Shown here piece after piece: positions 1 to 64,000 of a DNA stretch of 64,000 nt. Made by a program: the position numbers and the translations under genes. The stretch lies in the NCBI RefSeq assembly GCF_003946335.1, contig NZ_RHNX01000004.1, forward strand, positions 1-64,000, read 5' to 3'. A model generated the notes under the pieces. The model saw nothing but the letters and a program-made list of their open reading frames with translations, was not told the origin of the DNA and did not search any database. This DNA comes from Levilactobacillus fujinensis (GTDB lineage Bacteria > Bacillota > Bacilli > Lactobacillales > Lactobacillaceae). Position 1 is the stretch's first letter, and each line of letters begins with the position of its first letter.

Positions 1-181
1 GCTTGAATAGCTCATCGATTGTTGTTACATTTTTAAAGCGAATTGACTTCGCAAATAAATATTTCGGGTTTGATACCAAGTATCAAACCGCCCTACACAT
101 ATTTGGTTTGTCGAAACAATGTTCAGTTTTCAAAGGTCTACCAAGTTATCAGAGAAGCAAACGCTCCGTGACAACTTTTAA

Positions 182-210
182 AGTATATCATGTCGCCAAA
201 ACCTTGTCAA
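182..210 (-). promoter_or_regulatory. Promoter P2 of the putative rRNA operon
   Basis: A perfect -35 TTGACA (205-210) and -10 TATACT (182-187) have a 17-bp spacer. Transcription would start near 175 and run left through the boxA-like element and hairpin. This is one of the best consensus promoters in the window. Confidence 0.8.
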
Positions 211-401
211 CAACTTTTTTAATTTCCTTTGAATATATATTCAATATCCAAGAAAGAATCAATTTTGTCGATCTCGGTAACAGACAACATAAATCATTGT
301 ATCAGTTGCAGTTTAGCTCGTCAAGCACAAATTTTAATTTGTATGGCTATCCATAAATCTAATTTTTATGCATTCAAGTTGTCGTAACGGCAACAGAGAA
401 T

Positions 402-430
402 ATCTTATCAATATTCCACGAACAGGTCAA
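402..430 (-). promoter_or_regulatory. Promoter P1 of the putative rRNA operon
   Basis: A -35 box TTGACC (425-430) and -10 box TAAGAT (402-407) are separated by exactly 17 bp on the minus strand. Its position upstream of a second, stronger promoter is the usual P1-P2 arrangement of rRNA operons. Confidence 0.6.
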
Positions 431-534
431 GCAAAATCTGAAATAAAATCCACGAAAAGCCAAAACTAGGTGTTCCCACCCCAGAGAGATAGCAATCTGC
501 CTTGAAGAATTGCCAGTCACACCTCTCTTTTCAA

Positions 535-560
535 TAAAAAAGACACCCATTAGGATGTCT
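535..560 (-). terminator. Terminator overlapping the end of cvfD
   Basis: The minus strand reads AGACATCC, a 4-nt loop, GGGTGTCT, then a run of T. The stem begins before the TAA stop codon (550-552), so the terminator overlaps the coding end. It separates cvfD from the rRNA leader. Confidence 0.8.
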
Positions 561-936
561 CTGACTGGTCTAATTGTCGTAGTGCTTCCGCCTTCCAGCC
601 TTCCAAATGATCAGCAATTGGTTTGAACCCAATGTTGACCCGATGATTGGTCCAATAATGTCGATGTTGGTGTTCGCTTAACTCAGCACCATGTTCTACG
701 TGCTCTAAACAACGAATCGACAAGCTAATCTTCCCGGTGTACTCGTCAACATCTAACACGACCACGTTGACCTCTTGATTAACTTTAAGGTAGTCATGAA
801 TATCTTTAACATACCCGCAATGACACTCTGAAATATGAATGAGACCTTGCCGGTGACCGCCTAAGCTTACAAATGCGCCGTACGGTTGAATCCCGGTGAT
901 TCGTCCCGTGACTCGCTGGCCAATTGCAAATGCCAT
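550..936 (-). CDS. cvfD: S1-domain RNA-binding regulator (CvfD/YugI/GSP13 type)
   Basis: The 128-residue protein has one S1 RNA-binding fold over residues 1-75, with the typical GxVTGxI, PYGAFVSL and GLIHIS elements, followed by a short hydrophilic tail. This matches the stand-alone S1 proteins known as general stress protein 13 or CvfD, ribosome-associated post-transcriptional regulators in Firmicutes. A good ribosome binding site (AGGAAGG) precedes the ATG. The gene is downstream of the cyclophilin gene with a 33-nt gap and may be cotranscribed. The family is clear; its RNA targets cannot be read from sequence. Confidence 0.88.
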   Translation of the reverse strand: MAFAIGQRVTGRITGIQPYGAFVSLGGHRQGLIHISECHCGYVKDIHDYLKVNQEVNVVVLDVDEYTGKISLSIRCLEHVEHGAELSEHQHRHYWTNHRVNIGFKPIADHLEGWKAEALRQLDQSETS

Positions 937-969
937 GCGTTCACCTTCCTTCTATAAAAAGATGCGTTC

Positions 970-1557
970 CTACTCAGTGACTGTAACCTTATCCATTGTG
1001 ACAGGCGTTGCTGGTTGGTCACTGGCATCCGTCTTCACTTTAGCAATGGCATCAACCACGTCCATCCCCTTGATGACTTGGCCAAACACAGTATGACGGA
1101 AATCTAACCATGGTGTCCCACCATCTTTATAGGCATCAACGATTTCTTCGGGGAAGCCCGCATCCTTCATTTGTGCCTGCATCTGATCAGTCATATCCGT
1201 GTCCTGAACAACGAAGAACTGACTGCCATTCGTATTGGGACCAGCGTTAGCCATTGAAACGGCCCCACGCAAATTGTACAATTCTTGAGAAAATTCATCT
1301 TCAAACGGTTGACCCCAGATGCTCTCACCACCCATACCCGTACCGGTTGGATCGCCACCTTGAATCATAAAGTTTGGAATGACCCGGTGAAAAGTTAGGC
1401 CATCATAGTAACCCGCTTTTGCGTGAGTCACAAAGTTTTCAACTGTCTTTGGTGCTTGCTCGGGGAAGAGCTGCAGCTGAATGGTTCCCATGGACGTTTC
1501 AATCGTTACTTGCGGGCCCCTGGCGTTAGCCAAATCAATTTGTGGAAACTTTGTCAT
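970..1557 (-). CDS. ppiB: Peptidyl-prolyl cis-trans isomerase, cyclophilin type
   Basis: The 195-residue protein is a cytoplasmic cyclophilin (no signal peptide) that isomerises X-Pro bonds during folding. The active-site segment [14 protein letters not shown] is at about 56-69, with the catalytic Arg at 58 and Gln at 66, and NGSQFFV follows near 109-115. Between these the sequence aligns with single-domain cyclophilins; a small acidic insertion (about 118-145) is common in lactobacilli. GGAGG precedes the ATG. Its promoter lies at 1598-1626, back to back with the promoter of the divergent pgpA-type gene. Confidence 0.93.
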
Positions 1558-1597
1558 AATTATCCTCCATATCTTTTAAACACTTTCTATCTCTACT

Positions 1598-1626
1598 ATT
1601 ATCACCGCCCGGAAGAAAAAATGCAA
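1598..1626 (-). promoter_or_regulatory. Promoter of the cyclophilin gene
   Basis: The minus strand has TTGCAT (1621-1626), a 17-bp spacer and GATAAT (1598-1603). On the plus strand an extended -10 TGCTATACT ends at 1648 and would serve the divergent gene at 1686. Confidence 0.6.
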
Positions 1627-1685
1627 CTCACGGCATCGGTGCTATACTTAATAGATAACACTTATTTTGATGGAGGAACCTATTT

Positions 1686-2195
1686 ATGACTAAACCAACT
1701 ACCGCCCTACGCGAACGAACCATTGATCTGCTTAACCAACGGGGTGTTTCCTTAGATGCCATTGCTGAACTTGTTATTTTCTTGCAAAAAGACTATATTC
1801 AAAACCTCACGTTAGCCGAAGCCGAAGATAGCGTCCAAAAAGTACTCAATAAGCGAGAAGTCCAAAACGCGATCATTACTGGCATACAGCTCGACATCGC
1901 CGCTGAAAAACACGAATTGCTGGAACCCCTTCAAACAATTGTCGAGCGTGATGAGAGTCTCTATGGCGTGGACGAGACCATGGCTCTTTCCATTGTTGAC
2001 ATCTATGGTTCAATTGGCTTTACCAACTATGGCTATATTGATCGTGTAAAGCCCGGTATCTTAGCTCACCTTAATGCGCACGAACCGGGCATCATTCATA
2101 CTTTCTTAGATGACCTGGTTGGTGCCGTGGCCGCAGCAGCAGCTGCACGACTTGCCCACGATGACCGTGGCGAGCAGGACACACCTTTTCAATAA
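1686..2195 (+). CDS. Phosphatidylglycerophosphatase A family protein (YutG-like)
   Basis: The 169-residue protein resembles the YutG/PgpA family of Firmicutes, which dephosphorylates phosphatidylglycerol phosphate to phosphatidylglycerol. Conserved stretches are the N-terminal RGVSLDAIAELV, LQKDY, the NKREVQNAIITG segment, and the core IYGSIGFTNYGYIDR followed by FLDDLVGA. It lacks obvious membrane helices, as in the short Firmicute form. A strong ribosome binding site (GGAGG) lies upstream. It may work with PgsA, encoded near the other end of this window, in making phosphatidylglycerol. The family is certain; the enzyme activity is inferred. Confidence 0.85.
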   Translation: MTKPTTALRERTIDLLNQRGVSLDAIAELVIFLQKDYIQNLTLAEAEDSVQKVLNKREVQNAIITGIQLDIAAEKHELLEPLQTIVERDESLYGVDETMALSIVDIYGSIGFTNYGYIDRVKPGILAHLNAHEPGIIHTFLDDLVGAVAAAAAARLAHDDRGEQDTPFQ

Positions 2196-2228
2196 ACGTC
2201 ATGTTTTTCTTAAGTTTCACTGCACCCG

Positions 2229-2257
2229 CTGACGGCGGGATAAAAACCCACTACAAT
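2229..2257 (+). promoter_or_regulatory. Promoter of the DedA-family gene
   Basis: CTGACG (2229-2234) and TACAAT (2252-2257) are 17 bp apart, about 38 bp upstream of the start codon. The -35 box is a 4 of 6 match. Confidence 0.5.
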
Positions 2258-2294
2258 GTGGGTACATTCAAATTAGCTTATAAGGAGTAACTTA

Positions 2295-2963
2295 ATGGGA
2301 TACCTAATCGATTTTGTCTTACACATCGATGATCATTTGGTCAATATCGTCAATACCTTTGGTGGATCGACCTACCTGATTTTATTTGCCATCGTCTTCA
2401 TTGAAACTGGCGCCGTGATTCTACCGTTTTTACCTGGTGACTCACTACTGTTCGCTGCGGCTGCTTTAGCCGCCAACCCAGCATACGGATTGAATATTTG
2501 GATTTTTAGCGGTCTCTTCTTATTAGCAGCGATTGCCGGCGATTCTCTGAACTTCTATTTAGGCGGAAAGGCAGGAGCCGCTCTGTCCAACCATTCCTGG
2601 TTCGGTCGGCTGATCAATAAGGATAAACTCGCACAATCCGAAAAGTTTTTCCGCAAACACGGTCCCCTCGCCATTTTTCTGGGACGATTCATGCCCATCA
2701 TTCGGACATTCGTTCCCTTTACCGCGGCGGGCTCCCAATTCCCTTACCGTCGGTTCATCGCCTACAATGCAAGTGCCGCGATCACTTGGGTCGTCATCTG
2801 CTGTGGGGGTGGGTACTTCTTCGGCAATATTCCCTTCGTCAAGGCACACTTCTCCGCCGTCGTGCTGGGCATCATCGTTATTTCCCTGATTCCTGCTATC
2901 GTTGGCTGGCTAAAGGGCCGCAGTCATCCTCAGAATCCTAACCGTGTCCCCGAAGATGATTAA
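2295..2963 (+). CDS. DedA family membrane protein (VTT domain)
   Basis: This 222-residue integral membrane protein has the DedA/SNARE-associated (VTT) domain. It shows an early FIETGAVILPFLPGDSLLF segment, a GDSLNFYLGGKAG segment near 80-95, and the signature GRFMPIIRTFVPFTAAGS around 130-148, whose Arg residues are typical of the family. Four or more hydrophobic segments are evident. Family members are lipid scramblases linked to undecaprenyl phosphate and phospholipid recycling; substrate here is unknown. The ribosome binding site AAGGAG is well placed. A strong hairpin terminator follows. Confidence 0.88.
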   Translation: MGYLIDFVLHIDDHLVNIVNTFGGSTYLILFAIVFIETGAVILPFLPGDSLLFAAAALAANPAYGLNIWIFSGLFLLAAIAGDSLNFYLGGKAGAALSNHSWFGRLINKDKLAQSEKFFRKHGPLAIFLGRFMPIIRTFVPFTAAGSQFPYRRFIAYNASAAITWVVICCGGGYFFGNIPFVKAHFSAVVLGIIVISLIPAIVGWLKGRSHPQNPNRVPEDD

Positions 2964-2982
2964 CTTAAATTAATTGTATAAG

Positions 2983-3027
2983 AATAGGCAATATCGTCAG
3001 CTACCACCGACGATATTGCCTATTTTT
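2983..3027 (+). terminator. Strong terminator between the converging DedA and Lit-type genes
   Basis: A perfect 16-bp inverted repeat (2983-2998 with 3009-3024) has a 10-nt loop and is followed by a T run on the plus strand. It ends the dedA-type transcript and lies directly after the stop codon of the converging gene, so it may serve both. Confidence 0.9.
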
Positions 3028-3656
3028 TATGCATTCTTAATAGCGCGCTTACCCCGCCAATACAGGATACCCACACCAATTTCAAACAACGCGAAGGCTA
3101 AGATGAAACAATGTAGGAAGAACGTGTCTGGCAATGCCGTGATAATTGGATCTAAGTCCGGATCAAATAACCAATCGTTGTTACGAAAGAGGACCTTGTG
3201 AAAGGCCACGAAGAAGCCGTTGAAGTTAACTGCCATCATTGCGGCCAAGACAAGCGGTACCACCGCAGCAACCTGTGCTGAGCGTAGCAGACGCCATTGT
3301 TCCGCACGCCGATGGAGCTGACGGAGATACATTCCGGCCGGAACCACCGTCACCAATAAAACAACGTTATTCAGCAAGAATAGGTGTTTCACGTCCTCAA
3401 AATGAATCATCCCCGTATATGACGTGGGAAAATCGGTCATATTAAGGTTGGTGATCCAAGGCAATTCGAGGTACCCCAACATCTGATAATAATTGTGCAT
3501 AATTCGCTGAGGAGCCATCTGTACCAGATGCGTAATCCCCAGCCAATGAATATCTAACCGGTATAGCCAAACCGCATTGATAGTCAACGTAATGCTTAAC
3601 GTAATCAGTGCTAGCATCAAGACAGTCACACCACCCCAACGATTTAACCTACTCAC
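3027..3656 (-). CDS. lit: DUF1461/TIGR01906 membrane protein, probable lipoprotein intramolecular transacylase (Lit)
   Basis: The 209-residue protein has four hydrophobic segments (about 8-28, 95-115, 130-150, 185-203). Its long first extracellular loop carries HFEDVKHLF, and a second loop carries AFHKVLFRNNDWLF and DPDLDPII. This is the DUF1461/TIGR01906 family, which from memory includes Lit, the enzyme that moves the N-acyl chain of bacterial lipoproteins to make the lyso form; the loop histidines are the expected functional residues. Translation starts at GTG 3656 after GAGGTGGGG and overlaps the HAD gene by 8 bp, so the two are coupled. Enzyme role is by family. Confidence 0.78.
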   Translation of the reverse strand: MSRLNRWGGVTVLMLALITLSITLTINAVWLYRLDIHWLGITHLVQMAPQRIMHNYYQMLGYLELPWITNLNMTDFPTSYTGMIHFEDVKHLFLLNNVVLLVTVVPAGMYLRQLHRRAEQWRLLRSAQVAAVVPLVLAAMMAVNFNGFFVAFHKVLFRNNDWLFDPDLDPIITALPDTFFLHCFILAFALFEIGVGILYWRGKRAIKNA

Positions 3657-4443
3657 GCGGCCCCACCTCTAAATCCCAATGATCCAGTGATGACACCGTA
3701 TACGTTGGTTGAATCGTCTCTTGGGCAACCTGTTCCGGTGTGGAAACTCCCGTATAAGCCAACAGGGTATCAACTCCGGCATGAATTCCTGCAAGAATGT
3801 CTGTCTGATAGTTATCTCCCACCATCAAGGCATCCTGTGGGGCCACCCCCAGCTGAGCCAGTGAATTCTGCAAAATGATTGGCTCGGGCTTACCGACAAA
3901 AATTGGTGACGTCTGCGTCGCATAACGGACGAGATCCACTAAGGCCCCTGCTCCCGGCATTAATCCCCGTGCCTTTGGAATATTAGAATCCGAATTTGTG
4001 CCAATAAACGTCGACCCGCTACGAATCGCTAAGATAGCCTTGGCAAACTTTTCATAGGTCACGTCGCTGTCTAACCCCACGACCACATAACGTGGGTGCT
4101 CTTCATCGACCGTAAACCCTTTAGCCATCAGCGCCTGACGCAAGCCAATTTCACCCACGACGTAGACAGTTCGGTCACCATCACCCGCGCGTTGATCCAG
4201 AAAATCAGCCGTTGCCAACCCCGCCGTGTAAACATTATCAGTTGTTACGTAGATGTCATGGTTGTCCGCCAGATTGGCGACCACGTCCACGGGGAGTTTC
4301 GTCGTATTATTCGTCACGAATTTAAATGCCGTTCCAACTGCTTGTAGGCGTTCAACGAACCGTTTTGCTGCCGGATAACGCTTGGAACCCGCGTAAACCG
4401 TTCCGTCCAAGTCAATCAAATATGCCTGATAATCTTTCACCAC
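3649..4443 (-). CDS. HAD-superfamily phosphatase, TIGR01457 (YutF/NagD-like)
   Basis: The 264-residue protein starts with the HAD motif I DLDGTVYAG (nucleophile Asp at about 11). It has motif II in FVTNNTT, a lysine in the VGKPEPI segment near 190, and motif IV in MVGDNYQTDI near 210. The cap domain is of the NagD/p-nitrophenyl phosphatase type (C2). It should be a cytosolic sugar-phosphate or nucleotide phosphatase of broad specificity. The start is GTG. It sits in the yunD-yutD-yutF order known from Bacillus and lactobacilli, 9 bp after yutD. Confidence 0.88.
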   Translation of the reverse strand: MVKDYQAYLIDLDGTVYAGSKRYPAAKRFVERLQAVGTAFKFVTNNTTKLPVDVVANLADNHDIYVTTDNVYTAGLATADFLDQRAGDGDRTVYVVGEIGLRQALMAKGFTVDEEHPRYVVVGLDSDVTYEKFAKAILAIRSGSTFIGTNSDSNIPKARGLMPGAGALVDLVRYATQTSPIFVGKPEPIILQNSLAQLGVAPQDALMVGDNYQTDILAGIHAGVDTLLAYTGVSTPEQVAQETIQPTYTVSSLDHWDLEVGPRE

Positions 4444-4452
4444 AAACTCTCC

Positions 4453-5175
4453 CTAATCTTCTTTTTTCTGCCGAATGGTAAAATGCCGCCGCCTCTGACC
4501 ACCGGAGGCAACGGTCACGGTCTTGGTCGTCTGTTGTGCTGGCTTAACCGTCGTTCGCCGCTCTTCGGTGTATGGATGTGCCGTATTCCGGTGACGGGAG
4601 CGCCGCCGACGCCGATGCTGACTGTTATTATTGCTGTTAGCGGTCGCATGCTGAGCCTTTTCACCGGTAGCAGGAGTTGCTGTCGCTTTAGGTGCCGCTG
4701 ATTTGGTTGCCGTGGCCTTTGCAACTGGTTTGGCTGCTGCCGAACGGGGTGTTCCATTTTCCGTTGGCTTACGTCGCCGCCGACTTCGGCGTGGCTTGGG
4801 CGCCGTTTTGACGTCTAAATTGTGCAGAATAAAGTAAGCACAGCCAAAATTACACGATTCATACAGATAATCCTGCACCGAATCGATTTGGTTTTGTTTG
4901 GCACCCGCCCGGTCCTCCGCGTAAAATCCTTTGAGGCGTAACTGTTCGAATCCCCAGTCACCCACAATATAATCAAATTTACTTAAAATCGTACTGAATC
5001 GTCGGGAAAATTCTGCAAAATCAAAACCGTCGCGGACATCTGTGACCACCTCATAGGGATGGCCATTAATGGTCAGATGGGTTTCATCCACCCGAACTAC
5101 TTCGGCGGCTGGTTCTCGGTTCTCTCGTTGTTCAGCAACTAAGGCTTCTAAGTCTTTACGATCCACCGTCGTCAT
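4453..5175 (-). CDS. yutD: YutD family protein with a long basic tail
   Basis: Residues 1-120 carry the YutD domain, with NGHPYEVVTDVRDGFD and IVGDWGFEQLRLKGFY as conserved blocks and two cysteines in SCNFGCAYFILHN. From about residue 125 the protein turns into a low-complexity tail rich in Arg, Lys, Thr and Ala, with arginine clusters near 130-137 and 187-196 and again close to the end. Such a tail could bind RNA or another polyanion, which is inference. Function of YutD is unknown. The GTG codon at 5166 is better spaced from the AAAGG ribosome binding site than the ATG used here, so the start may be three codons later. Confidence 0.85.
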   Translation of the reverse strand: MTTVDRKDLEALVAEQRENREPAAEVVRVDETHLTINGHPYEVVTDVRDGFDFAEFSRRFSTILSKFDYIVGDWGFEQLRLKGFYAEDRAGAKQNQIDSVQDYLYESCNFGCAYFILHNLDVKTAPKPRRSRRRRKPTENGTPRSAAAKPVAKATATKSAAPKATATPATGEKAQHATANSNNNSQHRRRRRSRHRNTAHPYTEERRTTVKPAQQTTKTVTVASGGQRRRHFTIRQKKED

Positions 5176-5180
5176 CCTTT

Positions 5181-6569
5181 CTACTTGTCAGCTAACGGAT
5201 AGTGACGTGCCAAATACTTGGCAAACACTTCCCGCAAGAGGTCTTGATATAAAATATGATTTTCTCCCACAATAGAGATCGTCGGGAAAAAGGGAATGAA
5301 TAAATAATGGTCTAACACCGCCAACTTGTACTGCCGGTTAGGTGAAAGTGGCTCACCACGCCAAGTGACCTGGTGCGTCTGAGCATCATAGGCAATACCT
5401 AAGTAGTTCAATTCTCCAAAGATTTTGCCCCGAAAACCCATTCCCTTTTGCGGAAAACGCCGCAAGAAGAGTCGCATGAGCTCGAATTCTTGAACCAGTC
5501 GCCAAAGGTCATACCCATTTAAAGTGACCGTCATGACGTGCATGTTGTGGGGCAAGAGATCGTGTAATTGGCGTTGGTTGACCACACCACGAGGCAAGTC
5601 TTCCAGGAATAAGCCAGCGTTTAACACTGCTGCTTGTGTCCCCGCGTACTCGGCAATGGCATGTAGTCCCTCCCGCACCAATCGGGGTTGCCCAATGGGG
5701 TCCGCCTCCATTGCTACAGGAAGGTCCGCTACACGTTGCTCAGACAAAATCGAGCGACCGAGTTCCAGAAGACCATCGATTTCCGTTTGGTCCCCTGGCT
5801 GTTCTGGTAGTGTCGCCGTTTCCACCACGCTAGCCGTTGCTGTTTCGACAGTATGCTCTGCCGTCATAGTCAGTTCGATTTTACCAACGTAACGCCCAAA
5901 TTTCCCAGCAGCGGCCAATAGACTATGCTGGTCTTGCTCACCGTGAGGCAATAAATGGTGGGTGTGACTGCCAATAATGACCGTCACCTGTGGAAAGCGT
6001 TTGGCAATCTGGCGATCAACATCCAATCCTAAATGAGATAGGAGCACACAAGCGTCAGCCTCTTGACCATACTTAGCCAACAAATCACCGAGGGCTTGGT
6101 TCACCCCAATTGGTTCCCACCCTGCTAACGGATAGGTCAACTTGTAGGGTGCGGTCAACCCGAGAACCAAGAGCTTAGTCCCCGCCTTGGTCGTAAATAG
6201 TTCATGATCAAGCGCCCACTTGGGTTGTTCACGCGTATCTTCGGTAAGAATGTTCCCCACAATCACCGGAAAATTCGCATGGTCATACAGATGGTCTAAC
6301 TGGGCCCGCATAAATCCGAGGCCCTCGTTATTCCCAATGGTAACTGCATCGTAGCCAATCTGATTCATCAACGCCACGTTTTTCTGCCCATTTGTTGCTT
6401 CACTCACGGGATGAACGCGATCCACGTGATCGCCGAGGTCAAAGGTGAACACCGTGTGCCCGGCTGCCTGGGCCTGGGCCTTACTCGTCGCCAGATAACG
6501 TCGAATGCGCGGCCAATTCTCAAAGTGCGAGTGGAGGTCGTTCGTATGCAAGATGGTAATCCGTTCCAT
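5181..6569 (-). CDS. yunD: Bifunctional metallophosphatase/5'-nucleotidase (YunD-like)
   Basis: The 462-residue protein contains the calcineurin-like fold in its first 230 residues, with metal-binding motifs HTNDLHSHF, FDLGDHVD, TIGNNEG and GSHTHH. The C-terminal half matches the 5'-nucleotidase C domain. There is no signal peptide or anchor, unlike secreted 5'-nucleotidases, so it acts in the cytosol; the natural substrate is not settled. Its ribosome binding site GAGGAG is well placed. It begins the yunD-yutD-HAD-lit unit, with 5-9 bp gaps or overlap between genes. Confidence 0.9.
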   Translation of the reverse strand: MERITILHTNDLHSHFENWPRIRRYLATSKAQAQAAGHTVFTFDLGDHVDRVHPVSEATNGQKNVALMNQIGYDAVTIGNNEGLGFMRAQLDHLYDHANFPVIVGNILTEDTREQPKWALDHELFTTKAGTKLLVLGLTAPYKLTYPLAGWEPIGVNQALGDLLAKYGQEADACVLLSHLGLDVDRQIAKRFPQVTVIIGSHTHHLLPHGEQDQHSLLAAAGKFGRYVGKIELTMTAEHTVETATASVVETATLPEQPGDQTEIDGLLELGRSILSEQRVADLPVAMEADPIGQPRLVREGLHAIAEYAGTQAAVLNAGLFLEDLPRGVVNQRQLHDLLPHNMHVMTVTLNGYDLWRLVQEFELMRLFLRRFPQKGMGFRGKIFGELNYLGIAYDAQTHQVTWRGEPLSPNRQYKLAVLDHYLFIPFFPTISIVGENHILYQDLLREVFAKYLARHYPLADK

Positions 6570-6631
6570 GTTCTCATTCTCCTCTTAACACTGATTTTAA
6601 TCCTACGGCATCGGGGAGAAACGGTCAAGCG

Positions 6632-7240
6632 CTATTGTTTGTCGCGGAACTCTTGCGCCTTGCCAGCCACCATTTGCTCGATCTCACTGGTTGAAAATGG
6701 CGTGCCAAATGGCACCTGTTCTGCCAGATAGCGTTGTTCGGGCGTATCAACGCCGACATTGATGTTTTCTTTGACTGGCACTGCGTAGTGGTGAATATGG
6801 CCGTGTAAGTTGATAATTTGATTTACAATTCCCATCATCATTGGATAATGTGTCATATAGTACTGCCGATGATCGTACTTGATCAGCACACCCACGTCAT
6901 GAAAAGAAAACTTAGGCTGCCCGTGATCAATTGGATTGTGGGCAGATAGGTACTTAAACAGCGCTCGACTATCATGATTTCCTTTAATCAATTCGAGATG
7001 CCCATTCAGTTGGGATAAAACATCGGTAACCGCCTCGTCAGATTTTACGGCCGGCTTCGTGAAGTACAGGGCAATGTCGCCCAGATGGTACACGGTATCA
7101 GTCGGCGCCACGCGCGCGTTCCAGTTGTCAATAATCGTTTGGTTCATTTCCTCTACACTGGAAAATGGTCGTGGGGCAAAATCATTGTCTCCTAATAGAT
7201 CAGCGTGGAAAAAGTGCGTGTCCGAGGTAAAATATTGCAT
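6632..7240 (-). CDS. Calcineurin-like metallophosphoesterase
   Basis: The 202-residue protein has all metallophosphoesterase motifs: SDTHFFH at the N terminus (residues 5-11), HLGDIA near 48-53, KGNHDS near 90-95, THYPMM, and LHGHIHH near 145. It belongs to the small phosphoesterases seen in phages and bacteria, with unknown substrate. The ribosome binding site GGGGGAG precedes the ATG. It lies 62 bp upstream of yunD and 12 bp downstream of the reductase gene, so the three may be cotranscribed. It is one of four phosphoesterases of this fold in the window. Confidence 0.85.
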   Translation of the reverse strand: MQYFTSDTHFFHADLLGDNDFAPRPFSSVEEMNQTIIDNWNARVAPTDTVYHLGDIALYFTKPAVKSDEAVTDVLSQLNGHLELIKGNHDSRALFKYLSAHNPIDHGQPKFSFHDVGVLIKYDHRQYYMTHYPMMMGIVNQIINLHGHIHHYAVPVKENINVGVDTPEQRYLAEQVPFGTPFSTSEIEQMVAGKAQEFRDKQ

Positions 7241-7252
7241 ATGAACTCCCCC

Positions 7253-8101
7253 TTAAATGATATCGAGTGGTTGCTTGCTGGTCGGCGCCGGAAACTGCTC
7301 ATCCAAAGCGGCCAATTCGCCAGCGCTTAACGTCAGATCTGCGGCGGCAATGTTTTGTTCCATGTGCGCCACGGAACTCGTCTGCGGAATCGCTAAGACT
7401 TGTGGGTTACGAACGACCCATGCCAGCAAAACTTGATAGATAGTGGCGTGATGCGCCTGCGCAATTTGCTGAACTATAGGCGTTGTGGTTAAATGATGGC
7501 CCCAAGAATCCCCCTGTGCGATTGGTGAGTACGCAATCAATGGCAAGTCGTGCTCTCGCTGCCAAGGCAAGACGGCATAGTCTAATCCACGGCTGCCTAA
7601 GTGGTAGAGATCTTCGTTGGCAACGGCTTGGTCGCCACCTGGAAGATTCCACAGTTCCTGCAGATCGGCAATGTCAAAGTTAGAAATACCCCAGGAGCGA
7701 ATCTTACCGGTCGTTTGCAAACGTTGCAACTCAGCCACCGTTTCGGCCAGCGGCACACTTCCCCGCCAGTGATAGAGATAAACGTCGAGGTAATCCGTCC
7801 GTAGTCGTTGTAAACTCGCATCGAGACTGTCCTCCATACGGCGCTGAGACGCATTCTCGGGCAACACCTTAGAGATTAAGAAAATATCTTCCCGTTTGAA
7901 AGGCTTCAACGCCTCACCCACCAAGTTTTCAGATTTTCCAGAGCCGTACATCTCAGCTGTATCCACGACTCGCGCGCCGGCAGATATTCCGGCCTGAATT
8001 GCCGCAATTTCAGTCTCTCTTTGCGCTGACCGTTCGCCCATATGCCAGGTTCCGATTCCCATAGCTGGTACTTGTTGACCAGCAATTTTAACTTGTTTCA
8101 T
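7253..8101 (-). CDS. Aldo/keto reductase
   Basis: The 282-residue protein is an NADPH-dependent aldo/keto reductase. The catalytic tetrad is visible: Asp in VVDTAEMYGSGKSE (about 47), Tyr (about 52), Lys in FLISKVLP (about 78) and His in VYLYHW (about 111). SWGISNFD and the cofactor-binding segment near AIPQTSSVAHMEQN are present. The start is the ATG at 8101; a GTG immediately before it is also possible. Physiological substrate cannot be deduced. The upstream region is non-coding and carries a dispersed repeat. Confidence 0.9.
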   Translation of the reverse strand: MKQVKIAGQQVPAMGIGTWHMGERSAQRETEIAAIQAGISAGARVVDTAEMYGSGKSENLVGEALKPFKREDIFLISKVLPENASQRRMEDSLDASLQRLRTDYLDVYLYHWRGSVPLAETVAELQRLQTTGKIRSWGISNFDIADLQELWNLPGGDQAVANEDLYHLGSRGLDYAVLPWQREHDLPLIAYSPIAQGDSWGHHLTTTPIVQQIAQAHHATIYQVLLAWVVRNPQVLAIPQTSSVAHMEQNIAAADLTLSAGELAALDEQFPAPTSKQPLDII

Positions 8102-8180
8102 CACTTAACACCCCGTTTGAATTAGTTACTCTCATCGTAGCACTTCCACCCTGTTTTCGCTGTTATCACGTCAAGATAAG

Positions 8181-8333
8181 CTAAAGATTGAAGGCTTTAA
8201 AACACCTATTATAACTATGCTAACAACGATACTGAGATTAAAACTAGGCAACGTTATCTCGTCATCGTCTTACTAGTCGACAGATGGACGAACGCCGCGC
8301 CTGAGTCCCTATCTGCCGACCTCTCGGCTGACG
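8181..8333 (+). repeat. Dispersed intergenic repeat, B type (copy 1)
   Basis: Starting from CTAAAGATTGAA, this segment aligns over about 150 bp with 23575-23735. Shared blocks include AGGCAAYGTTATC, TCATCGYCTTAC, CGCCTGA, and ATCTGYCGACCTYTCGGCT. It lies between the reductase gene and the permease gene, where no protein frame is supported. The rest of 8334-8500 shows nothing I can identify. Confidence 0.6.
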
Positions 8334-8499
8334 GCAGTTGGTCTGAGGTAGCATCTGGATTATGATGGGTCGGCCTTCAGCCTCAAGTCTTAAATGTCAC
8401 TTTGGAACGACTGAACGATATAAACGCCAGTAATATTAGCAGATGCTGTTTGAAATTCCATCTGTCATCTTAGAAATCGACCAACACCGAAGCTAGTTC

Positions 8500-8551
8500 A
8501 AAAAAGAGGTGTCCCTCAATGACTTCATGTTAAGTCACTGATTGACACCTC
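8500..8551 (-). terminator. Terminator of the amino acid permease gene
   Basis: On the minus strand GAGGTGTC (8544-8551) pairs with GGACACCTC (8506-8514), and a T run follows. The loop contains a second smaller stem (GTGACTT with AAGTCAT). Confidence 0.85.
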
Positions 8552-8567
8552 GATATTTTTATTTAGA

Positions 8568-9971
8568 CTAACGTTGGTTCTCGGAGTCAATGGCTGATGC
8601 CGTGCGTCGGTCTTTCAGGTACTTACCTGCACTTAAGGCAATTAGCCATAAAACTGATCCAATCAGGGCAATCAGTGTGTCTACTCTGAAGAGTAAGACC
8701 GCCGCAACCATCACCAAGAACAACAAAATAGCATAATCACTCAGTGGGAAGAATGGCATGTGGAACCCGTGATCCGTGGCACCTGGTAATGTCGCCTGTT
8801 GCCGCTTGTACTTCAGATGAGCAATCACAATCAGTCCCCAGATAAAGAGAAAGCAAGTCGTAGCCACACTGGACACAAATGCGAATACGTGCCCCGGAAT
8901 GATAAAATTCAAGAAGACCGATACCGCAATGACTATCGTCGAGAAACGCAGTGCAGAAACAGGAACTTGAGCCCGGGATAATCTACCCATGCGCTTAGCA
9001 AACCGGCCCTTACCACGGTAAGTCAGTGAGAACAACATCCGTCCCGTTGTGAAGAGCGAACTATTGCAGGCAGACGCTGCCGCCGTCAACACGACAAAGT
9101 TAATGACTGCCGCTGCGGATTGAATGCCGACGTTCTTAAAGACCTGAACGAAGGGACTACTGGTAGGTGAAACGGCTTGCCAGGGGTAGATGCACATTAA
9201 GGCTAATAAGGAGCCCAAATAAAAGAGAATAATTCGCATTGGAATCTCATTGATGGCCTTTGGAATCACTTTGTTGGGGTCGGCTGTCTCGGAAGCAGTC
9301 ATCCCCACCATTTCAATCCCAACGAAACTAAAGAGGACCATTTGGAAGGATAAGAAGAAACCCTTGGCACCATTCGCAAAGAATCCACCGCTCACCAAGT
9401 TGGCGACGCTAGCGTGTCCGGCTGGTGTCGGAAAGTGGACCACCACCATGTAAGCGCCAGCCAAAATCAGAGCAACGATGGCAACAATTTTAATGATAGC
9501 AAACCAGAACTCCGTTTCACCAAACGCCTTGACCGTCACGGAGTTCAACGTGAGTAAAATACCCAGCAGAACTAGCGCGGTAACCCATTGTGGAAGTTGT
9601 GGGAACCAGAACTGCATGTATTGTCCAGCCGCCGTAACTTCTGCCATGGCAATTGTGATCCAGCAAACCCAGTAGGTCCACCCGGCAACAAAGCTCATAT
9701 TGTCACCCAAATATCGTTGAATAAAATCAATGTAAGAGTGGACATTCAGGTCGGATAGCAATAGTTCGCCCAATGCTCGCATTAGTAGGAAACACATGAT
9801 GCCCGTAATTAGGTAAGCCAGTAAAATAGATGGGCCCGCTAAATGAATCGACTGGCCAGCACCTAAGAAGAGACCGGTCCCGATTGTACCCCCAAGCGCA
9901 ATCAGCTGAACGTGGCGACTCTTCAACCCCCGGGATAATTCTTGGTTGTTATTTGGTTGACTTTCTTTCAT
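8568..9971 (-). CDS. Amino acid permease, APC superfamily (CycA/AAT type)
   Basis: The 467-residue membrane protein has about twelve hydrophobic segments. It opens with SRGLKSRHVQLIALGG and TIGTGLFLGAG, the conserved N-terminal signature of the AAT family. The segment WTYWVCWITIAMAEVTAAGQY and the later FGETEFWFAIIKI resemble CycA, the D-Ala/D-Ser/Gly carrier, and proline-type permeases; true substrate is uncertain. I chose the ATG at 9971 because GGGGAGA lies at proper spacing; ATG codons at 10004 and 9998 are less likely. Direct repeats upstream (10087-10123) may be an operator. Confidence 0.87.
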   Translation of the reverse strand: MKESQPNNNQELSRGLKSRHVQLIALGGTIGTGLFLGAGQSIHLAGPSILLAYLITGIMCFLLMRALGELLLSDLNVHSYIDFIQRYLGDNMSFVAGWTYWVCWITIAMAEVTAAGQYMQFWFPQLPQWVTALVLLGILLTLNSVTVKAFGETEFWFAIIKIVAIVALILAGAYMVVVHFPTPAGHASVANLVSGGFFANGAKGFFLSFQMVLFSFVGIEMVGMTASETADPNKVIPKAINEIPMRIILFYLGSLLALMCIYPWQAVSPTSSPFVQVFKNVGIQSAAAVINFVVLTAAASACNSSLFTTGRMLFSLTYRGKGRFAKRMGRLSRAQVPVSALRFSTIVIAVSVFLNFIIPGHVFAFVSSVATTCFLFIWGLIVIAHLKYKRQQATLPGATDHGFHMPFFPLSDYAILLFLVMVAAVLLFRVDTLIALIGSVLWLIALSAGKYLKDRRTASAIDSENQR

Positions 9972-10086
9972 CTTAATCTCCCCTTTGTTGAAATTCATTA
10001 TACTCGCCACCTCCCGGAATGCCAGTTCTGACGCTGGTTAGTTTGCCAAACTAAATAGCGCGAACCAGCATGAAGTCTGCATTTTA

Positions 10087-10123
10087 TTCATCTATATAAT
10101 AATAAGATGAAATATATTCATCT
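10087..10123. promoter_or_regulatory. Candidate operator: three TTCATCT/AGATGAA half-sites upstream of the permease gene
   Basis: TTCATCT occurs at 10087-10093 and 10117-10123, and its complement AGATGAA at 10105-10111. Two adjacent copies therefore form a 7-5-7 palindrome. The DNA between is AT-rich. It lies about 115-150 bp upstream of the permease start. No regulator is identified. Confidence 0.35.
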
Positions 10124-10144
10124 AAAGAATTCGCCTATCTCCTC

Positions 10145-10183
10145 AAAAAAGCAGCCCCTCCGCTACTCACGGCAAGGACTGCT
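10145..10183 (-). terminator. Terminator of ackA
   Basis: On the minus strand AGCAGTCC pairs with GGGCTGCT, and six T follow, shortly after the ackA stop codon. Confidence 0.8.
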
Positions 10184-10198
10184 TCATTAAACCAATTT

Positions 10199-11395
10199 TT
10201 AGTTGTTTTTCCGTAACCGTTCAATGTCCCGAACAATCATTAACTCTTCGTCAGTAGGAATCAATAAGGTCTTGATCTTTGAGCCTGCAACACTCAAATC
10301 ACGCTCAACCCCACGAATGTCGTTCTTTTCAGGATCAACACCGATGCCAAAGTATGACAACTTATCAGCAACCTCTTGGCGAATCATAATGTCATTTTCA
10401 CCAACGCCGGCAGTGAAGACAATGGCATCAGCTCCACCTAATTCAGCCAGATAAGACCCCACGTAGCGCACAATCCGGTTAATGAACATGTCACGTGCTA
10501 ACTTGGCACGTGGGTTCTTAGCTTGAACCTTTTCCAAGTCACGCATGTCAGCAGACACACCAGAAACTCCGATTAAACCGGATTTCTTGTTCAAGATATT
10601 GATCATGTCATTAGGCTTGTCGATGTTAAGTTTTTCCATCAGGTAAGCAACCAATGAGGCATCAATATCTCCAGAACGGGTAGCCATCTCGATACCAGCC
10701 AATGGCGTGAAGCCCATTGACGTATCAAAAGACTTGCCATCTTTGATAGCTGTGATCGAACCACCAGCACCCAGGTGCATCGTAATCAGCTTCAAGTCCT
10801 TCAATGGCTTGCCTAGCATTGCAGCGGCACGGCCAGCGACGTAACGGTGACTCGTCCCGTGGGCACCGTACTTACGAGCACCATACTTTTCGTAATATTC
10901 GTAAGGGATAGCGTACATGTAATTTTCTTGTGGCATGGACGTGTGGAAAGAAGTATCAAAAACAGCCACACTCAACACGTTAGGCAAGATTTTTTTGAAC
11001 GCTTCAATCCCTAATGCAGCGGCAGGATTGTGAAGTGGCGCATATTCGGATAAATCCTTGATTTTTTGGAGAACTTCATCGTCAATGATGGCGGAATCCT
11101 TGAATTCTTGACCCCCGGCAACGACCCGGTGACCGATACCAGTGATTTCATTGAAGTCTGTAATGATCTTCAACGCAGTCAATTGGTTCAACATCAACTG
11201 AATAGCGGCACTGTGATCGTTAACGTCTTCGTGCGTTTCGTACTTTTGACCGTTATCATACTTGATTTCGACCAATGAGTTACCCAAACCAATCCGGTCA
11301 ATGGCCCCTTCGGCGATGACCTCTTCTGCAGGCATTTGGAATAACTTGAACTTTAACGTAGAACTACCGGCGTTAATTGCTAATGATTTTCCCAT
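10199..11395 (-). CDS. ackA: Acetate kinase
   Basis: The 398-residue protein converts acetyl phosphate and ADP to acetate and ATP, the ATP-yielding end of the phosphoketolase route in lactobacilli. Visible motifs are NAGSSTLKFK at the N terminus, GHRVVAGG near 90, FDTSFH near 148, the HLGAGGS adenosine-site segment near 208-214, and FTAGVGEN near 320. I start it at ATG 11395; a longer frame reaches into the methyltransferase gene but has no support. An 18-bp gap to that gene suggests one transcript, as in Bacillus ytxK-ackA. Confidence 0.96.
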   Translation of the reverse strand: MGKSLAINAGSSTLKFKLFQMPAEEVIAEGAIDRIGLGNSLVEIKYDNGQKYETHEDVNDHSAAIQLMLNQLTALKIITDFNEITGIGHRVVAGGQEFKDSAIIDDEVLQKIKDLSEYAPLHNPAAALGIEAFKKILPNVLSVAVFDTSFHTSMPQENYMYAIPYEYYEKYGARKYGAHGTSHRYVAGRAAAMLGKPLKDLKLITMHLGAGGSITAIKDGKSFDTSMGFTPLAGIEMATRSGDIDASLVAYLMEKLNIDKPNDMINILNKKSGLIGVSGVSADMRDLEKVQAKNPRAKLARDMFINRIVRYVGSYLAELGGADAIVFTAGVGENDIMIRQEVADKLSYFGIGVDPEKNDIRGVERDLSVAGSKIKTLLIPTDEELMIVRDIERLRKNN

Positions 11396-11412
11396 ATGGT
11401 TTTTTTCTCCTT

Positions 11413-12471
11413 TTATGCGCGGTCCGTCAGTAGATTTTGCTCTTCCCATTGGACGATTTCCGCAACAAACTTTTGAAACGCTGATTGATTCTTAAACGAA
11501 GGGAATTCTCCCAACATCACTTGTTCAACTTGCTTAGCCCCAGCACCTGGCTTTTGTAAAATCAGGATGGCCTTCTGGGCATTGGCGTTCATGAAAAGCT
11601 CACTTGGCAAGTTCAACAAGCCTTGTAAGTAGGCATTGGCAGGCAGCCATTTCAACAGGCCCTTCGCTTCTTTCGTCTGAAAGAGTTGGGAAGGCACTAA
11701 AAATACCCCGATACCGCCAGGAGTCAGTTGATTCACGGCTTGCTCCAACAACAGATGATGAACAAATGAATGACCATCGACCGCACGTGTTTGATAGTTA
11801 GCTGCGTTCTCATCAATCGGGTAATACCCAATTGGCAGATCCGCCACAATCAAATCACTAGCTGGCACCAACAACTGTTCCAAAGCATCTTGGTGAATCA
11901 GTTCAATAGGGAGCCGTTGAAGATCACTCGACGTCTGAGCAATGGCCAATAACGTATCGTCATTATCCACTCCATACGCGTCAATTGTACCAGCAACGAC
12001 TTCCTTTAGTTGTGATAACACTGCCGTTAGCAAATTCCCCGTCCCTACCGTAAGATCCAGCAAGGTTAGATGTGACTTACCCTTTTCCAACCGTGTTACC
12101 AAATAGCCCATGATATAGGCAATCGTATCCGGTGTTAATTGATGGTTTGCTTGAATCTCATCAACCCGAATCGCTTTGAGCATCACTAATTGAACTGCTC
12201 GTCGCACCGTCTCGGCATCGAAGCTTTGCCAATCGACCTGCGCATACAAATCAGTCAATTGGGCCACGACCTTGTCGGCGGGACGACCGTCTTCCACTTG
12301 GACCTGACCATTGAGCAAGTTGTCTCCAGTCTCAATAAACGCATCTAAGTAAGATGTACTTAGCACTGCTTGTAAGGTCGTTGTTGACTCATCTAAGACC
12401 TTAAATAGTGCTTCAGTCTGTTCTTGTGACAGCGCGCTTCGCCTCCTTGTGAAATTCCATGGTACTTGCAT
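11413..12471 (-). CDS. YtxK-type class I SAM-dependent methyltransferase
   Basis: This protein has a Rossmann methyltransferase domain in its C-terminal two thirds with the SAM-binding motif LLDLTVGTGNLL and AYGVDNDD. The N6-adenine methylase-type catalytic motif reads ADLPIGYYP, not the usual NPP(Y/F), so DNA methylation is doubtful. The family lies between comG and ackA in many Firmicutes; its function is unsettled. The 12471 ATG has no ribosome binding site, and a promoter-like TTGAAT-17-TAGTAT sits directly in front of it. AAGGAGG lies 9 nt before an in-frame CTG at 12432, which may be the true start (339 residues). Confidence 0.85.
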   Translation of the reverse strand: MQVPWNFTRRRSALSQEQTEALFKVLDESTTTLQAVLSTSYLDAFIETGDNLLNGQVQVEDGRPADKVVAQLTDLYAQVDWQSFDAETVRRAVQLVMLKAIRVDEIQANHQLTPDTIAYIMGYLVTRLEKGKSHLTLLDLTVGTGNLLTAVLSQLKEVVAGTIDAYGVDNDDTLLAIAQTSSDLQRLPIELIHQDALEQLLVPASDLIVADLPIGYYPIDENAANYQTRAVDGHSFVHHLLLEQAVNQLTPGGIGVFLVPSQLFQTKEAKGLLKWLPANAYLQGLLNLPSELFMNANAQKAILILQKPGAGAKQVEQVMLGEFPSFKNQSAFQKFVAEIVQWEEQNLLTDRA

Positions 12472-12548
12472 CCGCTATCTATACTACCGATTTTTCTAGA
12501 CTTATTCAAGCAACTTTATGGTTAATCTCTGGCTAACTCTGCGGCTTA

Positions 12549-12764
12549 TCACCAACGCGACCACTTGTGTTGCGCTTGAGTTTCTCCATTAATTTGCCGC
12601 GTTGTCGTCCGATATTCGGTCGTTAAAATCATTGTGGTCTCCCGTTGTCCCGCCTGTCCCACCGAAATCAAGGTCAATAAAAGACTCACACTCGCCAGAA
12701 ATAAGAGTGCCCATAAGGTCAAGAACCCTTGACGCCGCGTAAATCGACTAGCGTTTCTCGCCAT
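12549..12764 (-). CDS. comGG: ComGG-type minor pseudopilin
   Basis: This 71-residue protein is the last gene of the comG operon. It has a basic N terminus (RFTRRQGFL) and one hydrophobic helix at about 15-37, like minor pseudopilins, but lacks the conserved Glu at position 5 after the cleavage site. ComGG is poorly conserved, so the name rests on position and topology. AGGAG lies upstream of the ATG, and the gene overlaps comGF by 46 bp. Confidence 0.72.
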   Translation of the reverse strand: MARNASRFTRRQGFLTLWALLFLASVSLLLTLISVGQAGQRETTMILTTEYRTTTRQINGETQAQHKWSRW

Positions 12765-13171
12765 GGTAAATTCTCCTGTTTAAGCCTAAGTTTGACGACA
12801 CCATGCCCCAGATTCTGCCAATGAATTGTGGTCACGTGTCTGAGTAACGGGTAGTAACCCTGAGTCGCACGTTTCCCCGGCAACGTCGCCGTCATTTTTA
12901 AAACACCCTTCTTGTCCAGCAGCGCCTTCATTTCACGTAATTTTCCCTGCTTATCATGATCCTTAACGACCAAGACATCCCCAGTCGTTCTAACCAACTG
13001 ATACTTGCCTGGCCGTTCCAAAACCTGGACTGCTTGCAACCATGCTAAAGAATCTTGATGAATGCCACGGATCAACGTTCGACTAGTCCCGGATACCAGT
13101 AAAAACATCCCCGCTGTAATCATCAGTGCAAACACCGTTTCAATGAGTGTAAATCCCTGACGACGCATCAT
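12719..13171 (-). CDS. comGF: ComGF-type minor pseudopilin
   Basis: The 150-residue protein begins MMRRQGFTLIETVFALM, a type IV prepilin signal with Gly before Phe at the cleavage site and the conserved Glu, followed by a 20-residue hydrophobic helix. The remaining domain matches ComGF in length and has the late WRETLVDLRG-like end. Its start overlaps the comGE stop (ATGATG), implying translational coupling. It should be a minor component of the competence pseudopilus. Confidence 0.85.
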   Translation of the reverse strand: MMRRQGFTLIETVFALMITAGMFLLVSGTSRTLIRGIHQDSLAWLQAVQVLERPGKYQLVRTTGDVLVVKDHDKQGKLREMKALLDKKGVLKMTATLPGKRATQGYYPLLRHVTTIHWQNLGHGVVKLRLKQENLPWRETLVDLRGVKGS

Positions 13172-13374
13172 TGTTGTGCCAACCAGCGTTCCAATGCTTG
13201 GTCATGTTGTTGGCGTGCCACCAGTAATGCGTGCGTACGCCGCTGTGTCTGTTCTTGCGTTGTCATCAAGACCTGTTGCACCATGATAACCGTCAACGCC
13301 ACAATGCTTAAGGCAATGAGCGCGTCAGGGAGCGTCCACCCACCGCGGTCGCCGAAATTCTTCATCTTCAACAT
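13168..13374 (-). CDS. comGE: ComGE-type minor pseudopilin
   Basis: The 68-residue protein has a hydrophobic segment preceded by DRGGWTLPDALIALS, a diverged prepilin signal in which Glu at position 5 is replaced by Asp after Pro. The start was moved to ATG 13374, placed 11 nt after GGGAGG; the longer frame runs inside comGD and is not credible. It overlaps comGD by 50 bp and comGF by 4 bp. Assigned ComGE by order and topology. Confidence 0.75.
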   Translation of the reverse strand: MLKMKNFGDRGGWTLPDALIALSIVALTVIMVQQVLMTTQEQTQRRTHALLVARQQHDQALERWLAQQ

Positions 13375-13789
13375 TAAAGATAACGCCTCCCATTTGAAAT
13401 GTCTGATAGATCCATCGCTGATCGATTCGACTGTGCCACTCCAACGTACGACCTTGGGCGACACCTGCAGCATCAATGTCCCCACTGCCACCGTTCATAT
13501 GAATCAGCTCCAGTGACTGAGGAATCTCCAGGCTCTTTAGTCGATGATGCTCATGATATAGGGAAACGAGGTGTTGCTTTGCATTAATGCTGACATTGAC
13601 CGTCGTATGATGCGTCATCGCCCACTGTCGACCAGCCGTCCACATCTGCTGCCAGACCGGCCAAAAAGCGCGTTCGGCGACTAATCGATGTTGCTGAGAA
13701 GATTTAAATCCTACTAATACGGTCAAGCCAGTCACCATCATTAAGACTAACAAGGTCTCATAGAGTGTAAATCCTCGTCTATTTGCCAT
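13325..13789 (-). CDS. comGD: ComGD-type minor pseudopilin
   Basis: The 154-residue protein starts MANRRGFTLYETLLVLMMV, a prepilin peptidase site (RG/FTLYE) plus hydrophobic helix, followed by a C-terminal domain of the GspH/ComGD kind. It overlaps comGC by 11 bp. ComGD is needed with the other minor pseudopilins to assemble the DNA-binding pseudopilus in transformable Firmicutes. Confidence 0.85.
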   Translation of the reverse strand: MANRRGFTLYETLLVLMMVTGLTVLVGFKSSQQHRLVAERAFWPVWQQMWTAGRQWAMTHHTTVNVSINAKQHLVSLYHEHHRLKSLEIPQSLELIHMNGGSGDIDAAGVAQGRTLEWHSRIDQRWIYQTFQMGGVIFNVEDEEFRRPRWVDAP

Positions 13790-14102
13790 CTTTGATTTGT
13801 TTCACTTCATTCTTATCGATAACTAAGCCTTCTGTCTTCGCACTCTTGACCTGATCAGCAGTCAAATATTTGCCTGTCAGTTTGGCATAGGTTACGTCTG
13901 GTACCACGTGATTCACGGCAACATAATCGTCAATGTACGCCGTGACTTGTCCCTGAACGACCGTCGTCATCGCCCCCCGATGGATCCCTTGAGCACGCTG
14001 TCTTTGACCATTCAAGTTTGGCAAAATAATCAGGACTAACAGCGAAATAATGAATAGGACAATCGTCATTTCAATCAGCGTGAAACCTTGTCGTTTACGC
14101 AT
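13779..14102 (-). CDS. comGC: Major competence pseudopilin ComGC
   Basis: This 107-residue prepilin begins MRKRQGFTLIEMTIVLFII with a textbook G/FTLIE processing site and hydrophobic helix. The rest has the compact fold typical of ComGC, with GKYLTADQV, and lacks a disulfide pair. It is the main subunit of the transformation pseudopilus and would be cleaved by ComC, which is not in the window. GGGGG lies before the ATG, which overlaps the comGB stop by one base. Confidence 0.92.
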   Translation of the reverse strand: MRKRQGFTLIEMTIVLFIISLLVLIILPNLNGQRQRAQGIHRGAMTTVVQGQVTAYIDDYVAVNHVVPDVTYAKLTGKYLTADQVKSAKTEGLVIDKNEVKQIKDGK

Positions 14103-15151
14103 TAAGCGACCCCCTGTAAGTTTTGATACATTGGTAACAATAGACTTAAATAGGCCCCCACAATCAGCAGCGCAACGATTCCTAGTAAGAGGGGCTGGAC
14201 AATGGCCAACCCCTGCTCACTGCGGCGGACTAACTCCCGATACTGTAAGCGACTATACGCCGTCAACTCTCTACCGAGTTGGGGCGTTGTGCTCCCCTTT
14301 TGCAGGAGAATAATGACCTGCGGGGGAATGTAGGACTGATTCCGTAGCCAAACGATCGGCAAGTCTCCGACCGATAAGTGTTGTGCTAACACCGCCGCCA
14401 ATTGATGCAGCAACGCCCGCTCTGGCAACTGATCTAATACCCGCAGCATTTGCTTGATACTGAGACCACTGTGTACCATTTGACTTAAATTGAGGGTCAA
14501 ATAGTAGGCGTAGTAAGCACGAAAAAGGTGCCCCACCACCGGCCAATGTAAGATCCACTTGGCACGTAATAAGCTCGACTGGCGATGCCACCATCGCCAG
14601 CCCAACGCGCTAGTTCCCACGATCAATAGACTGCCCCCCACCACAAGGTAGTCCCGCCATCCCCTGCTTAGGATTCCGTCGCGCCCCATCTCCTGTTGTA
14701 GTTGTGGCAAGATCACCACCCGTAACGTGACAAATACTAACGCCATACTTGCAAGTAGACCCATGGGATAGACCAACAACTGATGTAGTCGCCGACGCTG
14801 CGTAGCCATCAGCTGCAACAATGTAGCCGCTTGATCGAGTGCTGGCGCCAATTCCCCATATTTTGTCATCAGTTCGAGTTGAAAGTAAACGTTTGCCTGT
14901 AAATAAGGCGCCATTAATCCCACAAAATCCGCTCCCGCCGCTAAACGAAGCTCCAAATTAGCCACTTCATTCGGTAGACCATTGGCAACGACACAAATAA
15001 AATGGACCGCTTGCTTTAGAGAAAAACCGCTTTGAAGTTGATCCGCTAAGAGGCGGCAAAACTGGGCCTGCTGCGTTAAAGTCCACCTACCCCGCCCGAA
15101 AATTTTGTTGCGTTGTTGTTGTAATCGTTCCTGCACGGACTGCTTGCTCAA
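14102..15151 (-). CDS. comGB: ComGB, polytopic membrane platform of the competence pseudopilus
   Basis: The 349-residue protein has two type II secretion F domains (about 25-145 and 225-345) and three membrane helices near 125-150, 172-190 and 318-340. It anchors pseudopilus assembly and contacts the ComGA ATPase. The start is a TTG at 15151 that overlaps comGA by 65 bp; the ribosome binding site is distant, so a slightly later start is possible. Confidence 0.9.
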   Translation of the reverse strand: MSKQSVQERLQQQRNKIFGRGRWTLTQQAQFCRLLADQLQSGFSLKQAVHFICVVANGLPNEVANLELRLAAGADFVGLMAPYLQANVYFQLELMTKYGELAPALDQAATLLQLMATQRRRLHQLLVYPMGLLASMALVFVTLRVVILPQLQQEMGRDGILSRGWRDYLVVGGSLLIVGTSALGWRWWHRQSSLLRAKWILHWPVVGHLFRAYYAYYLTLNLSQMVHSGLSIKQMLRVLDQLPERALLHQLAAVLAQHLSVGDLPIVWLRNQSYIPPQVIILLQKGSTTPQLGRELTAYSRLQYRELVRRSEQGLAIVQPLLLGIVALLIVGAYLSLLLPMYQNLQGVA

Positions 15152-16055
15152 GAGTCTGTCGCCATCCTTCCGTCATCTGACTGGCTGCATCCCAAATTGT
15201 ATCCGTAGTTAAAATATCCAATAGTACGGCTGGCACTTGTGTCACCCGTGGAATCAGGCGCTGATAGCAGGCCGCCGTCAAGACTTGTCGAAGTTGCTGT
15301 AAAGACACGCCTAGTTCAGTCAGACGCGAAATCGTCCCGGCCGCACTCCGCGCATGAACGGTCGTCAAGACCAGGTGACCACTTAATGCTGCTCGCACCG
15401 CCGCTTGGGCTGTCACTTGGTCGCGAATTTCGCCAATAATAAACACGTCCGGGCGATGACGTAACCCCACCTTGATCAAATCGGCATAGGTCATCCCGGC
15501 CGTTGGATTGACCTGCAGTTGAATGAACCGTGACTCTTTGATCTCAACGGGGTCCTCAATCGTCAAGACCAAGGCCGTCGTGCATAGTCGACTTGCTGTA
15601 GCGTACATGGTCGTGGTCTTTCCTGACCCAGTTGGTCCTGCAAATACCATCAGTCCCCGTTTCCCTGCCAATTGCATCAAAGTCGTGGCTTGCTGTGGCA
15701 CCAAATAAGCCGCTTGTGTCGCCGTATATGGATAAATCAACCGAATCACCAAGGATTCTTTTCCGGCATAGTCCCCAACCGTGGAAAACCGAAGCTCTAC
15801 CGGCAACTGCTCGTGGGTCCAGGTCAGAGCCCCCACTTGTGGTCGCCGATTCTCACTAACCGCCATGTCTGCATGAAACTTAAAGTAAGTCATTATCTGC
15901 AATCCTGTTGCAAATGGCACCGTTTGCCAAATGGTGACGGCTTGTAACCGCCGAAAACGAATCTGATAATCCGCTTGATGGGGAATAACATAGATGTCAC
16001 TGACTTTCTGATCAATCGCCTGCGCTAGTAATTTTTCAATAAATGGTTTAATCAC
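15087..16055 (-). CDS. comGA: ComGA, competence pseudopilus assembly ATPase
   Basis: The 322-residue protein is a PilB/GspE-type ATPase. It shows Walker A GPTGSGKTTT near 140, the Asp box TIEDPVE near 167, Walker B HRPDVFIIGEIRD near 203, and the His box VLTTVHARS near 232. It powers assembly of the ComGC pseudopilus for DNA uptake. The start is GTG after GGGAGG. The gene heads a seven-gene operon with overlapping ends. The upstream DNA has no usual -10/-35 pair but shares a bipartite motif with cinA, suggesting control by a competence sigma factor. Confidence 0.95.
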   Translation of the reverse strand: MIKPFIEKLLAQAIDQKVSDIYVIPHQADYQIRFRRLQAVTIWQTVPFATGLQIMTYFKFHADMAVSENRRPQVGALTWTHEQLPVELRFSTVGDYAGKESLVIRLIYPYTATQAAYLVPQQATTLMQLAGKRGLMVFAGPTGSGKTTTMYATASRLCTTALVLTIEDPVEIKESRFIQLQVNPTAGMTYADLIKVGLRHRPDVFIIGEIRDQVTAQAAVRAALSGHLVLTTVHARSAAGTISRLTELGVSLQQLRQVLTAACYQRLIPRVTQVPAVLLDILTTDTIWDAASQMTEGWRQTLEQAVRAGTITTTTQQNFRAG

Positions 16056-16086
16056 CGTTCCTACCTCCCGTGTTGCTTTAAGTTAA

Positions 16087-16110
16087 CTCCGTAAAAGAAC
16101 GCCGAATATT
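16087..16110 (-). promoter_or_regulatory. Candidate competence sigma factor promoter of comGA
   Basis: On the minus strand AATATTCG (16103-16110), 10 bp, then ACGGAG (16087-16092) followed by TTAACT. The same arrangement occurs upstream of cinA, and the distance to the start codon is almost equal (31 and 30 bp). No vegetative promoter is visible here. Confidence 0.6.
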
Positions 16111-16130
16111 TTATTTTTTCAAAAAAGCAC

Positions 16131-16160
16131 AAAAAAAAGAAGACTCCGCTGGGAATCTTC
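16131..16160 (-). terminator. Terminator of yebC
   Basis: The minus strand reads GAAGATTCC, CAGC loop, GGAGTCTTC, then eight T. It insulates the comG operon from yebC. Confidence 0.9.
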
Positions 16161-16171
16161 TTTCAGAAGTA

Positions 16172-16909
16172 CTATTCAACGTTTTCAGGTAAAACGGCAG
16201 CTTCATAAATATCGGAAACGTCATCGTTGTCTTCAAGTTCCTCAATCAGGCCTTGGTATTGAGAAGCCTTAGCTTCTGGCACTTCAGTCGTGTTTTGTGG
16301 GAACATCCGAACTTCAGCAGTATCAAGCTTGTAACCCTTAGCCTGTAAGGCATCACGCGCACTGATCTCACTAGTTGAGTCCGTGTAGATCTTGAATTCG
16401 TCATCCGTGGTTTCCATGTCGTCCGCCCCGGCGTCTAAAGCATCCATCAACATCGTATCTTCATCCGTATCCAAGCCATCACGTAAGATTACAATGTAAC
16501 CCTTCCGATCAAACATGTAGGAAACGGAACCTGCTGCACCTAATGCGCCACCATGATGCGTGAAGGCAGAACGAACAGCCGCAGCCGTCCGGTTCTTGTT
16601 ATCCGTTAAGGCAGCAACCATGATTGCTGTCCCGGCTGGACCGTAGCCTTCGTAGGTAATTTCTTCGAACTTAGCGCCACCAAGACCAGAAGCTTTATCT
16701 AAAGCCCGCTTGATGTTGTCTTTAGGCATGTTAGCTGCCCGCGCCTTGTCCATTTCCAAACGAAGTTGAGGGTTACCGTCGGGATCAGGACCACCTGCTT
16801 TTGCAGCTTGGTACAAATCACGTGAGATTTTTTGGAAGATTTTTCCACGTTTTGCATCCTGAGCATTTTTCCGGCCCTGGATGTTATGCCATTTAGAATG
16901 TCCTGACAT
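16172..16909 (-). CDS. yebC: YebC/PmpR family protein (translation factor or regulator)
   Basis: The 245-residue protein opens with [22 protein letters not shown] trimmed to the family pattern, and also has [12 protein letters not shown] near 70 and the [10 protein letters not shown] block near 90. These are invariant YebC features. YebC was described as a transcription regulator, and more recent work links family members to relief of ribosome stalling. GAGGAG precedes the ATG. It has its own terminator, so it stands as a single gene beside comG. Confidence 0.94.
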
Positions 16910-17124
16910 CGTAACTCCTCTTTTCTAAATTTTTTTAGATATCCGTATAAAACAGACACTATACATGTTAGCACTTACTTTCAATTCATTCAATTGGCTA
17001 GCTTGAAAATTCCATTATTCATCAAGAAATGTATATTAATTTCACCAGTTACCATATATCAAGGGATCTCGTCATTGTTTAATCGAATATTAGATGTATA
17101 AAAAGCTGGTTTTTAAAATAATCC

Positions 17125-17153
17125 TTGTATAAATACGCAGTCTCCACTATAAT
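17125..17153 (+). promoter_or_regulatory. Promoter of the glutamine-type ABC transporter operon
   Basis: TTGTAT (17125-17130) and a perfect TATAAT (17148-17153) are 17 bp apart, 36 bp upstream of the start codon. The rest of 16910-17120 is AT-rich with no further feature I can support. Confidence 0.75.
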
Positions 17154-17189
17154 CAAGGGCAACAACTTATATTATAGAGGAGTCAGAAT

Positions 17190-18668
17190 ATGAAAAAGAG
17201 ATTGGTATTATTCTTCGCACTCGTGTTAGCGTTAGTCACCGGCTTTACCACGATGACCGCCACGACGGCCAATGCCGCCACTGACACATCACTGTCGAAG
17301 GTTCAAAAGAAGGGAACGTTGGTCATGGGGACCTCGCCGGATTACCCTCCTTACGAATTTCAAGCCACGGTTCACGGCAAAACTAAAATTGTCGGTATGG
17401 ATGTGGCCGTTGGAGAAAAGATTGCGAAGGATATGGGCGTTAAGTTAGTCGTTAAATCCATGTCCTTTGATTCCCTGCTGGTTGCCCTGCAGACGGGTAA
17501 GGTCGACATGGTCATCTCTGGGATGAACCCGACACCAGCTCGGAGAAAGAACGTTGACTTCACACATACCTACTATCAAGGTGGGTACAGTATTGTCATT
17601 AACAAAAGTGACAAGGGTATTTATAAGAACAAAGATTCCTTCGTGAACAAGACCATTGGGGCCCAAACCGGGTCTACGATGTACAATGAGTCTAAGAAAC
17701 AAACGAGTGGCACGACCGTTAAGGGAATGACCTCCGTGTCCGACCTGATTCTCGCGCTCCAGAGTCACAAAATTCAAGGAGTCGCCATGGAAAAACCTTC
17801 TGCTCAGGCCTACGTGGCAAACAACAAGGAATTAGCTGCCATCCCTAGTGACTTTAACCTGAGTGCCTCCGATACCAGCGCCTCTGTTGCCTTCAAAAAA
17901 GGGTCTACTGCACTAGTTACCGCTGCCAACAAGTCCGTTGATCAAATCAAGAAGCAAAACTTAGTCAACAAGACTTACCTTCCCGCTGCTGGGAAATATC
18001 TCAAGACCAACACCGTCAACACCAGCATGTTTCACTACTGGAAAGCCTTCCTAACCGGGATCGAATACACGTTGATCATTACCGTTTGTTCCGTCTTCTT
18101 TGGGTTCATCATTGGGGTCATCTTGGCCCTCGCTCGGATGGGTCAAGGCGGTGCTGTCAAGACTGGTTTACGTTGGTTAGCCACGGCCTACGTCGAATTT
18201 ATCCGAGGTACGCCAATGATGGTTCAAGTCATGTTCGTTTACTTCGGTTTAGGCTTGATCGTTAATCTCCCTGCATTAACTTCCGGGATCATTGCGATTT
18301 CGCTGAACTCTGGCGCCTACGTTGCCGAATACATCCGTGGTGGGATCAATTCTGTGGATGACGGCCAAACGGAGGCCGCTAGAAGCTTGGGGATGTCCAG
18401 TGGTTTGAGCATGCGCTACGTCATCTTACCGCAAGCCCTCAAGAACATCTGGCCATCACTTGGGAATGAATTTATCACCTTGATCAAGGACAGTTCCATC
18501 GTTTCTATCATCGGGGTTTCCGAATTGATCTTCCAAAGCAACATTGTTCGGTCCGACACTTACCGAGGCGTGGCACCTATCGCCGTCATCATGGTACTCT
18601 ACTTCATCTTGACGTTTACCGCTTCTCGAATTCTGAACTACTTCGAAAGGAGAATGCAACATGACTAA
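17190..18668 (+). CDS. glnP: Amino acid ABC transporter, fused substrate-binding and permease protein
   Basis: The 492-residue protein begins with a signal peptide (cleavage likely after NANA, about residue 29). A solute-binding protein domain of family 3 follows (about 35-270), with [12 protein letters not shown] near 47, where Arg and Asp contacts for an amino acid are expected. Then comes a permease domain (about 285-490) with several helices and the [11 protein letters not shown] coupling loop near 400. Such fusions import glutamine or glutamate in Lactobacillales. GAGGAG lies before the ATG, and the end overlaps the ATPase gene by 8 bp. Confidence 0.92.
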
Positions 18669-19401
18669 ACCAATCATCGAGGTTAAAAATCTCGCGAAAA
18701 GCTTCGGTAAAAACGAAGTCTTAAAGGATATCACGGAACAAGTCGATTCAGGGCAAGTCATCGTTGTTATTGGTCCTTCTGGTGGTGGAAAAAGTACCTT
18801 CCTACGTTGTCTCAATCTCTTAGAAACACCGACGAGCGGCGAAGTGGACTTTGACGGTGAAAACTTGACCACCCTAGATACTAAGCGCGTTAACGAACTT
18901 AGAGAGGAAATGGGGATGGTTTTCCAAGGCTTTAACCTCTTCCCGAACATGACCGTATTGGAAAATATTAAGTTGGCACCGATGAAGGTCAAAGGCATCA
19001 ACGACGCAGCAGCCACCAAGCGGGCACACGAACTTCTTAAACAGGTCAACTTGGATGATCACGCCGACGCGTTCCCTAGCAGTCTCTCCGGTGGCCAGGC
19101 ACAACGGGTTGCCATTGCACGGGCCTTAGCCATGGATCCCAAGGTGATGCTGTTTGACGAACCCACCTCTGCCTTAGACCCCGAAATGGTCGGAGAGGTG
19201 TTGAACGTCATGCAGGAGCTGGCCAACCAAGGCATGACGATGGTCGTGGTTACTCATGAAATGGGCTTTGCCAAGTCTGTTGCTGACCGTGTCTGGTTCA
19301 TGGCCGACGGCTACATTCAGGAAAACAACACGCCAGAAGCTTTCTTCGACAATCCCCAAACGGAACGGGCGCAAGACTTCCTTTCCAAGATTCTGATGTA
19401 A
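18661..19401 (+). CDS. glnQ: Amino acid ABC transporter ATP-binding protein
   Basis: The 246-residue ATPase has Walker [10 protein letters not shown] (about 38-46), the Q-loop VFQGFNLF near 86, the signature [16 protein letters not shown] near 140, Walker [15 protein letters not shown] near 162, and the switch His in VVTHEM. It belongs to the polar amino acid subfamily and should drive the permease encoded immediately upstream. The overlapping start suggests coupled translation. Confidence 0.95.
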
Positions 19402-19423
19402 CAACTGAATTTAATTCCAACCT

Positions 19424-19482
19424 TAAAAGGCATCACCCGCGAGTCCCTTAATTGGACTGGCTGGGATGATGCCTTTTTTATC
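19424..19482 (+). terminator. Terminator of the glutamine-type ABC transporter operon
   Basis: AAAGGCATCA pairs with TGATGCCTTT around a loop with a second stem, followed by a T run. Confidence 0.9.
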
Positions 19483-19657
19483 AACGCGAAATGAGCCCGC
19501 TTCGACCAACAAAAATTCCACCTGCTGTGAAAACTGTCTTCAGCCCAGGATACTCGGAATTACCAGCTCATTTCTAACAATTCTGTGAAAATACCATCTA
19601 ATTTTTTAGTTACGATCCGAGCGAAGTCAGCTTACATTAATCTTCCTTGCATCCTCT

Positions 19658-22600
19658 CTAGTCTCGACGACGCCGAAATCCTAAGACCCCTAACACACCT
19701 AGAAGTATGCCTAATACTGACCAATCCGCCGTTGTGTGTTCACCGGTCTGTGGAAGCGTTGCCTGCCTTGCTGATTGGCTCGAATACTGCCATCGCGCTG
19801 GTTTTGCGGGGGCTTTCCGTAGCTGAACAGCTTTTTCACCATGTTTCGTGGCCTTACTAGCTAAGTCCTTAGCACTGGCCTGCACTGTGGACTGGAATTT
19901 AGTTGTCGGCTGCTTGCCCATGACGCGATCCACCTCAACCTGAGGCTTGCCTTGCTTCTCTGCCTTCTTGGCGGTCGCGGGCACTGCAACATCCCCGGTT
20001 ACCGTATGCGTCTCACCAGTACGGTCGGGAGCATTAGAAGTGGTTGGTGCTGCCGCACTGTCTGCCGTGCTGCCAAGCTGGACGATTGGTGATACCTGAC
20101 TACTAGTTGCTACTGATGACCCAGGGGCGGTTGCCGAACTTGATGGACTTGTCGCTGGGGTAACGGCGTTCGAAGCACTCTGTGAACTACTCGTTGCTGA
20201 CGTGGCAGCACTTACTGCTTGCGAACCACTGGTGACTGCTGTAGCGGCACTTGCAGCACTTTGTGAACCCTTAAATGCACTTGAAGCAGCTTGCGAGTTA
20301 CTGGTTTCCGACGTCGCGGCACTCGAAGCTGCCTGTGAAGCACTCGTTGCTGGGGCAGCAGCACTCGATGCAGCTTCTGAATCACCGGTTGTGGGCGTAG
20401 CAGTATTTGAAGTAACTTGTGAGCCACTGGTGACTGCTGTAGCGGCGCTTGATGCGCTTTGTGACCCTTTAGCTGCACTTGAAGCAGCTTGCGAGTTACT
20501 GGTCCCCGACGTCGCAGTACTTGAAGCCGCCTGTGAAGCACTCGTTGCTGGGGCAGCAGCACTCGACGCGATACTAGTCGCCGAATCTGGCTTAGTCGTT
20601 GCTACCGAACTAGAGGTCGCCCCCCCACTCGTGGCTGCCGATGAAGACTGGACTGAAGCTGCTGACTGTGCTGGTTTTGTAACTGATGAAACCGGTGCCG
20701 CAGTGATTGTCAGCACGCCGTTAAGCACGGTAACATCATAGTTTGGATTCAAGCCAAGAACGGCCGAAATCGGATAGGTCCCAGCCGTTTCTCCGACTAC
20801 ACGTTGAATTGTATAGTTTAGCGGCGCCCCCATAGTTGGGAGACCGCTTACATTGGCAAGGATCGTCGGTCCCATATCGCCAACCACTTTAGACTCATTT
20901 TCAATCGTAATCGTGACTGATGCCGGAATAACCTGTAAGCTTCCCTGTCCGCCCAACGTCCAATCATAGATATCGGATTCCGGTAGGGCCTGTAAATGTG
21001 CCATTCCAGCCGGCGTCAACGTCACCGAATAGGTCCCGACTGTAGCTTCAGCAGTCGTGGTTAAATCACCAAATTGTGGCGTATAGGTCTGACCATCGGG
21101 TAAATCTACCTGATAGTCTGCCGGTACAAGCGATGGTCGCTCGCCCGTATACGTCACTTGGGGCGCTCCCACTAGCTGATACGTTCCTGGCCGTTTCGTG
21201 ACGGTCACTGTAATCGTACTACTAGCATCCTGGTAATTGTAGGTAATCGGGTACGTGCCCGCCACCATCGAATCAACCGTCCCCGTGACCGTCACAGCAC
21301 TGAAAGGCACCACCGAATGATCAGGTGCGGTCGCACTGACGAAATTGTCGGCCGGCTGCCAAACACTTCCCGCCAGTACCGTCGAATTGATTGCTTTGAT
21401 TGCTGGATCACTTAATATCACCGTTGCTTGTCCCGCATAGACCGTTGCGCCAACAGCATTCGCCAGCGACCAGTCAAAGGTAAAGCTCGACTGACCCGGT
21501 GTCACCACAAACTGCCCATTTTGATACGTTGCGTTTGCGACCGCAGATACTGTCACGTCGGCTGGCGTCAGTTGTCCTACCTTTACAGACAATAGATCTG
21601 TCACTGTTAAATCATGGGGATCAGCGAAAATCGTCACAAATTGATTCTGCGCTAACCCTGGTAATGCTGGCCCGGTTATCTGGACTAATTGGTTACTGCC
21701 AAAGACGTCGTTACCTAAGCTCTGTAAAGCGTTATCCAAATTCAACGTTGTGATCTGATTACCGGCAAACGCCAAATTACCCAACGACTGAACGTTAGCG
21801 GGCAATGTCAGCGTTCCAGAAAGCCCAGCGTACTCAAACGCACCGTCACCAATCGCAACCAATTGCGTTGCCCGACTCAAATCCACCGTAGTCAGCTTAC
21901 CATCGTATGTGAAGGCATTGGCGTCAATATTTCGTACACCACTTCCTAAACTGACCGTCTGTAAACTCTGATCAGATAGAAAAGCCTGAGCCCCAATCGT
22001 CTGCACGCTATCAGGCAGGGTCACCGTCTTGAGCGCGGTGTCATACATGAACGCCGAATCCGCAATTGTCACTAGCTGACTAGCTGACGCAAAGCGCACA
22101 TCTGTCAGTTGCTGGTTCGTCATAAACGCCCCAACGTCAATGTCCTGAACAGTGGCCGGAATCGTCAGTGCCGTCAGGCCATCCCCAGCAAAGGCTTCAT
22201 TCCCAATTGTCGTCAGACCAGTTGCCGGTGTGAGGTCGGCCGTCGTTAGATTCAGATTTTCTGAAAAGGAACCAGCACCCAAACTGACCAGATTCGTTGG
22301 GAGTTGTAAAGTTGTGATCCCACCAACGTATTTGAAAGCGTCACTACCAATTGTTGTGACACTATTTGGTAGCGTAATTTGCGTCAACCCAGTGCCAACA
22401 AAGGCCTGACTACCAATCGTTGTTAGCGCCTGGTCAGCCGTAAAATTGGCCGTTTTTAAATTGTTAAGGTAGGCAAAGGCGGACTCCCCAATCGATTGCA
22501 ACCCGTTCCCAAAAGTCACACCAGTTAGGCCTGTCGTCAGTCCCGTTTGCGAAGCGAAGGCGTCAGGACCAATTGACGTGACCTGATACGTCTTCCCGTT

Positions 22601-23248
22601 CGCCACGTACGTCGACGGCAAATTCAACAGGCCGCTGACAGCCTGATTGACCCCCATAATGCTTGCCGTACCAGTCGTCTCATCCGTTTGCCAATTAAAT
22701 ACCGTGCTCGCGGTTTCGACCGTCGACGCAGGTGTTGACTGCGTCGGCTGGGCTATGGTTACTGAGGCCGAACTGGCCACCGTCGACTGACTGGCAGCAG
22801 AAGATGCCAAATTAGTTGCCGCTATCCCCTGACTACTTGCTACGGACGCCACCGTAGACGTTGGCGCTATGGTAGCAACCGAACTGGCCACATTAGTCGT
22901 TGACGCTGCTGAACTAGCTGGTGCTGTCGCTGAACTGATTGCACTGACTGTAGATGATGATGTAGACGATACTGCAGTTGCACTGACTGCAGATGATGAT
23001 GTTGCAGTCGACTGACTCGCCGTGGCCGTGGACGATGCCTCTGCGGCGCTAGTTATGGTGAGCCCATTTGCTGGCGTTTTTTCACCCTCATCTTCACTCG
23101 TCGTACTCGCTGACGTAACTGTGTCAGCCTTCGCGTTCGTCACCGGCACCGCTGTAATGGCCCCCACGCCGATCGCCGTCGTGGCAAGCGCTAACGCCAC
23201 CCACTGCCGTTCATTTCTGCGTGCTTTGGTCGTCCCTTTTTCTCGCAT
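19658..23248 (-). CDS. LPQTG-anchored surface protein with BspA-type leucine-rich repeats
   Basis: The 1196-residue protein is exported and sortase-anchored. Signal peptide 1-41 (likely cut after AKA); Ser/Thr/Ala stretch 42-205; about a dozen BspA-type leucine-rich repeats 205-525, each a variant of LxxIGxxAF; an Ig-like domain about 620-686; MBG-type repeats about 690-850; a Ser/Ala stalk about 855-1090 with a 66-residue tandem duplication; LPQTG at about 1165, a hydrophobic helix and RRRR. It should be an adhesin or interaction protein on the cell wall; the ligand is unknown. The start was set at ATG 23248, after GAGGGGGAG. Confidence 0.88.
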   Translation of the reverse strand: MREKGTTKARRNERQWVALALATTAIGVGAITAVPVTNAKADTVTSASTTSEDEGEKTPANGLTITSAAEASSTATASQSTATSSSAVSATAVSSTSSSTVSAISSATAPASSAASTTNVASSVATIAPTSTVASVASSQGIAATNLASSAASQSTVASSASVTIAQPTQSTPASTVETASTVFNWQTDETTGTASIMGVNQAVSGLLNLPSTYVANGKTYQVTSIGPDAFASQTGLTTGLTGVTFGNGLQSIGESAFAYLNNLKTANFTADQALTTIGSQAFVGTGLTQITLPNSVTTIGSDAFKYVGGITTLQLPTNLVSLGAGSFSENLNLTTADLTPATGLTTIGNEAFAGDGLTALTIPATVQDIDVGAFMTNQQLTDVRFASASQLVTIADSAFMYDTALKTVTLPDSVQTIGAQAFLSDQSLQTVSLGSGVRNIDANAFTYDGKLTTVDLSRATQLVAIGDGAFEYAGLSGTLTLPANVQSLGNLAFAGNQITTLNLDNALQSLGNDVFGSNQLVQITGPALPGLAQNQFVTIFADPHDLTVTDLLSVKVGQLTPADVTVSAVANATYQNGQFVVTPGQSSFTFDWSLANAVGATVYAGQATVILSDPAIKAINSTVLAGSVWQPADNFVSATAPDHSVVPFSAVTVTGTVDSMVAGTYPITYNYQDASSTITVTVTKRPGTYQLVGAPQVTYTGERPSLVPADYQVDLPDGQTYTPQFGDLTTTAEATVGTYSVTLTPAGMAHLQALPESDIYDWTLGGQGSLQVIPASVTITIENESKVVGDMGPTILANVSGLPTMGAPLNYTIQRVVGETAGTYPISAVLGLNPNYDVTVLNGVLTITAAPVSSVTKPAQSAASVQSSSAATSGGATSSSVATTKPDSATSIASSAAAPATSASQAASSTATSGTSNSQAASSAAKGSQSASSAATAVTSGSQVTSNTATPTTGDSEAASSAAAPATSASQAASSAATSETSNSQAASSAFKGSQSAASAATAVTSGSQAVSAATSATSSSQSASNAVTPATSPSSSATAPGSSVATSSQVSPIVQLGSTADSAAAPTTSNAPDRTGETHTVTGDVAVPATAKKAEKQGKPQVEVDRVMGKQPTTKFQSTVQASAKDLASKATKHGEKAVQLRKAPAKPARWQYSSQSARQATLPQTGEHTTADWSVLGILLGVLGVLGFRRRRD
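20165..20560 (-). repeat. Tandem 198-bp duplication in the stalk of the surface protein
   Basis: Two adjacent 198-bp units encode 66-residue copies that both begin AAPATSASQAASS and contain TSNSQAASS and KGSQS blocks. The shared stretch starting near 20340 recurs at 20538, exactly 198 bp apart. Such units permit slippage or recombination that changes stalk length. Confidence 0.75.
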
Positions 23249-23519
23249 AATCTCTGACTCCCCCTCAAAGTACCATCGAACTGGGTTTACCGCATATAGA
23301 CCGCAGTTTTTAATTTTACGCAACACACTGCTTCAATCGTGAATAGAATTCAACATTAGAACATTCACTTCGCATGTATTTTAGTCCCGAAGTTACCCAA
23401 AGCCATCAATTTCTGACTGGGGGCTGGGGGTTAGTCCCTTAACATTACCATCGGGAATTAACTTTAAGTGTGGGCCATCGTTAGCGGTTGCACGCAATGA
23501 ATCCCCTTGAAGAACAAAA

Positions 23520-23551
23520 AAGGGATCCACGACCAACGTCATAGATCCCCT
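23520..23551 (-). terminator. Strong terminator 185 bp beyond the membrane protein gene
   Basis: The minus strand folds as GGGATCTATGAC, loop GTTG, GGTCGTGGATCCC with two G-T pairs, followed by six T. The nearest upstream minus-strand gene ends at 23736, so either a long 3' untranslated tail or a separate small RNA ends here. The rest of 23249-23520 includes the surface protein leader and shows no clear -35/-10 pair. Confidence 0.8.
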
Positions 23552-23574
23552 AAATTTAGACTTCAAATTACCTT

Positions 23575-23735
23575 CTAAAGATTGAATGTTTCAACTTACC
23601 ACTTATGCTGGTTGTCGTAACAATCTTGTGGTTAAAAATAGGCAATGTTATCCAATCATCGCCTTACCGACCAACGGATAGGGGCTGGAACGGGCGAACA
23701 CGCCTGACCCCATATCTGTCGACCTTTCGGCTTAG
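23575..23735 (+). repeat. Dispersed intergenic repeat, B type (copy 2)
   Basis: It begins CTAAAGATTGAA and aligns with 8181-8333 over its whole length, allowing small gaps. The centre (GGTTGTCGTAACAATCTTG) also resembles 49300-49330. It abuts the stop codon of the membrane protein gene. Confidence 0.6.
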
Positions 23736-24557
23736 TTAGCTTTTTCGAAATGTCCGGTGACCAAGTAAAACGACCAATCCAATGACAAATTCGGCGGCAC
23801 CGGCAAAGATGATAACGCCCAATCCGCTACGAATCACCGAAGTCAGCAAGCTTGTGAGCGTTGTGGTCGTGGCCGTCACCACTGCTGGTGCAACCAAAAA
23901 CCCGACCACACCAACAATTGCCCCCATAAATCCACCCAAAGTCAGTCCCGGACCTAAGCTCCCAAAGAAGTGGTGCACACCAAGTGCGTAGATGGTCGTG
24001 ACCACCAGTAAGAGGAGTGTTGCCACCAGTAGCCAAAAATCAAGCCGTTGGGCCCGTTGAATCTTCCAACCGACTGTCTGCATAGCTGGCGTCTTAAAGG
24101 CCGCTACCGCTCTTTTTTGGGCCTGATTAGCAATCTTATTCACGAGCGTTGCACTGGCAGTGACACCCAACGTCTGTGCCTGGGTCGTAATGGCGGTCGA
24201 CAAAGCTGAACTATCTGGCGTCGTTGCACTCTGACCGTATAATTGCGCGATTCCCTGTTCCAAATAGGGTTGAATGACTGCTGCCGTGACCGGATCACCG
24301 GACACACCTAAATCATCCAAATCACTGTTTACATTGGCCATAACCTTTTCTCCTGTTGTAGACCGAGAAACAACACCAGCAACATAGTTAGCATTAAAAA
24401 GCGTCAGCCGTAGTCCAACCGCAACCGTCAACAGTAATATCAAAAAGGCTACCCATCGACCCAAAGCAGGCCGCCGTTGATACTTGGTCGGACTAGGTTG
24501 CTGCGGGTCTTCCTGCTCTGCTGAATGGTAGCGTTCCATTCGACTAGTCGTATGCAC
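23736..24557 (-). CDS. Membrane protein of unknown function
   Basis: I do not recognise this 273-residue protein. It has a hydrophilic N terminus of about 35 residues, one helix (about 35-55), an outside domain of about 115 residues with repeated Asp, Ser and Thr, then three hydrophobic helices (about 170-190, 200-225, 240-265) containing Gly-rich and Thr-rich turns. Translation most likely starts at GTG 24557, where GGAGGTG lies 5-6 nt upstream. It follows a region with an extended -10 element. A role at the cell envelope is plausible because of topology and its position beside the surface protein gene, but no function is claimed. Confidence 0.75.
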   Translation of the reverse strand: MHTTSRMERYHSAEQEDPQQPSPTKYQRRPALGRWVAFLILLLTVAVGLRLTLFNANYVAGVVSRSTTGEKVMANVNSDLDDLGVSGDPVTAAVIQPYLEQGIAQLYGQSATTPDSSALSTAITTQAQTLGVTASATLVNKIANQAQKRAVAAFKTPAMQTVGWKIQRAQRLDFWLLVATLLLLVVTTIYALGVHHFFGSLGPGLTLGGFMGAIVGVVGFLVAPAVVTATTTTLTSLLTSVIRSGLGVIIFAGAAEFVIGLVVLLGHRTFRKS

Positions 24558-24820
24558 AAAACCACCTCCGTTACCCGTCATCCGCGGCTTATCAGCCTCA
24601 TCAGACGTCTATTATTGTTTTTCATTTTAGCACATTTAAAATTCAGATGGGTTAAGCCCAGCTTAAGTTAATGGCCTAGGTTAAAAGACAGTATCATTTA
24701 GCTTAACCGCACCCTGTCGCCAGAGATTCCGCCCAATTAGGTCCACCAGATCAACGGCTAATTTTTACCAGATTAAAACATAATTTACCTACTTTTCAGG
24801 TCATCATCCACGAACCACTG
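24558..24820. other. Non-coding stretch between ccpA and the membrane protein gene
   Basis: On the minus strand an extended -10 (TGCTAAAAT, core 24624-24629) could start the membrane protein transcript. Short TTAAGC/GCTTAA inverted repeats occur at 24650-24710. No gene or known RNA is seen. Confidence 0.4.
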
Positions 24821-24821
24821 T

Positions 24822-24873
24822 AAACGAAAAGAAGGTTCCGAAATCTTAATTGACCTCGTAAACCTTCTCGTTT
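24822..24873 (-). terminator. Terminator of ccpA
   Basis: AAACGAGAAGGTT pairs with AACCTTCTTTTCGTTT (one interruption) around a loop, immediately downstream of the ccpA stop. The T tract is short. Confidence 0.65.
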
Positions 24874-24881
24874 AAAAAAGC

Positions 24882-25883
24882 TTATTTCGTTGAGCTCCGC
24901 TTCATCAACCCGTAAGGTAAAATCACGGTGTTTTCATCAACGGTTTCATTGTTCATCAGCTTGGTGAGCAACCGCATTGCCACGGCACCAATATCGTACA
25001 GTGGTTGCGTAATTGAACTCATCTTTGGCCGGACCAATTCGGTCAGCTTCGTATCGTTGCTGGTAATAACTTCGAATTCGCTAGGAACATCGACACCAGC
25101 GTCAGTCAAGCCGTTCATCACACCAGCAGCCAATTCATCGTCACCGACAAAGGCAGCCGTTGCGCCAGCAGCCGTCAAAGCTGGTTCGAGTGATTGACCA
25201 GCTTTGTAAGTGTAATCCGTTTCAAAGACTAACTTATCATCGTAACTGATACCTGCGTCTTTCAAAGCCTTCTTGTACCCTTTCAACCGGTAATCGTGGT
25301 TAATAGCTTGGTCCATCGACCCCGAAACAAAGGCGATTTTCTGATTGCCGTGATCAATCAAATTTTTCACAGCTTCCGCGACAGCAGCAACGTAATCGAT
25401 GTTGACACTCGGCTGTGCCTTTTCAGCATCAACCGAACCTGCTAAAACAACTGGGGCTTTTGAGCGCTTGAATTCTTCACGCAATTCGTCGGTGACTTGG
25501 TTACCCATGAAAATAATTCCATCAACTTGTTTGGCCATCAAAGTATTTAATACTTGAACTTCCTTGCCCCCGTTTTCATCGGAGTTGGTCAAGATGATGT
25601 TATATTTGTACATCATGGCAATATCATCGATTCCCCGTGCTAATGAAGAGAAGTAAGCGTTCGTGACATCGGGAATGATTACCCCAACGGTCGTTGTCTT
25701 CTTGCTTGCTAACCCCCGTGCAACGGCGTTTGGTCGGTAATCCAACCGATCAATGACCTCTAAAACTTTCTTACGTGTCGCTGGTTTTACGTTCGGATTC
25801 CCGTTAACCACCCGAGAAACGGTGGCCATCGAGACCGCCGCCTCACGCGCCACATCATAAATCGTTACTGTTTGTTTTTCCAT
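24882..25883 (-). CDS. ccpA: Catabolite control protein A (LacI family regulator)
   Basis: The 333-residue protein has an N-terminal LacI-type helix-turn-helix (TIYDVAREAAVSMATVSRV, residues 6-24) with hinge helix NAVARGLA near 50, and a periplasmic-binding-protein-like core with GVIIPDVTNAYFSSLARGID, typical of CcpA that binds HPr-Ser-P. It controls carbon catabolite genes through cre sites. Start at ATG 25883, after AGAAAGG. The gene is divergent from pepQ, the order known in lactobacilli. Confidence 0.96.
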   Translation of the reverse strand: MEKQTVTIYDVAREAAVSMATVSRVVNGNPNVKPATRKKVLEVIDRLDYRPNAVARGLASKKTTTVGVIIPDVTNAYFSSLARGIDDIAMMYKYNIILTNSDENGGKEVQVLNTLMAKQVDGIIFMGNQVTDELREEFKRSKAPVVLAGSVDAEKAQPSVNIDYVAAVAEAVKNLIDHGNQKIAFVSGSMDQAINHDYRLKGYKKALKDAGISYDDKLVFETDYTYKAGQSLEPALTAAGATAAFVGDDELAAGVMNGLTDAGVDVPSEFEVITSNDTKLTELVRPKMSSITQPLYDIGAVAMRLLTKLMNNETVDENTVILPYGLMKRSSTK

Positions 25884-25943
25884 AGCGATAGCCCTTTCTT
25901 CCTTGTTTTGGTTTGTTTTCATTCGTTTTCAAGCAACTTGACC

Positions 25944-25972
25944 AGTATACAGAAAGTCAATCATTCACGCAA
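25944..25972 (-). promoter_or_regulatory. Promoter of ccpA
   Basis: TTGCGT (25967-25972) and TATACT (25944-25949) are spaced 17 bp on the minus strand, 60 bp upstream of the ATG. The cre site begins 3 bp further upstream. Confidence 0.7.
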
Positions 25973-25975
25973 CAT

Positions 25976-25989
25976 TGAAAACGCTTTCA
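25976..25989. promoter_or_regulatory. cre site (CcpA binding site)
   Basis: TGAAAACGCTTTCA matches the cre consensus TGWAARCGYTWNCW at every position and is a near-perfect palindrome. It lies directly upstream of the ccpA -35 box, which suggests autoregulation; an effect on the divergent pepQ promoter about 285 bp away is less likely. Confidence 0.85.
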
Positions 25990-26306
25990 AGTCAAAGAAT
26001 ACCGTAATTTCATTTAATTTTCAAGGCACATCTCTCTACAGAGGAGAATTTTCGAGGCTAATATGATTTACTATAAGTCTCGTTAACGGCGTTGTTAAGC
26101 TATTTACAGAAACATTTTTCAACTTAGCATGTGATAAAAAAATGTCCAATATTATTCGGTGTTTAAATCTGCAAATTTCTCATTTTCCATCATGATTTCA
26201 TCTGTCATGACGGTGTTGACCAACTAGCCGCTGACTAATTGACCTCACGGCAAAATCACCCGTGAACTTATGCTATAATAAACTCATCTTTTGAAGGGGT
26301 GATTGA

Positions 26307-27404
26307 ATGACTAAACTCGAACAAATCCAGCAATGGACAGCAGAACAACACGCTAGCATGACGTACCTGAGCAATCCGAAAACTATCCAGTACCTAACTG
26401 GTTTTGGCAGTGATCCTATCGAACGGGTCCTAGCCCTGGTGGTTTTCCCAGACCAAGATCCATTTATCTTTGCGCCAGCCTTAGAGGTTGAAGTCATCAA
26501 GTCAACCGGCTGGAAATTCCCAGTTATTGGTTACCTGGACCACGAAAATCCATGGGCCATGATTGCCGATCAAGTGAAGCAACGTCACGTCGATCCTGAC
26601 CACATCGCATTGGAAAAGGGTCAACTCCCAGTAGCCCGGATGGAAGCTTTGGCTGCACAATTTAGCACCCCCCAATTTGACTTAGATATCACTAGTTTTA
26701 TCGAACGGATGCGCTTGATCAAGTCCGCCGAAGAAATTAAGAAACTAGAAATCGCCGGCAAATGGGACGACTTCGCCTTTGAACATGGTTTCGCCGCCGT
26801 TAAGGCAGGCAAGACGGAACAATCTGCCGTTGCTGAATTACAGTATGCCCTGATGAAGGAAGGCATTATGGAGATGTCCTTCGGGAGTCTGGTTCAAGCC
26901 GGTGCACACGCCGCAGAGCCACATGGTGCAACGAACGATACGAAATTTGAAAACAACGAACTGGTCTTGTTTGACCTCGGAACCGTTTATGACGGCTACA
27001 TTTCTGACGCTTCTCGGACGGTTGCTTTAGGGACCCCAACGGCTAAAGAAATGGAAATCTACGCGGTTTGTTTGGAAGCCCAATTGACGGCTCAGGCTGC
27101 CGTGAAGCCTGGCATGACCGCTGCCGAGCTGGACAAGATTGCCCGCGATATCATCACCAAGGCTGGCTATGGCGAATACTTCATTCACCGTCTTGGCCAC
27201 GGAATGGGGATGAGTGATCACGAATTTCCATCTATCATGGAAGGTAACGACCTCGTTCTCGAACCCGGTATGTGCTTCTCCATCGAACCTGGAATCTACA
27301 TTCCAGGAGTCGCCGGTGTACGGATTGAAGACTGTGTCCACGTCACCGCCGATGGGAGCTTGCCATTCACGCATACTTCTAAGGAACTCACTTACGTTGG
27401 CTAA
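26307..27404 (+). CDS. pepQ: Xaa-Pro dipeptidase (M24 family)
   Basis: The 365-residue cytosolic peptidase splits Xaa-Pro dipeptides, part of casein peptide use. It has the creatinase N-domain (1-125) and the M24 pita-bread fold (130-350). Metal ligands are visible: two Asp in LFDLGTVYDGYISDASRT near 215-227, His in GHGMGMSDHE near 290, Glu in FSIEPGIY near 325 and Glu in VRIEDCVHV near 339. An extended -10 TGCTATAAT at 26271-26279 and the ribosome binding site GAAGGGG serve it. Confidence 0.96.
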   Translation: MTKLEQIQQWTAEQHASMTYLSNPKTIQYLTGFGSDPIERVLALVVFPDQDPFIFAPALEVEVIKSTGWKFPVIGYLDHENPWAMIADQVKQRHVDPDHIALEKGQLPVARMEALAAQFSTPQFDLDITSFIERMRLIKSAEEIKKLEIAGKWDDFAFEHGFAAVKAGKTEQSAVAELQYALMKEGIMEMSFGSLVQAGAHAAEPHGATNDTKFENNELVLFDLGTVYDGYISDASRTVALGTPTAKEMEIYAVCLEAQLTAQAAVKPGMTAAELDKIARDIITKAGYGEYFIHRLGHGMGMSDHEFPSIMEGNDLVLEPGMCFSIEPGIYIPGVAGVRIEDCVHVTADGSLPFTHTSKELTYVG

Positions 27405-27422
27405 ATAAATGACTGTTTCACT

Positions 27423-27452
27423 AGAGTCTGGGATAACCCCCAGGCTCTTTTA
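27423..27452 (+). terminator. Terminator of pepQ
   Basis: AGAGTCTGGG pairs with CCCAGGCTCT, with a short loop and a T tract. Confidence 0.85.
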
Positions 27453-27469
27453 TGTCTCCAAATCTATAT

Positions 27470-27570
27470 TACTAAAGAGGTTGCAAGCCAAATTGTTCAC
27501 ATTACTCTTGCGGCAGTAGAAGTTGTCACGGCTAAATTAGTGCCAACAGCCGCACGCCAACTACCAAAAT
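27470..27570 (+). repeat. Dispersed intergenic repeat, A type (copy 1)
   Basis: The order AGGTTGCAAGCCAAATTGTT, CACATTACTCTTG, TTAGTG and GCCGCACGCCAACTACCA recurs at 38463-38560 and, inverted, at 45485-45580. It lies between the converging pepQ and ytxH-like genes. 27571-27685 has no further identified feature, and a weak GC-rich hairpin with T run at about 27683-27705 may end the ytxH-like transcript. Confidence 0.7.
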
Positions 27571-27727
27571 TCTGCTTGCTGTGGGGGAACGCCTCCAGTC
27601 AAAGGACCGATTTCAAGCTCGCCAGCTAACCACCCTCTGTCCCGGTCTGTTTTGGGGAAAGCAATACTAATTAACGCCAAATTAAAAAGCCCCGGTAATT
27701 GGCCGCGACTTTCTCTTTAATTCTAAA

Positions 27728-28144
27728 TTATGCTTCAGTTGGTGCATCATCAGCGGGTTTTTCATCAGCCACATCTGTGGCACCATCTGCTGGAGCAGCC
27801 GTAGTTGGCTCTACGGCTGCTTCCTTCGCTTCTTCACCTGGTAGATCATTAACTTCATCACTACTTAAAACGATGTCGTCATCTTCATCATCAGCTGTGT
27901 CTTCGCCGTCTTTCCAAGCTGGTGCGTCGGTCTTGCCAGCTAAGCGATCGTCCAAAGCTTCCTTGAAATCGTCCGCGGCATCTGCGGCGTAGAAGGCGTA
28001 ATCGACAGCCCGGTCCTTGAATGCATTGTAGCGGTCGCGTGCGGCACCCTTTAAGGCTTCACGTTGTTCCAAGTCAAGTGCGTGGTAGGCTGCATAGGCA
28101 GCACCACCCAATAACAATCCTGCTAATAACTTGTGTTTTGCCAT
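27728..28144 (-). CDS. YtxH-like small protein with acidic tail
   Basis: The 138-residue protein starts with a hydrophobic segment (LLAGLLLGGAAYAAYHAL, about 4-22), a charged amphipathic middle part, then an Asp/Glu/Ala-rich tail from about 75 to the end. This layout matches YtxH-like stress proteins, though similarity is low. The ATG at 28144 has GGAAAGGGAG upstream. It is 22 bp downstream of the DUF948 gene, matching ytxG-ytxH near ccpA in Bacillus. Function unknown. Confidence 0.75.
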   Translation of the reverse strand: MAKHKLLAGLLLGGAAYAAYHALDLEQREALKGAARDRYNAFKDRAVDYAFYAADAADDFKEALDDRLAGKTDAPAWKDGEDTADDEDDDIVLSSDEVNDLPGEEAKEAAVEPTTAAPADGATDVADEKPADDAPTEA

Positions 28145-28166
28145 ACTCGTGACTCCCTTTCCGTGA

Positions 28167-28571
28167 TTAATCCTTGTTCTTATGGTTCCGGTATAAATCA
28201 AACGCGGTTTTACCGACTCGGGTCGCTAGCGACGCCTTAGCCGTTTGTTTGGCCGTGTCTCCCACACGCTCGGTGAGATTGCGGGTCGCCGTGTTCAAAT
28301 CTGAAACGCTCTCACCTAGATCAGCGGCGGCTTGGAAGACGGGATCGATGGTCGCCACCTTCTTGTTGACATCCTCTAACAATTCGTTAGCATTTGCCAT
28401 GATGTTTTCGGCCTGGTGACTAATTACGTCAACGTCCGAAGTCATCGTCTTCATTGAATGATTGAGTTCACCCAACGTTTTGTTCATTTTTACTAAGAAC
28501 ATGCCAATGAAGAGGACCAAGATCAAAAACGCAATTGCTGCGATCAGGCCCGCTACTTGTCCACCGGTCAT
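28167..28571 (-). CDS. DUF948 family membrane protein (YtxG-like)
   Basis: The 134-residue protein has one N-terminal membrane helix (about 8-28) followed by a long helical region of about 90 residues with heptad-like hydrophobic spacing (MNKTLGELNHSM through ATRNLTERVGDTA), the DUF948 pattern. It is probably an envelope-associated coiled-coil protein; function is unknown. GGAGG lies before the ATG. It begins a two-gene unit with the YtxH-like gene. Confidence 0.83.
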   Translation of the reverse strand: MTGGQVAGLIAAIAFLILVLFIGMFLVKMNKTLGELNHSMKTMTSDVDVISHQAENIMANANELLEDVNKKVATIDPVFQAAADLGESVSDLNTATRNLTERVGDTAKQTAKASLATRVGKTAFDLYRNHKNKD

Positions 28572-28708
28572 GACAACCCCTCCTTGTACTCGTTACTTAC
28601 CAATAGAATAGCATTCTCAGCGCTTACACGCAATTAAAACCCCGAATCAGATAAAAATCTGCTACACTAGAAGATAAACTCAGATAGTAAAGGAGGCCCA
28701 TCACCTTG

Positions 28709-29575
28709 ATGGCCCTAGTTACCACGACCGCCACCTCTTCCAAGTGGCTTCAAAATTATTTTAAATCCTTTGACTGGGATAACTTCATGCATCTGATTAC
28801 CAGTCGTTTCGTCACACTCCTCTTCTTGACCCTACTCTTTCTGGTAATCAACTGGATTGGTAAAGCCATCCTGCGTAGGAGCTTCAAACGTTATCTAAAG
28901 CCTAGCGCTGAGGGTAGCAATCGGCTACAAACCATCAGCATGCTAACGATGAACATTTTCCACTATACAATTATGTTTTTCTGGATCTATGCGATTCTCT
29001 CCACATTAGGTGTTCCCGTTGGTACGCTAGTTGCTGGGGCCGGAATTTTCAGTTTGGCTTTAGGTCTCGGCGCCCAGGGGTTCGTCAGTGACTTGGTCAC
29101 CGGCATTTCGATTCTATTTGAACAACAATTTGACGTCGGTGATACGGTTAAAATTGGGTTGATTGAAGGTACCGTGTCAGCAATTGGACTGCGAACCACA
29201 CAAGTCACTAGTGCCGATGGGACCGTTAACTTCATTCCCAATCGTAACATTACCATCGTTTCCAACCGGTCACGTAATGATATGCACGCAACGGTTAACA
29301 TTCCAATCGCCTCGACTACACCGGTTGAGAAGTTCCCCGCCATTATTCAAGCGACGAACGAGCGCTTAATTCCAGAACACCCAAGTATTATTGGTGACCC
29401 CACTGTCATGGGCGTTGTCACGCTACCGACCGGCGAACTGGTCTATCAAATCATCATTGTCGCCAAGAGTGGCAGTCAGTTCCAGTTGCAAGCAACGTTT
29501 CTTACGGCTTATCTCAAAGCCATTCGGGAGGCCAATATTACACTGCCGACCCACGCAACCGTACCACCTAAATAA
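28709..29575 (+). CDS. MscS-type mechanosensitive channel
   Basis: The 288-residue protein has three hydrophobic segments (about 27-50, 78-100, 105-130). The last contains the Gly/Ala-rich pore helix pattern GAGIFSLALGLGAQGFVSDLVTG. A beta domain follows with FDVGDTVKIG and the VNFIPNRNITIVSNRSR motif, the MscS signature. It should release solutes during hypo-osmotic shock. AAGGAGG lies 9 nt before TTG 28706 and 12 nt before ATG 28709; either may start. An extended -10 TGCTACACT is at 28660-28668. Confidence 0.92.
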   Translation: MALVTTTATSSKWLQNYFKSFDWDNFMHLITSRFVTLLFLTLLFLVINWIGKAILRRSFKRYLKPSAEGSNRLQTISMLTMNIFHYTIMFFWIYAILSTLGVPVGTLVAGAGIFSLALGLGAQGFVSDLVTGISILFEQQFDVGDTVKIGLIEGTVSAIGLRTTQVTSADGTVNFIPNRNITIVSNRSRNDMHATVNIPIASTTPVEKFPAIIQATNERLIPEHPSIIGDPTVMGVVTLPTGELVYQIIIVAKSGSQFQLQATFLTAYLKAIREANITLPTHATVPPK

Positions 29576-29587
29576 GCTAGTCTTTAT

Positions 29588-29620
29588 TGCGCTGTGACTT
29601 CGGTCATGGCGCTTTTTTGA
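29588..29620 (+). terminator. Terminator of the MscS-type gene
   Basis: GCGCTGTGAC, loop TTCG, GTCATGGCGC and a run of T. It marks the left limit of the IS110 element. Confidence 0.85.
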
Positions 29621-29749
29621 CTGACAGCTTTGAACCTCATAGTCTTTGAATACTTATCTTGCGAGGATGTGCGTAGTGATTGTAATTAGGGATTATCATG
29701 CGGTGTCCAACTTAAGACCAGACAATAATTACGAAGGGAGGCCAACCCA

Positions 29750-30982
29750 ATGAAATTACTTGTAGGTATTGATGTTAGCTCTCAAAATCTCGAAGTTGCT
29801 ATGATGACTTCTGATAGTTCTGAGACCATCTTCCGAGACACCTTTTCTAATGATTTAGAGGGTGCTACTGAGATTAAGACGATCATTCTAGCCTTGAATG
29901 ATCAGTACACATTTGACAAGCTCGTAATCGGTATGGAATCAACTTCGATCTATAGCTTTCATCCAGCATTCTTCTTTAAAAACGATGAGGATTTAGCTCA
30001 ATTTGCTACTGAAGCAGTCGTACTCAATCCACGTGATACTAAGCGTTTTAAAGATGTTTTTGAAGCCAATAAGAACGACAAACTTGATGCATACTACATC
30101 GCTGACTTTCTTCGTGTTGGCCACTATACCGTTGGTATCGTGCGCCAAGAAGAATATATTTCTCTACAGCGACTAACACGATCACGATTCGAGATTGTCC
30201 AATCACAGACACGCTCTAAACAACATTATCTCGAAAACTTGTACTATAAGGCTAATAAACTGGTGGTCGGTGACGTTCCTACCTCAATTTTTAGCCATAC
30301 GATGATGGACTTACTCATCGATGATATGACTACTGACGAGCTCATGAACACCCCGATTGAAGATCTAATTGCTTATTTCAACCAAAAGGGTCACGGTCGC
30401 TTTGCCGACTCTGAAAAGCTTGCTCAGTCTATTCAAAAGGCTGTACGTAGTTCCTATCATTTAAGTCCAATCGTTCAAGATTCTATTGATACGGTGCTTT
30501 CTATTTATGCTGCTGAGATTCGAGCCTATGAAAAAATGATCAAACAGCTTAACCAAGCGATTAAGAAGTTACTGGCAATATTACCTGAGAATGATATTAC
30601 GCAGTCTTTCCCCGGCATCGGTCCAGTCTACGCGGCTGGTATTATTGCTGAAATCGGACAAATAACTCGATTCGATAACGATAGACAGTTGGCTAAATAT
30701 GCCGGTCTTGCTTGGAAACAAAATCAATCTGGTAACTTTAATAGCTCTGTGACGCCCATGACTCATACTGGTGATAAGTACTTACGTTACTATCTAATCG
30801 AAGCTACCGGTTCGATAGTTCGCTATGATTCTGTATTTAGAGAGTACTATAACCATAAAATGTCAGAGGTTAAAAAAACACCACGAAAACGAGCCCTCGC
30901 ACTTACCGCAAGAAAACTAATCAGGGTGATTGATACACTACTCCGCAATCACCAACTCTATCAAAGGGAGGAATCGGTATAG
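29750..30982 (+). CDS. IS110-family transposase (DEDD recombinase)
   Basis: The 410-residue protein has an N-terminal RuvC-like DEDD domain: Asp in LLVGIDVSS (residue 8), Glu in VIGMESTSIY (about 64), and Asp residues in KNDKLDAYYIADF (about 107-115). A coiled linker follows, then the transposase_20 domain, with FPGIGPVYAAGIIAEIG near 285-300 and the Ser-containing QNQSGNF segment near 325 where the catalytic serine is expected. The frame is intact, so the element may be active. A ribosome binding site (GGGAGG) is well placed. IS110 enzymes use a bridge RNA made by the element to choose target and donor DNA. Confidence 0.92.
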   Translation: MKLLVGIDVSSQNLEVAMMTSDSSETIFRDTFSNDLEGATEIKTIILALNDQYTFDKLVIGMESTSIYSFHPAFFFKNDEDLAQFATEAVVLNPRDTKRFKDVFEANKNDKLDAYYIADFLRVGHYTVGIVRQEEYISLQRLTRSRFEIVQSQTRSKQHYLENLYYKANKLVVGDVPTSIFSHTMMDLLIDDMTTDELMNTPIEDLIAYFNQKGHGRFADSEKLAQSIQKAVRSSYHLSPIVQDSIDTVLSIYAAEIRAYEKMIKQLNQAIKKLLAILPENDITQSFPGIGPVYAAGIIAEIGQITRFDNDRQLAKYAGLAWKQNQSGNFNSSVTPMTHTGDKYLRYYLIEATGSIVRYDSVFREYYNHKMSEVKKTPRKRALALTARKLIRVIDTLLRNHQLYQREESV

Positions 30983-31016
30983 GTGTATAAACTAACCTCG
31001 GTAAAGCGTAATCGCC

Positions 31017-31110
31017 ACGATTCAAAAAAATTTGAATCGATTGGCTTATTTAAGTGCGTTATTTTTCATCTAGATTGCTGACAAAGTATCTAAAGTTCTA
31101 AATACTTTGT
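31017..31110. other. Two strong hairpins in the downstream end of the IS110 element
   Basis: A 9-bp perfect stem CGATTCAAA/TTTGAATCG (31017-31040) is followed by a perfect 9-bp stem ACAAAGTAT/ATACTTTGT with a 12-nt loop (31081-31110). Neither is followed by a T run typical of a terminator. They may belong to a structured RNA of the element. Confidence 0.5.
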
Positions 31111-31158
31111 CTTGACATATCACCACATGTCTTTAGCTTACAGCTGAAGGTAGGTTCT

Positions 31159-31186
31159 AAAAAAGACCGTAACCGAAGTCACAGTC
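31159..31186 (-). terminator. Terminator of the small membrane protein gene
   Basis: On the minus strand GACTGTGAC, loop TTCG, GTTACGGTC and six T. Confidence 0.85.
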
Positions 31187-31209
31187 CTCTCAAATCCAAT
31201 GGCTAACAG

Positions 31210-31362
31210 TTACAGTCGCCACCAGCCGATTGTGCTGAAAATTGCCAGCACAAAAAGAATAACGAACGACGAATAACTACCGGTTCCAGTAGCAGCCATG
31301 ATGGCTAAGCCAATCGTGAACAACCACAGGATGGCAATTAAAATACCTAATCCGATTTTCAC
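31210..31362 (-). CDS. Small two-helix membrane protein, unknown function
   Basis: A 50-residue protein starting at GTG 31362, where GAGGGAGG lies about 6 nt upstream. It consists almost wholly of two hydrophobic helices (about 2-22 and 29-46) ending in GWWRL. Computed frames that begin at 31401 lack a ribosome binding site. It follows the CBS gene by 45 bp and has its own terminator, so it may be the last gene of the murI-rdgB-ysnB-CBS unit. I do not recognise it. Confidence 0.6.
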   Translation of the reverse strand: MKIGLGILIAILWLFTIGLAIMAATGTGSYSSFVILFVLAIFSTIGWWRL

Positions 31363-31407
31363 GGCGGTCCCTCCCTCACGAAATACAGTTTCTTGGTTCA
31401 AGACCCG

Positions 31408-31899
31408 TTATTTTCTCGCTTGCCCCGCCTTATCGGTTAGCGGTATCACATCATAGTAATTATTCAAATTATGCGCTAAGTAGTTAATTCGTTTTAAAAT
31501 TTCACGGCGCGTAATGATACCTTGAAAGACGTTATCAGCATCTACCAACGGAATAAAGGGTTCGTCAATCAAATAGTTTAAAATCGTTTCTAGTTTTGTC
31601 GGGTCATCTACCCAATGATCAATCGGTAGCATGGCATCGGCAACGGTGTAATTGCTGAGCTGGTCCACCGCGGCACCTGGTACCTGTAAAAGTTGATTGG
31701 TAATTGCTGCCAGGGAGATCATCCCCTGCAAGTGATCATCCGCGTCCAAGACGGGAATCCGACTATAGCCCACCTTAGACAACACCATAATCGCATGCTC
31801 CAAGGTATTGGTCGCTGTCACGTTGGCAACGACGTCTGCGGGAATCACATAGCTTTTCTTTTCCTTGCGCAACAGTTGCTCGACGGCTGCGTCAATCAT
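31408..31899 (-). CDS. cbpB: CBS-domain protein, CbpB/YkuL type (cyclic di-AMP binding candidate)
   Basis: This protein of 163 residues holds a pair of CBS domains (about 15-70 and 80-140), seen in VGYSRIPVLDADDHLQGMIS and EPFIPLVDADNVFQGIITR. The family includes CbpB (YkuL/DarB), which binds cyclic di-AMP and modulates the stringent response enzyme Rel in Gram-positive bacteria. The ATG at 31899 is better spaced from GAAAGG than the ATG at 31911. Its place after rdgB-ysnB is usual for lactobacilli. Confidence 0.83.
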   Translation of the reverse strand: MIDAAVEQLLRKEKKSYVIPADVVANVTATNTLEHAIMVLSKVGYSRIPVLDADDHLQGMISLAAITNQLLQVPGAAVDQLSNYTVADAMLPIDHWVDDPTKLETILNYLIDEPFIPLVDADNVFQGIITRREILKRINYLAHNLNNYYDVIPLTDKAGQARK

Positions 31900-31922
31900 A
31901 CGTGAACTCATCCTTTCTGAAA

Positions 31923-32438
31923 CTAACGGTCAAATGTAAATTTTAAATCGGCAACCGGTTGGGCATCTCTCGTGTAGTACTGAACGACCCACTGCGCCGG
32001 CATGACTGTAATGACCGCACAAGTTCCCCCCAGCTGGCGAAACTCGCCGCGTGGCTGACTGATGCTCCCCGGATTGACGAAGACGTGACCACCGACCTGT
32101 TCGGCAGCCAATTCGTGTGTATGACCGAAGAAAACCAGATCCGCCTGTTCTTGATCAGCATGGTGTTTCAGCTTGGTCAAATCCCAGTGGACGGCATCAT
32201 AATGACCGTGTGTCAGCAATACCTTACAGCCATCCACGGTTGGTGTTTCCACCAATGGTAGTTGACTATCATAATCCATATTACCTTGAACAACATAAGC
32301 GTCCTTGAACCAAGGGTCCGTGGCATCCATTTCGGAATCACCACAGTGAAAAATCGTGTCTGGTTGCAATACCTGCTTCAATGTGACCAAAATGTCCCGG
32401 TCACCATGATTATCGCTCACAACTAACCAACGTTTCAT
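31923..32438 (-). CDS. YfcE/MJ0936-type metallophosphodiesterase (YsnB-like)
   Basis: The 171-residue protein shows the compact calcineurin-like motifs VSDNHGD (residue 6 on), HCGDSE, VQGNMDYD, THGHYD and FGHTHE. It belongs to the YfcE/MJ0936 phosphodiesterases. GGAGG precedes the ATG. It is 3 bp downstream of rdgB, the racE-ysnA-ysnB order of Bacillus. Substrate in vivo is unknown. Confidence 0.9.
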   Translation of the reverse strand: MKRWLVVSDNHGDRDILVTLKQVLQPDTIFHCGDSEMDATDPWFKDAYVVQGNMDYDSQLPLVETPTVDGCKVLLTHGHYDAVHWDLTKLKHHADQEQADLVFFGHTHELAAEQVGGHVFVNPGSISQPRGEFRQLGGTCAVITVMPAQWVVQYYTRDAQPVADLKFTFDR

Positions 32439-32441
32439 GGT

Positions 32442-33041
32442 TTATTCCTCCCACCATTGATCGAACTGCGGTAACATCGCCGCCGTAGCCTTAGCCCGGT
32501 GACTGTGCTGATTTTTCTGTGCCAACCCCATTTCAGCAAAGGTTTGTTGTTCTGTGGGCACGTAAAATAGCGGATCGTAGCCAAATCCATCGTGACCTCG
32601 CGGGACCGTTAAAATTTCACCACGAACCTCCCCAGTGGTCACAAGTTCCTTACCATTTGGCTTGACCAATACCAACGACGTGTGAAAAGCCGCTGTACGC
32701 TTCGCTTGTGGAACACCCGCCAGCTTCGCCAACAGCTTTTCGTTGTTCTTCGCATCGTCGTGATCGCCCGCATAACGGGCCGAGTAAATGCCCGGTTCTC
32801 CGTTCAGCGCGTCGACCATCAAACCGGAGTCGTCCGCCAACACGGGAAGCTGCGTTTGTTGTGCCACTGCGATTGCCTTTAATTTGGCATTTTCCGTAAA
32901 TGTCTTGCCTGTCTCTTGCACTTGCTTTAACATCGGAAAATCGGCTAGCGTCTTAACCGTCAATCCCTTGGGTTCAAAGATTGCCCGAAACTCACGTGCC
33001 TTACCAGGATTGTTCGTTGCGATTACAATCGTGTTTTCCAT
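32442..33041 (-). CDS. rdgB: XTP/dITP diphosphatase (RdgB/HAM1 family)
   Basis: The 199-residue enzyme removes non-canonical purine triphosphates (ITP, dITP, XTP). Motifs are IATNNPGKAREF (residue 5 on), LADDSGLMVDAL near 68, PGIYSARYAG near 83, and GYDPLFYVP near 150. The ATG at 33041 has GGAGG 7 nt upstream; a GTG just before it overlaps the murI stop. It lies between murI and ysnB as in other Firmicutes. Confidence 0.95.
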   Translation of the reverse strand: MENTIVIATNNPGKAREFRAIFEPKGLTVKTLADFPMLKQVQETGKTFTENAKLKAIAVAQQTQLPVLADDSGLMVDALNGEPGIYSARYAGDHDDAKNNEKLLAKLAGVPQAKRTAAFHTSLVLVKPNGKELVTTGEVRGEILTVPRGHDGFGYDPLFYVPTEQQTFAEMGLAQKNQHSHRAKATAAMLPQFDQWWEE

Positions 33042-33043
33042 CA

Positions 33044-33874
33044 CTAAACCTCCGTTGCAGTCATTTCTAACGTGCTAACTGGCAAATGGGCCACCTTAAT
33101 GGGTGCAATGTTCAGCCATTGACTGGCTAATTCATTAAACTGTGAAACATCTCCCGTGGTATAGTAGTCCGCCGTCCCAGCCACTGTTGTCGGGGCTAAC
33201 AAATGATTCTGAGCCAACATTTGGCGCGCCACTTCAGCGGTAGCCGCACCCGGATCGACCAATAAAACATCCGCTCCTATGGCCGTTTGAATCGCTGCTT
33301 TCAACAGTGGAAAATGGGTACATCCCAAAATGAGGGTATCGATGTTTTGCCCCTTAAATGGCGCTAGACTCGCGTCAACTACTGATTGTGCATGCGCCGA
33401 TGTTAAATCATTAGCCTCAGCCAAGGTAACCAACTCCGGACAAGCCACACTAATAACCGTATTTTTCAAATCGGCTGCCAAAATCTTTTGCCGGTACTGA
33501 TCACTCTTGACTGTCCCTGCTGTGGCAATAACACCAATTCGATGATTCTTGGTAACCTTAACTGCCGCCTGAGCCCCAGGTGTAATCACACCTACGACTG
33601 GTACAGAAAGTTCCGCCTGCATTGTGGTCAAGGCCGCTGCTGTAGCAGTGTTACAAGCAATCACCAACATCTTAATGTTTGCTTGTTGTCTTAAGTACGC
33701 CGCAATCTGCCGCGTAAAGGTCGTGACTTCTGCCACCGACCGTGGTCCGTAAGGGAGTCGTGCTTGGTCCCCCAAGAACACTGTGTTTTCGGTTGGTAAT
33801 AACCGTTGCACTTCTTTTAATACCGTTAAGCCGCCGACTCCTGAGTCCATTAGTCCAATTGGATCACTAGGCAT
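33044..33874 (-). CDS. murI: Glutamate racemase
   Basis: The 276-residue enzyme supplies D-glutamate for peptidoglycan. Both catalytic cysteines are visible: ACNTATA (Cys about 74) and LGCTHFPLL (Cys about 185), with the start motif DSGVGGLTV near 10 and YGPRS near 42. GAGGAGG precedes the ATG. It heads a unit with rdgB, ysnB and the CBS gene and has a clear promoter at 33909-33937. Confidence 0.96.
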   Translation of the reverse strand: MPSDPIGLMDSGVGGLTVLKEVQRLLPTENTVFLGDQARLPYGPRSVAEVTTFTRQIAAYLRQQANIKMLVIACNTATAAALTTMQAELSVPVVGVITPGAQAAVKVTKNHRIGVIATAGTVKSDQYRQKILAADLKNTVISVACPELVTLAEANDLTSAHAQSVVDASLAPFKGQNIDTLILGCTHFPLLKAAIQTAIGADVLLVDPGAATAEVARQMLAQNHLLAPTTVAGTADYYTTGDVSQFNELASQWLNIAPIKVAHLPVSTLEMTATEV

Positions 33875-33908
33875 GAATCAACGCCTCCTCTCAATTACTT
33901 GAAACTAT

Positions 33909-33937
33909 ATTATCGCCTTTTTATGAACCGGTTTCAA
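33909..33937 (-). promoter_or_regulatory. Promoter of the murI-rdgB-ysnB unit
   Basis: TTGAAA (33932-33937) and GATAAT (33909-33914) are spaced 17 bp on the minus strand. Confidence 0.7.
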
Positions 33938-34062
33938 GTTTCATGGTAAGCAAAACGGCCAATCCATCTAAAAAAACACTTAAATTTAGCGTGAGGACAA
34001 CCTCATAGAAAAATTAAGGTATAATAAAATTAGAATATATACGGATGAAGGAGCCAACCATT

Positions 34063-34563
34063 GTGAAAAACTTATACCAAACTGTCATGGGCGATGCTGA
34101 GGGTGCCGCCTACCTCCCACAATTAATTCTCCGCGATGCTTTGTTACCAGAACTGCTGGGTGACGATCACGGTGCGATTAACTATTGGGCTGGAAAATCC
34201 CTTGCCCGTCGTTTTCCACTGGGAAATCCCAAGGATGCCAGCATTTTCTTTGAACAAGCTGGCTTTGGTACTTTAACCTTACTCAAACAAACCGACCATG
34301 TCTCCGAATGGCAGTTAAGTGGCGAACCCGTTAAGCTTCGCAAACGCTTGAATGCTGAAGAGGGGTTCACCCTCGAAGCCGGTTTCTTAGCGGAAATGAT
34401 GGCCCAACAGCTCGGCGTCGAAACGGAGTCCGAGTTGGCTGACGCCCCACGCAAATTACGCGACCAGGCCGTCGTCTTCAACGTTTATACAGACCCAAGT
34501 GACGTTATTCCAGACTATGATGCACCAGAACCCTTAAAAATCGTGCATCCAAATGAAGACTAA
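34063..34563 (+). CDS. yslB: DUF2507 family protein (YslB-like)
   Basis: The 166-residue protein matches YslB (DUF2507), with the LRDALLPELLG block, INYWAGKSLARRFPL near 47, and FTLEAGFLAEMMAQQ near 108. These proteins have a fold seen in V4R-type ligand-binding domains; function is unknown. The start is GTG 34063, since GAAGGAG lies 9 nt upstream; the ATG at 34045 overlaps that signal. It is divergent from murI. Confidence 0.87.
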   Translation: MKNLYQTVMGDAEGAAYLPQLILRDALLPELLGDDHGAINYWAGKSLARRFPLGNPKDASIFFEQAGFGTLTLLKQTDHVSEWQLSGEPVKLRKRLNAEEGFTLEAGFLAEMMAQQLGVETESELADAPRKLRDQAVVFNVYTDPSDVIPDYDAPEPLKIVHPNED

Positions 34564-34580
34564 GTTTACAATTTCATTCT

Positions 34581-34614
34581 AAAAAAAGCGACTGCCAATA
34601 CGGTAGTCGCTTTT
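34581..34614. terminator. Bidirectional terminator between yslB and trxA
   Basis: A perfect 10-bp stem AGCGACTGCC/GGTAGTCGCT (one G-T) has a 5-nt loop, an A run on the left and a T run on the right, so it can end both converging transcripts. Confidence 0.9.
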
Positions 34615-34628
34615 AATTACGCTAAAAC

Positions 34629-34949
34629 CTAAGCTTCAACGTACTGATCTAAAATTTTCTTTAATTGGTCTTTGGAGTGGTAGCCCACGATTGAATCGAC
34701 GACTTGACCATCCTTCTTCACGAGTAGCGTTGGAATACTCATAATACCAAATGATTGCGGTGTGTTCGGATTGGCATCAACATCCATCTTATTAAAGGTC
34801 ACCTTGTCCATTTCACCCGCTAATTGTTCAACGACTGGTGATTGCATCCGGCAAGGACCACACCACGTTGCCCAAAAATCGGTCAAAGTTACGCCTTTAG
34901 CTGTGTCTTGTTCGAAGGTCTTATCCGTTGTTTCTGCTACTGCTGCCAT
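34629..34949 (-). CDS. trxA: Thioredoxin
   Basis: The 106-residue thioredoxin has the active site WCGPC (about 31-35) in DFWATWCGPCRMQSP and the cis-proline loop in MSIPTLLV near 76. It is the general cytosolic disulfide reductant. GGAGG precedes the ATG. Its own promoter separates it from the upstream mutS2, though the mutS2-trxA order is common in Firmicutes. Confidence 0.96.
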   Translation of the reverse strand: MAAVAETTDKTFEQDTAKGVTLTDFWATWCGPCRMQSPVVEQLAGEMDKVTFNKMDVDANPNTPQSFGIMSIPTLLVKKDGQVVDSIVGYHSKDQLKKILDQYVEA

Positions 34950-34984
34950 TCCTAATTACCTCCTAATTTCTCATTGATAGTCTC

Positions 34985-35013
34985 AGTCTACCAGAATCTC
35001 TCCCAATCACCAA
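34985..35013 (-). promoter_or_regulatory. Promoter of trxA
   Basis: TTGGTG (35008-35013) and an extended TGG-TAGACT (core 34985-34990) with 17-bp spacing, minus strand. Confidence 0.6.
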
Positions 35014-35150
35014 CTAAGTTGCTTACAATTTATTAGCATTATTCAATGCTTGTCGGCTAATCGGTCTGACCGTCCAGAGTTACCTGTTATTTTTCCGGCA
35101 AATATGGGAACGGTCGCGCCACTTGGCCGGTAAGTCGAGAAGGTACGCCT

Positions 35151-37514
35151 TTACTTAAACCGGACAACCGTTGATCCGTCACCACCCGCATTGGCTGGTG
35201 AAAAACCAAAGCTCTTGATGCGACTATTACTTTGCAGATATTCCGTGACCCCTTTACGCAGGGCACCGGTCCCCTTACCATGAATAATCGTGACGGAAGG
35301 ATAACCGGCTAAGAGTGCTGAGTCAATGTAACGGTCCACCTCCGCCATGGCCTCTTCGTAGCGATGACCACGTAAGTCAAGCGTTGGTGACATTCCATTT
35401 GACCCGGTCCGTTTGATACTGGCCTTGGGCTGTTTCTTCGACTTGGCTGGGTCCTTGGCCTTTTCCAAATCGGCATTGGCAATCTTCATCTTCAAGATTC
35501 CCAGTTGCACTTCCCAATGATCATCATCGAGCTGTTCCATCAGGACCCCAACTTGACCATATGACTTCACGAGAACACTATCACCCTTATGGAAGTCCAG
35601 CTTAGCCTTTTCCCGCCGCAAGACCCGGTTCTTTTTGAGCTTAGTATCCTGCTGTAGCGCGTTCAAGGCACCCTGAGCAGCAATTAACTCATCTTCCTTG
35701 ACCACACTTTGACCCGCCGCTAACTGTTTCTTGCGCAAGTCGGAAATAATCTGGTTGGCCCGCTTGCGTGACTCATCGACTAGCCGATTAGCATCACGTT
35801 TAGCATCTAGCATTAACTGATCTTTCTGGTGTTGGTAGCCGTCAAATTGCTTTTGCAATTCGGCATGTAGCTCATCTGCCTCGGCCAATTGTGTGTGGAG
35901 ACTCTCGGCATCGGCATCGACTCGACGTTTCTGCTCCGTCAAATCAGAAATCATGGCGTTTAGATCCTGACTATCTTGATCGGTCAACCCACGTGCAGCA
36001 GCAACGACCTGACTTGGCATACCCAAGCGTGCGGCAATATCTAAGGCATTACTGCGGCCGGGAATTCCAATCAGCAAGTGATACGTTGGCTGCAAGGTTT
36101 CACCATTGAATTCCATACTGGCATTGATCGTATCTGGCCGATTGTACCCGTATGCTTTCAATTCCGGATAGTGGGTTGACGCCATGACGTAACTGCCCAA
36201 CGTCCCGATCTCGTCTAAAATAGCAATGGCAAGGGCAGCCCCTTCTTGTGGGTCAGTCCCGGCACCTAATTCATCGACAACGATTAAACTCTTCTCGTCG
36301 GCTTGTTTGAGAATTGCCACGATGTTTTCCATATGGCCGGAAAAAGTACTTAAACTTTGTTCAATGGATTGTTCATCCCCGATATCCGCAAAGATATCAT
36401 TGAAGACGCCAATTACACTGTTTTCATTGGCCGGAATAAATAAGCCCGACTGACCCATTAATTGAACTAAGGCCAAAGTCTTCAACGTAATCGTCTTCCC
36501 ACCAGTGTTCGGTCCAGTCACAATAATGGCCTTATAGTCCTTGCCAATAGTAATGTCGTTGGCAATGACTTTTTTTTGGTCGATCAAAGGATGCCGCGCT
36601 TGGCGAAGACTAACTTGATTGTCCAAGGACAATCTGGGCTCCGTCGCCTTCAAATGATGCGCGTACTTGGCCTTTGCGTTGATAAAATCAAAGTGGCCCA
36701 ATAATTCGGCGTTACGTAAAATTTCTTCCTGGTAAGGGTCCAGTAATGCCGTTAACTCTGTCAAGATACGTTGTTCCTCATGCCGTTCGTCAATCTGATT
36801 TTGTCGTAACTGGTTGTTCAAGCCCACAACAGCCTGTGGCTCGATGAATAGTGTCTGGCCACTGGCGCTTTGGTCATGAACGATGCCGCCAAAACGTTGT
36901 TTGTATTCTGACCGCACAGGAATTACATAGCGGTCATCACGAATCGTCACGATGGTTTCACTCAGATACTTGGCATCCTTCCCCCGCGTGTATTGATCCA
37001 TGGTACTACGAATGGCCGCTTCCGTTTGGGTAATGTGCTGTCGAATCTGTTTAAGTGCTGGTGAAGCCTCATCGGTGATATGCCCGTCACCTTCTAGTGA
37101 CGTCCGCAAACGCCGAGTCACGTCGGGTAACGTTACCAGTTCCTTAACCACGCGATCCAATCGGCGTAAGGTAACTTCCTTGTCAGCCAGATCATGAAAG
37201 AACTTGACGACCGATCCCGTCGTCCAGAGTACGCGACTGATTTGTGCCAATTCCACCCCATTTAAAACGGCTTCCATGGCCAACCGGTGTAAGTGCGGCC
37301 GAATATCATCTAACTTGGGGAGTGGAATTCCATTTTCTAGCCGGTAAATATCCGCCCCATCACGCGTCTCGTCCAGCCAGGTTTGCAATTGTTTCGCATT
37401 AGTCGTTGGGGTCAGCTCGCTTAATTCATGTTGACCCGCAGCGGAGACCAAATAAGCTCGTAAAGCCTGTTTGATGCGCTCATATTCCATAATTTTTAAC
37501 GTTTTTTGATTCAT
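35151..37514 (-). CDS. mutS2: MutS2 endonuclease/ribosome rescue ATPase
   Basis: The 787-residue protein has the MutS core and ATPase domains without a mismatch-binding domain. Walker A VTGPNTGGKTITLK lies near 335, followed by VDELGAGTDPQEGAAL near 412, a long coiled-coil (about 520-620), and a C-terminal Smr nuclease domain with LDLRGHRYEEA near 712 and HGKGTGALR near 747. MutS2 limits recombination and, in Bacillus, splits collided ribosomes. The start overlaps the cvpA stop (ATGA). The zapA-cvpA-mutS2 order is conserved. Confidence 0.96.
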   Translation of the reverse strand: MNQKTLKIMEYERIKQALRAYLVSAAGQHELSELTPTTNAKQLQTWLDETRDGADIYRLENGIPLPKLDDIRPHLHRLAMEAVLNGVELAQISRVLWTTGSVVKFFHDLADKEVTLRRLDRVVKELVTLPDVTRRLRTSLEGDGHITDEASPALKQIRQHITQTEAAIRSTMDQYTRGKDAKYLSETIVTIRDDRYVIPVRSEYKQRFGGIVHDQSASGQTLFIEPQAVVGLNNQLRQNQIDERHEEQRILTELTALLDPYQEEILRNAELLGHFDFINAKAKYAHHLKATEPRLSLDNQVSLRQARHPLIDQKKVIANDITIGKDYKAIIVTGPNTGGKTITLKTLALVQLMGQSGLFIPANENSVIGVFNDIFADIGDEQSIEQSLSTFSGHMENIVAILKQADEKSLIVVDELGAGTDPQEGAALAIAILDEIGTLGSYVMASTHYPELKAYGYNRPDTINASMEFNGETLQPTYHLLIGIPGRSNALDIAARLGMPSQVVAAARGLTDQDSQDLNAMISDLTEQKRRVDADAESLHTQLAEADELHAELQKQFDGYQHQKDQLMLDAKRDANRLVDESRKRANQIISDLRKKQLAAGQSVVKEDELIAAQGALNALQQDTKLKKNRVLRREKAKLDFHKGDSVLVKSYGQVGVLMEQLDDDHWEVQLGILKMKIANADLEKAKDPAKSKKQPKASIKRTGSNGMSPTLDLRGHRYEEAMAEVDRYIDSALLAGYPSVTIIHGKGTGALRKGVTEYLQSNSRIKSFGFSPANAGGDGSTVVRFK

Positions 37515-38086
37515 AGGACACCTCTCTCTTCAGAACCAGTAGCACTCGTCTTTTGTTTCTGCTCCGTCAGCCACCAGTTGAATACGTGCTTAGATAATAC
37601 CGGTGTCTGTTTAACGATCCACTGTGCCACTGATGAAGACTGATAACTACTTTGAAATCCCGAAATGGGAATTAATATTAATAAATTTAAAGTCAAAAAA
37701 ATGACAACGTAACGAATCACCAAGTTGATTAGGCCCCCCGCTAACGAGTTAACCTGATGAATTACAGGTAACCACGTCACTTTGTTCAACCCATAAGCCA
37801 CCCGGTGGACAATAAAATACCCCACCGTTAGGATTGCAGAAAACGCCAAGCCGTTGAGAAAAAAACTACTACTCTGGCTGGCAGCCACGGCGCTCACTGA
37901 ACTATCCAGTGACAAGTTGCCCACAAACTGACCAATACCCGCAGCTAATGGTTTAGCCCCAAATCGCGCGACAATCCACACAATCAGGTAGCCAATCGTC
38001 GTCAAGATCTGTAAAACTAACCCCCGCCGATAACCTCGGCGAAAGCCTAAAATCAGAATCGCTAAGATAATCAGACTTAACAGCAA
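37511..38086 (-). CDS. CvpA family membrane protein
   Basis: The 191-residue protein starts at TTG 38086, 6 nt after GGAGG, giving the family-typical LLSLIILAILILGFRRGYRRG opening. It has four hydrophobic segments (about 1-15, 25-45, 75-95, 115-140). CvpA members are linked to colicin V production in E. coli and to envelope homeostasis; function in Gram-positives is unclear. It overlaps mutS2 by 4 bp and is separated by one base from the zapA stop codon. Confidence 0.86.
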   Translation of the reverse strand: MLLSLIILAILILGFRRGYRRGLVLQILTTIGYLIVWIVARFGAKPLAAGIGQFVGNLSLDSSVSAVAASQSSSFFLNGLAFSAILTVGYFIVHRVAYGLNKVTWLPVIHQVNSLAGGLINLVIRYVVIFLTLNLLILIPISGFQSSYQSSSVAQWIVKQTPVLSKHVFNWWLTEQKQKTSATGSEERGVL

Positions 38087-38087
38087 A

Positions 38088-38363
38088 TTAGTCCTCCGTT
38101 TTCGTTTCAGCAGTCGCTTTATCACCAGTCGTTGTCGATTGATCACTGGCAGCTGCTAGTTTAAGCTGGTCGGAAACCGCATTGAAAGCCATTAAAATGG
38201 CTGCATCTTCCTTACTCATATTGGGTGCCAACTGCTTAAGTTGCGTCAATTGTTCGTTTAAGACATCGGTCACGGCCCGCATATGTTCATCCGTCGCCTG
38301 ACCCACGATTGTATAGGATTTGCCCGCAATCATGGCCTTAAAACGGTGTGTCTCTTCAGTCAT
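38088..38363 (-). CDS. zapA: Cell division protein ZapA
   Basis: The 91-residue protein has the ZapA pattern: beta-hairpin RFKAMIAGKSYTIVGQA, then a helix with HMRAVTDVLNEQLTQLKQ and a coiled-coil, with a Thr/Lys-rich tail. It bundles FtsZ protofilaments at midcell. The ATG at 38363 follows AGGAGG. It starts the zapA-cvpA-mutS2 unit. Confidence 0.9.
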   Translation of the reverse strand: MTEETHRFKAMIAGKSYTIVGQATDEHMRAVTDVLNEQLTQLKQLAPNMSKEDAAILMAFNAVSDQLKLAAASDQSTTTGDKATAETKTED

Positions 38364-38462
38364 TTTAAATTCCTCCTGTTTCGCATAACGTCTTATTTTA
38401 CCATTAATCTGGTCGCTAAAACACGTTTTGCATCCCATCCCACGGCAGGTCAATTGATCATA

Positions 38463-38560
38463 ACTAAAGGTTGAAAATCAAAATACTCACCTTACTCTTG
38501 TACCTATAGGAATTATCACCGCTGAATTCGTGAAAACAGCCGCACCCCGGCTACCAGAGG
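38463..38560 (+). repeat. Dispersed intergenic repeat, A type (copy 2)
   Basis: It reads CTAAAGGTTGAAAATCAAAA, CACCTTACTCTTG, ATTATCAC, ATTCGTG and CAGCCGCACCCCGGCTACCA in order, matching 27470-27570. Further right, 38605-38640 resembles 27605-27630 and 49508-49535. The left end (CTAAAGGTTGAAAA) recurs inverted at 38716-38732 (CTAAAGGTTAAAAG), so the whole 270-bp block is bounded by inverted repeats. No gene is supported in 38364-38783. Confidence 0.7.
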
Positions 38561-38738
38561 GTGATTTCCCCACTGACTTACTCGGCATCTCGAAGTTCGG
38601 GTTGTGTTCGCATCGTTTCAGCCCACATCTGCCAGCTGGTAGAGCGATGACTGGCCTAAGGTGCCTAATTTAGTCTCAGGATTACTATTAGACCAGACGA
38701 AGTAGATGCTTGGGGACTTTTAACCTTTAGATTATAAC

Positions 38739-38770
38739 AAAAAAAAGACCCGAGACATCCGTCCCAGGCC
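38739..38770 (-). terminator. Terminator after the DUF1292 gene
   Basis: GGCCTGGGAC pairs with GTCTCGGGTC (three G-T pairs), loop GGAT, followed by eight T on the minus strand. Confidence 0.85.
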
Positions 38771-38783
38771 CTTTGCGCAATGA

Positions 38784-39095
38784 CTAGCTTTGTTTGCCAG
38801 CATTAGGATCAATCGTACCGTCTGCCAAAAAGGTGTTCAGTACAGATTCAACCATATCCCATTCTTCGTCGGACTCGATCAATTGCAAGTCGCCGCCAGA
38901 AGGGTTTGCTGGATCATCGTCAGCTGGTAAAGCGTACGCTTGGATGTCAACTTCTTCGTCGTCGCTCTTACCTGAAGGGTAAATCAAAATGTAAGACTTA
39001 CCAAAGTTGTCAGATTCAAAAGTAAACAGGACATCGTATAATTCTTCGTTACCATTTTCATCAACTAATGTGATTTGTTCTTGGTCTTCGTTCAT
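38784..39095 (-). CDS. DUF1292 family protein (YrzB-like)
   Basis: The 103-residue acidic protein has the DUF1292 layout: ITLVDENGNEELYDVLFTFE near the start, GKSYILIYP, and a DEEWDMVESVLNTFL end. Function is unknown, but the gene constantly follows ruvX (yrrK-yrzB). The ATG at 39095 has GAGG 7 nt upstream; it is 9 bp downstream of ruvX. Confidence 0.9.
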   Translation of the reverse strand: MNEDQEQITLVDENGNEELYDVLFTFESDNFGKSYILIYPSGKSDDEEVDIQAYALPADDDPANPSGGDLQLIESDEEWDMVESVLNTFLADGTIDPNAGKQS

Positions 39096-39103
39096 GGGAA
39101 ACC

Positions 39104-39541
39104 TCACTTTTCTCGGGTCAATTTTCCGTGCCGATCTAAATAGTTCTGCAGAATTAACCCGGCTGCTAATTTATCAATCACTTTTTTCCGTTTCCGGCGC
39201 GACGTATCAGCTTGTTCCACTAACATACGCTCCGCTTCAACGGTTGTCAACCGCTCGTCTTCAAAGTCGACGGGCAGACCAAACTGGTCGGTCAACATCT
39301 CACCGTAATGCTGCGATGCTGCCGCCCGGGGCCCCAACGAATTGTTCATGTTCTTCGGTAGACCCACGACAAAGCCTTGCACGTCACGTTCCTCAACGAG
39401 CTCAGCCACGCGGTCCAACCCAAAGACCTTTTCCTCTTCGTTGATTGGAATAATCTCGATTCCCTGAGCTGTCCAGCCCAGAGCGTCACTAATTGCAATC
39501 CCTACGGTCCGGGATCCTACGTCTAACCCCATTAATTTCAT
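39104..39541 (-). CDS. ruvX: RuvX/YqgF, RNase H-fold pre-16S rRNA processing nuclease (Holliday junction resolvase family)
   Basis: The 145-residue protein begins [19 protein letters not shown] with catalytic Asp at 6, followed by VVGLPKNMN near 62 and [12 protein letters not shown] near 97, the acidic residues of the YqgF fold. It is essential in many bacteria and matures the 16S 5' end; a resolvase role was proposed earlier. The start overlaps the ireB stop by 4 bp. Confidence 0.93.
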
Positions 39542-39810
39542 GACGGTTTCACCGGTCCATTCTGGTTCAAGTAAACCCGAACCAGTTCTTCGATGATCTC
39601 ATCACGCTCATGCTTGCGAATTAAGTTCCGCGCGTCATTGATGCGTGGAATATACGCAGGATCGCCCGATAGTAGGTACCCGACAATCTGATTAATTGGG
39701 TTATAACCCTTTTCCTCTAGTGCTTGATAAACCGTTACCAGTGTATCGTGAACATCCTTTGGTTGGTTAGCCCCAAAGTCAAAATACATCGTTTTGTCTA
39801 ATGAACTCAC
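39538..39810 (-). CDS. ireB: IreB family regulatory phosphoprotein
   Basis: The 90-residue protein starts at GTG 39810 (GGGGGTG 7 nt upstream) and reads [12 protein letters not shown], where the threonine corresponds to the phosphorylation site of enterococcal IreB by the PASTA kinase IreK. The rest ([25 protein letters not shown]) is highly conserved. It sits between alaS and ruvX as usual. It links envelope stress signalling to intrinsic resistance in enterococci. Confidence 0.92.
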
Positions 39811-40087
39811 TATAAAACACCCCCGCACTTCCTCACTTAGCCTCAATTTTACTCGATTGACGGATAAACTACAACGGACGACCCCCAATGTAATCTATTC
39901 GTAATACTGCAACCATTTCACCATGAGGTTGTTGTCGTAAAATGGCCCATCACCGTTCCAACTTAAGTGTAGTCCTCAATTAGCTACGATGATAACTAAA
40001 TAGACGCTGTGTAGTTCTGACCACTTCTCCATCAGTCCCGCCACAACGCCTATTTTCATTCTATTTTATGTTGGTTCTAAAACGCGG
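39811..40087. repeat. Non-coding gap between ireB and alaS with a possible repeat fragment
   Basis: The segment at 39925-39960 (GAGGTTGTTGTCGTAA, then ATCACCGTTCC) resembles the centre of the B-type repeat (23610-23670). Similarity is short, so membership is uncertain. No gene or clear terminator is seen. Confidence 0.3.
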
Positions 40088-42727
40088 CTAGTCTTGTGCT
40101 TTCAACCAATCGACTGCGGCCGTCATGGCATCCGGCAAGCCCGCTGGGTTCTTCCCACCGGCTTGGGCCAGGTTTGGCCGACCGCCGCCGCCACCATTGA
40201 TCTTTGGCGAAATTGCTTTGATTAAGTCACCAGCCTTAACTTGCTTTTGCTTATCAGCGCTAACCGCAACAATTAGGTTAGCCTTACCATTCACTTCGGC
40301 ACCTAAAACCAACACGTCGGATAAGGCTTGTTCACGCCAAGTATCGGCAAGGGCCCGCAGTTGGTCCATCTTGGAGACTTGAACGGTCCCGTTAATCAGC
40401 TTGTAGTTGCCGGCTTCGGTAACCTTGTCGAAGACTGCGCTGGCTTCTTGGCTTGCCAATTTGCCTTCTAAGGCCGCTTGCTTTTGCTCTAAGCTCTTAA
40501 CTTGAGCTTGTAAGGCAGATACCTTTGATGCCACTTCACTCACCTGAGTGACCTTTAAATCAGCCGCTACGGCGTGCAAAATGTCATCGTGGTCATGTAG
40601 GTACCGATAGGCTGCCCCTGAGGTCACGGCCTCAATCCGCCGAACACCGGCACCCACACCGGATTCGGACGTAATCTTGAAGAGACCAATTTCATTGGTG
40701 TTCTTCACGTGGTTCCCACCGCAGAATTCAGTGACAAAATCGCCAGCACTCACAACCCGGACCAGCTTGCCGTACTTTTCGCTAAACAACGCGATGGCAC
40801 CCATCTTCTTAGCGGATTCAATGTCGGTTTCGACCGTCGTTACGGGAAGCTCTGCGAAAATCTTCTCGTTAACGATGGCTTCGGCCTTAGCTAAATCAGC
40901 AGGGTCAACCTGCCCAAAGTGAGTAAAGTCAAACCGCAGGTAGTCGCCTTCAACTAGCGAGCCAGCCTGCTGGGTGTGTTCACCAAAGACCTCACGTAAA
41001 GCCTTGTCCAACAAATGAGTCGCCGTATGGTTCTTCTCGACTTTACTATGGAAGACCGTATCGACCTTCAATTGGTATGTGGCACCCTTCTTTAACGGTG
41101 CAACAACCGTTAGCGTGTGCAGATTTTGACCGTTTGGCGCATGTTGCACGTCGGCAACGTGCGCAACCACGTGCCCGTCTGCGTCCAAGACATCACCCTT
41201 GTCAGCAACTTGACCACCCATTTCGGCGTAAAACGGCGTTGTGTCGAACATAGCCTCAACGGTGCCAGTCGTTGCTTCATCGGCCAACTGGTCATCAACG
41301 ACAAGTTCCGTCAGTTTGCTGGTCGTGGTCAACTGTGTATACCCCACGTATTGGCTTGGTGTCTTCACGTTGATTAAGAGATCATGCTGCAGCCCCATTG
41401 CCGTTTGTTTACCCCGGGCATTACGGGCACGGTCCTTTTGTTTCTGCATTTCTGCTTTGAAACCGTCAACATCGACCGTGATTCCTTCATCATCCGCATA
41501 TTCTTCGGTAAGCTCAACCGGGAACCCGTACGTATCGTAAAGCTTAAAGGCGTCGGCGCCGTCGATTTGAGTACCACCCTGTTTCTTCAAGTCGGCAATC
41601 AAACTGTTCAGCAACGTTAACCCACCATCTAGTGTTTCGCCAAAACGGTCTTCTTCGGAACGCACGACCTTGGCGATGTAATCGGCTTGTTTCAAAACAT
41701 CTGGGTAGTAAGATTGCATAATTTGACCAACAACTGGTACTAATTGGTCCAAGAAGGCTCCCTTGATGCCCAACTTTTGGCCATTTACGATGGCCCGCCG
41801 AATCAGCCGGCGGATAACGTACCCGCGACCTTCGTTACTAGGCAGAGCGCTGTCACCGATGGCAAAGGTAATGGCCCGTGCATGGTCGGCGATCACTTTA
41901 AAGGACACATCATCTTCCTTATTGGCACCGTAAGTCTTGCCGTCACTGAGTTCAGCGGTTTTCTCGATAATTGGCATGAACAAGTCGGTTTCAAAGTTCG
42001 TCCGCGCGTTTTGAAAAATAGAAACGACCCGTTCGAGACCCATCCCCGTATCAATGTTCTTCCGTGGCAATGGCTTGTAGCTGCCATCTGGCTCATGATT
42101 AAACTGAGAGAACACAATGTTCCAAACTTCGAGGTACCGTTCGTTTTCACCACCAGGATAGTTTTCAGGATCATCATCAGCTAAATTATTGAAAGTTTCA
42201 CCACGATCATAGAAAATTTCGGAGTCTGGACCCGAAGGCCCCTCACCAATATCCCAGAAGTTGTCTTCAACGGGAATGATATGGTCTGGCGCAACACCAG
42301 CAGCTTCCCAGTCGGCTTTGGCATCAGTATCCTTAGGGTAAACCGTCATGTACAGCTTCTCTGGATCCCAACCGAACCAATCCGGCGATGTGAGCAGCTC
42401 CCACGCCCAAGTAATGGCTTCCTTCTTGAAGTAGTCCCCGACGGAAAAGTTCCCCAACATTTCGAATAACGTGTGGTGCCGAGCGGTCTTCCCCACATTT
42501 TCAATATCATTGGTCCGAATACTCTTTTGTGAGCTGGTTAGACGCGGATTTTCTGGAACAACTTGTCCAGAAAAATACTTCTTCATCGTGGCAACCCCAG
42601 AGTTGATCCACAGCAAAGATGGATCATCCTTAGGCACGAGTGACGCACTTGGTTCGATGGTGTGGCCCTTCGACTTAAAAAAGTCGAGGTACATTTGACG
42701 AATTTGACTACTTGTTAGCTCTTTCAT
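40088..42727 (-). CDS. alaS: Alanyl-tRNA synthetase
   Basis: The 879-residue enzyme charges tRNA-Ala. It has the class II core (1-250; [32 protein letters not shown]), the tRNA recognition domain, the editing domain with zinc ligands [11 protein letters not shown] near 565 and [13 protein letters not shown] near 667, and the C-terminal DHHA1 domain ending near the Gly-rich GGGGGRP. Length is typical. A T-box leader lies upstream, and the order alaS-ireB-ruvX is conserved. Confidence 0.98.
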
Positions 42728-42749
42728 CTCTCAATAACCTCCAAAAAAA

Positions 42750-42965
42750 TGTCAAAAACACCGTTGCCTGCAGAGACGCCGAAGCGCGGTACCACTCTAC
42801 TTGCAACGATGTTTTAATCGTTAACCTCTTAAACTCATAACGCTGAGTCGCGATGAAACTGAGGGAGCACCGCTTGAATCCTGATTCGTTTTTCACAGCA
42901 GCCAAAACGTTTCTGAAAATCACGATTCAAGGGTATGTCCTCAAAGCTATATTTAATTGTCCACT
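42750..42965 (-). promoter_or_regulatory. T-box riboswitch of alaS
   Basis: On the minus strand the leader contains the T-box core AGAGTGGTACCGCG near 42785-42798, a stem I closed by CCTTGAATC/GATTCAAG, and a specifier region TTGGCTGCTGTGAA offering an Ala codon GCT. A terminator formed by CGTTGC...GCAACG lies before the start codon with a T run. Uncharged tRNA-Ala should pair with the core and prevent termination. Confidence 0.9.
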
Positions 42966-42969
42966 TGAA

Positions 42970-42998
42970 ATTATAGGTGGCGGGTGCCGGCTTGTCAA
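42970..42998 (-). promoter_or_regulatory. Promoter of alaS
   Basis: Perfect TTGACA (42993-42998) and TATAAT (42970-42975) with a 17-bp spacer on the minus strand, directly ahead of the T-box leader. Confidence 0.9.
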
Positions 42999-43030
42999 TC
43001 AGTCGGTGCCCTTTTCATGAGTTCGATCGT

Positions 43031-44389
43031 TTATTGGTAACGGTCTGACTCACGCTTCCGCCGCTTCCGCTCATTACGAGCATCCTGACGTTGGGCAATT
43101 CGCCGCTCTTGATCCTTTTTCCGATGGATTTCCTGCTTGATTTGGTGCTTGTAACCCGGCTTGATCTTGCGCTTCTTTTTCATAACGAAACCGATCAGTG
43201 TCGGGTCAAGCTTTTCGGTACTCTTCCGCCGTTGAGTCCGTCGATTCCGGTCATAGGAGTCGACAATCTCATTGTTACTGATTCGCTTAGGCTGGAACTT
43301 AATGCCCATTGCTTCAATCTCAGCAATTCTGGCCTCTTCACCCGGTGCGTACAGGGTAATCGCCGTACCAGGCATTCCCTGGCGACCCGTCCGACCAACT
43401 CGGTGGACGAAGAAGTCGAGGTCTTCTGGAATATCATCGTTAATGACGTGGGAGACCCCTTCGATATCAATTCCTCGAGCAGCCAGATCGGTCGCCACAA
43501 CAAACTGATACTGAAGGTTCTTCACTTCACGCATGACCCGTTTCCGTTCACGCGGCTTAATGCCCCCGTGAATCATAGCGACCTTCATGCCCTGTGCCTG
43601 CAAGAAGTCGTGAATCTGTTCAACCCGCGTCTTGGTGTTGGCAAATATCAGAACCAGATAAGGTTCCCCCATCGTGATCAATTGGTAAATCAGCTGGTTC
43701 TTATTTTGACCCTTAGTAGAAATCAACCAGTTATCGATGGTGTCCGAGATAATCGTTGCGGACGGAATCTCTTCGATGACGGGATGGTTCATGTACTTTT
43801 TCAAGAACGGATCGAGCCGTTGCGGAATGGTTGCGGAGAAGACCATCATTTGGAGTTTCTTAGGCATCCGTCCAGCAATCTTATCGACTTGGTCCAAGAA
43901 TCCTAAGTCCAACGTCATGTCGGCTTCATCGACCACAAACTGCCGTGTCGTATGCACATCCAATGCTTGTGATTGGATCAAGTCCAGCACACGACCTGGA
44001 GTCCCAATAATCAGTTGGGGTTGATAATGGCGTAACTTATTGATTTGACGCTGCTTGTCGGTCCCCCCAACATAGTTCCCAATCCGGATCTCAAATGGCG
44101 CTTCGGCAGCCAACTGTTCAGCAGCCGTATGAATCTGGTAAGCAAGTTCACGGCTAGGGGTAGTAATCACTGCCTGAACCTGATTTTCTGACGTTAACTG
44201 GTTAAAAATGGGCAACAAGAACGTATGCGTCTTCCCACTCCCAGTTTGGGATTGGCCGACAACATCCTTCCCCGCAGCAATCACGGGAATCAATTTTTCT
44301 TGAACCTTAGTGGGTGTTGTGAACCCAATCTTATGCAGGGCCGTCATCAAGTACGGCTGCAACTTAAACTCTTTAAAATCTGCGGTCAT
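43031..44389 (-). CDS. cshB: DEAD-box RNA helicase (CshB-like)
   Basis: The 452-residue helicase has motifs Q (FTTPTKVQEKLIP), I (SQTGSGKT), Ia (TPSRELAYQ), II (VDEADM), III (SAT), V (ATDLAARGID) and VI (HRVGRTGR), in order. A Lys/Arg-rich C-terminal tail (about 375-452) would bind RNA. Cold-shock helicases of this subtype act in ribosome assembly and mRNA remodelling. The start overlaps the nrnA stop by 4 bp, so the two are cotranscribed. Confidence 0.92.
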   Translation of the reverse strand: MTADFKEFKLQPYLMTALHKIGFTTPTKVQEKLIPVIAAGKDVVGQSQTGSGKTHTFLLPIFNQLTSENQVQAVITTPSRELAYQIHTAAEQLAAEAPFEIRIGNYVGGTDKQRQINKLRHYQPQLIIGTPGRVLDLIQSQALDVHTTRQFVVDEADMTLDLGFLDQVDKIAGRMPKKLQMMVFSATIPQRLDPFLKKYMNHPVIEEIPSATIISDTIDNWLISTKGQNKNQLIYQLITMGEPYLVLIFANTKTRVEQIHDFLQAQGMKVAMIHGGIKPRERKRVMREVKNLQYQFVVATDLAARGIDIEGVSHVINDDIPEDLDFFVHRVGRTGRQGMPGTAITLYAPGEEARIAEIEAMGIKFQPKRISNNEIVDSYDRNRRTQRRKSTEKLDPTLIGFVMKKKRKIKPGYKHQIKQEIHRKKDQERRIAQRQDARNERKRRKRESDRYQ

Positions 44390-45351
44390 TCATTTTCTCC
44401 TTTATCGCTAGCCACGACTTCATCGAGTTCGTGGATAACCTGGTCAATTTCAGCCTGATCATGGGCGGTGGCACCACTGGCGAGCGCGTGACCGCCCCCA
44501 CCGTGGTTCTTAGCTAATCCGTTGATAGAAGGACCCTTGGACCGCAACCGAATGCGGAACGTCTTGTCCTTAGCCTCAACGAAGATAGCCCAAGCAACGA
44601 CCGATGTGATTTTACCGGGTAATGGCACAACGGCAGAGGTCGAATCACTGGCAGCGAGGCCGAATGATTCCACAATTTCATCGGTCAGCTTCAAGTAAGC
44701 CGCCCCACTAGGCAAAATTTCTAAGTTCTGGTAAACGTAAGCGGACAGCCGCGCCATGGCTGGTGAGATCTCATCTTCGGCCTGATTAACGGTCGTCATC
44801 GAGAAGTCATAACCGAGTAACTTGCTGGCAACGGCAAAGGTGTTCGCCGAAGTGGCTGGGTACATGAAGCGCCCAGTATCCCCGATGATACCCGCGTAAA
44901 GTAACCGCGCAGCATCGTCCGGCATCGTCAATTCCGATTCATTCTTCGCAAACCAATCGTAAATAATTTCAGAAGTACTAGATGCTTGATCCAAGACCCA
45001 CTGAATATCCCCAAAGGCATCGTCATTGGGATGGTGGTCGATTTTAATAACAGCAGCCCCCGTGGACCACCGTTCATCATCTACCCGTGGTTGGTTAGCC
45101 GTGTCCACAACGATCACTAACGCCCCGTGATAAACTTCATCCACCACGTCTTGGTCGGCTTGACCCATCCAGTCAAAGCCCGGGTAGTGTTTTCCGACGG
45201 CTAAGACCTTCTTGTCCGGAAAGCTTGCTTGTAAAATGTCCCGTAAAGCCAGCTGAGCCCCGATACAGTCGGGGTCAGGCCGTTGGTGACGGTGAATAAT
45301 AATCGTTTGATACTTTTTAATTTCTTCTAAAATGGCAACTTCAATGGCCAT
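44386..45351 (-). CDS. nrnA: DHH/DHHA1 phosphoesterase, NrnA-type oligoribonuclease/pAp phosphatase
   Basis: The 321-residue protein contains the DHH domain with HRHQRPDPDCIG (about 18-29), VVIVVDTANQPR near 83 and the DHH motif KIDHHPNDDAFGD near 106, then a DHHA1 domain ending in the Gly-rich NHGGGGHALASGA near 290. It degrades short RNAs to nucleotides and pAp to AMP. The start is the ATG at 45351; longer frames lack support. It precedes cshB. Confidence 0.92.
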   Translation of the reverse strand: MAIEVAILEEIKKYQTIIIHRHQRPDPDCIGAQLALRDILQASFPDKKVLAVGKHYPGFDWMGQADQDVVDEVYHGALVIVVDTANQPRVDDERWSTGAAVIKIDHHPNDDAFGDIQWVLDQASSTSEIIYDWFAKNESELTMPDDAARLLYAGIIGDTGRFMYPATSANTFAVASKLLGYDFSMTTVNQAEDEISPAMARLSAYVYQNLEILPSGAAYLKLTDEIVESFGLAASDSTSAVVPLPGKITSVVAWAIFVEAKDKTFRIRLRSKGPSINGLAKNHGGGGHALASGATAHDQAEIDQVIHELDEVVASDKGENE

Positions 45352-45484
45352 ATAGTTCACCCGTTTTCTATCCGATTTTTCGACCAAGACGCGTCGATAC
45401 CGCGTTTCAGTATACAAGTTTTAGCGGGTAATTTCAAAGAAAGTCTGCGACTATCTGAAAAAGAATGTTCCCAGGGACGATTAG

Positions 45485-45580
45485 CTGGCAGCTGGCGTGC
45501 GGCCATTATCACTAATTAGTGGTAATAACGCTTACCGTTGTAAGAGTAATGTGTACAATCTGACTTTCAACTTTCTGGCC
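45485..45580 (-). repeat. Dispersed intergenic repeat, A type (copy 3, inverted)
   Basis: Read on the minus strand it gives AAGTTGAAAGTCAGATTGTA, CACATTACTCTTAC, TAATTAGTG and GGCCGCACGCCAGCTGCCAG, in the same order and spacing as 27470-27570. It lies between nrnA and dinB. The flanks 45352-45484 and 45581-45664 hold nothing else I can name. Confidence 0.7.
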
Positions 45581-45664
45581 AAAACAGATACTTGGTCAAT
45601 CTCAACGCGACAACACCTAACGTTGAAAAAAGCGTCCGGCCACCTAAAACGATAAATTCATTCT

Positions 45665-46768
45665 TTAGCTTTGGCCAAACAGTGGCAGACGAACGTTCTC
45701 AAATGTCTGTGCAGCTAGTCCCGTAATCGTGATGCCCAGTAAACGGACCTGCTCATCATCGGCAGCCACACTGTGGTAGAGCTCTAAGGCTAAATCATAA
45801 TAAACTTGCGGGTCATTTTCCAAAAAATCGGCTTGGGTCACCCGCTTAGTGATTGTGTTGAACTCACTGTCTCGTAACTTTAAGACTAGTGTCTTGCCAT
45901 GTCGCTGTTTCTGTTTAACCGTCACGGCCACCATTTCAGCCAGCCTTTGTAACTGATTTTCCACTTCGCCGAGTGTTTGTAAGGGCGGGCCATACGTGCG
46001 TTCCTTGCCAATCGACTTGCGTTCACGCTGATACTCGACGGGTCGATCATCAATACCGCGCACTCGCTGATAGAGAATGTAACCGAATTTACCAAAGTCA
46101 TGAATCAACGTCAACTGTGGCCGCTGGTAAAGATCAGCGCCATTGTGAATCCCCAAGTCATGCATCTTAGGCACGGTCTTCTTTCCTACGCCCCGAAAGC
46201 GTTCAATCGGCAACCGCATCAAAAAATCGTGGGCATCTTCCGGTAAAATCACACAGACGCCCACTGGTTTGCGAAAATCGGAGGCCTCCTTGGCTAAAAA
46301 TTTACTGTACGAGATTCCCGTCGAACACGTGAGGTGCGTTTTATCATAAATTTCGGCTTGGATGGCATGGGCTACCTGCACCGCAGAATGCATGTGATGC
46401 TTATTCTCCGTAACGTCCAAATAGGCTTCATCAAACGCCACTGGTTCGATCTTATCCGTGTATTCGTGAAAAATAGCATGAATCTGATCCGAAATCTGCC
46501 GGTATAAGGGGAAATTTGGCTCCTGAAAGATAGCGTTGGGGCTTAACTTCAGTGCCTCATTAGCATTCATCGCCGAGTGCACCCCGGCTTGGCGAGCCAC
46601 ATAATTCGCCGTGGTGACGACGCCGCGGCCGCCCGTTTTCCGTGGATCTCGGGCAATAATCAGTGGGTGGTGCTTGAACTCCGGATGGTCCCTTTCCTCA
46701 ATGGACGCATAAAAGGCATCCATATCCACATGAATAATTTTTCGTTGCGTAAATTGTTCCGGTACCAT
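45665..46768 (-). CDS. dinB: DNA polymerase IV (Y family)
   Basis: The 367-residue translesion polymerase has the catalytic motifs [14 protein letters not shown] (Asp about 13) and [13 protein letters not shown] (Asp/Glu near 107), the fingers segment [13 protein letters not shown], helix-hairpin-helix [10 protein letters not shown], and a little-finger domain. The start ATG 46768 follows GAAGGTG; the upstream frame is unsupported. A beta-clamp motif is not evident at the end. Its promoter holds an SOS-type palindrome. Confidence 0.95.
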
Positions 46769-46905
46769 CCGGATCACCTTCTTATTGGCTACATCGTTTA
46801 AATACTTAAGTAATCGTTCAATTGGCAACGCTAGCGCCTATCCGTCTTGCCGGCCGTAATTTCTGGCAGCCATAATGCACCATCACAGTTTTTATTACTA
46901 TTTAG

Positions 46906-46934
46906 ATTATAATCGAACACGCGTTTGTTCTCAA
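46906..46934 (-). promoter_or_regulatory. dinB promoter containing a LexA-type operator
   Basis: On the minus strand TTGAGA (46929-46934) and TATAAT (46906-46911) have a 17-bp spacer. Within the spacer is CAAACGCGTGTTCG (46914-46927), whose complement CGAACACGCGTTTG matches the Firmicute LexA box CGAAC-N4-GTTYG. Bound LexA would block the polymerase. Confidence 0.75.
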
Positions 46935-46960
46935 TCAAAAGGTCGCCCATTTTTGGGTTT

Positions 46961-46993
46961 AAAAAAAAGCGGTCGCCCGCAACGGGAACCACT
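46961..46993 (-). terminator. Terminator of yajC
   Basis: GTGGTTCCCG pairs with CGGGCGACCGC (one unpaired base), loop TTG, followed by eight T on the minus strand. Confidence 0.85.
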
Positions 46994-47004
46994 TTCTCAT
47001 AAAC

Positions 47005-47433
47005 TTATTTATTCGCTTCGGAATCGTCCGCGTCGTCAGCAGATGCTTCACTGGCAGCAGCTTCACTAGCTGGTTCTTCAGCAGCACTAGCAGCACTGGC
47101 GTCGTCAGCAGGTTCTTCCTTTGTAGCAGCTTCGCTAGCAGCAACTGGTGCGGTAACAGCGGCTGGTGCTTGCGACGTGACACTAGAGATGGCCCGCAGG
47201 TCAAAGACCAAGTAGATACCATCGCAATCCAACGTCACCGTCTTGTCGGCTTCGTTGATTTCATCAATCACACCGTGCAAGCGACCAATTGTTACCACGT
47301 GGTCGCCCTTCTTTAAATCACTCATCATGTCCCGGTGTTTCTTTTGTTGCTTTTGTTGTGGTCGTAACATTAAGAAATACATTAAACCTAAGAAGACCAC
47401 TAAAATAATTAAAGTTGAGTATTGTCCACCCAT
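47005..47433 (-). CDS. yajC: Preprotein translocase subunit YajC
   Basis: The 142-residue protein has one N-terminal helix (about 6-24) ending in LMLRPQQKQQKKHRDMM, the YajC signature, and a small beta domain with GDHVVTIGRLHGVID. It is an accessory of the SecDF-YajC complex. The last 55 residues form a Ser/Ala/Glu/Asp-rich tail, longer than in most relatives. GGAG precedes the ATG. It follows ruvB by about 130 bp. Confidence 0.92.
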   Translation of the reverse strand: MGGQYSTLIILVVFLGLMYFLMLRPQQKQQKKHRDMMSDLKKGDHVVTIGRLHGVIDEINEADKTVTLDCDGIYLVFDLRAISSVTSQAPAAVTAPVAASEAATKEEPADDASAASAAEEPASEAAASEASADDADDSEANK

Positions 47434-47562
47434 ATATCTTACACTCCTTCGTATCCTATCTATTGGACAACTTTACCAGAATCCAGGGAATCCGTCCAAT
47501 TATTTCTAAAAAATCTTCAGATGTTCGGCATTATCGCTATTATTTTTAAAAATAACGTGGGC

Positions 47563-48585
47563 CTAACCACGATTATCTTCCGGCAAGGTACGACCAAGAT
47601 GCTTGTAACCAGCAGCGGTGACAACCCGTCCACGCGCGGTGCGTTTCAAATACCCACGTTGTAGTAGATACGGTTCATACATGGCGGCCACGGTCTCCGT
47701 CTCCTCACCCACGTTAGCGGCGAGCGTATTCAAGCCAACGGGTCCTCCATCGTAATAATCGATCATGGTTTCCAATAGCTTGATGTCGGTCGAATCCAGT
47801 CCGGCCGAATCGACCCGCAACAGAGACAACGCATGATTGACAATTTCGACGTCGATCATCGAGTGATCCGGAGAAACTTCCGCGAAATCACGAATCCGTT
47901 TCAAAAGACGGTTCGCAATCCGTGGCGTTCCGCGAGAACGTAACGCAATCTCATGGGCCCCTTCAGTTGCAATCGTCGTGTCAAAGATATCTGCGGAACG
48001 TAAGACGATCTCCTGAAGATCGTTGGTTTGATAGTACGCCATGTGTTCGACGATTCCAAACCGATCCCGCAGTGGTGATGACAACAACCCGGCACGTGTC
48101 GTTGCCCCAATCAGGGTAAACGGCGGTAACGGAAAGTGAACGGGATGGGCAGTTGGCCCTTGCCCGACCACGATATCGATGTAAAAATCCTCCATTGCTG
48201 AGTACAGCATTTCCTCAACGATCTTCGGCAGGCGGTGAATTTCATCAATAAAGAGAATGTCGCCCGGTTGTAACTCGTTGAGTAACGCAACCAGGTCGCC
48301 CGGTTTTTCAATGGCCGGACCACTGGTCGTCCGAATATGCACGCCCATTTCATTGGCGATCACCATGGCTAGCGTCGTTTTTCCTAAGCCGGGGGGCCCG
48401 TACAGTAACACGTGGTCTAAGGACTCTTCCCGTTGTTTGGCTGCTTGAATGTAGACGCGCAATTCATGCTTAATGGGCTCCTGGCCAATGTACTGAGCCA
48501 ATGTCTGCGGCCGGAGCGACTTTTCAATTGAATCTTCGTTTCCATCTTCTGGTTCGGGTGAAACGAGACGGTCATCATCGGCCAT
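47563..48585 (-). CDS. ruvB: Holliday junction branch migration ATPase RuvB
   Basis: The 340-residue AAA+ motor has Walker [10 protein letters not shown] near 62-70, Walker [11 protein letters not shown] near 111, the sensor GATTRAG near 160, and a C-terminal winged helix with RTARGRVVT near 318. It forms hexamers on RuvA-bound Holliday junctions. GGGAGG precedes the ATG, 19 bp after ruvA. Confidence 0.97.
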
Positions 48586-48604
48586 TAAAATTCCTCCCTT
48601 CGCG

Positions 48605-49210
48605 TTACTTCGTTAGCAGTTTCAAGCCGGCACTCAGATAGTCATTCGTGGTCTGACTCGCCGTCTGTTTAAGCTGTGGCAAAATCTTTTTTACGGCGGC
48701 TTCCTTGTATCCCAAGGCGTTTAATGCCGCAATCGCATCGTCTAACTTTGGATTATCCCCAGTACTGCCAGCCACTTCTGGTGTGAAGAGGTCGGCGCTG
48801 CCAGCCGGATCCAGATCATCTAGCTTCCCTTGTAAGTCCAAGACGATTTGCCCAGCGGTCTTCTTCCCAACGCCAGGAAACTTCGTCAAAAAACTGACGT
48901 CATTGGTCTTAATCGCTAACATCAGGCCTTGATGGTCTGGATTAGCCAAAATTGCTAAAGCACTCTTCGGACCAATTCCGTTAACGTTGATCAATTTTAA
49001 AAATAATTGTTTTTCCGCGTAATCCACGAAACCGTACAGTGTCTGTGCAGAGTCACTGACCGCTTGGTAAACGTAGATGGTAATCGGGTCGTCGTTGGCC
49101 GCGTAACGGTAGGGGTTGGCCGTATTGACCAAGTACCCCACACCGTTCACATCGATCACCACGTGATCCGGATAAACGGCCGCTACCGTTCCGTGAAGGT
49201 ATTCGTACAT
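48605..49210 (-). CDS. ruvA: Holliday junction binding protein RuvA
   Basis: The 201-residue protein has the RuvA OB-fold start ([25 protein letters not shown]), helix-hairpin-helix motifs ([32 protein letters not shown]) and a C-terminal RuvB-binding domain ([15 protein letters not shown]). AAGGAG precedes the ATG. A candidate LexA palindrome lies 22-33 bp upstream of the ATG. Confidence 0.96.
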
Positions 49211-49231
49211 GCCAGTTAATCTCCTTTAAGA

Positions 49232-49243
49232 AAACATATGTTT
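49232..49243. promoter_or_regulatory. Candidate LexA operator upstream of ruvA
   Basis: AAACATATGTTT is a perfect 12-bp palindrome lying between an extended -10 (TGG-TACAAT, about 49254-49262) and the ribosome binding site. It matches the Firmicute LexA box AAC-N4-GTT core with flanking A/T, less well outside the core. Confidence 0.5.
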
Positions 49244-49281
49244 GCTCTTCAAATTGTACCACACTGTCCGCTCAAACCGAC

Positions 49282-49346
49282 AACTGAAGGTTGAAAATTC
49301 ATATTGGTTATCGACAACTTGGTAATTGCCTCGCCTTACCGGCTTA
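49282..49346 (+). repeat. Intergenic repeat related to the A/B types
   Basis: It begins CTGAAGGTTGAAAATTCATA and continues TGGTTATCGACAACTTGGTAA and CTCGCCTTACCGGC, matching the left end of the A type and the centre of 23575-23735. The rest of 49347-49631 is non-coding; a stretch at 49508-49535 (TTTTCCAGCCCACGTCGGC) recalls 38614-38634. Confidence 0.5.
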
Positions 49347-49631
49347 CACGGTAACTCCGAAGTGACTTCAAAGGACGTTACGGTTGCTGTGTAGCTCCCA
49401 ATCCGTTGTGAATCTAGCCAGATAGTTTGTGTGCCACCGGGTTAACACCCCAGAACGCGTTGTAAGCCGAAGGTAGCCAGCTGTGTCGCCAACGTGACTT
49501 AGGATATTTTCCAGCCCACGTCGGCGAGCGGCCTGAGAGACTCACGTTTTTCGAGGCTTGCAGATGAGCCAAAAGCCCGCTTCTTAGACTGCAGATGTTC
49601 CCCCGTAACAGACAGAATCCCTGGAATCAGT

Positions 49632-51650
49632 TTACTCTCCCCAGTCATCCCCACTGTGATGCGGATCCTGAATCCGTTTGAACAGCTTCTCGAGATCCTG
49701 GTCCGTCAAATGCACTAGTACGGGCCGACCATGTGGGCAATTGAACGGATTTTCAGCCGTTGCCAACTTCTTCAGCAAAGCCCGTGCCTGTTGGTCGTCC
49801 AGATGGTGATTGGCCTTGATGGCCCGCTTACAACTCATCATGATGGCCGTTTTTTCACGGAAGGCCGCAACAGAAATCTTCCCGTCCTTTAGGACCCAAT
49901 CAATCATTTCCTTAATCGTATCAGTCTCCTGCCCGGCCTTAAACCAGGTTGGATGTTCATGGACGATGAGGCTATTGGGTCCAAACGATTCCAAATGGAT
50001 ACCGACCGTCGCCAGTGTCTCCAAATGGTTCGTGAGTTCCAAAATGTCCGTAGTCGGATAATCCAAGACGATCGGTACCAATAATTTCTGTTCATCGTTG
50101 CTAACTTCACCGATGGCTTGCCGATAGAATTCATAGTTGACCCGTTCTTGAGCCGCGTGTTGGTCGACCAGATACAGGCCATCATCGGCTTCGGCCAATA
50201 GATATGTGCCGTGGACCTGTCCCAGATACCGCAATTGCGGAAACCGTTGTTCTGGAATCGGATGATCCAGAGCGACTGATGTGGTTTCCGGTACCGGTTC
50301 GTGTTTGATTGCGGAACCACCTAAGGGGGCCGCAACCCGCTCAGTTCGATACTTGGCGTCAAACGCCTGAACGGCAGGTTGATTGAAATCGGTTCGATTG
50401 TGAATAACGACTGGCGCAACTGGCACCTCTTCTGGTGTCTGCAGCGGTTGTGGCCCCGCAGCCGTTGCTGGCTGGGGAGCGGCCGCAGCGGATTCCTCTG
50501 GTGCTGGCGTTGATATTTGCGGGAGCGGCGTCATAGACGACATTGACGTTGGCATGGTCGACATGTCATATTTCGCGGAAACGTCATTCAACGCCATAGT
50601 CAATTGATCCGTCGTCGAAGCTTCATGCTTATTTTGTGGCATTTCACTGAAAACATCGGGAATCAAATTTTCCTGCGATAACCGTTTAAACACAGTCTCC
50701 TGAATCAGCTTGGTCAGCTCTGGTTCCTGACTAATACGGACCTCCTGCTTGGTCGGGTGAACGTTCACATCGACCAACAGCGGATCCATCGTGATATCCA
50801 AGACGGCCACTGGGTAGCGACCCACCATGAGCTTTGACCCATAGCCTGCAACCAATGCCTTACTAAGCTGAAAATTGTGGATGTAGCGACCGTTTAACAG
50901 GAGTGAAATGTATTGCCGACTAGCGCGTGTCAGCTCCGGCAAGCTCACATACCCCTTGACCTGAAAGTCCTGATTCTGACCATTGATAGCAACCATCTTC
51001 CGGGCATTCTGAACACCATAGATGCCAGCAATCACCTGTTGTAGGTCCCCACGACCAGCCGTCCGCGTGAGTTCACGTCCGTTATGGACCAGAGAAAAAG
51101 CAATATTGGGGTAACTCAACGCCAACCGGTTCACGATGTCCGTGATCCGCGCCAGCTCCGTTGCCGGTGACTTCAAATATTTCAACCGCGCCGGCACGTT
51201 GCCAAAGAGGTCCTTGACCGTCACGGTCGTCCCCTTACGTGCCTCAGCAGCGGTGTGTTCCTTGATAATGCCACCGACGTTGTGAATCAAGGTTCCCACG
51301 CTACCCGTTGAGGTCGTGAGCGTAACGTCAGCCACGGAGGCAATGCTAGGCAACGCCTCACCACGGAATCCAAGTGATTTGATACGAAAGAGGTCTCGCC
51401 GATTGGTGATTTTACTGGTGGCATGGCGTTTGAACGCCATCTCGGCATCCTCATCGGCAATACCATCCCCATCATCGACCACGCTGATACGCTGTAGGCC
51501 AGCTTCTTCGACCGTAATGTCGATTTGGGTGCTGTGGGCATCGACCGCATTTTCAACCAATTCTTTGACAACGGAAGCGGGTCGTTCAACCACTTCACCC
51601 GCCGCAATTTGGTCGGCCAATACCGACGCTAGTTCATGGATTTTAGCCAT
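49632..51650 (-). CDS. mutL: DNA mismatch repair protein MutL
   Basis: The 672-residue protein has the GHKL ATPase motifs [19 protein letters not shown] and [11 protein letters not shown] (residues 30-105) and the MutL transducer domain. A low-complexity Pro/Ala/Ser linker spans about 370-440. The C-terminal domain carries endonuclease motifs [13 protein letters not shown] near 490, SCKRAI near 605 and CPHGRPVL near 640, so it should nick DNA as in other MutH-less bacteria. It lies 20 bp downstream of mutS. Confidence 0.97.
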
Positions 51651-51670
51651 AACGCCCCCTCCTTTCTACA

Positions 51671-54349
51671 CTATTTCGACAGCTTTTGCTGCCACTGATA
51701 AACTTGATTCATAATTGCCATCGGCGTCATCCCCATCAGATTAAGGTCCTTTAACTGGGCCAAAATCTTTGCTTGCGCCGGATTCAACTCCGGTTCGTCC
51801 GTAAACAGAGACAATTGTTGATCTGCCTCTGACTCGGGGATTTCTGATTCCACCGGTTGTTGTGCTACTAGGGGTGTGTCAGTCCCTGCTGCTTCTGATA
51901 CGTCAGCTTCCGCAGGGGCTGACGCAGCGACAGGAGTCGCCGTTATCGCTGCCACTGCCGGCTTTTCCTTAGCTTCCTGCTCCAAGCCACGTAAGATGAC
52001 ATCGGCTCGTTGCAAGAGACTGTCGGGCATCCCAGCTAATTTAGCCACATGAATCCCATACGATTTGTCCGCGGGACCCGGTTGCATTTGATGCAAGAAG
52101 ACCAGATCACCATCGCGTTCAACTGCGCCAACGTGAACATTACGAAGTTGCTTTAGGGAGGTCTCCAGAGCCGTTAATTCATGATAGTGTGTGGAGAACA
52201 AAGTCTTGGCGTGAACCCGGTTATGGACATATTCAATGATAGCTTGGGCTAACGCCATCCCATCGTAAGTCGCGGTCCCACGTCCAATCTCATCAAATAA
52301 AATTAGACTGTTGGCCGTGGCTTGACTCAGGGCGTGATTGGCCTCCTGCATCTCAACCATGAAGGTACTCTGCCCGGAGATTAAGTCATCAGCTGCCCCG
52401 ATCCGTGTGAAAATCTGGTCGAAGATCGGCATTTCAGCGGATTCGGCCGGAACGAAACAGCCCATCTGTGCCATAATGACCGTCAATGCGAGTTGCCGCA
52501 TGTAGGTACTCTTTCCAGACATGTTGGGCCCGGTAATCAGCAAAATATTGGTCTGATCATCCATCGTCACATCATTAGGCACATAGGATTGACGACCCAA
52601 GACTTTTTCAACGACTGGGTGCCGTCCCTGCTTAATTTTCAATTGGTGGCCTTTGACAAGCACTGGCTTTACGAAGTGGTAGTCTTCACTAACCACGGCA
52701 AAGCTCTGTAAGACGTCAAGACTAGCAATCGTCGCCGCCAACTTCTGAAGTCGCGTAATGGCTTGCTTGATCTGTTCACGTAGGTCGACAAACAACTGAT
52801 ACTCCAGAGTGACCGATTTTTCTTCGGCCTCCAGGATCAACTGTTCCTTTTCTTTTAATTCGGGGGTCGAGAAACGTTCAGCGTTTGCCAATGTCTGTTT
52901 ACGTTCATAACGATCAGCAGGCAACTTATCGAGGTTGACCTTCGTCACTTCAATGTAGTAGCCAAAGACGTGGTTGTAGCCAATCTTCAGATTGTTAATA
53001 CCAGTGACTTCGCGTTCGTGAGCTTCCATTTCTGCCAACCAGGTTTTTCCGTTACGCATGGCGTCACGGTATTCATCCAACTGGGCGTTGAAGCCGTCGC
53101 GAATGACGCCACCATCTGCGACGGACAGCGGTGGTTCGGGAACGATGGCTTCACGAATCGCGTCGGCCACGTCGGTCACGGGATCAAGCTTGTTGAGCAT
53201 GCTATCAAAGACCGCATCCCCCAACTCCTCAATCGTATGCTGAATCTGTGGCACCTGCTCTAGCGACGTTTGCAGTTGAATCAAATCCCGTCCGTTAACG
53301 CTTCCAAACGCCACACGTCCAGCTAATCGCTCCAAGTCATAGACTTTAACAAGTTCAGCCTGCAAGCTATTGCGTTCAAAGTAGTGGTCGAGCAGTGCCT
53401 CGACCTTGGCTTGACGGTCTTCTATCTGCTGTCGGTTGATCAGTGGACGGTCGAGCCACTGTTTGAGCAGTCGCCCGCCCATCGCCGTTTTTGTTTCATC
53501 CAGCAGCCACAACAAGGTTCCAGATTTTTTCTTGGTTCGCAGATTCTGGGTAATTTCTAAGTTAGTCTGTGAGGAGTGATCCATCTTCAAAAAGGCCGTT
53601 GGTTGGTAAGCCACTGCCCGCTGTAAATGCGCTAAACTACGCTTCTGTGTTACCGTCACGTAGGTGACCAACACCCCAACGACTCGTTTTAACGTAGCCG
53701 TGGTCAAATCCTGTTCCACGTAACTCAATTCTGAACTGGTCTGAATTTCAAGTTGCTTGGAAATCATGACGCTCAGTTGTTTCATTGTCGCTTGTAGGTC
53801 CTCACCAACACTGTCATCAATCACAACCTCCTTGGTCTGGAGACTCATGAGTTCATTGATGACAGCTTCACGATCGGAAATTTCGGCCGCCTTGAGTTCT
53901 CCAGTCGACAGGTCGGTGTACGCAAATCCATATTGATCGGGTGCCACCATCGTTAGTGCGGTCAAATAGTTATTCCGTTTAGCACCTGCAGCACCGGTAT
54001 CTGTCTGGGTTCCTGGCGTGACCAGCTGAATAACTTCGCGCTTAACCATACCTTTGGCCAGCTTGGGATCCTCCATCTGCTCACAAATAGCGACCTTGTA
54101 ACCCTGGTCAACCAAAATATCAATATAACTTTGTACGGCCTTATGCGGTACCCCACACATGGGAATAGGATTTTTTGCGCTGTGACTACGACTCGTCAAT
54201 GTCAGCTCCAACAGCTGTGACCCCTTAACGGCATCTTCGTTAAACATTTCATAGAAGTCACCGAGCCGGTAAAACAAAAAGGCATCGGGGTACTGGTCCT
54301 TAATCTTTTGGTACTGCACCATCATGGGCGTTGTGTTCGTTTTCGTCAT
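51671..54349 (-). CDS. mutS: DNA mismatch repair protein MutS
   Basis: The 892-residue protein has the mismatch-contact motif GDFYEMF (Phe about 32, Glu 34), core, clamp and ATPase domains. Walker [15 protein letters not shown] lies near 610, and Walker [17 protein letters not shown] near 685. After about residue 795 a Pro/Ala/Glu-rich linker leads to QLSLF, a clamp-binding motif, and a C-terminal helix region. It works with MutL encoded downstream. Confidence 0.97.
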
Positions 54350-54377
54350 GAAAAATGGTTCATCCTTCCGTTAGAAC

Positions 54378-55172
54378 TTAGCTTTGATACGGGTGTTGTG
54401 GACTGATCAAAATAGGTTTAATGCTCGTCGCATGCCCCGTCTTATCGTTGAGATCAATGACGGCACCGGATAACAATCCGGGACCGACTTCTTGAACCGT
54501 GTAACGGGTCGGTCGTTGATTTTCGAAGCGCTCGATGACGCTATCCGACTTCATCCCCAAAACACTATCAGCTGGCCCGGTCATCCCGGCCTCGGTCATA
54601 AAGGCAGTTCCGCCCTGCAGGACTTGGGCATCGCTGGTCTGAACGTGCGTGTGGGTCCCGACGACTGCCGAGAGTTGACCATCATACCGCATGGCAAAGG
54701 CGCGCTTTTCACTGGTCGTTTCAGCGTGAAAGTCGACGAAGACAAAGTCCGTGTCTAACTCGGGAAGCAAGGCCTTCATCTTGGCAAAGGGGTCATCCAT
54801 GGGATTCATAAAGACCCGCCCCTGCAGATTGACCACGGCCAAGACCTGTTGATTTACTTTTACCTTCGTCCACCCCTGACCAGGAGTATCCCCAGGAAAG
54901 TTAGCGGGTCTCACCAGACGATTGGCACCACCGATGAAATCGTAAAGTTCGGCGTTGTCCCAAGTATGATTCCCCATCGTAACAACATCGGCACCATCCT
55001 TAAGGATCTGCTTATAAATGCTCTGGCTGATTCCTCGGCCAACAGGCGTTGAGTTCTCGCCATTAACGATGGTGACCTGTGGCTTTAGGTCCCGCTTTAG
55101 CTGTGGTAAATACTCATGAATCATGGCGACACCAATATTTCCAACAACGTCACCAACAAACAAAATTCGCAT
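54378..55172 (-). CDS. ymdB: YmdB-type metallophosphoesterase (TIGR00282)
   Basis: The 264-residue protein starts MRILFVGDVVGNIG and has NGENSTPVGRG, VTMGNHTWDN near 63 and VGTHTHVQTSDA near 175, the YmdB phosphodiesterase motifs (2',3'-cyclic nucleotide activity in Bacillus). ATG 55172 follows AGGGGA. It is located between rny and mutS as in many Firmicutes. A perfect hairpin sits in its leader. Confidence 0.93.
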   Translation of the reverse strand: MRILFVGDVVGNIGVAMIHEYLPQLKRDLKPQVTIVNGENSTPVGRGISQSIYKQILKDGADVVTMGNHTWDNAELYDFIGGANRLVRPANFPGDTPGQGWTKVKVNQQVLAVVNLQGRVFMNPMDDPFAKMKALLPELDTDFVFVDFHAETTSEKRAFAMRYDGQLSAVVGTHTHVQTSDAQVLQGGTAFMTEAGMTGPADSVLGMKSDSVIERFENQRPTRYTVQEVGPGLLSGAVIDLNDKTGHATSIKPILISPQHPYQS

Positions 55173-55229
55173 CTTCGTTCCCCTATCTAGACCCCACTGG
55201 GCCCATCTGGTCTTTAGCCAGTTCACTGT

Positions 55230-55250
55230 GATGACGGATCACCCGTCATC
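55230..55250 (-). other. Perfect 8-bp hairpin in the ymdB leader
   Basis: GATGACGG, 5-nt loop, CCGTCATC at 55230-55250. It lies 58-78 bp upstream of the ymdB start and downstream of an extended -10 (TGG-TAAAAT), so it would be in the 5' leader. No T run follows on the minus strand. Confidence 0.5.
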
Positions 55251-55395
55251 GCTATTTTTAATTTTAAATAAGCTCGGCAATACATGACGTGTAACGTGCC
55301 AAGCGGCAATAACTTATATTTTACCATGAATTTCTAGCTTTCGGCTTATGAGGTGTTCAATCGCAACAAAACACGAAAATAAGGTGGATTGACGT

Positions 55396-55425
55396 AAAAA
55401 AGCTAGGACCAAGATGGCCTAGCTT
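55396..55425 (-). terminator. Terminator of rny
   Basis: AAGCTAGG pairs with CCTAGCTT around a 10-nt loop, followed by a T run on the minus strand. Confidence 0.88.
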
Positions 55426-55432
55426 CTCTGAC

Positions 55433-56992
55433 TTATTTCGCATATTCAACTGACCGGACTTCCCGGATGACGGAAACTTTGACGTGGCCTGGGTAATCCA
55501 GGTCCTCTTCAATTTGTTTCTTAATGTCTCGTGCCAAGACAACGGCATCCGTATCGGAAATCTTCTCGGGCCGCACAATAACTCTCACTTCACGTCCAGC
55601 TTGGATGGCAAAACTATGATCAACACCATCGAAGGCGTTGGCAATTGTTTCCAACTTGTCCAAACGATGAATGTAACTTTCGAGAGAATCAGAACGTGCG
55701 CCTGGTCGGGTGGCTGAAATCATATCAGCGGTACCAACCAGTTCCGCAATTACGGATTGCGGTGCCGTTTGATCTGCCTGAGCAGCGATGGCATTGACTA
55801 CAACAGAACTTTCCCGGTACTTCTTTGCCAGTTCGGTTCCAGTTGTAATGTAAGAATTGTCATCTTCATGCTCTGCAGCGCGGCCAATATCATGTAATAA
55901 TCCTGCACGTTTTGCTAACGTAACATCCTCACCTAGTTCAGCCGCTAAGACCCCAGTGATCTTAGCAACCTCAATTGAATGGGCCAACGCGTTTTGCCCA
56001 TGGGAAATTCGGAAGTTCAAGCGGCCAACGAGCTTAACCAATTCGGGATGCATCGAATGAATCCCGAGATCAAAGGTTGCTTGTTCGCCAAGCTCCCGGA
56101 CGTGTTCGTCCAGTTCTTTTTTGGCCTTTGCGACCATTTCTTCAATCCGTGCCGGATGAATCCGACCGTCTTGAATCAATTTCTCTAAGGCAATCTTGGC
56201 AACTTCGCGCCGTAAAGGATCGAAGCCACTCAAAACGACGGCTTCAGGCGTATCATCGATGATCAGATCAATTCCGGTCAACGTCTCCAACGTCCGAATA
56301 TTCCGCCCTTCACGACCGATAATCCGGCCTTTCATGTCGTCGTTAGGCAACGTCACAACAGAAATCGTTGTCTCGGTCACCATATCGGCAGCACTTCTTT
56401 GAATAGCAGACACAATCAAGTCCTTGGCATTCGCCTGGGCCGTCTTGCGTGCCGTCTCTTCGCTTTCTTTAATCATTTTGGCACGTTCACCCGCCAGAGC
56501 CTTCTTAGCCTCTGAAATAATCAGGTCACGCGCATCTTCCTGGGATAAGGCAGCGACTTCTTCGACCGCTGCCTGGCGTTTTTCAATCAGTGAGTCTGCT
56601 TGCTGTTGCTTCTTAGCTAAATTCTGTTCTTCACCGCTAAGCTTTTTGTCGCGTCGGTTCAACGAATTCTCACGCTTTTCCAGAGAGTTATCCTTCCGGT
56701 CTAACGTTTCTTCCCGTTGAATCAATCGGTCTTCTTGCTTCTGAACTTCGGCACGACGTTCTTTCAGCTCTTGTTCGACCTCTGCACGATACTTATGGCT
56801 GTCCTCTTTGGCTTCAAGTAAAGCCTCTTTAGTAGCAGTCTCAGCTTGCTTTTTGGCTTCCGTCAAGACACCTTCAGCAGTGTACTTGGCAGCATCTAGC
56901 TTGCGTTCATGGACAGATTTACGAAAATAATACCCGCCCACAACACCAACAACGATAGCGATGATTGCGAGGATTATAATTGGAACACTCAT
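55433..56992 (-). CDS. rny: Ribonuclease Y
   Basis: The 519-residue protein has an N-terminal membrane helix (about 3-24), a long charged coiled-coil (30-200), a KH domain with [12 protein letters not shown] near 225, and an HD domain with [12 protein letters not shown] near 368. It starts bulk mRNA decay at the membrane. GGAGG precedes the ATG. A perfect TTGACA-17-TAAAAT promoter is upstream. Confidence 0.97.
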
Positions 56993-57076
56993 GATTCCAC
57001 CTCCGCATCATCAAAAATGACTAATTTAAAATCAGACTTTTTTTAGATGGTGATTATGATAACTGACACAAGTTCA

Positions 57077-57105
57077 ATTTTAATGGTTGCCATGAACGCT
57101 GTCAA
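57077..57105 (-). promoter_or_regulatory. Promoter of rny
   Basis: TTGACA (57100-57105) and TAAAAT (57077-57082) on the minus strand, 17-bp spacer. Confidence 0.8.
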
Positions 57106-57156
57106 CTAAACTCACCGGAATCTCGACCGGTTGTCACGAAAACATCTGTGGATAGT

Positions 57157-57209
57157 AAAAAAACGTTGTAATTTCCCGACTCCCGGTCGAAAAACGAAAC
57201 AACGTTTTA
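57157..57209 (-). terminator. Terminator of recA
   Basis: AAAACGTTGT pairs with ACAACGTTTT; an inner stem CGACCGGGAGTCG is visible; a T run follows. Confidence 0.85.
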
Positions 57210-57219
57210 CAGGAACAAC

Positions 57220-58356
57220 TTATTTAGTATCTGGCTTATTCGCCGTATCTGGGGTCAAATCCATCTGAGTAGCCGTGTCCTTGGGCTTAACCTTAGACTT
57301 GGTATCCTTCTCAACAGCCTTATCTTTCCCCTTAGTGTCAGCCTTCTTCGACGCAGCAGCGTCATCGTCAGCAACACCATAGGCAGCCCGGACACGTTGG
57401 TTCACTTCAGCCATCATGTCAGCATGATCAGCTAAATACTGCTTGGCATTCTCACGACCTTGACCAATTCGGTCTTCGCCATAAGAGTACCATGAGCCAC
57501 TCTTATCAACGATTTCCTTTTCAACGGCCATGTCGATCAATTCACCGGTTTGAGAAATCCCGTGACCATACATGATATCGACTTCAGCACGCTTAAACGG
57601 TGGCGCAACCTTGTTCTTAACAACTTTGATTCGAGTCCGGTTACCAATCACGTTGGTCCCGTCCTTGATTTGTTCTGCGCGCCGAACTTCAAGCCGAACT
57701 GTTGCGTAGAACTTCAAGGCCCGACCACCAGGCGTGGTTTCAGGGTTACCAAACATAACCCCAACCTTTTCACGAATTTGGTTAATGAACAGGGCAATTG
57801 TCTTAGTCTTGTTGATTGTCCCAGAAAGCTTCCGTAAAGCCTGTGACATCATCCGGGCTTGTAGGCCCACATGCGCGTCACCCATTTCGCCTTCAATTTC
57901 GGCACGTGGTACCAGAGCAGCAACGGAGTCAACGACCACGATGTCAACAGCACCACTAGAAATCAAGGCATCAGCAATCTGTAACCCTTGTTCCCCGGTA
58001 TCCGGTTGTGAGAGCAGCAGATCATCAATGTTAACCCCTAAGGCCGTCGCGTAAGCTGGGTCCAAAGCGTTTTCAGCATCGATATAAGCTGCAGTCCCAC
58101 CGCGCTTTTGCACCTCGGCAACGGCGTGTAAGGCCACAGTCGTTTTCCCTGAAGATTCTGGACCGTAGATTTCTACGATTCGTCCTCGGGGATATCCGCC
58201 GACCCCTAACGCTACATCAAGAGCTAACGAGCCAGATGGTACGACGCTTACTTGCATTTTGGTATTGTCGCCCATCCGCATGATGGACCCCTTACCAAAG
58301 TCTTTTTCAATTTTCTTCAGCGCTTTATCTAACGCCGCTTGCCGTTCGTCAGCCAT
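57220..58356 (-). CDS. recA: Recombinase RecA
   Basis: The 378-residue recombinase has Walker [10 protein letters not shown] near 67-75, Walker [15 protein letters not shown] near 140, loop L1 segment [18 protein letters not shown], and loop L2 [18 protein letters not shown] near 205. A Lys/Asp-rich tail follows residue 330. ATG 58356 follows AAAGGAGG. It has its own promoter with an SOS-type box upstream and may also be read through from cinA. Confidence 0.98.
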
Positions 58357-58392
58357 CCAAATCCTCCTTTGAAACATCAATATTCAAGTAAC

Positions 58393-58442
58393 ACTATACC
58401 GGCTTATGTTCGAAAATGCAAGCAAAAGAAGAACAAAAGTTC
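58393..58442 (-). promoter_or_regulatory. recA promoter and LexA-type operator
   Basis: On the minus strand TTGCAT (58416-58421) and TATAGT (58393-58398) have a 17-bp spacer. The perfect palindrome GAAC-TTTT-GTTC lies upstream (58431-58442), matching the LexA core. A second half-site CGAACAT lies inside the spacer. Confidence 0.65.
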
Positions 58443-58446
58443 CCCT

Positions 58447-59697
58447 TTATTTTTTAGCTTGCAAAATTCGACGAATCCAGTCTAATCCGGTCATGACTGT
58501 TCTTTCGCGAATCTTAGCCCGGGTCCCTGTCAGCCGAATCAGCTGTGCTTGCGCGGCTTGCCCACGCTGGGCTAAGCCGATCCACACAGTTCCCGCGGGT
58601 TGGCCTTCCAATGCATCTGGACCAGCGACACCGGTAAAGCTCAACGCAAAATCGGTGTCTAATTTTTGCCGGGAACGTTCCGCCATTTCCTTGGCTGTAG
58701 CTTCACTTACGACCCCTTGTTCGTCAATCGTCTTTTCAGGAACACCCAGCAACACATGCTTTGCTTCATTGGCATAAGTCACAAAACCACCCGGGAAGAT
58801 GGCCGAGACGCCAGGAACATCACCTAGCGTACTCTGAAACTCGCCAGCCGTTAAACTTTCAGCTGCCGTAATGGTCAAATGCCGTGCAATCAGTTCGTTC
58901 ACGACAACTTGGGCTAATGTATTGTCATCGCCGTAACCATAAAGGTAATCCCCCACCCGATCCTTGATTGTCACAATCATGTTATCCAACAAGTGCTGTC
59001 CAGTAACCTCGTCTTCAGCCCTAGCAGTTAATCGTAGCGTGACTTCGGTTTCCTTAGCATAAGGGGCAATCGTCGGGTTTGTCTGATGCGCAATCAAATC
59101 ATTCAGTTCCGTCACCAATTGTGATTCGCCAATACCAAAGAACCGCAATACCCGTGACACCAAGTATTCTTGGCGTTGGTAGGCCCGCTTCAATCGCGGT
59201 AAGGCTTCCTTCAGAAACATTGGCTCCAATTCACTTGGTGGTCCAGGCAGCAACAACATATCTGCCCCATTAAGAGACTGATAGAAGGCACCTACAGCCA
59301 TTCCCGTTGTATTCTTGAGGGATTGACTGCCGGCAGGGTAAAGTGCCTGTAATCGATTATTAGGCGTTAATTTTCGGCCGGTCACAGCAAAGTGATGTTG
59401 AATCTTCGCCATGGCAACCTCATCTTCTACCAGCTTAACACCAAGCAATTGTGCCACTGTCTGCTTAGTCAGATCATCTTTAGTCGGTCCTAACCCCCCA
59501 CTAATGATCACCAAGTCACTTCGTGAGCGTGCCTGTTCCAGTACCGCCGTTAAACGATCGGCGTTGTCACCCACTAGAGAATGATAATAAACTTCAATGC
59601 CGGCCTCGGCCAGCTCCCGTGCAACAAACGCTGAGTTGGTATCCACGACTTGACCCAATAAAATTTCCGTTCCAACGGCAATGATCTCCGCTTGCAT
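58447..59697 (-). CDS. cinA: Competence/damage-inducible protein CinA
   Basis: The 416-residue protein has the N-terminal molybdopterin-binding-like domain (IIAVGTEILLG, SGGLGPTKDD near 67, LLPGPPSEL near 150) and the C-terminal CinA domain with TAAESLTAGEF near 280, GGFVTYANEAK near 302 and FTGVAGPD near 362 (NMN deamidase type). CinA brings RecA to the membrane in transformable streptococci. AGGAGGGG precedes the ATG. A motif shared with comGA lies upstream. Confidence 0.95.
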   Translation of the reverse strand: MQAEIIAVGTEILLGQVVDTNSAFVARELAEAGIEVYYHSLVGDNADRLTAVLEQARSRSDLVIISGGLGPTKDDLTKQTVAQLLGVKLVEDEVAMAKIQHHFAVTGRKLTPNNRLQALYPAGSQSLKNTTGMAVGAFYQSLNGADMLLLPGPPSELEPMFLKEALPRLKRAYQRQEYLVSRVLRFFGIGESQLVTELNDLIAHQTNPTIAPYAKETEVTLRLTARAEDEVTGQHLLDNMIVTIKDRVGDYLYGYGDDNTLAQVVVNELIARHLTITAAESLTAGEFQSTLGDVPGVSAIFPGGFVTYANEAKHVLLGVPEKTIDEQGVVSEATAKEMAERSRQKLDTDFALSFTGVAGPDALEGQPAGTVWIGLAQRGQAAQAQLIRLTGTRAKIRERTVMTGLDWIRRILQAKK

Positions 59698-59727
59698 TGG
59701 TGACCCCTCCTACGGTTACATAGTTAT

Positions 59728-59751
59728 CTCCGTAAAAACGCTACGAATATT
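59728..59751 (-). promoter_or_regulatory. Candidate competence sigma factor promoter of cinA-recA
   Basis: On the minus strand AATATTCG (59744-59751), 10 bp, ACGGAG (59728-59733), then ATAACT. Sequence and spacing equal the comGA motif; distance to the ATG is 30 bp. Confidence 0.6.
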
Positions 59752-59759
59752 TTTTATTT

Positions 59760-59970
59760 AACAAACCTTTTTAAAATCGTTTGATCAAAAACCAGCTACT
59801 TGGTGCTCACTTTGGCTGCCACATTTCGGTCTAACTATAAGACGGAATATAACCCCCATGGGTAGCTCCGAAAATACACGTTTTAGTACCTGATTTCAAA
59901 TCAAGCGAGAACCTCGATCTCAGGGTGACGTATCCCCTAGTGGGCCGGCCATGCACCTAAGTTTGCATTA
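59760..59970. other. Non-coding gap between cinA and pgsA
   Basis: No gene is supported. Short GC-rich patches resemble the composition of the other operon-boundary repeats, but I could not align this one convincingly to the A or B type. Confidence 0.3.
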
Positions 59971-59974
59971 CCCC

Positions 59975-60013
59975 CTAACGAGAGATAACCCTCGTTAGTC
60001 AACGAAGGTTATC
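59975..60013 (-). terminator. Two overlapping hairpins after pgsA
   Basis: CTAACGAG...CTCGTTAG (59975-59998, perfect 8 bp) and GATAACC(C)TCGTT...AACGA(A)GGTTATC (59984-60013, 13 bp with one mismatch) share the CTCGTTAG segment and cannot form together. Neither is followed by a T run on the minus strand. Confidence 0.55.
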
Positions 60014-60022
60014 ATAACATGT

Positions 60023-60607
60023 TTATTCAGCTGAGGACTCTGCGAAGACTTCGCGATTCTTAATGAAGTAGTCGATTCCAGAGTAAATTGTGAAGAAGAG
60101 ACAGATGTAGAAGAAAATCAATGCCATTGGCACGTGAATCGTGCCAAAACCAATGTTGTTTAACAGTAAGAGAATAATGCCCACCATTTGAGTTGTCGTC
60201 TTGATTTTCCCTGGCCAAGCTGCAGCAAGGACCTTACCACCCGTTTCAACCACAATCAGTCGCAGCCCGGTCACTGCCAATTCCCGACAAACGATGATGG
60301 CCACGCCCCAAGCTGGAACGGCTCCCATAGCAACCAAAAGGATGAAAGCCGTCATGACGATCATTTTATCTGCTAGCGGATCAGCGAATTTTCCAAAATT
60401 CGTAACTAAATGTTGTCGCCGCGCAATCTGACCGTCCAAAAAGTCCGTAATGGAAGCTATCGCAAAAATTATCGCTCCCCAGATCTGCGTCACTGGAATT
60501 GCCGTTCCCAACCAGGTAACGGTGCCCCAATCCAATGGTAAGACCAGTAATAACAGAAAGACGGGGATCAAAATAATTCGAATAATAGTTAACCGATTCG
60601 GCAAATT
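60023..60607 (-). CDS. pgsA: CDP-diacylglycerol-glycerol-3-phosphate 3-phosphatidyltransferase
   Basis: The 194-residue membrane enzyme makes phosphatidylglycerol phosphate. The CDP-alcohol phosphotransferase motif D-G-x2-A-R-x8-G-x3-D-x3-D is seen in DFLDGQIARRQHLVTNFG followed by KFADPLADK near 65-90. About five hydrophobic segments. The start is GTG 60607, where AAGGAGG is well spaced. It follows the RodZ-like gene as in most Firmicutes. Confidence 0.96.
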   Translation of the reverse strand, partial: NLPNRLTIIRIILIPVFLLLLVLPLDWGTVTWLGTAIPVTQIWGAIIFAIASITDFLDGQIARRQHLVTNFGKFADPLADKMIVMTAFILLVAMGAVPAWGVAIIVCRELAVTGLRLIVVETGGKVLAAAWPGKIKTTTQMVGIILLLLNNIGFGTIHVPMALIFFYICLFFTIYSGIDYFIKNREVFAESSAE

Positions 60608-60682
60608 CACAAAAAATTCCTCCTTAAATTCCCACTTCACACAAAAAGCGCGCCGGTCGCCACGGACCGACCCGCTCTTTGA

Positions 60683-61615
60683 CTATTTGAATTCCAAAAT
60701 AACACTTTGTACTTGAGACGTTGTGCTGGAGCTGCTAGAAGTGGTCGTTGTCGCACTCGAACTTGAACTAGAAGCACTACTCGTCGCCGTTGTTGATGTG
60801 AAGTCAAAGCTCTTACCATCGACCTTCACCTTAGTTGCGGGTGCGTTCCCAAACTTAAAGGTCACACTAGTCGCAGAACTTGGTAACGTCAAAGAGTGTG
60901 TGGTCGAGCTGGACAACGTCCCTTGCCAAACCGTGGACCCATTAGCCGTTACGGAAAGCCAAGCGCTACCCGTTGCGGATAAGCTAATTTTTGGCTTGGA
61001 AGCGGCATTCTTCATTTCCCAAGTCGAACCAGAACTCGTGGTGCTCAATTGCTTGAAGCTAGCTGTCTTCTTAGATGACGACTTTTTAGAAGAAGACTTC
61101 TTGCTAGAACTACTGCTCGACTTCGCACTGCTACTGCTACCAGAAACGCTCACAGAACTGCTATCAACGTTGTTCTTAGTCGAAGAACCACCATTACGAG
61201 AAGCCGCGACCCAGATACCCACCAATACTACTAGAACCACGACCACGATTCCGACGATTGGAATCGTCCGTCGCAACTTCACGTAGCGTTCATCGACCTG
61301 CCGCTGTTGTGAGCGGGTCTCCGGGTTATTTTCATTAACCTTATCAACGTACTCCTGCGTTTGCGTGCTTGGCAAAGCACTGTCAAACTGCTTTAACAGT
61401 TCCGCACCATCCAAATCAACCATGTCCGCGTATTGTTTAATGAAGGCCCGGACATAAAAGTCGCCGGGCAGTTCGTCAAAATTTTGGTCTTCGATTGCAA
61501 TGAGATAGCGTTTCTGAATCTTCGTCGCCTGCTGCAGGTCGTCTAAGGTAAAGCCCTTGGCAATCCGCGCATCTTTTAGCGTCTTTCCCAATGTAATTTT
61601 ACTATTATCACTCAT
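60683..61615 (-). CDS. RodZ-like membrane protein (YmfM-type HTH protein)
   Basis: The 310-residue protein has an Xre/RodZ-type helix-turn-helix (about 8-70: LKDARIAKGFTLDDLQQATKI), a membrane helix (about 113-133), a Ser/Lys-rich outside linker (about 140-180) and a C-terminal DUF4115 beta domain (about 195-265), ending in a Ser/Thr-rich tail. RodZ-type proteins link MreB to wall synthesis. ATG 61615 has GGAG 9 nt upstream. Confidence 0.9.
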   Translation of the reverse strand: MSDNSKITLGKTLKDARIAKGFTLDDLQQATKIQKRYLIAIEDQNFDELPGDFYVRAFIKQYADMVDLDGAELLKQFDSALPSTQTQEYVDKVNENNPETRSQQRQVDERYVKLRRTIPIVGIVVVVLVVLVGIWVAASRNGGSSTKNNVDSSSVSVSGSSSSAKSSSSSSKKSSSKKSSSKKTASFKQLSTTSSGSTWEMKNAASKPKISLSATGSAWLSVTANGSTVWQGTLSSSTTHSLTLPSSATSVTFKFGNAPATKVKVDGKSFDFTSTTATSSASSSSSSATTTTSSSSSTTSQVQSVILEFK

Positions 61616-61731
61616 GATTAAATTCTCCACCTGTTCAAAATTTCTCTATCATGCAAAGTATAGCATAGGCACCGCCGCATTTTCAGCAACAGCTCCTAGA
61701 TTTCAGGATTTAACGGTTTCTTAACCTCCAG

Positions 61732-63021
61732 CTAGGGCAAAACCGTGTAGGTCGTACGTTGACTGTTGGTTAAGAAAGTTTGGGTAACATCTATGAGGTC
61801 CGTGAACTGTATACGTTCAAGTGTCGCGAGCTCATCAAAAATAGTTGCCCCCGCGAACAGCGGCCCGTCATACTGATTGGCAATAGCTTCAACCGAATTA
61901 ATGGCCCCAATAATACGACCAATGGCTTCCCGCTTGACCAACTCAAATTGGCTTTCTGCGCCCTTTAGTTGAGCCGGTGCATCGTCTAGAATCGCCGTTA
62001 ACTCACTAATAAAGGTCTCTGGATCATCCGTATCACCAGCCAATTGGGCAAATTGGGCGCCGCGTTGAACCTGAAAATCGTATCCAAAGCTGTCATCGAT
62101 CACGTTAGCATCATATAACCGCAAATAGTTATCGCTGGTATCATTAAACAACAGGTCAAACATTAAGGACATCGCCACGCTGTAGTCTAACCCATCTCGA
62201 CCACTTGGAACCTCATTGAAGCCCCGGATACCAATGCTGACCTTAGGCCGGGTCACAGACAAATGGCGCGTCATGGCTGGCACAATGTCGGCGGGCGTCG
62301 CTTGGGGACTCGGAATTCGTTTGATTGGTTCGGCGGGTCCAAAGTCTTTGCCAGCTTGATTGCCGGTCACCCAGTCCAAAGTTTCCTCCGGATCAAGTTG
62401 GCCCACGACCACTAAGCTCGTGTTGCTGGGCTGGTAGAACGTGTTGTAAGCCGCATACAGATCATCGGCCGTAATCTTATCGATAGACGCTACAGTCCCA
62501 GCAATATCAATGTGTAGAGGCTCTTTGGGATACAATTGGCCAATCATTCCAAAATAACTCTGCCAGCCCGGATCATCGTCGTACATCTGAATTTCTTGGC
62601 CGATAATTCCCTTCTCCTTGTTCACCGTTGCCGCCGTAAAGTAAGGCTGCTGAACAAAATCCAAAAGAATATTCAAATTTTCTTTTAAATGGCTCGTCGT
62701 TGAAAACAGATAACTGGTCTGTGTAAAGCTGGTAAATGCATTGGCACTAGCCCCGTACTGACCAAAGAGATCAAAAGCATCATGATCCTTTTTCTCAAAC
62801 AACTTGTGTTCCAAGAAGTGGGCAATTCCGTCTGGAAATCGCACGGGCTCTGTCTGTCCTCGAGGAACAAATTCGTTATCTATCGACCCGTAGTCAGTCG
62901 TCATAATTGCAAACGTCTTATGAAAGCCCGCCTTGGGCATTAAAATCACCTTTAGCCCGTTAGCCAATGTGGTTTGATAAATGGTCTCGCCCAACCGATC
63001 ATACACTTGTTTATTCAGCAT
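61732..63021 (-). CDS. M16 family metallopeptidase (YmfH-like)
   Basis: The 429-residue protein has the inverted zinc motif HFLEHKLFEKKD (His about 74, Glu 77, His 78) and the distal Glu region ANAFTSFTQTSYLF and NKEKGIIGQEIQMYDD near 140. It should be the catalytic partner of the adjacent inactive M16 homologue. ATG 63021 follows GGAGGTG and overlaps the upstream gene by 11 bp. Substrates of this pair in lactobacilli are unknown; in other bacteria related pairs act on peptides or signals. Confidence 0.9.
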   Translation of the reverse strand: MLNKQVYDRLGETIYQTTLANGLKVILMPKAGFHKTFAIMTTDYGSIDNEFVPRGQTEPVRFPDGIAHFLEHKLFEKKDHDAFDLFGQYGASANAFTSFTQTSYLFSTTSHLKENLNILLDFVQQPYFTAATVNKEKGIIGQEIQMYDDDPGWQSYFGMIGQLYPKEPLHIDIAGTVASIDKITADDLYAAYNTFYQPSNTSLVVVGQLDPEETLDWVTGNQAGKDFGPAEPIKRIPSPQATPADIVPAMTRHLSVTRPKVSIGIRGFNEVPSGRDGLDYSVAMSLMFDLLFNDTSDNYLRLYDANVIDDSFGYDFQVQRGAQFAQLAGDTDDPETFISELTAILDDAPAQLKGAESQFELVKREAIGRIIGAINSVEAIANQYDGPLFAGATIFDELATLERIQFTDLIDVTQTFLTNSQRTTYTVLP

Positions 63022-64000
63022 GCTGGGCACCTCCATGTAAGCAGTAAGTTGCTTGCAGCGTCACTTTTTGTGCGACGCGTTGAACGTCAGCGATTGTAAC
63101 GGCTGCCAAGCTTTCTTCCCATTCTTTTAAGGGTTCATTTAAATGTGTTAATTGTGAATTCAAGAGTCCTGTTAGCCGGCGCTGTGGGCTATCTAACCCA
63201 GCAAGACGGGCATTTAACAGACTCGCTTTTACCTCAGCTAACAGGTCGGACGTTAATTCGCCACGTTGCAAGGCCTTTAGCTGCTCGTCAATAATCGCCA
63301 CGACTCGATCCTGATTCTCGGCTTGAATTCCAGCCTGAACGGACAAAGTTCCGGTAAACGGGCTGTACCCACTGCTGGCATAATAGGCCAGACTCGCCTT
63401 TTCCCGGACATTCGTAAAGAGCAAGGATAACGGCGAACCGCCGAAAGCCGCATTAAAGACCACGGCAGGTAAGAAGTCCGCATCATCTCTGTAAACAGGT
63501 AGTTGATAACCTAAGTTGAGCTTGGCCTGGACAACGGGCGCTAAGTCGTCCCCATTTTGGACACGGTCACGCTTCTCCCATCGATAGTATAACGACTGAT
63601 CAGCCACCGTTCGGTCCATCAATGGCCAGTCAGCTAACGCGGTTTGGACCCGTTCAGGTGTGACATCACCAATAACCGCAACGTGAACCGCATCGTTAAC
63701 CAGCATATCATGATACGTCTGCAAAACGGCCGTAGCTGAGAGCTCACCAAGGGTCGTGATATCACCCAAGGCACTCATTGCTTGGGCTGGTTGACCGCTG
63801 AATAAGAGTTCCTGTAAACGTCGGTTGGCGAGGTATTGTTTATCATCATCCAACGATTTAATAGCCGTCAGTAAGTTTTGTCGTTGCTGCGTAAACGTTA
63901 TCGGATCAAAGCTACCTTGTGGCAACAACGGGTCAAATAAAACTGCCCTTAAGAGCGCCATCCCTTGTTCAAACAAAGGGATTTTATCCGTAAAATGGTC
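63011..64000 (-). CDS. M16 family peptidase-like protein, N terminus beyond the window (YmfF-like)
   Basis: The reading frame is open at the right edge; the part present encodes about 330 residues, with family length near 420. It contains the C-terminal M16 domain (FGGSPLSLLFTNVREKASLAYYASSGYSP near 200 of this part) and lacks a zinc motif in the visible region, as in YmfF. It overlaps ymfH by 11 bp, so they probably act as a heteromer. Confidence 0.88.
   Translation of the reverse strand, partial: DHFTDKIPLFEQGMALLRAVLFDPLLPQGSFDPITFTQQRQNLLTAIKSLDDDKQYLANRRLQELLFSGQPAQAMSALGDITTLGELSATAVLQTYHDMLVNDAVHVAVIGDVTPERVQTALADWPLMDRTVADQSLYYRWEKRDRVQNGDDLAPVVQAKLNLGYQLPVYRDDADFLPAVVFNAAFGGSPLSLLFTNVREKASLAYYASSGYSPFTGTLSVQAGIQAENQDRVVAIIDEQLKALQRGELTSDLLAEVKASLLNARLAGLDSPQRRLTGLLNSQLTHLNEPLKEWEESLAAVTIADVQRVAQKVTLQATYCLHGGAQHAE

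Follow-up and report, generated by a model that had tools for sequence, protein, structure and literature searches.

In streptococci, the cin-box (com-box) read by ComX/SigX stands before comGA and is common to other late competence genes. Bacillus subtilis SigH has different recognition sequences and a role in sporulation; it shares the sigma factor group and the gene neighbourhood with the Levilactobacillus protein considered below. For Latilactobacillus sakei, the parts of PMC3364868 covered describe SigH as driving competence genes and place sigH in a cysS-nusG locus, a neighbourhood similar to that in Levilactobacillus. With SigH overexpressed, the expression of comEA, comGC, comFA, comC and dprA rose 261- to 2163-fold by qPCR, that of comGA 280-fold, that of recA 2.7-fold and that of ssb 1.2-fold (PMC3364868, same parts). 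On the array, rpsR and the acetate kinase and methyltransferase genes near comG were up 1.5- to 1.9-fold, with LSA1299/LSA1298 (methyltransferase, acetate kinase) at 1.9-fold. Those parts give no promoter motif, and none of the terms motif, consensus or cin-box appears in that paper's main text. No lactobacillar competence promoter motif was found in the titles and abstract beginnings covered, which came from a library with few subscription journals and do not prove novelty. Judged by its sequence, the box described here would be a new variant of a late-competence promoter type that is already known.

The element before comGA and cinA

The DNA analysed (the window) is a stretch of 64,000 nucleotides from Levilactobacillus fujinensis. 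The original prediction was that comGA and cinA share a two-part motif on the minus strand, AATATTCG-N10-ACGGAG followed by WTAACT. Both copies are exact and their spacing is identical. The comGA copy (16087-16110, minus strand) reads AATATTCG GCGTTCTTTT ACGGAG and then TTAACT, and the cinA copy (59728-59751, minus strand) reads AATATTCG TAGCGTTTTT ACGGAG and then ATAACT. At comGA, the ACGGAG core of the -10-like element (TTTTACGGAGTTAAC) is an exact match at 16087..16092, its TTAACT extension lies at 16081..16086 (conservation in the genus: T5 0.89, T6 1.00, A7 0.93) and the A/T-rich upstream part AATATTCG at 16103..16110, its A/T block conserved and its CG poorly so. At cinA, core (59728..59733), extension (59722..59727) and upstream part (59744..59751) all match exactly. 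The distances from hexamer to start codon, when re-measured, agreed with those predicted: 31 bp for comGA (GTG) and 30 bp for cinA (ATG).

Both gene names were upheld by NCBIfam models. The first gene of the comG operon, comGA (15087..16055, minus strand; NF041000 ComGA), encodes a protein 89–90% identical to ComGA of L. koreensis and L. andaensis. The remaining operon (12719..15151, minus strand) holds a T2SSF protein and two ORFs with N_methyl pseudopilin signals, and behind it on the same strand follow genes for a YtxK-like N6 methyltransferase (11413..12471) and acetate kinase (10199..11449). The yebC-like gene upstream is followed by a terminator-like repeat (16135..16164, minus strand), which sets that gene apart from comGA. 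The cinA gene (58447..59697, minus strand; NF001813 CinA) is followed by recA (57220..58380, minus strand).

By a first-order estimate, the exact pair pattern is expected 4.6e-4 times per window, and the probability of two copies by chance is ~1e-7. At three mismatches the window held seven matches and shuffled sequences a mean of 5.1; as this count is ordinary, only exact or near-exact forms are informative. The predicted absence of a vegetative promoter was confirmed. No sigma-A promoter (TTGACA-17-TATAAT) was found near comGA (shuffles: 0.4) and none was accepted near cinA, where one weak match (9/12, ~120-150 bp upstream of the element) was not above shuffles (mean: 0.6).

Comparison with the streptococcal box

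The predicted alignment with streptococci, in which CGAATA would be read on the opposite strand in the window, did not hold. All five Streptococcus comGA upstreams compared carry CGAATA on the same strand as the gene, just before the ribosome-binding site, where ACGGAG stands in Levilactobacillus and GCGTANTTA in many other genera. The streptococcal box TACGAATA therefore corresponds to the sense-strand ACGGAG. The opposite-strand CGAATA was rejected as a counterpart: it arises when the upstream part AATATTCG, whose CG is poorly conserved, is read as its reverse complement. In Facklamia, two of four comGA upstreams have GCGTATTTAA or GTGTATTTAT at the place of the box.

The Levilactobacillus box thus resembles the streptococcal cin-box in that CG forms its centre and that it stands on the sense strand directly upstream of comGA. 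A CG-containing box of this kind was found a short distance before the other genes too, with rpsF-ssb farther away (163 bp). The letters differ, CGAATA in streptococci (TACGAATA in two of five) versus CGGAGTTA in Levilactobacillus. Unlike the cin-box, the Levilactobacillus box is accompanied by a conserved A-rich block ~20 bp upstream.

Distribution in the genome

If the motif were a late-competence promoter of lactobacillar type, it should recur before further competence genes. The whole genome (3,007,089 bases in 103 contigs) bears this out: exactly or with a few mismatches, the motif also precedes the core competence genes comEA, comFA, comC, dprA and, through rpsF, ssb, and in exact or near form coiA and radC. 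With at most one mismatch, AATATTCG-N10-ACGGAG was found at five places in the genome (comGA, cinA, rpsF-ssb, dprA and position 47912 of contig C12), and with exactly two mismatches at 17 more, comEA among them. Three of the 20 further matches at up to two mismatches precede competence genes, for which the chance is 3e-8 to 1e-6, varying with the number of upstream bases allowed.

A widened pattern was built after the first sites had been seen; comFA, radC and comC played no part in its building. It matched exactly at six places (comFA, comGA, cinA, radC, comEA and a contig-end site behind eno), with one mismatch at four (C12:47912, an unknown 160-aa ORF, rpsF-ssb and dprA) and with two mismatches at 14, including comC. 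Hence, only 10 matches at zero or one mismatch occur in 3.0 Mb, seven of them before canonical genes. Up to three mismatches, there were 216 matches versus 182 for the reversed control; as this is little above control, the near-exact sites alone are meaningful.

Altogether, nine transcription units share the element: comG, comE, comF, comC, dprA, coiA, radC, rpsF-ssb and cinA. The distance to the start codon is 19-31 bp for these units and the 160-aa ORF, except for the 163 bp of rpsF-ssb. ComFA was identified by its helicase domains and reading only, ComC by A24 peptidase domains and RadC by Pfam.

Conservation and matrix scores in Levilactobacillus

The upstreams of comGA, dprA, comFA and rpsF were taken from Levilactobacillus genomes (57 in total), and in 55 of them a CG[GT]A box reaches 6/9 or more against CGGAGTTAA. 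In the box, the picking rule imposes CG and A; beside these, conservation over the 55 sites was G 0.89, G 0.89, T 0.89, T 1.00 and A 0.93. The T at -3 from CG (0.84) and an A block at -21 to -18 (0.76-0.93) were also conserved. While GGAGTTA is well conserved, the CG of AATATTCG is not (C 0.35, G 0.53).

For a matrix, 39 of the 55 sites were used. The window genome and cinA contributed no site to it, and those dropped were the comGA sites of the three nearest species and several others, weaker for the most part. In the window, the putative promoter unit of comGA (16082..16115, minus strand) scored 37.0 bits and that of cinA (59723..59756, minus strand) 31.5 bits, the third best site only 9.8 bits. 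Across 30 simulated 64-kb windows, the null maximum was 15.9 bits.

Thirteen different sites scored above 14 bits in 220 kb of loci from the window genome, which overlap, were fetched mostly for pattern matches and are not a random sample. Nine precede the canonical competence units, one the 160-aa ORF and one lies behind eno; the remaining two, C12:47912 and C16:34375, have no gene close behind. The coiA site surfaced through the matrix; the locus holding it had been fetched because of a chance pattern match. Since the training set holds sites of near relatives, the scores of dprA, comFA and rpsF are not independent; those of cinA, comEA, comC, radC and coiA are. Among relatives, G201 has a radC site of 13.8 bits, slightly short of the 14-bit threshold, and of three G302 matches without a gene, two scored 7.0 and below.

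A tighter pattern with at most one mismatch gave 256 matches in 35 Levilactobacillus genomes versus 43 for the reversed pattern. Per genome, matches outnumbered the control in 32 of 35, equalled it in two and were fewer in one. Twenty of the listed matches were inspected, in four genomes. Known competence genes followed in nine cases: comEA (3), radC (3), cinA (2) and coiA (1, CoiA_nuc).

Boxes across Lactobacillaceae

The comGA gene was found in 296 of 301 family genomes, and its upstreams were compared in 66 genomes of 38 genera including Levilactobacillus. Boxes resembling TGCGTANTTA were found in many other genera of the family. The widened Levilactobacillus pattern gave eight matches in 286 genomes outside the genus versus eight for the control over 301 genomes, which is the chance level, and a family matrix was therefore trained. 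An unsupervised motif search in 37 genera was discarded: it locked on to a terminator T-tract, which stands directly before the box in many comGA upstreams, followed by GCGT. For this reason, a CG-anchored model was used, with TACGTAATTAA as the seed and 51 non-Levilactobacillus comGA upstreams for training. Its consensus is TGCGTATTTAA. In these training data, 36 of 51 upstreams (26 of 37 genera) scored above 7.9 bits; of those below, some have a visible related box, e.g. ACGTAACTTA, and some have none.

Applied to other genes in 16 other genomes, the matrix exceeded the 95% control level in 30 of 46 upstreams (dprA 10/15, comFA 9/16, rpsF 11/15); two rows were left out, dprA of G062 (split gene) and rpsF of G199 (contig break). 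In Levilactobacillus, where the box differs, the same matrix passed dprA in 1/14, comFA in 8/14 and rpsF in 9/14. Six Latilactobacillus genomes were taken as a group, with L. sakei presumably among them: dprA passed in 2/5, comFA in 2/6 and rpsF in 5/6. Most of the failing upstreams have boxes such as ACGGATTATT or ACGTAACTAT at the same place by eye. L. sakei shares with Levilactobacillus the family, the genes (comG, comE, comF, comC, dprA) and a similar sigH neighbourhood; the Latilactobacillus boxes are of the CGTA, CGGA and CGAA types and often divergent.

The split dprA of the Latilactobacillus genome G062 (G062:C1:423300-427300 and G062:C1:456500-460800; loci L372 and L373) is interrupted by an insertion of ~36 kb, one edge of which carries a phage-type tyrosine integrase. 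The insertion is reminiscent of the prophages known to be inserted in comK.

Sigma factor and competing explanations

From the element as observed, with its positions, conservation and specificity, we infer a promoter that is read by SigH. Very probably, the element serves as the Levilactobacillus late-competence promoter, used by RNA polymerase with a SigH/ComX-type sigma factor and starting nine units for DNA uptake and processing. The sigma factor would be the product of the gene between yacP-like and rpmG-secE-nusG-like genes. It would recognise mainly the sense-strand sequence T(A/G)CGGAGTTAA around -10 and, more weakly, the A-rich block centred ~20 bp upstream of the CG, and transcription of comG, comE, comF, comC, dprA, coiA, radC, rpsF-ssb and cinA-recA would start from there.

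In Levilactobacillus, the element is presumably linked to a sigma factor. A sigH gene, flanked by ORFs read as yacP and rpmG-secE-nusG, was matched in all 35 genomes of the genus; this favours the SigH promoter, as does the strong induction of comGA, comEA, comFA, comC and dprA by SigH in L. sakei. In 34 it has an open frame of 187-237 aa; in the window genome (G000:C30, L078 1489-2113, minus strand) a 176-aa frame is broken near its start by a frameshift, either a mutation or an assembly error. This frameshift counts against the SigH promoter, as do the strong sites without a gene (C12:47912 and C16:34375), the limited success of the family matrix at dprA, comFA and rpsF of Levilactobacillus and the loose bridge to L. 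sakei. Most dprA and comFA upstreams of Latilactobacillus fail the matrix, so the agreement of the boxes with the SigH regulon of L. sakei is suggestive, not tight, and this slightly lowered our confidence. The weak response of ssb in L. sakei also counts against a simple one-to-one correspondence, unless a strong constitutive promoter masks the induction.

The frameshift would fit a promoter read by another sigma-like protein. A candidate is a 193-aa protein with an HTH end (C42:7336, L081 1465-2046, minus strand), a weak sigma70 match of 25 bits, below the cut-off. We consider this very improbable: the best Pfam match of the protein is HTH_23, sigH is matched in every genome of the genus, and it is SigH that drives the competence genes in L. 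sakei, as stated in the parts of PMC3364868 covered.

An operator for a DNA-binding competence activator, ComK-like or other, would equally mark a regulon, as the element does. The ComK AT-box is AAAA-N5-TTTT, and paired boxes upstream of a gene form the K-box. No AT-box was found in the 210-220 bp around the comGA or cinA site, nor were paired boxes found at either gene. Moreover, the element is single and asymmetric and lies 19-31 bp from most starts, comGA lacks a recognisable vegetative promoter beside it, and streptococci carry their CGAATA box at the same place. In favour of an operator, the parts of PMC3616900 covered list ComK among the regulator families of Lactobacillaceae and not of Streptococcaceae, in regulator sets that exclude sigma factors. 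On balance, an operator is very improbable, if slightly less so than a second sigma factor. Chance resemblance, or shared coding or terminator sequence, is refuted as a general account and hardly credible: the radC site does overlap the end of the upstream ORF, and a T-tract just before the box is seen in many comGA upstreams, but nine transcription units of one genome share the element, the genus has six times as many matches as the control and the window sites score far above the null.

Beyond the genus, it is plausible, and slightly favoured, that the SigH-read promoter belongs to a family-wide competence promoter code of Lactobacillaceae, TGCGTANTTA, which in Levilactobacillus drifted to ACGGAGTTA alongside a fast-evolving SigH. 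Such a code would expose regulon members not known from streptococci, namely a protein with an SSB-like OB fold, a secreted protein encoded behind eno and, in some species, Fic/HigB-type genes. If so, lactobacilli would have a complete and maintained competence programme. Natural DNA uptake by lactobacilli is an old open question and has long been suspected. A promoter signature of the uptake regulon would be a direct reporter and a list of the genes that need to be intact, and lets promising species and strains be chosen for uptake testing. The data also suggest that promoter recognition drifts between genera while the regulon is unchanged.

Further sites and genes behind the element

The unknown 160-aa protein is encoded at G000:C16:81588-82067 (L037 996-1478, minus strand), with a box above 14 bits in front. 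It has no Pfam or NCBIfam match and was found in six of 30 genomes tested, all Levilactobacillus. Four of them (G000, G302, G305, G234) have a box above 14 bits before the gene; G111 and G279 do not. Its predicted structure (mean pLDDT 71) weakly resembles single-stranded-DNA-binding OB folds. A fold search gave B. subtilis SsbA with E 0.024 and probability 0.97, and no match at E ≤ 0.001. The protein may be a competence-dedicated SSB-like protein, which is a lead, not a finding.

The strong site at C12:47912 (L036 1501-1590) is followed by ~50 bases and a terminator-like repeat, with no ORF; it may be a small RNA, a remnant or chance. The site at C16:34375-34402 (L043 1501-1528, minus strand) overlaps a terminator-like repeat and the end of a protease-like ORF, to which it is antisense. 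The same arrangement is present in G302, and no gene lies close behind in the right direction.

Among the remaining inspected genus matches, one precedes the 160-aa family and two precede ORFs with no family assignment (L355, L371); at three (L352, L356, L357) no convincing gene follows. In the window genome, the contig ends at the strong site behind eno (L014 1501-1612). In two relatives (L354, L367), the eno site precedes a secreted-looking protein, with no Pfam match in the one tested. In two species (L353, L360), a Fic-family gene with a preceding short ORF lies behind the putative competence promoter, and in a third (L366) a HigB-like toxin gene, an assignment below Pfam's cut-off.
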